Positions 1 to 39,345 of a stretch of 39,345 bases of DNA are shown here, piece after piece (positions within the stretch are counted from its first letter, which is position 1; each line of letters opens with the position of its first letter). Made by a program: the position numbers and the translations under genes. The notes beneath the pieces are model-generated. The model ran no database searches. It was given only the letters and a program-made list of their open reading frames with translations, and was not told the origin of the DNA. Source of the DNA: Microbacteriaceae bacterium (GTDB lineage Bacteria > Actinomycetota > Actinomycetes > Actinomycetales > Microbacteriaceae); assembly GCA_025464895.1 (NCBI GenBank), contig JAODMG010000055.1, positions 1 through 39,345 on the forward strand, in the 5' to 3' direction.

Positions 1-1106
1 TCCAGCGTGGAGTTCAGCGGACCGTGGATGTACGCCCAGAGCACCTGCTTCCCCGCGGGGGCCCTGGACCCGTCGAGGATGCTCAGCTGAGTGGCGAGCA
101 CATACGGTGCGCCGGGGACACGTCCCCGCGCGACGGCATTTTCTGCATCCGCGATCTCCGCCCGCGTACCGCCGAGGTGCACGGTCGGCGCGAGTGCGAC
201 TCCGGGGTTGCTCCACGGCACCGGTCCGTCGAGCGCGAAGTCGACCTTGGCAACGCCGTTGGCGCGCCTGAACCGCAGGAGCCGACGCCGGTAACGCGGC
301 GGCAACCGGTCGCCGGCGAAGGTGGCAAGGAACTCCGGCGACGTGTCGAGCAGCGTGACGCGGGCGGGCTCGACATCGGCAGGCGAGCGCACGTCGTGAT
401 CGAGGACGATGCGCCCACCGTGTGCGCGAAAATCGTCGGCGAGTGCGTCGGCGATCGACTGGGACCCGCCGACCGGGAAACCCCAGCCCGCCGCGTGCGC
501 GTGGGCGCCGAGCAGGAGGCCGGCGCCCGCGGTCGCGAGCGACGGCATCCGCCCGCTCGAGTGGGCTGCGACACCGGTGAGCATGGCCGGAGCGACGTCC
601 CCGCGGAATCGCGCATCCCACGCGGGCGAGCCCTGCTCGAGGACCCTGCGGCCGTAATCGAAGACCGTGAGCGGATGCCGCGGGACACGGAGCATCCCGC
701 CGCCGGTGAACTCGACCACGCGTTCGATCTCGTCAACGATGGGCGAGAAGAGGCGATGCTAGGCCGGTCCGTCGCGGCCGAGTCCGTGGACAGTTCGCTC
801 GAGATCGCGGTAGGCCAGACCGGCTCTCCCGCCGTCGAGCGGATGCGCATATGACACCTCTGGAATGATGAACGGCACGCGCTCGGTCAGGCCGAATTCG
901 CGGAAGAACGGTGACGCCAGGGCCGCGGGGTGCACGGCCGAGCACACGTCATGTCGGAAGCCGGGCAGGGTCAACTCCGCGGTGCGGAGGCCCCCGCCGA
1001 CCGCGGAAGCCCGCTCGACCAGCTGGACGTCGAGCCCCGCGCGCGCGAGCGTGACGGCGGCGGCGAGTCCGTTCGGCCCGGCGCCGACGACGACGGCGTC
1101 GATCAT
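1..1106 (-). pseudogene. NAD(P)/FAD-dependent oxidoreductase (phytoene desaturase-like), interrupted by an in-frame TAG; continues past the window start
   Basis: ATG at 1106 gives [44 protein letters not shown] (Rossmann GxGxxG). TAG at 761-759, then the same frame stays open to base 1 (HRLFSPIVDEIERVVEF...VDFALDGPVPWSNPGVALAPTVHLGGT...APAGKQVLWAYIHGPLNSTL), typical of this family. Confidence 0.85.
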
Positions 1107-2542
1107 CGGTGATCCTGGGTGCGGCGAGTCACCGGACGCACGAGCATGCCGATATCCTCGCGCATCCACCAGACGTGGAGCTCGCGGCGCTGTGCCCGCG
1201 TGGCGAACCGGTAGAGGTAGACCCGCGCACGCACCCATCGCGGCGGCGATCCGTGGAACGGGTCGATCCGCAGGAGCTTGAGTGTCTTCGCATCGGCCTC
1301 CAGCAGCCGCACCAGTAGCACCTCGAACCAGCGGCTCTCCCGCGACCCGAGGGCGAGGAACCACATGAGCCAGTCCAGTCGCAGATGATAGGGAGCGAAC
1401 TGGCGCGGGATACGCCGCGGGTCGCCCGGCTTTCCCTTGAATTCGTATGGGAGCCAGACCTGGTCGTCATCCGGAGAGTCGGCAGCGGTGCCCTCGATCA
1501 CGATCTCGTACCGCTGCCTGGTCATGCTGCCGAATGCCCCGTATGCGTTCACGAGGTGCCAGCGGTTGAAGCTCGCGTTCATCAGCTGGTGCCTCGAGAG
1601 CAGGTTTCTTGCCGGCCAGTAGCTCAGGACGAGAATGAGCGCTGATGCCGCCAGCACGACGACCACGAACCAGATCGGCGTGGCGTTGTAGCCGGCCTGC
1701 GCCGGCGAGAGCGAGAACACCGTCCGCCAGACCGAGTCGGAAATCGCCGAGAACGCCAGCACGATCGTGAGCACGTTGAGCCAGGCGAAGTTGCCGGTCA
1801 ACACCAGCCAGAGCTGAGTGAGGATGACGATCGCCGCGGCCACGCTCGCGACGGGCTGCGGAACGAAGAGGAAGAACGGCACGATGAGCTGCGCGAAATG
1901 GCTGCCGAGGACCTCGAAGCGGTGGAACCACTTCGGCGCGAGATGCGCCCACCGGCTCAGCGGATTCGGCATCGGCTGGGTCTCGTGGTGGTAGTAGAGC
2001 GCCGTCAGGTTGCGCCACGACTCGTCGCCACGAATCTTGATCAGGCCGGCGCCGAACTCGAGCCGGAACACCATCCATCGAATGAGCAGGATGACGACGA
2101 GCGGTGGTGCGACCTCGTTCGAACCCAGGAAGGCGACAGTGAAGCCGGACTCGAGCAGGAGGCTCTCCCATCCGAAGCCGTAGAAGGTCTGGCCGATGTT
2201 GACGACAGACAGGTAGGCGAACCAGATCGCGAGGAAGAGCACCATGGAAACCCACGGCGGTCCGAGCTGCGGGAACCCCGCCACGATGCTTGCCGCGATC
2301 GCCGCACCAAACCCCACGACGAGCCGCAGGAGTCGGTCGGAGTAGTGCCAGCGGAACAGCGTCGGTTGCCGCCTGGCATAGGTGGTCTTGAGGAAGCGCG
2401 GCGCCGGGAGGAGTCCGTGTTCGCCGAGAAGCGCCGGGAATTGGGCGGCCGTGGAGAGGAACGCGATGAGGTAGATCGTCGCGGTACCTCGCTGCAACAC
2501 CTGTCGCGCGAGCTCGTAGTCGTCCGCCTGGAACCAGTCCAT
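1103..2542 (-). CDS. Lipase maturation factor (LMF1-like) family membrane protein
   Basis: 479 aa multi-[57 protein letters not shown] are LMF family motifs. 4-bp ATGA overlap with the downstream oxidoreductase. Confidence 0.88.
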
Positions 2543-2588
2543 CTCAGGCCCAACGCTAGGCCGACGTCAGATGCGAGGCAATGGTCGC

Positions 2589-2604
2589 CTGGTCCATGGA
2601 CCAG
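2589..2604. repeat. Perfect 16-bp palindrome CTGGTCCATGGACCAG (possible operator)
   Basis: Direct reading; lies 47 bp upstream of the LMF start codon. Confidence 0.75.
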
Positions 2605-2626
2605 CGGCCGACAGGCTAGTCGGCCG
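2605..2626 (-). terminator. Hairpin CGGCCGAC-AGGCTA-GTCGGCCG spanning the stop codon of the 90-aa gene
   Basis: Perfect 8-bp arms, 6-nt loop containing the minus-strand stop codon; no U tract. Confidence 0.5.
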
Positions 2627-2888
2627 CGGTCACCGGCGGCGCCAGTTCCAGGTATTTCTCGTGCACGAGGGCGGTGGAGAACGGGCCGGCACCAACCGAG
2701 TCCTGCTGCGGTTCGTCGAATTCGACCCACCACATCCGTCCGCCGCCGTTTCGACCCCAGACGCTGTTCAGCGCCGAGCCTCCTGCCCGTACGATGATCG
2801 CACTCGGTTCGTTCGGCCATGGCGACGGATCCGCGGCGGATGCATCGCGCAGATGAACTTGCGCGCCGACCCCGAAGTCCGCGGTCAT
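2616..2888 (-). CDS. Conserved-looking hypothetical protein (90 aa)
   Basis: MTADFGVGAQVHLRDASAADPSPWPNEPSAIIVRAGGSALNSVWGRNGGGRMWWVEFDEPQQDSVGAGPFSTALVHEKYLELAPP; fits the local minus-strand gene series. Confidence 0.65.
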   Translation of the reverse strand: MTADFGVGAQVHLRDASAADPSPWPNEPSAIIVRAGGSALNSVWGRNGGGRMWWVEFDEPQQDSVGAGPFSTALVHEKYLELAPPVTAAD

Positions 2889-2936
2889 CGATCCAGCGTC
2901 ATCGGGCTGCCGTCATCCCGCTACCCGTCATCCTGA

Positions 2937-3113
2937 CTAGCGGTCGAGACGCTTGAGGACGTGCACCGGGATCGCGAGCGAGAGCGCAATCGCCAGGATG
3001 CCGCCGATGAACATCACACCCGGCAGGGCGATGCCGGTGCCGAACGAATAGCCCATGAGGAGAATGCCCCCGACGAACAGGGCGAATGCGACCACAAAAG
3101 CGACGATGTTCAT
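2937..3113 (-). CDS. Small two-TM membrane protein (58 aa), below the ORF-track cutoff
   Basis: MNIVAFVVAFALFVGGILLMGYSFGTGIALPGVMFIGGILAIALSLAIPVHVLKRLDR*; strongly hydrophobic, ATG to TAG. Confidence 0.72.
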   Translation of the reverse strand: MNIVAFVVAFALFVGGILLMGYSFGTGIALPGVMFIGGILAIALSLAIPVHVLKRLDR

Positions 3114-3177
3114 GCGCCAACTTTAGCAAGCCCGCAGAGCGAAATCGGCCTACTCCGTCGTCTCGTCCCGATCGACG

Positions 3178-4707
3178 TCACCGTGTGCCGCCGCCGGGAG
3201 GCAGGAGGATCCCCGTATCGAGCAATTCGCGGATGCTGGGCAGCAGCTGTCCAAGCAGCGCGGAGTCATCCGCCTCCAGCAGTTCGGCGAGCGCGGCACT
3301 GATCGCGCGCACGCTGAGTTCGCCGTCGCAGGCACCGACCAGCGCGGCGAGAGCGGTGTCTGCCGCAATCGTGCGCCCGAAACCGCCACCCTGGCGCAGC
3401 GTGATCACCGTCGGGTGCTCCTCCCCCGGCCAGTAGTGACGCTCTTCCGTCACGTCTGACGCGACGGTGAGGGTGGCCAGCGCGAGCGATTGGTCCGAGA
3501 GCCGCGCCTGCCAGTCGTGCGAGGACAGGCAGGCGGCCAGGTGGGCGCCGAGCCCAGCGGCATTGCTGCCGAGCGCACCATGCAGGCGTTCCATCCTCCT
3601 GAAGGCGGGGTCGCCCGGTGCAGGACGCCGCAACAGCAGGTACCCGAAACCGACCTTCTCCACCCCGCGGGCTTCGAAGTCGTCCAGCCAAGCCTCGTAG
3701 AGCCGGTCGAATTCCGGGGTGCCGTGACGGGTGCCGCCATCGCGGATCCATGTCTCGGCGTAGCCGGCGACATCCTGCACATCACGCTCGATGACCCAGG
3801 CGTCGAGCCCCGTGCCATCGAGCCAGCCGGCGACCCGGTCGAGTCCGTCCTCGCCGTGGCGATATTCCCAGTTGCCGAGCAACTGGGCAATGCCGCCAGT
3901 GGCCAGATGTTCGGCAGCATCCCGGATCACGCCGGCGACGAGCGCATCGCCGATCATGCCGCCGTCCCGGTATTCGTAGGCCGGAACCCCAGCGGTCCTC
4001 GGTGTGATCACGAACGGCGGATTCGACACCATCTGGGAGACGCGCTCCCCGGCGACCGGCTCGAACAGGCTCCCGTGCCGGAATTCGATCGTGGTGATTC
4101 CGTTCAGTTCTGCGTTGAAAGCGGCCAGCTCCAGGGCGCGCTCAGAGATGTCGGTGGCGATCACCCGGCCCGCGTGGCGCGAGGCGTGAAGGGCCTGGAT
4201 GCCACATCCGGTGCCGAGGTCGAGCACCGTGTCCACTGGGTTGCCGATCATCAACCCGGTCAGGGTCATCGATGCCCCGCCGACGCCGAGCACGTGGTCC
4301 TCGCGAAGTGGCTCACCGGTCGACAGCTCGCCGAGGTCCGATGCGATCCACCAGCTACCGGCACCCCGATCGTCGATGAAGCTGTACGGACGCAGGTCGA
4401 TGAGCGGCCCGACTACTCCCGCGCGTTGTTCGACGAGTCCGAGCGCGATGGCTCCGTCGACGCCGAGGACGGGAAGCGAGCGCTCGAGCTCGACGACCGG
4501 AACCGGCATCCCGAGCACGAACAGGGTCGCGAGCGTTGCCGCGGGGTCCGGGCGTGGTGCAGAACGCAGCGCCCTCAGCGCCGGAATTCTCTGGCCCCTG
4601 GACAGGGCGGCTTCCGCCTGGTCGCCCCACAGTGCGGGAAGCCGTTCGACGGTGTAGCGGGCGGTGCTGAGGTCGGACTTCAGCTTGGCGATGAGAACGG
4701 AATCCAC
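3178..4707 (-). CDS. Class I SAM-dependent methyltransferase (HemK/RlmG-like, NPPF motif)
   Basis: VLDLGTGCGIQALHASRHAGRVIATDISERALELA and MVSNPPFVITPRT. GTG at 4707 chosen over the longer ORF start at 4866. Confidence 0.85.
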   Translation of the reverse strand: MDSVLIAKLKSDLSTARYTVERLPALWGDQAEAALSRGQRIPALRALRSAPRPDPAATLATLFVLGMPVPVVELERSLPVLGVDGAIALGLVEQRAGVVGPLIDLRPYSFIDDRGAGSWWIASDLGELSTGEPLREDHVLGVGGASMTLTGLMIGNPVDTVLDLGTGCGIQALHASRHAGRVIATDISERALELAAFNAELNGITTIEFRHGSLFEPVAGERVSQMVSNPPFVITPRTAGVPAYEYRDGGMIGDALVAGVIRDAAEHLATGGIAQLLGNWEYRHGEDGLDRVAGWLDGTGLDAWVIERDVQDVAGYAETWIRDGGTRHGTPEFDRLYEAWLDDFEARGVEKVGFGYLLLRRPAPGDPAFRRMERLHGALGSNAAGLGAHLAACLSSHDWQARLSDQSLALATLTVASDVTEERHYWPGEEHPTVITLRQGGGFGRTIAADTALAALVGACDGELSVRAISAALAELLEADDSALLGQLLPSIRELLDTGILLPPGGGTR

Positions 4708-4874
4708 TCCGCTATTCAAGTACACCGTCGATGCGGCTGCCCCCGCCGACCCGTCCGGCCACGCGAATGGCGGCCCCTGAACATCGTCTCGCTCATTACG
4801 CGCGTCGCTGCGGCATCCTTCCCATCGGGGTGGGAAGATGTTTACACTGTCCACAATCGCACTCAATCCGGATC

Positions 4875-5537
4875 ATGTCTACAGCGACCGGCGAAAGGCT
4901 TCCGATGGCAATTCCCGGCGCGCGCGCGAGCTACCGTCACGGCGATCTGCGCGACGCGCTCGTTCAGGTGGGCCTGGAATTGGCGCGGGCCGGTGGGCCC
5001 GATGCCGTGGTGCTGAGGCAGGCCACCAGGGAGGCCGGCGTCTCGCCGAACGCCGCGTACCGTCATTTTGCCGATCGCAACGCGCTGTTGCAGGCGGTCT
5101 CGGATGCCGCACTCGGCCTCGCGGCGGACCGCATGGAAGCAGAGATCGCCGCCGCCCCCGTCGCTGACGACCCGGCCACGCGAGCGCGCGAGAGGCTGCG
5201 CGCCGTCGGCGCCGGCTACATCCATTTCGCCAGGGAAGAACCCGGCCTGTTCCGAACCGCGTTCTCGGTGCCGGACAACCTGCAGAACCAGGCATCGGCA
5301 ACCAAGGCCGGCCGTGGTGGCCAGACACCGTTCGAGCTGGTCGGCGCCGCGCTCGACGCGCTGGTCGCGGCCGACGTCCTCCCCCGGTCTCGACGGCAGA
5401 ATGCCGAGTTCCTGGCCTGGTCCGCCGTGCACGGACTCGGGATGCTCGTGATCGACGGACCACTACGCGGCCTAACCGACCAGATGGTGGATGACGCGAC
5501 TGCCCGCCTGCTCGACATGGTCGATCGCGGCCTCTGA
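4875..5537 (+). CDS. TetR/AcrR family transcriptional regulator
   Basis: YRHGDLRDALVQVGLELARAGGPDAVVLRQATREAGVSPNAAYRHFADRNALLQAV N-terminal HTH. Alternative start at 4905. Confidence 0.9.
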   Translation: MSTATGERLPMAIPGARASYRHGDLRDALVQVGLELARAGGPDAVVLRQATREAGVSPNAAYRHFADRNALLQAVSDAALGLAADRMEAEIAAAPVADDPATRARERLRAVGAGYIHFAREEPGLFRTAFSVPDNLQNQASATKAGRGGQTPFELVGAALDALVAADVLPRSRRQNAEFLAWSAVHGLGMLVIDGPLRGLTDQMVDDATARLLDMVDRGL

Positions 5538-5578
5538 TCTGTCGCGACGCCGAGCCGACCGGGGGCATACTCGGTGCT

Positions 5579-6019
5579 ATGAGATTCGCTGCGACAGTCA
5601 AGGGTGCCGGCACGACGGCGACCGGCATCCCGGTTCCGGAGGACGTGTTTTCGAGCCTCGGCCCCGGTCGTAGGCACGCCGTCGTCGTCACGATCGGCGA
5701 CTACAGCTACCGCAGCACCGTTGCACCATACAACGGCGAGATCATGCTGCCGCTGAGTGCGGAGCACCGCACTGCGGCCGGAGTCGTGGCAGGTGACCGG
5801 ATAGACGTCACCCTCGAGATCGACTCCAAGCCGCGGGAGGTGGATGTTCCGTCCGACCTCGCGATCGCGCTCAGCTCGACCCCCGACGCCGCTCGCGCCT
5901 TCGAGGCGCTGTCGTACAGCAACAAACGCCGGCACGTGCTCTCAATCGAAGGAGCGAAGGCCGCGGATACTCGCGCGCGGCGAATCGAGAAGACGATCGG
6001 CGAGTTGCTCGGACCCTGA
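5579..6019 (+). CDS. DUF1905/YdeI-OmpD-associated family protein
   Basis: MRFAATVKGAGTTATGIPVPEDVFSSLG...VEL-type barrel plus C-terminal ARAFEALSYSNKRRHVLSIEGAKAADTRARRIEKTIGEL. Confidence 0.8.
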   Translation: MRFAATVKGAGTTATGIPVPEDVFSSLGPGRRHAVVVTIGDYSYRSTVAPYNGEIMLPLSAEHRTAAGVVAGDRIDVTLEIDSKPREVDVPSDLAIALSSTPDAARAFEALSYSNKRRHVLSIEGAKAADTRARRIEKTIGELLGP

Positions 6020-6132
6020 TCGTTCGGGCGATCCCGACGGTCCTGAAGGGGATTCTGGGCATTCGTCAGGCGGTTATTCGATAGTCGTCGGATCCATCGC
6101 GGATGTCGGCGGTGGAGCGTAGATTTCGGCGC

Positions 6133-6501
6133 ATGGACTGGAAAATCGAACTCATTCCCGTGCCCGTGACGGACGTCGACCGGGCGAAGTCGTTCTACGT
6201 CGACCAGGTCGGTTACAACGCCGACCACGACCATCAGGTCACCCCGCAACTCAGGTTCGTGCAGCTGACCCCTCCCGGGTCGGCGTGCTCGATCGTCATC
6301 GGTGACGGCATCACCGACATGGTTCCCGGCTCCCAGAACATCCAACTCGTCGTGACGGACGCGGATGCCGCCAGAGCCCAACTCATCGCCGCCGGGGTCG
6401 ATGCGAGCGAGGTGGACAATCAACCGTGGGGTCGTTTCGTGTACTTTGCCGACCCGGACGGCAACCGCTGGTCGGTGCAGGAGATCGTCAGCGCAAGTTA
6501 G
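6133..6501 (+). CDS. VOC/glyoxalase family protein
   Basis: MDWKIELIPVPVTDVDRAKSFYVDQVGYNADHD...WGRFVYFADPDGNRWSVQE. Confidence 0.88.
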   Translation: MDWKIELIPVPVTDVDRAKSFYVDQVGYNADHDHQVTPQLRFVQLTPPGSACSIVIGDGITDMVPGSQNIQLVVTDADAARAQLIAAGVDASEVDNQPWGRFVYFADPDGNRWSVQEIVSAS

Positions 6502-6513
6502 CGACGGCACCAA

Positions 6514-7770
6514 CTAGTCCAATTCGGCGATCCTCCGGGCGAAGAAGCGTCGCTCCGGTTCGGATGGGGCCAGGGCGATGGCGTCCCGGTAACAGAGGAT
6601 CGCGTCATCCGCCCTGCCCAATCGCCGCAGCAGGTCGCCCCGCGCCGCCGCAAGAAGGTAGTAGTCGGCGAGCACCGGCTGGAGGCTGGAGACCAGCGCA
6701 AGGCCGACCTCCGGTCCATCGAGCATGGCGACGGCGATCGCCCGGCTCAGCTCGATCACCGGTGACGGATGTATCACCCGTAGTTGATCGTAGAGCTCCA
6801 CGATCTGCGCCCAGTCGGTCTCGTCGGCGGTGGCCGCCTCCGCCTGGCAGGCCGCGATTGCCGCCTGTACCTGATAGCTCCCCGGCCGGCGTCGGCGAAG
6901 GGCGCTCTCCAGGATGCTGAGGCCTTCGTCGATGGCACCGCGATCCCAGAGGCCGCGATCCTGCTCCTCGAGCGTGAGCGGAACCCCGTCCTCGCCCATC
7001 CGCGCGTCCCTCCTGGAGTCCTGCAGCAGCATGAGCGCGAGCAGCCCCGTCGCCTCCGGCTCATCCGGCATGAGCTGCACGAGCGCCCTGGTGACCCGAA
7101 TCGCTTCACTGGCGAGAGGGCGGGATGAGGCGCTGTACCCCTCGTTGAACAACAGGTACAGCACGGCGAGCACTCCCCCGAGCCGTTCGCCCAGGAGGTG
7201 CGCCGGCGGCACCCGATACGGAATGCCGGCGTTCTTGATCTTGCGCTTCGCCCGCACCAATCGCTGCGACATCGCCTGTTCCGGCAGCAGGAACCCACGA
7301 GCGATCTGGGCGGTGCTGAGCCCGGCCACGGTGCGAAGGGTCAGCGCGACGCGGGCCTCCGGCGTCAGTGCGGGATGGCAGCAGGTGAAGATCAGCCGCA
7401 GCCGATCGTCGACGATCTCGTCGTCGCGGTCGTACTCTGCTGCCCACGATTCCAGCTCGTTCATGATTCCGATTTCCCTCAGTTTCGAGGCTTCGGATGC
7501 CGCACGCCGCAGCCTATCGACCGCGCGGTTCTTCGCCGCCGTCGTCAGCCAAGCTCCCGGATTGCGCGGAACCCCGTCGCGCGCCCATCGTTGTAGCGCG
7601 AGCTCGAAGGCATCCTGCGCCGAATCCTCGGCAAGGCTCCAGTCGCCGGTGATGCGAATCAGGGTGGCGATGATCCGCCCCCAATCGGACTCGTACGCCG
7701 TAGCGACTGCGGCGGCGACCACCGCCGTTGCCGAATCGGCGTCGGCGACGGTCGGCGCGGAGCGAGCCAT
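6514..7770 (-). CDS. ECF42-type RNA polymerase sigma factor with C-terminal extension (DUF6596/TPR-like)
   Basis: MARSAPTVADAD...LIRITGDWSLAEDSAQDAFELALQRWARDGVPRNPGAWLTTAAKNRAVDRLRR; FTCCHPALTPEARVALTLRTVAGLSTAQIARGFLLPEQAMSQRLVRAKRKI; long C-terminal extension; directly follows a YCII/DGPF gene. Confidence 0.92.
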   Translation of the reverse strand: MARSAPTVADADSATAVVAAAVATAYESDWGRIIATLIRITGDWSLAEDSAQDAFELALQRWARDGVPRNPGAWLTTAAKNRAVDRLRRAASEASKLREIGIMNELESWAAEYDRDDEIVDDRLRLIFTCCHPALTPEARVALTLRTVAGLSTAQIARGFLLPEQAMSQRLVRAKRKIKNAGIPYRVPPAHLLGERLGGVLAVLYLLFNEGYSASSRPLASEAIRVTRALVQLMPDEPEATGLLALMLLQDSRRDARMGEDGVPLTLEEQDRGLWDRGAIDEGLSILESALRRRRPGSYQVQAAIAACQAEAATADETDWAQIVELYDQLRVIHPSPVIELSRAIAVAMLDGPEVGLALVSSLQPVLADYYLLAAARGDLLRRLGRADDAILCYRDAIALAPSEPERRFFARRIAELD

Positions 7771-8105
7771 CAGGCCTCGAAGGGCCAGAACGGTCTGATC
7801 TCGATCCGGCCGAAGCGGGCCATCGGATGCTTGGATGCGACCTCGATCGCCTCGTCGAGGTCGTTGCACTCGAGCACGTCGAAGCCGGCTATCCACTCCT
7901 TGGTCTCGGCGAACGGACCATCGGTCACGAGGAGCTCGTCCCCGCGCATCCGCACGGTCGTCGCGTCCTCCACCGGCCGGAGCCGATCTCCGAGCACCGA
8001 TATTCCGCGGCGGTCGTTCTCGGCCACCCACTCCTCGATGTTGTCGAGGCCGGCGTCGTATTTTTCCGCCTCCGGGTCGGTAGCGATGAAAAGCATGTAG
8101 CGCAT
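7770..8105 (-). CDS. YCII-related (DGPF) domain protein
   Basis: MRYMLFIATDPEAEKYDAG...LLVTDGPFAETKEWIAGFDVLECNDLDEAIEVASKHP; 1-nt TGATG overlap with the sigma gene. Confidence 0.93.
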   Translation of the reverse strand: MRYMLFIATDPEAEKYDAGLDNIEEWVAENDRRGISVLGDRLRPVEDATTVRMRGDELLVTDGPFAETKEWIAGFDVLECNDLDEAIEVASKHPMARFGRIEIRPFWPFEA

Positions 8106-8159
8106 TCGGTTCTCCTCGTGTTCAGACCGCAGGTGAATATTCCGACGGTATGTGAATAC

Positions 8160-8186
8160 GACGAACGGCGGAAGGCCAAACAGACA
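8160..8186 (-). promoter_or_regulatory. Putative ECF42-type promoter: TGTCTG-N17-CGTC upstream of the YCII-sigma operon
   Basis: Minus strand reads TGTCTG TTTGGCCTTCCGCCGTT CGTC GTA; same layout as at 29772-29798. Confidence 0.55.
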
Positions 8187-8219
8187 GCGCGAGCAGATTA
8201 GGCGGAAGATGCCACTGGA

Positions 8220-9251
8220 TCAGGCCAGCTGTTCTCGCACCATCGGAGCGACCTCACGGCCATAGAGCTCGATCGAGGTCATCAGTTTTTCGTGTGGCAG
8301 CGTTCCGTTGGAGTACTTCAGGTCGAAGCGGGAGAGCCCGAGGGCCGTGGCCGCGCGGACGATCTTCGCCGCGACCGTCGTCGGCGAGCCGACCATCAAC
8401 GCACCATCCGTCGCCTCGTGGTCGAAGTCTTCCCTTGTCATAGGAGGCCAGCCGCGCTCGCGCCCGATTCGATCCCGGTTGGCACGGAAGTGCGGCCAGA
8501 GCTCTGCCCTGGCCTGATCGTCGGTCGCCGCGATGTGTCCAGGCGAATGAGCGCCAACCGGCAGTTCCGGCCGGTCGAATTGGGCGAGCGCCCGCTTGTA
8601 CAGGTCGACGTACGGCGCGAAGCGCACCGGATCCCCGCCGATGATGGCGAGCATGAGCGGCAGTCCATGGCCGGCCGCACGCACGACCGACTCGGGAGAC
8701 CCCCCGACTCCGACCCAGGTGGTGATCGAACCGGATTCGGTCGGCGGATAGACGGACTGGTTGACCAGGCTGGCGCGGGTCTCTCCAGACCAGGTGACCG
8801 GTTCTTCGCGCAAGAGGTGCGTGAACAGGTCGATCTTCTCTTCGAACAGCTTCTCGTAATCGGCGAGATCAAAGCCGAATAGCGGGAACGACTCCGTGAA
8901 CGAGCCCCGCCCGAGGATGATCTCGGCGCGACCGTTGGAGAGCGCGTCAAGGGTAGAGAAACGCTCGAACACGCGGACGGGATCATCCGAGCTCAGCACT
9001 GTCACTCCGGTTCCGAGGCGGATATGGGAGGTGCGGCCCGCAATCGCGGCGAGCACGGTCTCAGGGGACGACACGGCGAAATCGTCCCGGTGGTGCTCGC
9101 CGAGTGCGATGTGGTCGATGCCGAGCTGGTCGGCGAGCACCGCCTGATCCACGATGTTGCGGATGGTTTGGGCGTGCGTCAGCAACGTGCCATCGTCGGT
9201 GGCGGTTACGTCGCCGAAGGTGTCGAGTCCGAGCGTGAGTTGTTGTGCCAT
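8220..9251 (-). CDS. LLM class flavin-dependent oxidoreductase
   Basis: MAQQLTLGLDTFGDVTA...ALGEHHRDDFAVSSPETVLAAIAGRTSHIRLGTGVTVLSSDDPVRVFERFSTLDALSNGRAEIILGRGSF. Confidence 0.92.
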   Translation of the reverse strand: MAQQLTLGLDTFGDVTATDDGTLLTHAQTIRNIVDQAVLADQLGIDHIALGEHHRDDFAVSSPETVLAAIAGRTSHIRLGTGVTVLSSDDPVRVFERFSTLDALSNGRAEIILGRGSFTESFPLFGFDLADYEKLFEEKIDLFTHLLREEPVTWSGETRASLVNQSVYPPTESGSITTWVGVGGSPESVVRAAGHGLPLMLAIIGGDPVRFAPYVDLYKRALAQFDRPELPVGAHSPGHIAATDDQARAELWPHFRANRDRIGRERGWPPMTREDFDHEATDGALMVGSPTTVAAKIVRAATALGLSRFDLKYSNGTLPHEKLMTSIELYGREVAPMVREQLA

Positions 9252-9286
9252 GGAGAATCCTTACGCGACTACTGCGGGGTCAGTTT

Positions 9287-9317
9287 CATACGTTCGTATG
9301 GTTGTGCCAACCCATAC
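9287..9317. promoter_or_regulatory. Overlapping palindromes in the 5' region of the LLM gene
   Basis: CATACG-TT-CGTATG (9287-9300), then GGTTG-TGC-CAACC-CATAC (9300-9317), 36 bp upstream of the start codon. Confidence 0.45.
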
Positions 9318-9486
9318 CACCCCATTCGTATTCCGGGCCCGATACGGTCAGATGACCTCCCGGATTGTTGCCGAAAGCCAGCTGGGAAACCGGCAAATAG
9401 CGGGTCAGGGTAGATGCGACCGCATCCGGACTGGCGTAGTGTCAGCGTTACCGAAGCCGTTCGTGCTTCCGAGGGAGGGATGCCCT

Positions 9487-9600
9487 ATGGCAGACAAATC
9501 GCCGAAGAAGAGCAGCGGCAAGACTGCGGCGGCAAAGTCTTTGAAGGAAAAGCGCGCTGATAAAAAAGCGAAGTCGAGTACTAAGAGCACTAGCGCCTGA
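9487..9600 (+). CDS. Small Lys-rich basic protein (37 aa)
   Basis: MADKSPKKSSGKTAAAKSLKEKRADKKAKSSTKSTSA*, purine-rich SD (GAGGGAGGG) just upstream. Confidence 0.75.
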   Translation: MADKSPKKSSGKTAAAKSLKEKRADKKAKSSTKSTSA

Positions 9601-9682
9601 TCCTCTGATCGCCATCCACTCCGGTGAATGGCGACCTAAGGTCATGCTGTTTACAGCACCGCGATCTCAAGTCGCACCTTCG

Positions 9683-9708
9683 GGAGCCGGACCCACGGGT
9701 CCGGCTCC
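9683..9708 (+). terminator. Strong hairpin GGAGCCGGACCC-AC-GGGTCCGGCTCC followed by TTTCG
   Basis: Perfect 12-bp arms between the Lys-rich gene and the convergent PspC gene. Confidence 0.75.
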
Positions 9709-9756
9709 TTTCGCGTGCAACCGGCGCTACCCGTGGGGTAGACGATGCAGTGGCAG

Positions 9757-9939
9757 CTAGACGGGATCTTCTGGGATAAGTATCCAGAGCACGATATAGA
9801 GGATCACCTGGGGCCCGGGAAGCAGGATGCTCAGTGCGGTCACGAGCCGCACTATCCCGACCCTCCAGCCGAATCGTCGCGCGATGGCCGCGCACACTCC
9901 CGCAATGACCCTGTCATTCTTCGGCCTACTGAGGTTCAT
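9757..9939 (-). CDS. PspC domain protein (60 aa)
   Basis: MNLSRPKNDRVIAGVCAAIARRFGWRVGIVRLVTALSILLPGPQVILYIVLWILIPEDPV. Confidence 0.9.
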   Translation of the reverse strand: MNLSRPKNDRVIAGVCAAIARRFGWRVGIVRLVTALSILLPGPQVILYIVLWILIPEDPV

Positions 9940-10039
9940 GGCTCGAGCCTCGCAGCTTCCGCCCGACTGGGCAATCGGGGTATCCCCCGAATCTCGGCGG
10001 GACCGTCTCGGTCGAGCGGCCACTCGAAGCCGAACGCGC

Positions 10040-10825
10040 TCAGATGCGCTCTTCTGCCACGCTGTTGCCGCCGTCGACGACCACAACCTGACCGGTGACA
10101 TACGAGGCACCAGGAGACGCGAGCCAGGCTACCGCTGACGCCACTTCCGCCGCCGTTCCGCTGCGCCTGGCCGGCACTCGCAAACCTTCGTCCGCTTCGC
10201 TGTCCAGTTGCGATGCGGTCGCGATCCAGCCAGGGGCGACGGCGTTCGCGGTGATGCCGAGGTGTGCTTCATCCACCGCCAGGGCCTTGGTCAGGCCGAC
10301 CATTCCCGCCTTGGCCGCTGCATACGAGACATCCCCGCGGGAGGCCATCACCGGGCCGGTGACGCTCGAGACGTTCACGATGCGCCCCCAACCGGCCGCC
10401 CGCATAGGCGGGATGACGGCGCGGGTCATGAGGTATGCGCTCGTCAGGTTCATGCCGATGCTCCGCTCCCAGTCGGATGGATCCATGGTCACGTCACCCT
10501 GGACCATCTCTCCGATCGCGGTTGCGACCATGCCGGCGTTGTTGACCAGAATCGATGGCACGAAGGATGCCGCGGCGAGCGCATCGGTCAGGGCATCGAC
10601 CTCCGCCGGGTTGTCCAGCCGCGCGATCAGCCCGATCGCGTCGATACCCTCCGACCGCAGCTCGCCGACGCGCTCGTGGATCCGGCCTGTCGTCGCGGTG
10701 ATCGCGATCCTGGCACCGAGCTCACCGAGTGCCCGAGCCGAGGCGAAGCCGATCCCGGTCGCACTCCCCGCCCCGGTGATGAGCGCGGAATGTCCGGCGA
10801 GATTCCAATCGGTGGGTATCGGCAT
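10040..10825 (-). CDS. SDR family oxidoreductase
   Basis: ALITGAGSATGIGFASARALGELGARIAITATT; NNAG; YAAAKAGMVGLTKALA catalytic motif. Confidence 0.93.
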   Translation of the reverse strand: MPIPTDWNLAGHSALITGAGSATGIGFASARALGELGARIAITATTGRIHERVGELRSEGIDAIGLIARLDNPAEVDALTDALAAASFVPSILVNNAGMVATAIGEMVQGDVTMDPSDWERSIGMNLTSAYLMTRAVIPPMRAAGWGRIVNVSSVTGPVMASRGDVSYAAAKAGMVGLTKALAVDEAHLGITANAVAPGWIATASQLDSEADEGLRVPARRSGTAAEVASAVAWLASPGASYVTGQVVVVDGGNSVAEERI

Positions 10826-10958
10826 AGCGCCATGCTAGCCAGCGCTGGCCGACCGGATGCGGACATCCGCGAGCAATCGACACGAAATCGTCCGTTTCCC
10901 CCTAGATTGTTCGACAACGATCGCACCGCAGCGATCCACACCCCACCGGGAGTCGGCC

Positions 10959-12506
10959 ATGCCGCATGCCACCGCTCTGCCGCACGCCACCGCCCTGCCA
11001 AGGAGCAGCCCGGAAGCGCTAGGGGTGCCCTCCGCGGCCATTCACCGCTTCCTGGACGACGTCGAGGCGAACGTTCCCGGCCTCAACAGCGTCATGCTGC
11101 TGCGTCACGGAACGGTCATCGCCGAGGGATGGTGGGCACCGTACGGCCCGCAGATTCCGCACATGATGTTCTCGCTCAGCAAGAGCGTCACCTCGATCGC
11201 AGTGGGGATCGCGGTGGCGGAGGGTCGACTGGACGTCGAGGACTTCGTCGTGTCGCTGTTGCCGGATGACGCCCCGCGCGCGATCGGCGACAACCTGGCG
11301 GCCATGCGGGTGCGGCACCTGCTCACCATGAGCACCGGTCACGCAGAGGACTCGATGTCCGCGCTCGAGTCAACCGGGGACGACAACTGGGCCAGGGCCA
11401 TCCTCTCCATTCCGGTGGAGCACGCCCCCGGCACTCGATTCGTCTACAACACCGGGGCAACTTACCTGCTGTCCGCGATCCTGCAGAAGCTCACCGGCCA
11501 GCGTCTGCTGGATTACCTGACCCCTCGCATTTTCGCGCCGCTCGGCATCGTCGGCGCCACCTGGGAGCAGTGCCCTCGAGGAATCGACACCGGCGGCTTC
11601 GGGCTCGCCGTGATCACGGAGGATGTCGCGAAGATCGGACAGCTCCTCCTACTGCGGGGCGAATGGCACGGCGAGCGATTGATCCCCGGTGAATGGATCG
11701 ACGATGCCACCGCCGCGCAGGTCTCCAACGGCGACCCAACGCCGGGAGACGATTGGGTGCAGGGGTACGGCTACCAGTTCTGGCGTAGCCAGCACGGCGC
11801 ATTCCGCGGCGATGGAGCCTTCGGCCAGTTCTGCGTCGTGATGCCGAAACAGGACGCCGTCCTCGTCATCACCGCGGGAGTCCAGGAGCTGCAACCGGTG
11901 CTCGATCGCGTCTGGGAGCACCTGCTTCCCGCGCTGTCGGATGCGATTATCACCGCGAGTCCGATCTCCGTGGACTCGGATGACAGCGCCGCAAACGGCA
12001 GCAGCGCAGGCATCGCCGCCCGTCTTGACACCCTCGCCATGCCATTTCCGACCGGGGAATCGACGTCGCCGATCGCCGCTGGAATCTCAGGCACCCGTTT
12101 TCACTTCGCCGAGAACAGCGCCAGGGTCGAGGCGGCCTCCCTGACCGTCGAGGCCGACCGCGTCATCCTCACCATCTGGAACAACCATGGGGAGAATCGA
12201 CTCGATTGCGGCGGCGCTCGTTGGCTGCATGGGCGCACGACACTGCTTGACGGCGGCGACCAGCCGGTGGCGGCCGCGGGAGCCTGGCGGACTACGGACA
12301 GCTACATTGCTCGCCTGTGCTATTACGAGACGCCGTTCGTGCACACCGTTGTGGCGACCTTCGCCGACGACACGATGACCTTGGATGTGACGCAGAATGT
12401 ATCGTTCGGCAGGACCCAGTTGGTCCACTCCGTCGGGCATGCGACGCGGGAGTCGACTGATCCGCATGTCGGTGGAATAAACCAGACTGTCGTTACGCTT
12501 TCCTAG
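10959..12506 (+). CDS. Serine hydrolase (class C beta-lactamase-related)
   Basis: MMFSLSKSVTSIAVGIAVAEGRLDVED (SxxK) and GTRFVYNTGATYLLSAIL (YNT). Confidence 0.9.
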   Translation: MPHATALPHATALPRSSPEALGVPSAAIHRFLDDVEANVPGLNSVMLLRHGTVIAEGWWAPYGPQIPHMMFSLSKSVTSIAVGIAVAEGRLDVEDFVVSLLPDDAPRAIGDNLAAMRVRHLLTMSTGHAEDSMSALESTGDDNWARAILSIPVEHAPGTRFVYNTGATYLLSAILQKLTGQRLLDYLTPRIFAPLGIVGATWEQCPRGIDTGGFGLAVITEDVAKIGQLLLLRGEWHGERLIPGEWIDDATAAQVSNGDPTPGDDWVQGYGYQFWRSQHGAFRGDGAFGQFCVVMPKQDAVLVITAGVQELQPVLDRVWEHLLPALSDAIITASPISVDSDDSAANGSSAGIAARLDTLAMPFPTGESTSPIAAGISGTRFHFAENSARVEAASLTVEADRVILTIWNNHGENRLDCGGARWLHGRTTLLDGGDQPVAAAGAWRTTDSYIARLCYYETPFVHTVVATFADDTMTLDVTQNVSFGRTQLVHSVGHATRESTDPHVGGINQTVVTLS

Positions 12507-12634
12507 CCAGTACGATCTCCCGGATCGCGGGAGCGAAACATCGGGCATCCGTGCTTCTCGCCCTTGCGGTGGCGTCTTCCACTCCTGCTGGACGCCGTCA
12601 CCCTCTGCCAACCGCCCCTCCGACGGGAACAACC

Positions 12635-14125
12635 ATGACTGAAACCGCTCCACTCACCTCCTCGAACGAGCTCGAGGACGCCGAGAGCACGGCAGAGCTC
12701 GATGCCGACAGCCGAGGTGCGCGCAACCGCCTGGTGATCACGGTGCTACTCATCTCGGTGTTCGTGATGATCCTCAACGAGACCATCATGGGCGTGGCCC
12801 TTCCCCGCCTGATGGAGGACCTCGCCATCACCGCGAGCACTGCGCAGTGGCTGACCACCGCGTTCATGCTCACGATGGCCGTCGTCATCCCGATCACCGG
12901 ATTCCTGCTGCAGCGGTTCAACACCCGCCCACTGTTCATAACCGCGATGAGCCTGTTCAGTGCCGGAACCCTCATCGCCGCCGTCGCACCGGACTTCAAC
13001 GTGCTCCTCATCGGTCGCGTCGTCCAGGCCACCGGCACCGCGATCATGTTCCCGCTGCTCATGACCACGGTCATGACCCTGGTTCCTCCGGCCACCAGGG
13101 GACGGATGATGGGCAACATCTCGATCGTCATCTCGGTTGCACCCGCGATCGGCCCGACGATCTCCGGACTCATCCTGAGCGTTCTCGACTGGCGCTGGAT
13201 GTTCATCCTGGTGTTGCCGATCGCCCTCGTCGCGCTCATTGTCGGTGGAACCCTCGTGAAGAATGTGACCGAACCGCGGGCCACCAGGTTCGACCTGCTT
13301 TCTGTCATTCTCTCGGTGTTCGCCTTCGGCGGGCTCGTCTTCGGGTTGAGCAATGCCGGAACGGCGTCGACGCCGTTCGCGGTGTGGCTGCCACTCATCG
13401 TCGGCGTTGTCGCCCTTGCGCTTTTCATTCTTCGCCAGTTGCAGCTGCAGCGCTCCGATCGGGCCCTGCTCGACCTGCGCACGTTCACCTCGCGCACCTT
13501 CACCTTCTCGATCGTCATGTTCACCATCAGCATGATGGCGATGTTCGGGGTGTTCGTCCTGCTCCCGATCTATCTGGTCGACGTGCTCAAGGTGGATGAA
13601 CTCACCGTCGGGCTGCTGCTGCTGCCCGGAGGACTCATCATGGGCCTGCTCGCGCCCTGGGTCGGCCGCGTCTACGACCGGGTGGGCCCAACGGCGCTCC
13701 TGGTCAGCGGAGCGGCCATCGTCAGCGCAGACCTCTGGGCGATGACCATGCTGACGGCTACCAGTTCGTTCTGGTGGGTGCTCGCGGCGCACGTGACGCT
13801 GAGCATCGGCCTGGCCCTGCTGTTCACGCCGCTGTTCTCGGCGAGCCTCGGTTCGCTGCGACCGGATCTGTACTCCCACGGCAGCGCGATCGTCGGCACC
13901 ATCCAGCAGTTGGGCGGTGCGGCAGGGACCGCTCTCTTCGTCACGGTGATGTCGGCTCACACGGCATCCCTCATGGCCGGGGGGACGGCCACGGTCGAGG
14001 CGACCGCCGGCGGAATCCACACCGCATTCGTCTACGGCGCCGTCATTTCGCTGCTGGCGATCGTTGCGGCGTTCTTCATCCGCAAGACCGCCGACTCATC
14101 GGAAGGCGTGCCGCTGGGCCACTAG
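12635..14125 (+). CDS. MDR family MFS transporter (DHA2/EmrB-QacA type)
   Basis: MNE-type TM1 LLISVFVMILNETIMGVALPRLMEDLAITASTAQWLTTAFMLTMAVVIPITGFLLQRFNTRPLF; 14-TM hydrophobic pattern. Confidence 0.93.
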   Translation: MTETAPLTSSNELEDAESTAELDADSRGARNRLVITVLLISVFVMILNETIMGVALPRLMEDLAITASTAQWLTTAFMLTMAVVIPITGFLLQRFNTRPLFITAMSLFSAGTLIAAVAPDFNVLLIGRVVQATGTAIMFPLLMTTVMTLVPPATRGRMMGNISIVISVAPAIGPTISGLILSVLDWRWMFILVLPIALVALIVGGTLVKNVTEPRATRFDLLSVILSVFAFGGLVFGLSNAGTASTPFAVWLPLIVGVVALALFILRQLQLQRSDRALLDLRTFTSRTFTFSIVMFTISMMAMFGVFVLLPIYLVDVLKVDELTVGLLLLPGGLIMGLLAPWVGRVYDRVGPTALLVSGAAIVSADLWAMTMLTATSSFWWVLAAHVTLSIGLALLFTPLFSASLGSLRPDLYSHGSAIVGTIQQLGGAAGTALFVTVMSAHTASLMAGGTATVEATAGGIHTAFVYGAVISLLAIVAAFFIRKTADSSEGVPLGH

Positions 14126-14178
14126 GCCGCCGGAACTGCAGCTATCGCGGCCACCTGAAACGACTAGTACCGAGACGA

Positions 14179-14538
14179 CTAGTCCTGGACGATCAGTTCC
14201 TCGTCGGCCTGCTCGCTGAAGGATCGGATCTCCTGCTCACCCGGCCTGCGACGGCCGAGGCGGAAGCCCACCCATCCGGCCGAAAGCGTCATACCGATCA
14301 CGATCGACAACTGGCCGTTGAACGACAGGTACCGGTTGGGCGCACGTGCCGCCTCCTCGCCCGCCCGGGAGTACGAGGCGGGCGAACCCGGATAGAACGC
14401 CAGTCCTGACACCGGCGTATGAGCCGTCCAGCCGAAAGTCAGGGTCGAGTGCGAGAGAAAAATGGCGAGGCCGAAGGCCAGGAATGCGACGCCCAACGCG
14501 AGAATCCCCCAACGACGCCACCAGAGAGAAAAGTTCAC
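14179..14538 (-). CDS. Hypothetical membrane protein (119 aa)
   Basis: Two TM segments: WGILALGVAFLAFGLAIFLS and LSIVIGMTLSAGWVGFRLGRRR. Confidence 0.7.
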   Translation of the reverse strand: MNFSLWWRRWGILALGVAFLAFGLAIFLSHSTLTFGWTAHTPVSGLAFYPGSPASYSRAGEEAARAPNRYLSFNGQLSIVIGMTLSAGWVGFRLGRRRPGEQEIRSFSEQADEELIVQD

Positions 14539-14597
14539 GTTGCGACCTTACTCTCTGTCGAACCCGCTCTACATCGGGTTAACGCTGCTTCGAGCCT

Positions 14598-16010
14598 CTA
14601 CGTCCGATTGGCGGCACCGGCGGCGGTCGGTGACGTCGATCTGCTGCCCCCGATGCGATAGCTCGCTCCTTTGTGTTCCGCGGGCAAACGGTCGCCGCGA
14701 CCGTGCAGCTTGTTCCGCAGGGTGCCGTCCGCGTACTCATCTGGATAGACGCCCCTGGCGCGCAACACCGGGATGACGTGCTCCACGATGTCCTCGAACG
14801 TGCCGGGGGTTATCGCATAGGCGAGGTTGAACCCGTCGACATCCGTTTCATCCACCCAGGCCTGCAACTGGTCGGCGATCTCTTCGCCGGAACCGACGAT
14901 GTACGGACCGAGTCCCCCGATCGCGCCGTGGCGGCCGATGTCGCGCACCTTCCATTCACTGCCGTCTTCGGCAGCCTGCTGGAAGTTGGCGACGACGGAC
15001 TGGATCGCGTTGCTCTTGACGTTGCCGATCGGCTCGTCGAGGTCGTACTGCGACAGGTCGATGCCCATCCAGCCAGACATGAAGACGAGCGCACCCTCCT
15101 CGCTCGCGTAGGACAGATAGTCCTCGTGCTTGGCCCTGGCCTTCTCCGGCGTCTCGTCGGTGATGATCGTCAGCAGCGTATAGATGCGCGCGGAGTAGCG
15201 GTCGCGTCCCGCCGCCTCGAGGGCGTCGCGGATCTTGGCGACCGTGCCCTTCAGCACCTCCTTGGTCGGCGCCGCCACGAAGATCGCCTCGGCGTTTCCC
15301 GCGGCGAATCCGATCCCCCTGGATGACGCACCGGCCTGGTAGATCACCGGTGTCCGCTGTGGCGACGGCTCGGAGATGTGGATGCCCGGGACGGTGAAGT
15401 GTGTGCCGTTGTGCGCGATCTCGTGCACCTTGCTCGGGTCGGTGAATACCCCCGTTTCGCGGTCACGAATGACCGCGTCATCCTCCCAGGAGCCCTCCCA
15501 GAGCTTGTAGAGCACCTCGAGATATTCGTCGGCGTGATCGTAGCGATCGTCGTGTTCCAGCTGGTCTTCGTTTCCCATGTTTCGGGCGGCCGACGGCAGG
15601 TAGCCGGTCACGACGTTCCAGCCGATACGCCCGTTGGTGAGGTGGTCGAGCGTCGACATGCGGCGCGCGAAGGGATACGGATGCTCGTAGGCGGTTCCCG
15701 CGGTGATGCCGAATCCGAGGTTCTCGGTCACCAGCGCCATAGCGGACACGAGCAGCAGCGGATCGCCGACCGGAACCTGTGCACCGTGGCGGATCGCGGC
15801 CTCGTTGCTGCCGCCGTAGACGTCGTAGGTTCCGAGCACATCAGCGATGAAAATGCCATCGAAGGTGCCCCTCTCGAGCAGTTTCGCGAGCTCGGTCCAG
15901 TAGCGCAGGTCTTTGTAGCGCCAGGATTGATCGTCGGGGTGCCGCCACATCCCGGAGGACTGGTGGGCGACGCAGTTCATGTCGAAGGCGTTGAAGCGAA
16001 TCTGTCTGGC
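14598..16010 (-). CDS. NtaA/DszA-type flavin-dependent monooxygenase (LLM family)
   Basis: MARQIRFNAFDMNCVAHQSSGMWRHPDDQSWRYKDLRYWTELAKLLERGTFDGIFIADVLGTYDVYGGS...GRIGWNVVTGYLPSAARNMG. Confidence 0.92.
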   Translation of the reverse strand, partial: ARQIRFNAFDMNCVAHQSSGMWRHPDDQSWRYKDLRYWTELAKLLERGTFDGIFIADVLGTYDVYGGSNEAAIRHGAQVPVGDPLLLVSAMALVTENLGFGITAGTAYEHPYPFARRMSTLDHLTNGRIGWNVVTGYLPSAARNMGNEDQLEHDDRYDHADEYLEVLYKLWEGSWEDDAVIRDRETGVFTDPSKVHEIAHNGTHFTVPGIHISEPSPQRTPVIYQAGASSRGIGFAAGNAEAIFVAAPTKEVLKGTVAKIRDALEAAGRDRYSARIYTLLTIITDETPEKARAKHEDYLSYASEEGALVFMSGWMGIDLSQYDLDEPIGNVKSNAIQSVVANFQQAAEDGSEWKVRDIGRHGAIGGLGPYIVGSGEEIADQLQAWVDETDVDGFNLAYAITPGTFEDIVEHVIPVLRARGVYPDEYADGTLRNKLHGRGDRLPAEHKGASYRIGGSRSTSPTAAGAANRT

Positions 16011-16115
16011 CATGACTCCATGGTCCATCGCTCGCTCGGACGGCGCATCGATAGCGCAACACGAGGTAATACTGAGCGTTCCTGCGGTGCCTCGATTGCC
16101 GCGGTTCCTTGACGA

Positions 16116-16430
16116 CTAACGCAGCGCCTTGATGATCTTGGACAGTGCCCAGCCGGTGGCGCAGATCACCGGGATCGAGACGGCGAGAAGCGCGATCAGG
16201 TTTGGTCGAAACGTCACGTCACCGTCGTCGTTCACGTACACCCCGACCGGGATCGACCCTCCCCCGGCACCGGAACCCGACCCGGTGTCGTCGCCGCCTC
16301 CGCCGAAGCCGTAGCTGACCAGTGCAACCGGCAGCACCTCGACTCCGTCAAGGTCGACCTTCTCGCCGAAGCTGAGCTTCACGCCGCGTTGGGTCACGGA
16401 CTCCGCCAGTTTTTCCGTCACGTTTGTCAT
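16116..16430 (-). CDS. GerW/YtfJ-family (sporulation-type) protein
   Basis: VTQRGVKLSFGEKVDLDGVEVLPVALVSYGFGGGGDDTGSGSGAGGGSIPVGVYVNDDGDVTFRPN plus C-terminal TM. Confidence 0.8.
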   Translation of the reverse strand: MTNVTEKLAESVTQRGVKLSFGEKVDLDGVEVLPVALVSYGFGGGGDDTGSGSGAGGGSIPVGVYVNDDGDVTFRPNLIALLAVSIPVICATGWALSKIIKALR

Positions 16431-16562
16431 TCCAGAACGCTACGCGCAACTCCGTCCGTTCGCGAGGGTCTGTTCATTCACTATGCGCTGATCTACGCGG
16501 CCTAGGCTTTCTGCGGGTGAGGACGATCCCCCCGCTTCGTTTTCCAGTTGATTGAGATGACC

Positions 16563-16877
16563 ATGACCTTCGAACTCCGCACCTATGTCGCCGCACCGGG
16601 AAAGATCGGCGCGCTCCTTGATCGATTCCGCGACCACACCGTCGCGCTGTTCGACGAGCGCGGCATGGAGAGCATCGGCTACTGGGTGTCGGCCGAGAAC
16701 CCGAACGTGTTGATCTACCTGCTGCGCCACGTTGGCGACGCCGAGGCGAACTGGGATGGTTTCCGCGCCGACCCTCGTTGGATCAAGGCCAAGGCCGACT
16801 CCGAGGTCGACGGGTCGCTCACCACGGAAATCACCTCGGTGTTCCTCGAGCCCACCGATTTCTCGCGCCTGGGGTGA
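16563..16877 (+). CDS. NIPSNAP family protein
   Basis: MTFELRTYVAAPGKIGALLDRFRDHTVALFDERGMESIGYWV; alternative start 16548. Confidence 0.87.
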   Translation: MTFELRTYVAAPGKIGALLDRFRDHTVALFDERGMESIGYWVSAENPNVLIYLLRHVGDAEANWDGFRADPRWIKAKADSEVDGSLTTEITSVFLEPTDFSRLG

Positions 16878-17017
16878 TGCGGGTGGGTCGCATGACCCGC
16901 GACGGCGCCTGCGCCAGTTGAGTGCAGTCTGAGAGTATGCTGTGGGCACCACGCCAGCGTGGCACAGCACTTTGGCCCAGCACCGATTGACCCAGCACCG
17001 ACGCTGAAAGGATGATC

Positions 17018-17440
17018 ATGATTCCCGCGATCAACTATTGGGCCGTGATTCTTGCCACCCTCTCGAGCATGGTCGTCGGCTCGATCTGGTACACACCGAA
17101 GGTCTTTGGGAACTACTGGATGAAGACGAGCGGTGTCACGCCATCCGGCAGGAGCAGCGACGCCGTCGGTCCGATCGCCGTCACCGTTGTCGTCAGTTTC
17201 ATCACCGCCTGGGTGCTGGCCGGAGCCGTCTTCATCACCTGGAAGTTCTACGACGGCAACTTCTTCGTCAACGCCCTGGTCGCCGGCATCCTGCTTTGGG
17301 CGGGGTTCACCGCGGCCCGTTTCATCACCCACGACGCGTTCGACAAGCGGCCGGCCGGTCTCACCGTTCTCAACATCGCCCACGAGTTCGTGACCATCCT
17401 GGTGATGGCCGCCATTATCGGGGTATGGCCGCCGGCGTAA
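17018..17440 (+). CDS. DUF1761 family membrane protein
   Basis: MIPAINYWAVILATLSSMVVGSIWYTPKVFGNYWMKTSG; alternative start 17012. Confidence 0.85.
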   Translation: MIPAINYWAVILATLSSMVVGSIWYTPKVFGNYWMKTSGVTPSGRSSDAVGPIAVTVVVSFITAWVLAGAVFITWKFYDGNFFVNALVAGILLWAGFTAARFITHDAFDKRPAGLTVLNIAHEFVTILVMAAIIGVWPPA

Positions 17441-18372
17441 CCGCAGCACACAGCTCTCCGCTGGCCGACGCGGCGGAGGAACTCTACGCGCTGCCGCTCG
17501 CCGAGTTCACTGCCGCGCGAAACGACAGGGATAAGCGTGCGAGGGCCGAGGGAGACCCCGAGCTTGCACGTCAGATCCGGCTCATGACGAAACCTTCGGC
17601 GGTCGCCTGGGCGGTCAACCTGCTGGTTCGCGATCCGGACGCGGAGCTCGACCAGTTCCTGTCGCTCGGGGAATCGCTCCGGGCGGCACGGGACAACCTC
17701 GATCGGGATTCCATCCGCGACCTCGCCGCACAACGGAGAACGCTCGTCTCGACCCTGGCCCGGCGAGCGCTCGGCATCGCCGACAGGATCGGCCACCCGC
17801 TCAGCGCGGCAGCGACCAGGGAGATCGAACAGACCCTGGAGTCCGCCCTGGCCGATTCCGCGGCCGCGGCCGCCGTGACCAGTGGCCGGCTGGTCCGCGC
17901 GCTGTCCTCCGTCGGTTTTGACCCGGTAGACCTCTCCGACGCTGTCGCCGCGCCAGACCTCCCGCCGGTCGCTGGCCGCTGGGAGGCCCGTCATTCCCGG
18001 TCGGGCGACCATCCGGAGTCGCGCGACGGAACCGCTCGCGTCGGAACCGCTCTGACGCCGGCGAAGACGCCGAAGCGCGAGGTGGAGAAGGCACGGCGCG
18101 AACTCGAGGATGCCGAGGGTCGAGCGGAGGATGCCGCGGCCGAGCTCGACGCACTCAGCCGCAGAATCGACGTGCTCGCTCGAAAGCGCGAGACACTGAC
18201 GGCGGAACTCGACGCGCTCAAGTCGACGGCGAGCGGTCTCGAGGCGGAACTGCGCGTGTTGGACCGCGAGGCGAGCGGTCTCGGTCGCCAACGCTCGGAG
18301 TCGTCGCGAGCCGCAGCACAGGCGAAACGGGCGGTGGCCCGCGCGGCAGACCGGCTCGACGAGCTGACCTAG
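17425..18372 (+). CDS. Uncharacterised helical/coiled-coil protein (315 aa)
   Basis: MAAGVTAAHSSPLADAAEELYALPLAEFTAARNDRDKRARAEGDPELARQIRLMTKPSAVAWAVNLLV; long C-terminal heptad region; start overlaps the DUF1761 gene by 16 bp. Confidence 0.82.
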   Translation: MAAGVTAAHSSPLADAAEELYALPLAEFTAARNDRDKRARAEGDPELARQIRLMTKPSAVAWAVNLLVRDPDAELDQFLSLGESLRAARDNLDRDSIRDLAAQRRTLVSTLARRALGIADRIGHPLSAAATREIEQTLESALADSAAAAAVTSGRLVRALSSVGFDPVDLSDAVAAPDLPPVAGRWEARHSRSGDHPESRDGTARVGTALTPAKTPKREVEKARRELEDAEGRAEDAAAELDALSRRIDVLARKRETLTAELDALKSTASGLEAELRVLDREASGLGRQRSESSRAAAQAKRAVARAADRLDELT

Positions 18373-18392
18373 GACAGGACGTCCAGCAGCTC

Positions 18393-19160
18393 TCAGCCGA
18401 AGAAGTCCATCAGGAACGGCGCGATCGTTGCCGGGTCGACCTCGTCGTCCTGACCTCCGATGGTCAGCCTCTCGGCTCCCGGAATCGACCTCACGATCGC
18501 CTCGACCGTCCTCCCCTCCCAGGACGGACTGTCGCCACCGTTCATCACCAGGGCGGGAACGCCGACCGCCGCGAAGCGCTCCGGCGGAATCGCTCCGTCC
18601 TTGGCTATCGCGAAGTCATATGGCAGGGTGTGCGCGAGCCGCACCATCCCCGGCCAATACGCCGCTTGCTTCATGTAACCGAGCGTGTCCGGCATCGAGT
18701 CCCCCACGAAAATCTCGAGGGCTTCCTCCTCGCTCCCCGCCTCGAGGGCGGCGTCGATCCTGGCGGCGCGTGCTTCGATCTGATCGGCGGCGAGATCGAC
18801 CCGGTACGGAGGATCGTAGACCGCGATCTTGCTCATCGGAACGCCCCGCTCCGCCGCCTCAAGAGCGATGGCAGCACCGGAACCCTGGCCATAGAAACAC
18901 GCAGACGAACCGGCGACCAGTCCGACGGCGCGCAAATCCTCGATCTCCCGTTCGACCGCGTACGGCGGAGTGTCACCGCTGTCTCCCTTGCCGCGGCGGT
19001 CATAGCTGTAGACCATGAAACGAGATTCCAGGATGCGCGCCAAAGCGGATGCAGAGTGCCGGGTGCTGAGCGCACCGCCGACGATCACCAGGGCCGGCCC
19101 CCGACCGGCCGCCTCGAAAGCGATCGAGGTTCCATCGGCGGAAAGCACCGTGTCAACCAT
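18393..19160 (-). CDS. Alpha/beta hydrolase
   Basis: VYSYDRRGKGDSGDTPPYAVEREIEDL; FYGQGSGAAIALEAAE (GxGxG-type nucleophile elbow variant). Confidence 0.85.
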   Translation of the reverse strand: MVDTVLSADGTSIAFEAAGRGPALVIVGGALSTRHSASALARILESRFMVYSYDRRGKGDSGDTPPYAVEREIEDLRAVGLVAGSSACFYGQGSGAAIALEAAERGVPMSKIAVYDPPYRVDLAADQIEARAARIDAALEAGSEEEALEIFVGDSMPDTLGYMKQAAYWPGMVRLAHTLPYDFAIAKDGAIPPERFAAVGVPALVMNGGDSPSWEGRTVEAIVRSIPGAERLTIGGQDDEVDPATIAPFLMDFFG

Positions 19161-19213
19161 CGAAAGCTCCTTCGCCCTGATAGCTCCATTCTGCTCCGGC
19201 GCGCCGGAACCGG

Positions 19214-20239
19214 CTAGCTGATATCGACCAGGACCTTGCCGACCACGCCGCTCTCCACCGCGGCGTGAGCGTCCGCGGTGCGCTCCAGCGGGAAGCGATG
19301 AAGAGGCAGTCCGGCGTCATCCCCGACCGGCATCGCGCCGTCGGCCACCGCCGCGGTGATGTCGGCAGCCGCGGCATCCAGTGCCACCGTCCCGACCGTG
19401 TAGACCATCACGAACTGGTAGCGCGCGTTCAGTCCCATATTGGCGCGAACGTCGAGGGAGAACCCACTACCGCCGTCGTTGGCGTAGATCACGATGACAC
19501 CGCGTGAGCGCAGGACCGCGAGGTCCAGGTCGAGGTTGTGCTCAGCCGCGACCTCCACCACGACGTCGACGCCGTCTGGCGCGATGGCCCTGATCGCTTC
19601 GGCCGCGCCGGGTTCCCGGTAGTTCACGACGTGGTCCGCCCCTGCGGCCGCCACCAACTTCGCCTTCTCCTGACCGCTCACGGTGGTGATGACAGTCGCC
19701 CCCGCCCACTTCGCCAGCTGGATAGCGGCATGACCGACCGCTCCGGCCCCACCGGCGACGAGCACGACCTTGCCGTCCAGTGCACCCGGAGACAGCCGTG
19801 CCGGCCCGTCTTCGTCGACCGTCAACGCCCGGTGCGCGGTCATCGCAGGAACGCCGAGGCTTGCCCCGAGTTCGAAGCTCGCCCCGGCGGGCAACGGAAC
19901 GACCCGCGACGCGGGCAGCACGGTGAATTCCTGCGCAGTCCCGCCGCGGAGTCGTTGGTACGACGCGAGGTAGGTCCAGACCCGATCGCCGACCGCGAGG
20001 CCGTCGACCCCCGCACCGACCGCGTCAACGACTCCGCCGGCATCGAGGTTCGGCACGACCTCCGGGAACGGCAGCGACTGGCCTGGCGCCGACCCGCGCC
20101 TGGCCTTCCAATCGGTTGGGTTCACACCGGAGACGACGATCCTGACCCGGACCTCGCCCGGGGCCGGTTCCGGGAGTTCTGACTCCACCAGCTGGAGTAC
20201 GGACGGGTCACCGGTCTGCGTGTAGACGATTGATTTCAT
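19214..20239 (-). CDS. NADPH:quinone reductase / zinc-type alcohol dehydrogenase-like (MDR family)
   Basis: MKSIVYTQTGDPSVLQLVESELPEPAPGEVRVRIVVSGVNPTDWK; VLVAGGAGAVGHAAIQLAKWAGATVITT. Confidence 0.92.
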   Translation of the reverse strand: MKSIVYTQTGDPSVLQLVESELPEPAPGEVRVRIVVSGVNPTDWKARRGSAPGQSLPFPEVVPNLDAGGVVDAVGAGVDGLAVGDRVWTYLASYQRLRGGTAQEFTVLPASRVVPLPAGASFELGASLGVPAMTAHRALTVDEDGPARLSPGALDGKVVLVAGGAGAVGHAAIQLAKWAGATVITTVSGQEKAKLVAAAGADHVVNYREPGAAEAIRAIAPDGVDVVVEVAAEHNLDLDLAVLRSRGVIVIYANDGGSGFSLDVRANMGLNARYQFVMVYTVGTVALDAAAADITAAVADGAMPVGDDAGLPLHRFPLERTADAHAAVESGVVGKVLVDIS

Positions 20240-20270
20240 AGTGGTCGTAACGTATCCCGTCCACGAATGT

Positions 20271-20288
20271 TCCCCCGCTAGCTGGGGA
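20271..20288. promoter_or_regulatory. Near-perfect 18-bp palindrome TCCCCcGCTAGCtGGGGA in a divergent promoter
   Basis: Between start codons at 20239 (-) and 20311 (+); one mismatched pair. Confidence 0.5.
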
Positions 20289-20310
20289 TTCGCGTGGAAG
20301 AGTGGATGTC

Positions 20311-21012
20311 ATGGCGAGCGGAACGATCAACGGGTATTCGGCGGAACAGGTTCGTGCGGCCGAGGCCCCGTACATCGCCGCCGGGGTGCCGCTGATGGCG
20401 ATGGCCGCCGCCGGTCTCGCCCGAGAGATCCGCGCGACAGTGGGCCACGGCGGCATCCTTCTTCTCGTCGGCTCGGGCGACAATGGCGCCGACGCCCTGT
20501 ACGCGGGCGCAGAACTCGCGGCGGAAGGAGCGGATGTCGCCATCCTCTGCACCGGCACCAGGGTGCACGAGGCCGCTCTCGCCGCCGCGCTCGAGTCTGG
20601 CTCGCACCGCGAGGACCCGACCGATGCGGCCAGGCTGGCCTCGGCATCCGAGCTGGTGGTCGACGGCATCCTCGGCACCGGCGCGGGCCTCGGCACGAAC
20701 GCGAGTCCTGCGTTGCGCGGAACCGCCCGGGAGGTGGTCGCGGCGATACTTCCCATTCTTGGCGAGGAGCGGCATCCGCTCGTCTTTGCGGTCGACATTC
20801 CGAGCGGCATCGATCCGACGACGGGCGTGATACCCGACCCGCTCGTGCTGCCTGCAGACCTCACCGTCACGTTCGGCGGTTACAAGGCCGGACTGCTCAT
20901 CTCCCCCGCCCGCGAGCTCTCCGGCCGGGTGGTGCTGGTCGACATCGGGCTGCTGCCCGACCTCGAGCGCCTCGAGCCGGTTATCCGGGCTTCCGCAGGC
21001 CGGCTCTCATAG
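20311..21012 (+). CDS. NAD(P)H-hydrate epimerase (YjeF N-terminal domain only)
   Basis: GDNGADALYAGAELAAEGADV and FAVDIPSGIDPTTGVI; no C-terminal kinase domain. Confidence 0.87.
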   Translation: MASGTINGYSAEQVRAAEAPYIAAGVPLMAMAAAGLAREIRATVGHGGILLLVGSGDNGADALYAGAELAAEGADVAILCTGTRVHEAALAAALESGSHREDPTDAARLASASELVVDGILGTGAGLGTNASPALRGTAREVVAAILPILGEERHPLVFAVDIPSGIDPTTGVIPDPLVLPADLTVTFGGYKAGLLISPARELSGRVVLVDIGLLPDLERLEPVIRASAGRLS

Positions 21013-21152
21013 GGAGGGTCCCAGGCAGCCGGCCTGGGAGTCCTCGGGGAATGCGCTGACAACCGTCCTAATCTCGGCCATGAATCAGGAATTTTCCCGA
21101 AATTCCCTTCATTGTTATTGGGGGTAGACCAAGCAAAAGGAGAGTCGAAGCG

Positions 21153-22001
21153 ATGCGCGTTGCAGTCCTCGGAACGGGAACCATGGGAACCGGAATGGTT
21201 CATTCGCTGCTGAGAAGCGGGATCGATGTCACGGCGTGGAATCGCAATCCCGATCGCGCGCGTCCGCTGGCGGATGACGGGGCAAGGCTCGCAACGACCA
21301 GCCAGGAGGCCGTGGCCGACGCGGACGTCGTGCTCACGATTCTCTTCGATGAGGAGGCGGTTCTCGCCGTCGCAGACGACTTCGTCGGGTCGATGAAGCC
21401 TGGGGCCATCTGGGTTCAGTCATCCACAATCGGCGTCGCCGGCGTCCGTCGGGTGGCAGAGTTCGCGATCGCGCACAACGTCCCGTTCATCGACGCCCCG
21501 GTCGTCGGCACCAAGAAGCCGGCCGAGGACGGAACCCTTGCCGTCCTCGTCTCGGGCGACGCGATGCTGATCGAGGCCGTCACGCCCGTGCTCGATGCCA
21601 TCGGCGGCAAGACCGTCGTCGCCGGGACTGAGGCGGGCGATGCAAGCTCCCTCAAACTCGCCTGCAACGCCTGGGTGGCCTCTCTCACTGCAGCCACCGC
21701 CCAGTCGATCGCCATGTGCGTCGACCTCGGTGTCGACCCGAAGTTGTTCCTGCACACCATCGACGGCAGCGCATCCAACACCCCGTACGCGCAGCTCAAG
21801 GGCGGAATGATGCTCGAGGGCGACTTCACCCCGTCGTTCGCCGTAGACGGTCTCGCCAAAGACCTGCACCTGATGCTCGACGCCCTCGATTCCGACTCTG
21901 GCGAGCTATTGCAAACGCTCAGCAAGGCCTTCGACGAGGCGAGCGAATCCGGCCACGGAAGCGACGACATCAGCGCGGTATTCACGACCTTCCGCAAGTA
22001 G
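21153..22001 (+). CDS. 3-hydroxyisobutyrate dehydrogenase-like NAD(P)-dependent oxidoreductase
   Basis: MRVAVLGTGTMGTGMVHSLLRSGIDVTAWNRNPDRARPL; FIDAPVVGTKKPAEDGTLAVLVSG. Confidence 0.93.
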   Translation: MRVAVLGTGTMGTGMVHSLLRSGIDVTAWNRNPDRARPLADDGARLATTSQEAVADADVVLTILFDEEAVLAVADDFVGSMKPGAIWVQSSTIGVAGVRRVAEFAIAHNVPFIDAPVVGTKKPAEDGTLAVLVSGDAMLIEAVTPVLDAIGGKTVVAGTEAGDASSLKLACNAWVASLTAATAQSIAMCVDLGVDPKLFLHTIDGSASNTPYAQLKGGMMLEGDFTPSFAVDGLAKDLHLMLDALDSDSGELLQTLSKAFDEASESGHGSDDISAVFTTFRK

Positions 22002-22010
22002 CCACGGGAT

Positions 22011-22037
22011 GCCGGGTCGGCGATGCGTCGACCCGGC
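22011..22037. terminator. Hairpin GCCGGGTCG-N9-CGACCCGGC between convergent genes
   Basis: Perfect 9-bp arms in a 43-bp convergent gap. Confidence 0.65.
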
Positions 22038-22044
22038 TCCGCTG

Positions 22045-22989
22045 TTATTCGGCCGCCCTGAGGATCGCGTCGTGGGGAAGTAGCGCGTGCACTCCCCAGG
22101 TCTGGTTGGCGATCTGTGTGATTCGCATGCTCACCGACACGCTCGCCATGGCCACCGCTTGCGGCTTGCTGATGCCGAAGAGCTGCTGCATCCAGAGCGC
22201 CATCGCGTCAAGGGCCGCGGTTGTCGCCTGATTCAGGTCCGCATCGAATCCGAAGGTGATCCGGCCGGCCGGGGTGACGGCGTGAATACTGTCGAGCGGG
22301 GCATCCGAAACCAGGTCGAGGGTGAACTCGGTCGTCATTCCGCATTCGATCGCGGTGCCAGACACCTCGCCGTCGCCCTGGGCGGCATGGCCGTCACCGA
22401 CCAGCAGCATCGCGCCGGCGACGGTGATCGGCAGGTAGAGGGTCGAACCGGCGACCAGCTCACGGCAGTCGATGTTGCCACCGCCGACGGTGCGCGGCGG
22501 CACGGTGGAGTGCCTGCCCCGCTCGGCCGGCGGCAGCCCGGTGACCCCGAGAAAAGGCGCCAGCGCGACCGAGAGTCCCAGCTGGTTCGTACCGATCGCA
22601 CGATCCGCGTCGAGCTCCCAGAGCAGCCAGTTCGAATCGCTGCCGTTCCCCCTGGTGAGCCCGAGTGCACGGTTCAGCGGATTGTCGATGGCTGCCGATG
22701 CCGTCCAGCCCCATTCATCCGGTCGAAGGCTGGTCAGGTGCACAGCCAGCACCTGTCCCGGCAGCGCACCATCGACGGCGATCGGCCCGACCAGGCAGTG
22801 TCCTTTACCCCGCTCGAACAGGGTCGGAACCGCCTCGCCAGGGGTGCGCTGACGCTCGGTGTAGCCGGATGCGTCGAGCGAATGCACCACGACGGTGTCG
22901 CCGGGGGCGACGGTCAGCACCGGCTCGCTCTCGGGCGAGAAGTAGTTGATCGAGGTATCGAGCGTGGATTCCAGGTGAAAGGTAGACAT
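22045..22989 (-). CDS. Acetamidase/formamidase family protein
   Basis: GPIAVDGALPGQVLAVHLTSL...GGNIDCRELVAGSTLYLPITVAGAMLLVGDGHAAQGDGEVSGTAIECGM. Confidence 0.93.
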   Translation of the reverse strand: MSTFHLESTLDTSINYFSPESEPVLTVAPGDTVVVHSLDASGYTERQRTPGEAVPTLFERGKGHCLVGPIAVDGALPGQVLAVHLTSLRPDEWGWTASAAIDNPLNRALGLTRGNGSDSNWLLWELDADRAIGTNQLGLSVALAPFLGVTGLPPAERGRHSTVPPRTVGGGNIDCRELVAGSTLYLPITVAGAMLLVGDGHAAQGDGEVSGTAIECGMTTEFTLDLVSDAPLDSIHAVTPAGRITFGFDADLNQATTAALDAMALWMQQLFGISKPQAVAMASVSVSMRITQIANQTWGVHALLPHDAILRAAE

Positions 22990-23045
22990 GCATCGACGTT
23001 ACCGGTCCCGGAAGGCCGATCCGGTCACTCGCCAACCGCTACGAA

Positions 23046-24041
23046 CTAGTTCCCACCGAGCATGGCCTCGGCGGTCAACTCGACAGACCGAAGCCGATCG
23101 GCGATGGACTGCGACTGGTGCGCCACAATCAGTTCGTCGGCCTGGGCCGACACGGCGAACTCCTCGAGGTACCGGCGCACTGCATCCGGGGTGCCGACCG
23201 CCGAATACCTCATCATGCCGGCGAGACGCAGGCCGTCCGGCGTAGTCAGGAATGCATCGATCTGCTCGTCGCTGTAGTCGGGAGAACCCGGCCCGCGGGA
23301 GATCATGCCGCGCACCCTCGCGCGACGCGTCGTCTCGAATTGGAGCACCGCATCCGCCTCGTCCTCCGCAGCGATCACGTTCACGCCGACGATGACGTGC
23401 GGCTCGGCCAGCTGGGCGGACGGCTCGAAATCACGACGGTAGGTCGCGACGGCGTCATGCAGTGCATCCGGCGCGAAGTGGGACGCGAAGGCGTATGGCA
23501 GACCAAGCGCGGCTGCCAACTGGGCGCCGAACAGCGAGGAACCGAGTATGTAGAGCGGAACATTGCTGCCGCCACCAGGCACCGCCTGCACTCCGGGAAT
23601 CAGCGACTCGCCGCGCAGGTAGGCCTGCAGTTCGAGAACATCCTGCGGGAACTGGTCGGATGACATCGCGTCCCGCCGCATCGCGCGCATGGTGTTCTGG
23701 TCGCTTCCCGGAGCCCGGCCGAGCCCGAGGTCGATGCGCCCCGGATAGAGGGCCTCGAGGGTGCCGAACTGCTCGGCGATGGTCAACGGTGCGTGATTCG
23801 GCAACATGATGCCGCCCGCGCCGAGTCGAATGGTGCCGGTCTGCGCGGCGACATGGCCGATCAGGATGCTGGTTGCGGATGATGCGATAGTCGGCATGTT
23901 GTGGTGCTCCGCGTACCAGACCCGTCGATAGCCGTGCTTCTCCGCCGTCTGGGCGAGCAGAACGCTGGCCGCGAAACTCTCCCGCGCTGTCCCTCCCGGT
24001 GCGATCGGTGCCAGGTCGAGGATGGAGAGTGGGATGGGCAT
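23046..24041 (-). CDS. LLM class flavin-dependent oxidoreductase (luciferase-like)
   Basis: [86 protein letters not shown]. Confidence 0.93.
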
Positions 24042-24310
24042 GGAGCGGACCTTTTTCGTTTCGTGGCTTTTCGCGCGCGGCACAGGCGCACTCTCCGCTC
24101 AACCACCCGGCGCGCGGGATCGTTCCCGGTCGGGCCAAAGTGGCTCGGGAGCCTCACCGCGGTACCTCTCGGGGTGCTCCCTGGCCACGTGCTGCGACAC
24201 TCCTGGCCATCGTCGGCGGCGCCTCCGGCCTGTACCGATTTCGAGCTTCGGGAGTAAAATCGTGGCTGACCCCCTTTTCGAGGGAGCCAACATTTAGGAG
24301 GTTGGTTTCA

Positions 24311-24673
24311 ATGAAGAAATGGACACGCTGGCAGGACTGGGTAGCGTTGGTTGCCGGGCTTTTCGCGGCACTCTCGACGTTGTTCATGCCACAGATGGGC
24401 GCATCGATGCTCCTCATGCTCATCTTCGGCGCTCTGCTCGTCATTACTGCGCTGGTCAATCTGGCCATGCCAGGAATGCCCGCCATGGAATGGGCGCAGG
24501 TGGTAATCGCCGCGCTACTCTTCCTGTCCCCGTGGTTCGGCGCGTATGTAGCCAGCACCGGTGCAGCCTGGACGTCGTGGGTCGCCGGCTTGATAGCCGC
24601 GGTTGTCACGGCGACGGCAATCAAACCGAGTACAGAAGAGCGCAGCCACCACCGGCCGGCCGCGCAGCACTAA
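24311..24673 (+). CDS. SPW repeat-type small membrane protein
   Basis: MKKWTRWQDWVALVAGLFAALSTLF...ALLFLSPWFGAYVAS; AGGAGG SD at 24296-24301. Confidence 0.85.
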   Translation: MKKWTRWQDWVALVAGLFAALSTLFMPQMGASMLLMLIFGALLVITALVNLAMPGMPAMEWAQVVIAALLFLSPWFGAYVASTGAAWTSWVAGLIAAVVTATAIKPSTEERSHHRPAAQH

Positions 24674-24713
24674 TCGCGCTGGCGACCAGTAGAACCAACG
24701 CCGGGGCAATCGC

Positions 24714-25427
24714 GTGAGGTTGTCCCGGCGCTCCTCACCACGTGCCGGCGATGCCGCGGCTCAGTTCCGGTCCGCGGTCGCCGACTGGGCGGTCGCCGGT
24801 CCCGGCGCCGCGGATGCCGCGGCCATCGCGCGCAGAATTGCGCCCGCCGTGCATACGGTCGTCTTGGTGGAGGGGGAAAGCGACCGGGTCGCGGTGGAAG
24901 CACTGGCGGCAGCTCGTGAACTCGACCTCGACGGCGTCGCGGTCATTCCGATGGGCGGCGCCACGAGCGTCCAGAAATTCGTCGAGTTCCTCGGACCGCG
25001 TGGGCTCGGCATCCGCCTCTGCGGACTCTGCGATGCCGGGGAGGAGCACTTCTTCTCCCGTGCCATCGAACGGGCCGGCCTTGGCTCCGCCCTCAGCCGT
25101 GCGGCGATGGAATCGCTCGGTTTCTTCGTCTGTGTCGTCGACCTCGAGGACGAGCTGATTCGTGCGCTCGGCGTAACCGAGGTCGAGCGGGTGGTCGATG
25201 CCCAGGGCGACTCACGCGCGCTAGCCACGTTCAAGAGTCAGCCGGCGCAGCGCGAGCGGTCCGCCGAGCAGCAGCTCCGTCGCTTCGCCGGAACGCTCAG
25301 CGGGCGAAAATCCCGGTACGCCCGAGCCATGGTCGACGCGCTCGACCCCGACCGGGCACCCGATCCGCTCGCGAAATTACTCGCGCACCTCGACGGGGGT
25401 CGAGGACACCGACGTGGTCGAACGTAG
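24714..25427 (+). CDS. Stand-alone TOPRIM (OLD-like) domain protein
   Basis: TVVLVEGESDRVAVEALAAARELDLDGVAVIPMGGATSVQKFVEFLGPRGLGIRLCGLCDAGEEHFF; no ATPase domain. Confidence 0.8.
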   Translation: MRLSRRSSPRAGDAAAQFRSAVADWAVAGPGAADAAAIARRIAPAVHTVVLVEGESDRVAVEALAAARELDLDGVAVIPMGGATSVQKFVEFLGPRGLGIRLCGLCDAGEEHFFSRAIERAGLGSALSRAAMESLGFFVCVVDLEDELIRALGVTEVERVVDAQGDSRALATFKSQPAQRERSAEQQLRRFAGTLSGRKSRYARAMVDALDPDRAPDPLAKLLAHLDGGRGHRRGRT

Positions 25428-25887
25428 CTCTGGCATCCTGCTCTACCGCGTCGCGCCGGAGCTGGAGATATTCGCCGGCCACATGGGTGGCCCATTCTGG
25501 GCGCGGAAGGATGCAGCGGCCTGGTCGATTCCCAAAGGACTCCCGCAGCCCGGCGAGACGCCGCTCCGGGCCGCCCTCCGCGAGTTCGAGGAGGAGATCG
25601 GCATTCCGGCGCCATCCGTTCCCTACGATCTGCTCGGTGAGTTCCGCCAGGCCTCCGGCAAGATCGTGACGATCTTCGCTGCGGAGGCGGACATCGCGCT
25701 CGACCGGATCACCGGCGGCACATTCGAACTGGAGTGGCCGCCACGATCCGGTCGAACGCAGCTCTTCCCAGAGATCGATGTCGCGCGCTGGTTGTCGGTT
25801 GCCGACGCCCGGGTGAAGCTGGTGAAGGGGCAAGTCGCCGCCGTGGATGCGGTGATCGCCGCCGTGTCTAACAGGAACGGCGCCTGA
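25414..25887 (+). CDS. NUDIX hydrolase
   Basis: SIPKGLPQPGETPLRAALREFEEEIGI (Nudix box variant); GTG start overlapping the TOPRIM stop by 14 bp. Confidence 0.88.
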   Translation: MVERSSGILLYRVAPELEIFAGHMGGPFWARKDAAAWSIPKGLPQPGETPLRAALREFEEEIGIPAPSVPYDLLGEFRQASGKIVTIFAAEADIALDRITGGTFELEWPPRSGRTQLFPEIDVARWLSVADARVKLVKGQVAAVDAVIAAVSNRNGA

Positions 25888-25915
25888 CAGAACAGCGCTG
25901 ACAGGAACGGCGCTG
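25871..25915. repeat. Three ~15-bp imperfect tandem units ACAGGAACGGCGCTG over the NUDIX stop codon
   Basis: ACAGGAACGGCGCCTG / ACAGAACAGCGCTG / ACAGGAACGGCGCTG. Confidence 0.7.
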
Positions 25916-25944
25916 ACGCTGAAGGCGACCACCGCGGCTGAACG

Positions 25945-26418
25945 TCAGAGACCGGCCAACACGGTGTCGAGGCGCTCGTAGCCCTGGGTTATTCCGGATT
26001 CCATGCCGCTTTCGACCATGCCGTCCCTGGCTTCCACACTCTGGAATACCGAGTGTGACGACACCCGCGTGCGGCCGTCGCCCGCATCCGCGAACGTCAC
26101 CGAGTCGAGGCTGACGTGACCCGGTGCTCCCGCGAACTCGAAGGTCTGCACGATGGTGTCGTCGGTGACGCTGTGGAACACGCCGCGGAACTCGTAGGCG
26201 TTTCCCTCTTGGTCGGTGTGCACGTAGTGCCACGAGCCGCCCGGGCGGACGTCGTATTCCTTGATCTCCATCTCGAGCCTGTACGGCCCCAACCATTGGA
26301 TGAGAAGCGCAGGGTCTGTATACGCACGGATCACGGATGCGACCGGCGCATCGAATTCGCGCTCCATTTCGACGAAGGGAACGCCCGGCTGTGCTGTGAC
26401 GATAGTTGGATTGCTCAT
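25945..26418 (-). CDS. SRPBCC/AHSA1-domain protein
   Basis: MSNPTIVTAQPGVPFVEMEREFDAPVASVIRAYTDPALLIQWLGP...RPGGSWHYVHTDQEGNAYEFRGVFHSV; 4-bp ATGA overlap with the ArsR gene. Confidence 0.92.
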   Translation of the reverse strand: MSNPTIVTAQPGVPFVEMEREFDAPVASVIRAYTDPALLIQWLGPYRLEMEIKEYDVRPGGSWHYVHTDQEGNAYEFRGVFHSVTDDTIVQTFEFAGAPGHVSLDSVTFADAGDGRTRVSSHSVFQSVEARDGMVESGMESGITQGYERLDTVLAGL

Positions 26419-26768
26419 TTCTCTTCCTCTTCCTGCATCGGGGTGATGGCGGTGAGCACGGAGTCGAGGCGACGGAATTGCCGCTCGGCGATGAGGCGGT
26501 AGTTGTCGATCCATGCGGTCAGGGCTTCGAGTGCGACCGCGTTGAGGTGGCACGGCCGTCTCTGGCCATCGCGGCTGCGGGTGATCAGGCCCGCCTGCTC
26601 GAGCACCTGGATGTGCTTGGACACACCCTGCAGTGTCATCGGTATCGGCTCGGCCAGTTCGTTGACCGTCGCCGGTCCGCGAGACAGTCTCGCGATGATC
26701 GCGCGACGCACCGGATCGCCGAGCGCAACGAACGCTCGATCCAACCGGGTCTCATCCTCGTCTATCAC
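26415..26768 (-). CDS. ArsR family (winged HTH) regulator
   Basis: DRAFVALGDPVRRAIIARLSRGPATVNELAEPIPMTLQGVSKHIQVLEQAGLITRSRDGQRRPCHLN; GTG start. Confidence 0.93.
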   Translation of the reverse strand: MIDEDETRLDRAFVALGDPVRRAIIARLSRGPATVNELAEPIPMTLQGVSKHIQVLEQAGLITRSRDGQRRPCHLNAVALEALTAWIDNYRLIAERQFRRLDSVLTAITPMQEEEEK

Positions 26769-26785
26769 GTATTCACCTTTTTATT

Positions 26786-26807
26786 TGATCAACCGATTGG
26801 TTGATCA
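26786..26807. promoter_or_regulatory. Perfect inverted repeat TGATCAACC-GATT-GGTTGATCA, likely ArsR operator
   Basis: 9-bp arms, 17 bp upstream of the ArsR start codon. Confidence 0.75.
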
Positions 26808-26876
26808 TCTAAAAATAGTCGATGACGCGGCGGCCGTCAAGGGCTCGCACAAAGCGAACTGGGGCTTCGACGTCGG

Positions 26877-28100
26877 CTATGACCCGCTGAGCGGAATCGT
26901 CACGACGATCACGGCGCCGATGCCGGGCCGCGGCGGTTCGAGCGCGACCCCGCCGCGATGGCGGGCGGCGACCTCCGCCACCAGCGAGAGGCCCAAACCG
27001 TAGTGGCGGGCATGCCCACCCCCATCGGAGGTCGGACGGGAGGTGGCAAACCGCTCAAAGGCCGGCGTCCTGGCCTCCTCCGAAAAGCCAGGGCCGTCGT
27101 CGCTGACCCGTATCTCCGCGAACCGGCCTCGAGAACGCACCTCGATCGTCACGTCGGACCTGGCGTGATCGATGGCATTGGTGATGAGCGCCGTGTACAG
27201 GCGCAGCATCGACACCCTGGCACCGTCGACGACGACGCTGAGTCCCGGCTCAGCCCGGTGCAATCGGATGCCACGACTCTCCGCCTCAGAATCGAGTGAG
27301 TTGATCGCGTCATCCGCCAGCGCCACCAGGTCGAGTTTCGTCAGCTCGACGGACTCACGCGGGTCGGCGGTGATGAGCAGGTCCTCCAGGATCTCGCCGA
27401 GCACGCGGGAATCCTGGACGATCTCATCGATCCCATCGGCAACGTCGTCCGCGTTCGCATCGCTGCTCGCATCCGCGAGCCGTCGCCGAACCAACTGCGC
27501 CCTCGTACTGAGCAGGGTCAGCGGGGTTCGGAGTTCGTGGCTGGCATCCGCCACGAAGCGCCGCTGCAGCGCGAGCGCATCGACCATCGGCCGCATCGCC
27601 CTTCTTCCCATCAGCACTGCGACGAAGCCGGCGGCCACAGCGGCGAGCAACCCGGAGATCACCAGTGCGATTCCCAGTCGGCTCAACTCTTCCGAATTCT
27701 CTCGGGTGTCGAGTGCTGCCTGCACCACCCGGCCGCGATCGGCACTCGTTCGCACGACGTAGTCCCGTCCGCCCTCGCTCAGCGTCGTCTCGATCGCGCC
27801 ACCGGATTCGGTCACCTTCTGCATGGCCGACTGGTCGGGAAACCAGGAAGGCGCATTGCGCGTGACCATGGTGCCCGCATCCGTCTGGATCGCGACGAGC
27901 ACGCCGGCCGGGGCATCCGCCGGGGACTGGTGTTGGCCGGCACCGATCAACGTGTGATGATTGGCCTCCGCCTGGCCAGCACTGACGATGGCAAAGGCGA
28001 CTCCGATCAGAAGTGCGAACAACACCAGGATCAGCGCGGTGAATTGGACCGCGAGTCGGATGGAGGTGCGCCTGAGATCCGCGGCATCCGCGCTTCTCAC
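26877..28100 (-). CDS. Sensor histidine kinase
   Basis: RFVADASHELRTPLTLLSTRAQLVRRRL H-box; SDDGPGFSEEAR and GLGLSLVAEVAARHRG ATPase motifs; two TM. Confidence 0.95.
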   Translation of the reverse strand: MRSADAADLRRTSIRLAVQFTALILVLFALLIGVAFAIVSAGQAEANHHTLIGAGQHQSPADAPAGVLVAIQTDAGTMVTRNAPSWFPDQSAMQKVTESGGAIETTLSEGGRDYVVRTSADRGRVVQAALDTRENSEELSRLGIALVISGLLAAVAAGFVAVLMGRRAMRPMVDALALQRRFVADASHELRTPLTLLSTRAQLVRRRLADASSDANADDVADGIDEIVQDSRVLGEILEDLLITADPRESVELTKLDLVALADDAINSLDSEAESRGIRLHRAEPGLSVVVDGARVSMLRLYTALITNAIDHARSDVTIEVRSRGRFAEIRVSDDGPGFSEEARTPAFERFATSRPTSDGGGHARHYGLGLSLVAEVAARHRGGVALEPPRPGIGAVIVVTIPLSGS

Positions 28101-28110
28101 GTCGGGCTGC

Positions 28111-28779
28111 TCACGTCGGGCGGCCGAGTCGATAGCCGATGCCTCGCACCGTGGAGATCAGCGCGCGTCCGAGCTTCTTGCGCAGGTAGTGCACGTAGGT
28201 GTCCACGACGCCGGGGTCGTCGGCATCCGCGAACACCGTCTGTAACAGGTCGTCCCTGGTGAAGACCTGCTCCGGTCTCCTGGCGAGCCGTTCGAGCAGG
28301 TCACCCTCCCGCTCGGACAGGGCGACCTCCTCTCCGTCGTCCCTCGTGACCGAACGGCCGGCAACGTCGTAGGCGCCCCCCGGCACTATCAGGACCGGAA
28401 TGCTCGATGACAGTCGTCGGCGTAGCCCGCGAAGCCTGGCGAGCAGTTCATCGATGTCGAATGGTTTCGAGAGGTAGTCCTCCGCGCCCAGATCGAGTCC
28501 CTCAACTCGATCGGCCGGGTTGCCGAGGGCCGAAAGGATGAGCACCGGGGAGGTGACGCCACTCTGCCTGAGCTTGGTCAGTACATCGAGTCCGTCCAGG
28601 ACCGGGAGTCCGCGGTCGAGCAGGATCACATCGAACTTCTGGGTGAGTCCGTCGTGGAGGGCGCGCTGGCCGTCGCGTGCCGTCGTAACGAGGTAACCCT
28701 CACTTTTCAGAAGATCTTCGAGCATCGTCGACAGGCGCGCGTCGTCTTCAACCACAAGGATGCGCGGGGAATCGTCCAC
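28111..28779 (-). CDS. OmpR-family response regulator
   Basis: PRILVVEDDARLSTMLEDLLKSEGYLV; FDVILLDRGLPVLDGLDVL; LSKPFDIDELLARLRGL; C-terminal winged helix. GTG start chosen. Confidence 0.94.
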   Translation of the reverse strand: MDDSPRILVVEDDARLSTMLEDLLKSEGYLVTTARDGQRALHDGLTQKFDVILLDRGLPVLDGLDVLTKLRQSGVTSPVLILSALGNPADRVEGLDLGAEDYLSKPFDIDELLARLRGLRRRLSSSIPVLIVPGGAYDVAGRSVTRDDGEEVALSEREGDLLERLARRPEQVFTRDDLLQTVFADADDPGVVDTYVHYLRKKLGRALISTVRGIGYRLGRPT

Positions 28780-28902
28780 CTTCGCAGTATAGATATCGAT
28801 CCCCAGAAGATTTCGGAGGCGGCCCGACCCGACCCGTGCACACGGCACCACGCCGTCGATCGGTTAGGCCGTCGCGCGATTGTGAATTATGGTTGTCCGG
28901 AC

Positions 28903-28918
28903 GTTACCAACCCGTTAT
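28903..28918. promoter_or_regulatory. RTAAC-N6-RTAAC direct repeat (minus strand) upstream of the M23 peptidase
   Basis: Plus strand GTTAC-CAACCC-GTTAT; embedded in an imperfect inverted repeat 28882-28922. Confidence 0.35.
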
Positions 28919-28953
28919 TCACCCGACGGCAGATTTTTCTGGGATTTATTTCT

Positions 28954-29694
28954 ATGGCAGCACACTCCGGCAAGCACTCTTCGACTCGGCCTCGGCGCCA
29001 GCCTCACCCCCTTCGCTGGCCGTCGTTTCGCAAGATGATCGCGTCGGCCGGAGCGATGCTGGCCGTGGTCGGATTAGCCGCGACGATGGCGATTCCCGCG
29101 ACAGCCGCAACGGCGAACCAGGGTGCGGTCCAGTCGACGACCACGGTGCCCGCACAGTCCATGACGGTGAATGGCGCGGCGCTCGACCAGCCGGTGAGCT
29201 GGGACAACACCCAGGTGACCCTGACGAGACCTGGGCAGCGGCAGCCTGGAGCGGGCACCTCGACCACCAGCGGGTGGGCCAATCCGATCCACCGTCCGAT
29301 CACCTCAGGATGGGGTCCGCGCGGGGTTATCTGCACCCCCGGTGTCGGCTGCGACTCCGGGTTCCACCGTGGCGACGACTTCGGGGCTCCGTGCAACACC
29401 CCGTTCTACGCCGTGTCGGCTGGTGTTGTGACCTCGATCACCCGTGCGGGACTCGCCGGCGATGAGATCGTGATCACTCACGCCGGGGGGATTTCGACGG
29501 CGTATTCCCACATGTACGACAGCGGCATCCTGGTCACGCAGGGCGAACAGGTCAGTGCTGGCCAGAACATCGGGCTGGTCGGTTCGACCGGCGACAGCAC
29601 CGGATGCCACCTTTATTTCGAGTATCGGGTGAACGGTCTCACGGTGAATCCGCAACCGGCCATGGCCGCCCACGGCATCATCCTCGGCTCCTAG
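28954..29694 (+). CDS. M23 family metallopeptidase (secreted)
   Basis: Signal-like N-terminus; GFHRGDDFGAPCNTPFYAVSAGVVTSI and HLYFEYRVNG (HxxxD / HxH-like). Confidence 0.9.
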   Translation: MAAHSGKHSSTRPRRQPHPLRWPSFRKMIASAGAMLAVVGLAATMAIPATAATANQGAVQSTTTVPAQSMTVNGAALDQPVSWDNTQVTLTRPGQRQPGAGTSTTSGWANPIHRPITSGWGPRGVICTPGVGCDSGFHRGDDFGAPCNTPFYAVSAGVVTSITRAGLAGDEIVITHAGGISTAYSHMYDSGILVTQGEQVSAGQNIGLVGSTGDSTGCHLYFEYRVNGLTVNPQPAMAAHGIILGS

Positions 29695-29752
29695 CGGATC
29701 TCGCTCCTACCCGTCCCCCAGTTTCGTCTTTCGGCGCCGGTTTGGTTGCGCT

Positions 29753-29788
29753 GTGTCGATTTGGCGTGCCGTGTCGATTTGGCGAGCC
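29753..29788 (+). repeat. Tandem 18-bp direct repeat GTGTCGATTTGGCGNGCC x2
   Basis: 29753-29770 and 29771-29788, 17/18 identical. Confidence 0.85.
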
Positions 29789-29798
29789 CCCGACCGTC
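29772..29798 (+). promoter_or_regulatory. Putative ECF42-type promoter TGTCGA-N17-CGTC
   Basis: TGTCGA TTTGGCGAGCCCCCGAC CGTC GTA, about 50 bp upstream of the YCII-like gene at 29849. Confidence 0.6.
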
Positions 29799-29848
29799 GT
29801 AGCAGTGAGTCGGCAATCCAGCCGACCCACGATCGGAAGGAACACACC

Positions 29849-30136
29849 ATGTCCAGCTACGTTTTGTCATTTCGCAACGATCCAGACGTGACGGCCAGCC
29901 AGGAAGAAGTCGACGAGTGGGGCGCCTGGTTCCAGAGCCTCGGCAGCACCGTCACCGACATGGGAAGTCGAATCGGCGGCGTCACCCTGCTCGGCGAGGG
30001 CGCCGGGGCCAACGCCCTGTCCGGATACGTCATCATCGATGCGGCCGACTCGGCGAAGGCAGTCGATGTCGCCTCGGGATGCCCCGGCCTTCGCCACGGA
30101 GGAAGTGTCGAGGTCGGCGAACAGATCGCGATGTAG
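29849..30136 (+). CDS. YCII-like small protein (95 aa)
   Basis: MSSYVLSFRNDPDVTASQEEVDEWGAWFQSLGSTVTDMGSRIGG...GYVIIDAADSAKAVDVASGCPGLRHGGSVEVGEQI; same pattern as the 7770-8105 protein. Confidence 0.78.
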   Translation: MSSYVLSFRNDPDVTASQEEVDEWGAWFQSLGSTVTDMGSRIGGVTLLGEGAGANALSGYVIIDAADSAKAVDVASGCPGLRHGGSVEVGEQIAM

Positions 30137-30156
30137 CGGTAGCGGCTACAGCGGCA

Positions 30157-30188
30157 GTGGCTGCCCGGCGCAATGCCGGTGCAGCCAC
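30157..30188. terminator. Hairpin GTGGCTGC-CCGGC-GCAAT-GCCGG-T-GCAGCCAC between convergent genes
   Basis: 13-bp stem with one bulge between the YCII-like gene (+) and gatB (-). Confidence 0.7.
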
Positions 30189-30211
30189 CCCGCCTGCCCC
30201 TGCTTCTGCGC

Positions 30212-31711
30212 CTACTGCTGCGCGCGCTCCAAGACGAGTTCGCGCACCCGCGCGGCATCCGCGGTGCCCTTCATCGCCTTCATCACGGCACCGATCACCG
30301 CTCCGGCGGCCTGAACCTTGCCATCGCGAATCTTCTCGAGCACGTCAGGTTGAGCCGCTAGTGCCTCGTCGATCGCGGCGATGAGCGCACCGTCATCCGA
30401 GACGACGACCAGGCCACGCGACTTCGTCACCTCTGCCGGAGAACCCTCGCCGGCGATGACGCCCTCGAGCACCTGGCGGGCGAGGCGGTCCGTGAGTTCG
30501 CCGTTGTCGATCATCGCGACCAGTTCTGACACGTGCAGCGGCGACACGAGCGATGACGCGTCGACCGACGCCAGGTTCGCGAGGCGCGCGATCTCCCCCG
30601 TCCACCACTTTCGGGCCTGGGCGGGAGCCGCACCGGCGGCGACGGTCAGCTCGATCTCCGTCACGAGACCCGAGTTCTGCACGTCCTGGAACTCCAGGTC
30701 GGTGAATGCCCATGCCTCCTTCAACCGACGACGGCGAATCGCCGGCGCCTCAGGCAACGCGGCCCGCAACTCGGCGATGAGGGCCTCGGACGGCTCGACC
30801 GGCAGCAGATCTGGTTCCGGAAAGTAGCGGTAGTCGTCTGCGTCGCTCTTCGGACGGCCGGCGGAAGTCACTCCGGTGTCCTCGTGCCAGTGCCTGGTCT
30901 CCTGGGTGATCGTTCCGCCCTTGGCCAGGATGGCCGCCTGCCGCTGGATCTCGTAACGGATGGCGCGCTCGACGCTGCGCAGGGAGTTCACGTTCTTGGT
31001 CTCGGTACGCGTCCCGAGCTTGCCGGAGCCGCGAGGACTGAGCGAGATGTTCGCGTCACAGCGCAGGTTGCCCCGTTCCATCTTGGCGTCGGAGATTCCG
31101 AGCGACACCACGATGTCACGGATGGTCGACACGTACGCCTTGGCCAGCTCCGGAGCATCGTGCTCCGCGCCGCTGATCATGTTGGTGACGATCTCGACGA
31201 GCGGAACCCCGGCGCGGTTGTAGTCCACCAGCGAATATTCGGCGCCCTGGATGCGACCGGTCGCACCGCCGACGTGCGTCAGCTTGCCCGCATCCTCCTC
31301 CATGTGTGCCCGCTCGATCGACACCTGGAACACCTTGCCGTTCGGCAGTTCGACCTCGACGTTGCCGTCGTGGGCGATCGGCTCGTCGTACTGGCTGATC
31401 TGGTAGTTCTTGGCGAGGTCCGGGTAGAAGTAGTTCTTGCGGGCGAACCGCGACGACGGCGCGATCTCGCAGCCGAGGGCGAGACCCAGGCTGATCGAAT
31501 AGCGGATCGCCTGCTCGTTCACGACCGGCAGGGAACCCGGCAGGCCGAGGTCGACCGGGGTGATGTTGGTGTTCGGCTCGCCTCCGAAGAAGTTGGGGGC
31601 GTCGGAGAACATCTTGGTGCGGGTGTTCAGCTCGACGTGCACCTCGAAACCGAGCACTGGCTCGAATAGCTCGAGTGCCTTGTCGAAGTCCATCAGTTCT
31701 GCCTTGGCCAT
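30212..31711 (-). CDS. gatB: Asp-tRNA(Asn)/Glu-tRNA(Gln) amidotransferase subunit B
   Basis: FEPVLGFEVHVELNTRTKMFSDAPNFFGGEPNTNITPVDLGLPGSLPVVNEQAI. Confidence 0.98.
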   Translation of the reverse strand: MAKAELMDFDKALELFEPVLGFEVHVELNTRTKMFSDAPNFFGGEPNTNITPVDLGLPGSLPVVNEQAIRYSISLGLALGCEIAPSSRFARKNYFYPDLAKNYQISQYDEPIAHDGNVEVELPNGKVFQVSIERAHMEEDAGKLTHVGGATGRIQGAEYSLVDYNRAGVPLVEIVTNMISGAEHDAPELAKAYVSTIRDIVVSLGISDAKMERGNLRCDANISLSPRGSGKLGTRTETKNVNSLRSVERAIRYEIQRQAAILAKGGTITQETRHWHEDTGVTSAGRPKSDADDYRYFPEPDLLPVEPSEALIAELRAALPEAPAIRRRRLKEAWAFTDLEFQDVQNSGLVTEIELTVAAGAAPAQARKWWTGEIARLANLASVDASSLVSPLHVSELVAMIDNGELTDRLARQVLEGVIAGEGSPAEVTKSRGLVVVSDDGALIAAIDEALAAQPDVLEKIRDGKVQAAGAVIGAVMKAMKGTADAARVRELVLERAQQ

Positions 31712-31748
31712 CAGCTGACCTTCCCTTCAGAGAACGAGGTGAGCAGCG

Positions 31749-33263
31749 TCATCGGGCCACCGCCAGTTCAGGAGCCTGTGAGATGAGGGTGTGCCCCCAC
31801 CTGTCTTCGAGCAGCGCCTCGAGCGCCGCACCGACGGAGTAGAGCCGAACATCGGCCCTCGCCGGCGCCATCAGCTGGATGCCGGTCGGCAGGCCGTCCT
31901 CGGGCGCGAGTCCCATCGGCAGACCCATTCCGGGGATCCCTGCCAGGTTCGCCGGAATTGTCGTCACGTCGTTGAGGTACATCGCCAGCGGATCCTCCAG
32001 CTTCTCCCCCAGCTTGAACGCCGTCGTCGGCGCTGCGGGGCTGATCAGGACATCGGCCCGCTCGAATGCTGCGTCGAAGTCGCGCTGGATGAGGGTCCGA
32101 ACCTTCTGCGCGCTGCCGTAATAGGCGTCGTAGTACCCGGCGCTCAGCGCGTAGGTTCCGAGGATGATGCGGCGCTTCACCTCGGGACCGAAGCCGGCCT
32201 CGCGGGTCGCGGCCATGACATCCTCGACCGTCCCGCCGCCCTTCGGATTCACCCGGAGGCCGAAGCGCACCGAGTCGAACTTGGCCAGGTTGCTGGATGC
32301 CTCTGCAGGAAGAATCAGGTAGTAGGCGGCGATCGCATACTCGAAGTTCGGAGCGGACACCTCGACGATCTCGGCACCGGCCGCGGCGAGCACCTCGAGC
32401 GACTCGGCGAAGCGATCGCGCACTCCGACCTGAAAGCCATCGCCGTTCAGCTGCTTGACGACACCGACCCGTACTCCCTTGAGCGATCGATCGCGAGCGC
32501 CGGTGCGCGCCGCATCGGCGAACGATGGCCAGGGATCCTTCAACGAGGTCGAGTCGCGCGGGTCGTAACCGCCGATCACATCGTGGAGGAGTGCGGCATC
32601 GAGCACGGTTCGGGTAACCGGACCGACCTGGTCGAGCGACGATGCAAGGGCGATGGCGCCGTAGCGGGACACCCCGCCGTAGGTCGGCTTGACCCCGACC
32701 GAGCCGGTTACTGCCGCCGGTTGGCGGATCGATCCGCCGGTGTCGGATCCGAGGGCGAGCGGTGCCTCATAGGCCGCGACGGCGGCGGCAGAGCCACCAC
32801 CGGAACCGCCGGGAATCCGGTCGAGGTCCCACGGGTTGTGCGTCGGACCGAAGGCCGAATGCTCGGTTGACGACCCCATCGCGAACTCGTCCATGTTGGT
32901 CTTGCCGAGCGGAACCAGGTGCGCTTCACGGAGTTTGCGGACGACGGTCGCGTCATATGGCGGAACCCAGCCCTCGAGGATCTTGGAGCCGGCGGTCGAG
33001 GGCATGTCAAAGGTGCACAGCACGTCCTTGATCGCGATCGGCACCCCGGCAAGCGGTCCGAGCTTCTCTCCGTCTCCACGGCGAGTGTCGACATCCGCTG
33101 CCGTGGCAAGCGCCGCGGATGACACGTGCAGGAACGCGTGGATGTCACCATCGACCGCGGCGATGCGATCCAGGTGGGCCCGGGTCACGTCGACGCTCGA
33201 GATCTCCCGAGCCTGCAGTTTCTGGCTCAACTCTGCCGCGGTCAGCCGGGTCAGGTCTGCCAT
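31749..33263 (-). CDS. gatA: Asp-tRNA(Asn)/Glu-tRNA(Gln) amidotransferase subunit A
   Basis: Amidase signature [35 protein letters not shown]. Confidence 0.98.
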
Positions 33264-33562
33264 TACTGCTCCTCCCCCAGGATCGCGGACACCTTGAACC
33301 GGCTTCCGTCGTGCTCCGGCGCTCCGGCGAGTGCCTGCTTCGCAGTCAGGGTGGGGCCGGGAACATCGGGCCGGAACACATTGACCAGGCGAATCGGATG
33401 ACTCGTGGCAGGAACATCCGCCGTCGCAACCTCCGACACCTTGGCGATCGAATCGATGATGACACCGAGCTCTCCGGTGAGCTTGTCGATCTCTTCCGGG
33501 GTGAGCGCGATGCGCGCCAGGTTCGCGAGATGCGAGACCTGGTCGTTGGTGATTTCAGACAT
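33263..33562 (-). CDS. gatC: Asp-tRNA(Asn)/Glu-tRNA(Gln) amidotransferase subunit C
   Basis: [44 protein letters not shown]; 1-nt TAATG overlap with gatA. Confidence 0.97.
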
Positions 33563-33663
33563 GCGACTCCGAGTCGTGTTCGAGGGGACTGGCCAATTCT
33601 ATTCGAGTGACGATGCGCGACGGCTGCCCGTCCTGGCCGATCGATGCGGCCGCAGATCGCATC

Positions 33664-33767
33664 GGTGCATCAACGCAGGGTGCATCGGCGCAGGGTGCAT
33701 CAGCGCAGGTTTGACCAGCGCAGGTTGACTAGCGCAGGTTTGACCAGCGCAGGTTTGACCAGCGCAG
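33664..33767. repeat. Seven-unit ~15-bp tandem repeat (3x GGTGCATCRRCGCAG, 4x GTTTGACCAGCGCAG with one 14-bp unit)
   Basis: Unit boundaries read directly at 33664, 33679, 33694, 33709, 33724, 33738, 33753. Confidence 0.92.
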
Positions 33768-35246
33768 GGTGCGACTCGCATCCATGGTCGTGCCGTTGGT
33801 CACCAGCGAGTCGCGGTCCAGGCTTATCAACGCGATGTTGCGCATCGCTTCCGTGCCGGCGTCGAAGTAGCCGAGGTGGCCGATCGCGGGAGCGAGCAGT
33901 TTGTGCGTGATCGGGTCGACCCCGCCGCTGACATCCATCTTGTGCGCCCCGAACGACGCCGCGCCCGGATCGCTTCCGTAGAACGCGGTGTTGACCACCG
34001 GATCCCAGGCGGCCTCTCCGACATACACGTTGTCGCCTCGAACCGCGAGATCGGACGCGGACTGCGCGGCACTCCCCGGCGAACCGATCAGCACGAGGGC
34101 GTCGACATTCACGCCGCCCTTGGCGAGTTCGATCATCGCGGCGGTCGATCCGTAGGAGTGCCCAACGATGGTCACGAATGGTTCGTGGCCCGCGCGAGCA
34201 GCCTGAACGCCCTTGATCGAACTGCCGAGCTTGTTTGCACCGTCGTCGGCCAGGCCGAGGGAGGTTATCCCGGTGAGTCCCGGCGTCTGGTATCCGATCC
34301 AGGCAACGGTCGCGACCTTCTTGCCCGCCATCGACGGGTCGGTCTTCGACAGCAGCGAGACCCAATTCTCCTGTTCGCTGTTCAGGTCCTGGGCGATGAC
34401 CGTCCAGTCGACCATCTGCCCGTCGACGGTGAAGAACATCCCCGGCACCAGGTAGCTCACGTAGTCGGCAGTCGATAGGTCTCCGACGACCACGGCTGCC
34501 CGGCCTACACCGGACGGGTCGAGGCTGAGAAGGTGGCGGGCCTGGGGAGGCGTTGCCGAGGAAGCGGATGACGGGGTGACCAGCGCAGCCTGGACTTGTT
34601 GGAGCATCTGCAGCCTCGCGCGAGCGGCAACCAGCTCGCCACGACCAATCCCGGACTTGATCCCGCTCGTCAAGTCCGCGATCGACTCGCGCAGGTAGTT
34701 GCGGTTTGCGGTGTCCCGCACCCCGAATGGCACACCCTCGAGATTGCCGAAGACACCTGGGGCCACCGCGAGCCACGAGGCCTTACCCGCGCTGTCCATC
34801 GTTGACCACAACGAGGCGACCTGCCGCGCGCTCGGTGGGTTGCTGACCAGCTGTTTTATCGACGACGGGTTGTGCGCGACGAACTTGGCGAGGTCGTTGC
34901 GCGGAAGAAGCGAGAGTTGCTCGAGCAACGCGACCCCGGTCGACTTGGGCAGCAGCGAGGCACCCTCCCGACCGGTCGCCGTCGTCGTCGACGATGCATC
35001 AGCCGTGTCCGTGACGGACCAGGCCGACACCGACCCTGGAACGCTCCAAGGCGAAACGGCCGACTGCAACAGCGGACCGGTGGCGGTGTCCCCCGAAAAC
35101 GACGATTTCAGCGAGTACTGCAGAGACGGGGCGACGGTCGTCACAATGGAGAGTTCTTGCGGCTGGATTTCATGCGCGCTGAAGGCCACCGGGACGCCAC
35201 CTAGAGCGCCAGAGGTGGTAAGTAACGCTGCAATTTCATACAGCAA
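33729..35246 (-). CDS. DUF1023-type alpha/beta hydrolase, secreted; C-terminus encoded by the tandem repeat
   Basis: VATVAWIGYQTPG...FVTIVGHSYGSTAAMIELAKGGVNVDALVLIGSPG; tail RTLRWSNLRWSNLR*. Confidence 0.87.
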   Translation of the reverse strand: MLYEIAALLTTSGALGGVPVAFSAHEIQPQELSIVTTVAPSLQYSLKSSFSGDTATGPLLQSAVSPWSVPGSVSAWSVTDTADASSTTTATGREGASLLPKSTGVALLEQLSLLPRNDLAKFVAHNPSSIKQLVSNPPSARQVASLWSTMDSAGKASWLAVAPGVFGNLEGVPFGVRDTANRNYLRESIADLTSGIKSGIGRGELVAARARLQMLQQVQAALVTPSSASSATPPQARHLLSLDPSGVGRAAVVVGDLSTADYVSYLVPGMFFTVDGQMVDWTVIAQDLNSEQENWVSLLSKTDPSMAGKKVATVAWIGYQTPGLTGITSLGLADDGANKLGSSIKGVQAARAGHEPFVTIVGHSYGSTAAMIELAKGGVNVDALVLIGSPGSAAQSASDLAVRGDNVYVGEAAWDPVVNTAFYGSDPGAASFGAHKMDVSGGVDPITHKLLAPAIGHLGYFDAGTEAMRNIALISLDRDSLVTNGTTMDASRTLRWSNLRWSNLR

Positions 35247-35308
35247 GAACGGCCTAACTGTTCGACATCAGCGCAGCGAAGGGGCCCATTCCTTGACGCA
35301 GTTCTGTG

Positions 35309-35328
35309 TACCCCCAATCCTAGGGGTA
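35309..35328. promoter_or_regulatory. Imperfect palindrome TACCCC-CAATCCTA-GGGGTA
   Basis: 63 bp upstream of the DUF1023-type gene start. Confidence 0.45.
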
Positions 35329-35374
35329 GGAAATCTCGCATACCAAGGATTTACGCATCGTTCTTGAAAAGTTT

Positions 35375-37660
<2,286 letters not shown>

Positions 37661-37728
37661 TCAAGTCTAGGCAGCACCCCCGTCATCCGAACGGTCCCCG
37701 GTCACCGATCAGACAGCCACCCTGCCGA

Positions 37729-38835
37729 TCAGGCGGGAACGGGGACCGCACTCACCGTGGTGTCGATCGTGCACTGTCCGAGCACCCGCGTTCCGACATA
37801 GACGACAGCGGTCTGGCCGGGAGCGACACCGTTCAGCGGCACGTTCGGCGTGATCACGAGCGAACCGCCGCGCACCACGGCAACAGCTGGCATCGGGTCG
37901 GAGTGGGCGCGCACCTGCACGTGGCAGTCGAATGGAACGGACGGGTCGGACGGCGGCAGCCCTGCCCAGCTGAATTTGCTTCCGGAGACCTGGGCGAGGT
38001 CGAGTGCCTCCTTCGGTCCGACGACGACCTCGTTGCTGCTCGGACGCACTTCGAGCACGAAACGCGGTCGGCCATCCGGACTCGGAACGCCCAGGTGCAA
38101 TCCCTTGCGCTGGCCGACAGTGAACGCCGCAGCTCCGTCGTGCGAGCCGACGATCTCCCCGCTTCTATCGAGGATCGTGCCCTGTTCCGCGCCAACCTTG
38201 TCGGCGAGCCAGCCGCGGGTGTCGCCATCGGGAATGAAGCAGATGTCGTGGCTGTCCGGCTTGCTCGCCACGCTGAATCCGCGCGCGGCGGCCTCTGCCC
38301 GCACCTCGGCCTTGGACGGCGTCGCGCCGAGCGGGAACATGCTGTGCGCCAGTTGGTCCGCGGTGAGCACGCCGAGCACGTAGGACTGGTCCTTGGCCCA
38401 GGCCGCGGCGCGGTGCAGCTCGCGATTGCCGTCGACATCCGTCTGGATGGATGCATAGTGGCCGGTGGCCACCGCGTCGAAGCCGAGGTCGATGGCCTTC
38501 TCGAGAAGGGCGGCGAACTTGATCCGCTCGTTGCAGCGCATGCACGGGTTGGGGGTGCGTCCGGCGGAATACTCGGCGATAAAATCGTCGACGACGTCGA
38601 GCTTGAAGCGCTCGGAGAAATCCCAGACGTAGTACGGGATGCCGATGATGTTGGCGGCCCGCTGTGCATCCATCGAGTCCTCGATGGTGCAGCATCCGCG
38701 GCTTCCGGTGCGAAGTGTGCCCGGCATCCGGCTGAGTGCAAGATGGACCCCGACCACTTCGTGACCGGCTTCAACCGCGCGCGCCGCGGCGACTGCGGAG
38801 TCGACCCCGCCGCTCATCGCTGCCAAAACCTTCAC
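37729..38835 (-). CDS. mnmA: tRNA 2-thiouridine(34) synthase MnmA
   Basis: [60 protein letters not shown]. Confidence 0.98.
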
Positions 38836-38907
38836 CGGTCAAGTGTACGCACGGCTCCCTGGACGCAGGCAATCCGGCAATCGCCGTTCGGAGCACCGTC
38901 GCCGCAC

Positions 38908-38996
38908 CTTTCGGAAATTCAGGAGTTCCGTCGCCGTGTTGCCATAATCGGGCCGCAGGAGCGACAACCGCGTGCCATCTCCTGAATTTCCGAAAG
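38908..38996. repeat. Perfect 18-bp inverted repeat CTTTCGGAAATTCAGGAG ... CTCCTGAATTTCCGAAAG, 53-nt interior (REP/MITE-like)
   Basis: Arms 38908-38925 and 38979-38996, 18/18 complementary, intergenic. Confidence 0.9.
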
Positions 38997-39006
38997 CAGG
39001 TCGGGC

Positions 39007-39038
39007 GGCGGGCGGGGCGCATCAGGCGGGCGGGGCGC
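39007..39038 (+). repeat. 14-bp direct repeat GGCGGGCGGGGCGC x2, G-rich
   Basis: 39007-39020 and 39025-39038, identical. Confidence 0.8.
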
Positions 39039-39044
39039 CTCGAC

Positions 39045-39345
39045 TCATGGCAGGTCTGGGCTCAGGAGCTGCACCGTGACGACCGACTGCCCGGCGACCG
39101 ACGAGTCACCCCCGATGAGGACGAACCACGATTCTGCGGCGGTCGGGTCGCTCGAGAGCGTGATCATGGAGGTTCCTCCGGTGTCGGATGCCTGCCGCTG
39201 CACCCAGCCGGCGGCCTTCAGCTTCGCGACAACGGTTGCCGCGAGGCTCACGGGGTTCACCGAAGGGTCGAGCGTGATCGTGCGGAGGACCCCGTAGTAC
39301 GAACCGGTCGTCTTGGTCGCGGCGACGAGTTGGGAGTGATCGTCC
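39045..39345 (-). CDS. Hypothetical protein, partial (continues past window end)
   Basis: Frame open to the edge: DDHSQLVAATKTTGSYYGVLRTITLDPSVNPVSLAATVVAKLKAAGWVQRQASDTGGTSMITLSSDPTAAESWFVLIGG...LLSPDLP*. Confidence 0.7.
   Translation of the reverse strand, partial: DDHSQLVAATKTTGSYYGVLRTITLDPSVNPVSLAATVVAKLKAAGWVQRQASDTGGTSMITLSSDPTAAESWFVLIGGDSSVAGQSVVTVQLLSPDLP

Follow-up and report, generated by a model that had tools for sequence, protein, structure and literature searches.

The question raised by this locus is whether the sequence at positions 8157-8186, upstream of a two-gene YCII-sigma operon in an assembly of a Microbacteriaceae bacterium, is a promoter read by an ECF42-type sigma factor, and whether it belongs to the same regulon as a similar site near position 29772 of the same window, i.e. 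the whole 39,345-nucleotide stretch of DNA that was analysed (Table 1). The sigma factor of the operon, hereafter sigma A, has ECF-type sigma-2 and sigma-4 regions followed by a C-terminal extension, adjoins a YCII/DGPF gene (7770-8105) that lies directly upstream with a one-base overlap, and has no anti-sigma gene. Its Pfam matches are Sigma70_r2, Sigma70_r4_2 and DUF6596 (1e-31, residues 196-290), it scores above the cut-off of NCBIfam sigma70-ECF, and the TPR matches at residues 368-408 are weak, falling short of the TPR cut-offs. The genome holds two DUF6596 genes, of which sigma A is one; contig C168 carries another YCII gene and, downstream of it, a second ECF42-type sigma factor (sigma B, which shares 36% identity with sigma A). 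The operon is flanked by genes for an LLM monooxygenase and for a VOC protein. The former (8220-9251, minus strand; LLM class, Atu2307/SP_0267 family, TIGR03858) lies directly upstream, with its stop codon 33 bp from the promoter, and the latter, a VOC/glyoxalase-like gene (6136-6501, plus strand), is convergent with sigma A; no ECF42-type motif was seen upstream of it.

Table 1. Positions of the promoters, genes and repeat discussed in the text, in window coordinates.
Feature	Position	Strand	Details and basis
Putative ECF42-type promoter of the YCII-sigma operon	8157-8186	-	Conserved in relatives L012 and L013
Parts of the operon promoter	-35 8186-8181; -10 8163-8160	-	-35 TGTCTG; spacer 17 nt; -10 CGTC, then GTA
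Predicted transcription start	8151	-	Motif position 36, A after C; YR initiator; S. meliloti RpoE10 promoters
YCII (DGPF motif) protein, operon gene 1	7770-8105	-	111 aa; Pfam PF03795, E=3e-15
Sigma A, ECF42-type	6514-7770	-	418 aa; sigma-2, sigma-4, DUF6596, TPR-like C-terminal extension; Pfam
Second putative ECF42-type promoter	29772-29801	+	-35 TGTCGA; -10 CGTC, then GTA; conserved before G027 orthologue
Solo YCII-like protein	29849-30136	+	95 aa; without DGPF motif; without adjoining sigma gene; Pfam YCII
18-bp tandem duplication	29753-29788	+	Two copies of GTGTCGATTTGGCGWGCC; doubles -35 and TTTGGC stretch

Within the window, the minus strand from 8186 to 8157 reads TGTCTGTTTGGCCTTCCGCCGTTCGTCGTA and the plus strand from 29772 to 29801 reads TGTCGATTTGGCGAGCCCCCGACCGTCGTA, both of the form TGTC-N19-CGTCGTA. 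Both sequences, their shared pattern and the 17-nt spacer between TGTCNN and CGTC are thus as the preliminary description had given them. The full pattern TGTCNNTTTGGCN11CGTCGTA has two exact matches in the window, as compared with 0.07 expected in shuffled versions of the window even with three mismatches allowed. The genome-wide scan with a list of downstream genes that had been proposed was carried out by pattern searches across the whole assembly (2.83 Mb, 239 contigs, 87% complete), in which TGTCNNTTNSSN12CGTCRT has exactly three perfect matches, at 8158-8186 (minus), 29772-29800 (plus) and C168:4061-4089 (plus; TGTCGATTTCGCGAACACTCGTTCGTCGT), and the TTTGGC version returned the same three sites as two perfect matches and one with a single mismatch. 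All three perfect sites precede YCII-family genes, the start codons of which (8105, minus; 29849, plus; C168:4137, plus) lie 76-81 nt downstream, and two of these genes head YCII-ECF42 sigma operons. The third, the solo gene at 29849-30136, was absent from the preliminary description; its Pfam YCII match (E=2e-4, in the longer open reading frame) is just below the cut-off, and an NCBIfam streptavidin match for the same protein was discarded as spurious (21 bits, the cut-off being 300). The only other YCII-like sequence in the genome is a fragment match on contig C84, which was left out as a weak 30-residue match on a contig with no motif match.

To place these sites in a wider context, upstream regions of ECF42 loci (the 650 nt preceding the sigma gene) were searched in a first set of 171 loci, 80 from named genomes and the rest from the whole genomes of relatives and from the present genome. 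TGTC-N19-CGWC occurs in 90 of the 171 regions, compared with 1-12 for each of the other spacers from 14 to 24 and with 4 for spacer 19 in the antisense control on the same loci. After extension by 90 more loci from the class and thinning of redundancy to 198 loci, spacer 19 was found in 93, against 2-16 for other spacers. The resulting logo comprises TGTCGA at positions 1-6, CCGTTCGWC around positions 19-27 and a YR step at 35/36, in agreement with the TGTCGA and CGWC elements with which ECF42 promoters are associated. The Y35R36 initiator is present in 159 of the 176 detected sites, as expected for a start site 9 nt after CGWC. With a leave-one-out matrix, 120 of 170 loci scored above 95% of the antisense scores, and among the 50 loci that scored lowest, 18 have a candidate site at a distance of 600-1300 nt upstream, usually a close match. 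One of these loci (L172, G038:C11) carries two tandem YCII genes before one ECF42 sigma gene, with a candidate promoter further upstream. Close relatives of the window's operon keep its promoter as TGTCGTTTTCGCTTCCTTCCGTTCGTCGTA (L012) and TGTCGTATTTGCTTCCGCTCGTTCGTCGTA (L013). Conservation before orthologous YCII-ECF42 operons was the main test by which the promoter proposal was to stand or fall, and the core is conserved there, which supports the ECF42-type identity; on these comparative data, TGTC-N19-CGWC is a real promoter class.

Variation around this core was of several kinds. In several clades the base after CGTTCGT is G, A or T rather than C, and in L073, L077, L079, L086, L091 and others (Lentzea etc.) the -10 element is CGTTCGTAC or CGTTCGTG and not CGWC, so that these sites are missed by the usual CGWC definition. 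In L257, L264, L265, L267 and L281, TGTATATG or TGTATGTG replaces TGTCGA while the -10 element CGTTCGTCGTC is intact, apparently representing a variant -35. No single clear sigma residue accompanied the choice between CGTC and CGAC at position 26. The full TGTCGA element is likewise common but not defining, as the end of the -35 differs from GA in 37 of 120 ECF42-operon sites, with only 8 changes between TGTCGA and other ends on the sigma tree (FastTree, 120 rows); it is present at 29772 and absent from the operon promoter, which has TGTCTG at 8186-8181.

Two explanations that dispense with an ECF sigma factor were weighed against these observations. Chance matching to a low-complexity, GC-rich pattern could draw on the single one-mismatch matches to TGTCNNTTNSSN12CGTCRT that occur at other places in the genome, but the perfect matches number only three and all precede YCII genes, and the strong spacer-19 peak at ECF42 loci relative to the antisense and other-spacer controls led to its rejection as extremely improbable. 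An operator of another regulator, or a sigma-70 promoter, is also very unlikely, because the fixed 19-nt spacing of the two blocks, the initiator at a fixed distance and the linkage to ECF42 operons are in keeping with an ECF promoter, and because published targets of the Sinorhizobium meliloti ECF42 factor RpoE10 carry the same motif (PMC6180224). With a TGTC -35 and a CGWC-type -10 at fixed spacing upstream of a YCII gene, the sequence at 8157-8186 is, with high confidence, an ECF42-type promoter of the YCII-ECF42 operon, as judged from comparative sequence evidence.

The preliminary description had further suggested that TTTGGC, located just after the -35, may be a lineage-specific extended element. 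As stated this did not hold, since exact TTTGGC is found in only 1 of 176 ECF42-operon sites, that of the window's own operon, in addition to the site at 29772, which rules it out as a fixed extended -35; TTT alone is found in 20 of the 176. The looser form TTT[CG]GC is present in 4 of 176 operon sites (those of sigma A with its relative L012 and of sigma B with its relative L164) and in 2 of 4 solo-YCII sites (29772 and G102:297802). Together these make up 6 of the 10 Microbacteriaceae sites of A or B type, from two sub-groups, versus 0 of 170 others. What survives of the suggestion is therefore an enrichment in Microbacteriaceae, and TTT[CG]GC is, at the sequence level, an enriched local variant and not a defining element. 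Kinship of the sites may be behind part of this enrichment.

Whether the two window promoters form one regulon is doubtful. Under a single-regulon reading, sigma A would read both (and perhaps the C168 site too), with TTTGGC as a shared extended -35. TTTGGC and CGTCGTA are indeed identical in both window sites, TTT[CG]GC is common to A- and B-type Microbacteriaceae sites and is found nowhere else in the 176, and glutamine 169 of sigma A is the residue usually paired with TGTCG. However, the -35 elements differ (TGTCTG versus TGTCGA), and TGTCGA is found in none of the 19 sigma A-group sites, a group made up of sigma A plus the 18 closest relatives that have a site (two Microbacteriaceae, eleven Kribbella, two Kutzneria, Amycolatopsis, Haloechinothrix and one uncultured actinobacterium). 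The site at 29772 instead resembles B-type sites, TGTCGA being carried by sigma B, its relative L164 and 29772. Further, an orthologue of the solo YCII protein (67% identical) in a genome of another genus (G027) is accompanied by a sigma B homologue but not by one of sigma A: no sigma A-group factor was found in G027, where the factor closest to sigma A belongs to a different clade and has another -10. The solo-YCII site of G027, TGTCGATTTCGGATGCGCTCTCACGTCGTA, lies at the same distance from the start codon as in the window, and its ...CTCACGTCGTA resembles the ...CTCGCACGTCGTA of the sigma B homologue's site (TGTCGATTTCGCGGGGTCTCGCACGTCGTA), 28 kb away. In a second species of that genus (G102), the sigma B homologue is paired with another solo YCII gene. 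One other match, G027:3354501, was set aside, as its spacer sequence differs and no YCII gene was assigned to it.

On this evidence a single regulon appears unlikely, if far from negligible, and the favoured reading is that 29772 and the operon promoter probably belong to different sigma factors and hence to two regulons; the solo YCII gene falls more probably in the sigma B regulon, given the match between its TGTCGA site and the sites of sigma B and relatives. As the assembly is 87% complete, a third ECF42 gene could be hidden. The second -35 also sits inside the 18-bp duplication at 29753-29788, which is absent from the G027 orthologue, and which may be a slippage product or may alter promoter strength.

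A possible basis for such a separation lies in the sigma-4 recognition helix. Covariation between ECF sigma factors and their promoters is an established approach, and in a scan of all sigma residues against eight promoter features, from which the following rule arose, residue 169 (sigma A numbering, within the sigma-4.2 match) was by far the most informative on the base that follows TGTC, at 0.49 bits above the shuffles versus 0.21 for the next residue. Within the first set, Q was accompanied by G in 82 of 83 cases, A by G in 11 of 11, and K or R by C or T in 23 of 23. Among new loci, for which 56 sites were scored without positions 5-7, Q or A with an intact TGTC was accompanied by G in 46 of 46 and K or R by C in 4 of 5, counts that exclude five Q cases with TGTA for TGTC set aside after the fact. 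A tree-aware test gave six independent pairs, four to five as expected and none against (p ~0.06), which is not significant alone. Only one Q case in the first set departs from this pattern, namely the operon of the window itself, with TGTCTG; sigma A shares serine 168 with Kribbella factors having TGTCTG promoters, and S168 fits TG. Our tentative proposal, given slightly less than an even chance, is that residue 169 sets the base after TGTC, with residues 168 and 172 assisting, and so keeps the YCII regulons of the paralogues apart, leaving sigma A and sigma B one promoter each in the window. Such a rule for ECF42 was not found in the literature consulted, which comprised work other than the main ECF42 papers.

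From the known behaviour of ECF factors, a mechanism can be proposed in which RNA polymerase with an ECF42 sigma factor would most likely read 8157-8186, the first candidate being the operon's own sigma A. Sigma-4 would contact the -35 TGTC, sigma-2 would melt the DNA at CGTTCGTC, 19 nt downstream of TGTC, and transcription would start 9 nt past CGTC, at 8151, giving a 46-nt leader before the YCII ATG. Active sigma A would then stimulate transcription of the operon that encodes it, forming a positive loop, and the same promoter class would drive the sigma B operon on C168 as well as the solo YCII gene (29849). Sigma contact, autoregulation and the assignment of sigma factors to sites are what we infer here. 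Autoregulation by sigma A is plausible and on balance quite probable, although Q169 pairs with TGTCG in all other Q cases with an intact TGTC, which argues against sigma A at its own promoter.

The closest characterised parallel is RpoE10 of S. meliloti, where a YCII gene is likewise followed by an ECF42 gene and the promoters read TGTC-N19-CGTC (PMC6180224, Table 1). That table marks transcription start sites; the SMc01149 and SMb20475 promoters as printed end at motif position 36, with the start of SMc01149 as a lower-case letter, so that RpoE10 start sites appear to lie at this position. RpoE10 differs in its -35 element, TGTCGG, and in its targets outside the operon, which include glyoxalase-like genes and not solo YCII genes, and its own YCII gene was not induced when RpoE10 was overexpressed (PMC6180224), a result that counts against autoregulation. 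The ECF42 factors of Streptomyces venezuelae (Sven_0747, Sven_4377 and Sven_7131, with DGPF/YCII genes; Liu et al. 2018), to the extent that they are described in a review (PMC8999054), share with the window a TPR-like C-terminal extension, a YCII-domain neighbour and the lack of an anti-sigma gene; the window is set apart by the TGTCTG -35 of its own operon and by a solo YCII gene that has this class of promoter too. According to the same review (PMC8999054), the TPR-like extension is essential for ECF42 activity, and a regulatory role is suggested for the YCII protein.

The YCII-ECF42 operon with its own promoter is thus a known type of system, to which useful detail is added here. ECF42 factors are widespread and often present in multiple copies within a genome, with up to nine matches per genome among those examined, and to our knowledge little is established about the targets of individual copies. 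The strict comparative motif together with the initiator would make sequence-based prediction of regulons possible, even for solo YCII genes that lie far from a sigma gene, and the recognition-helix rule, if true, would tell which paralogue reads which promoter.
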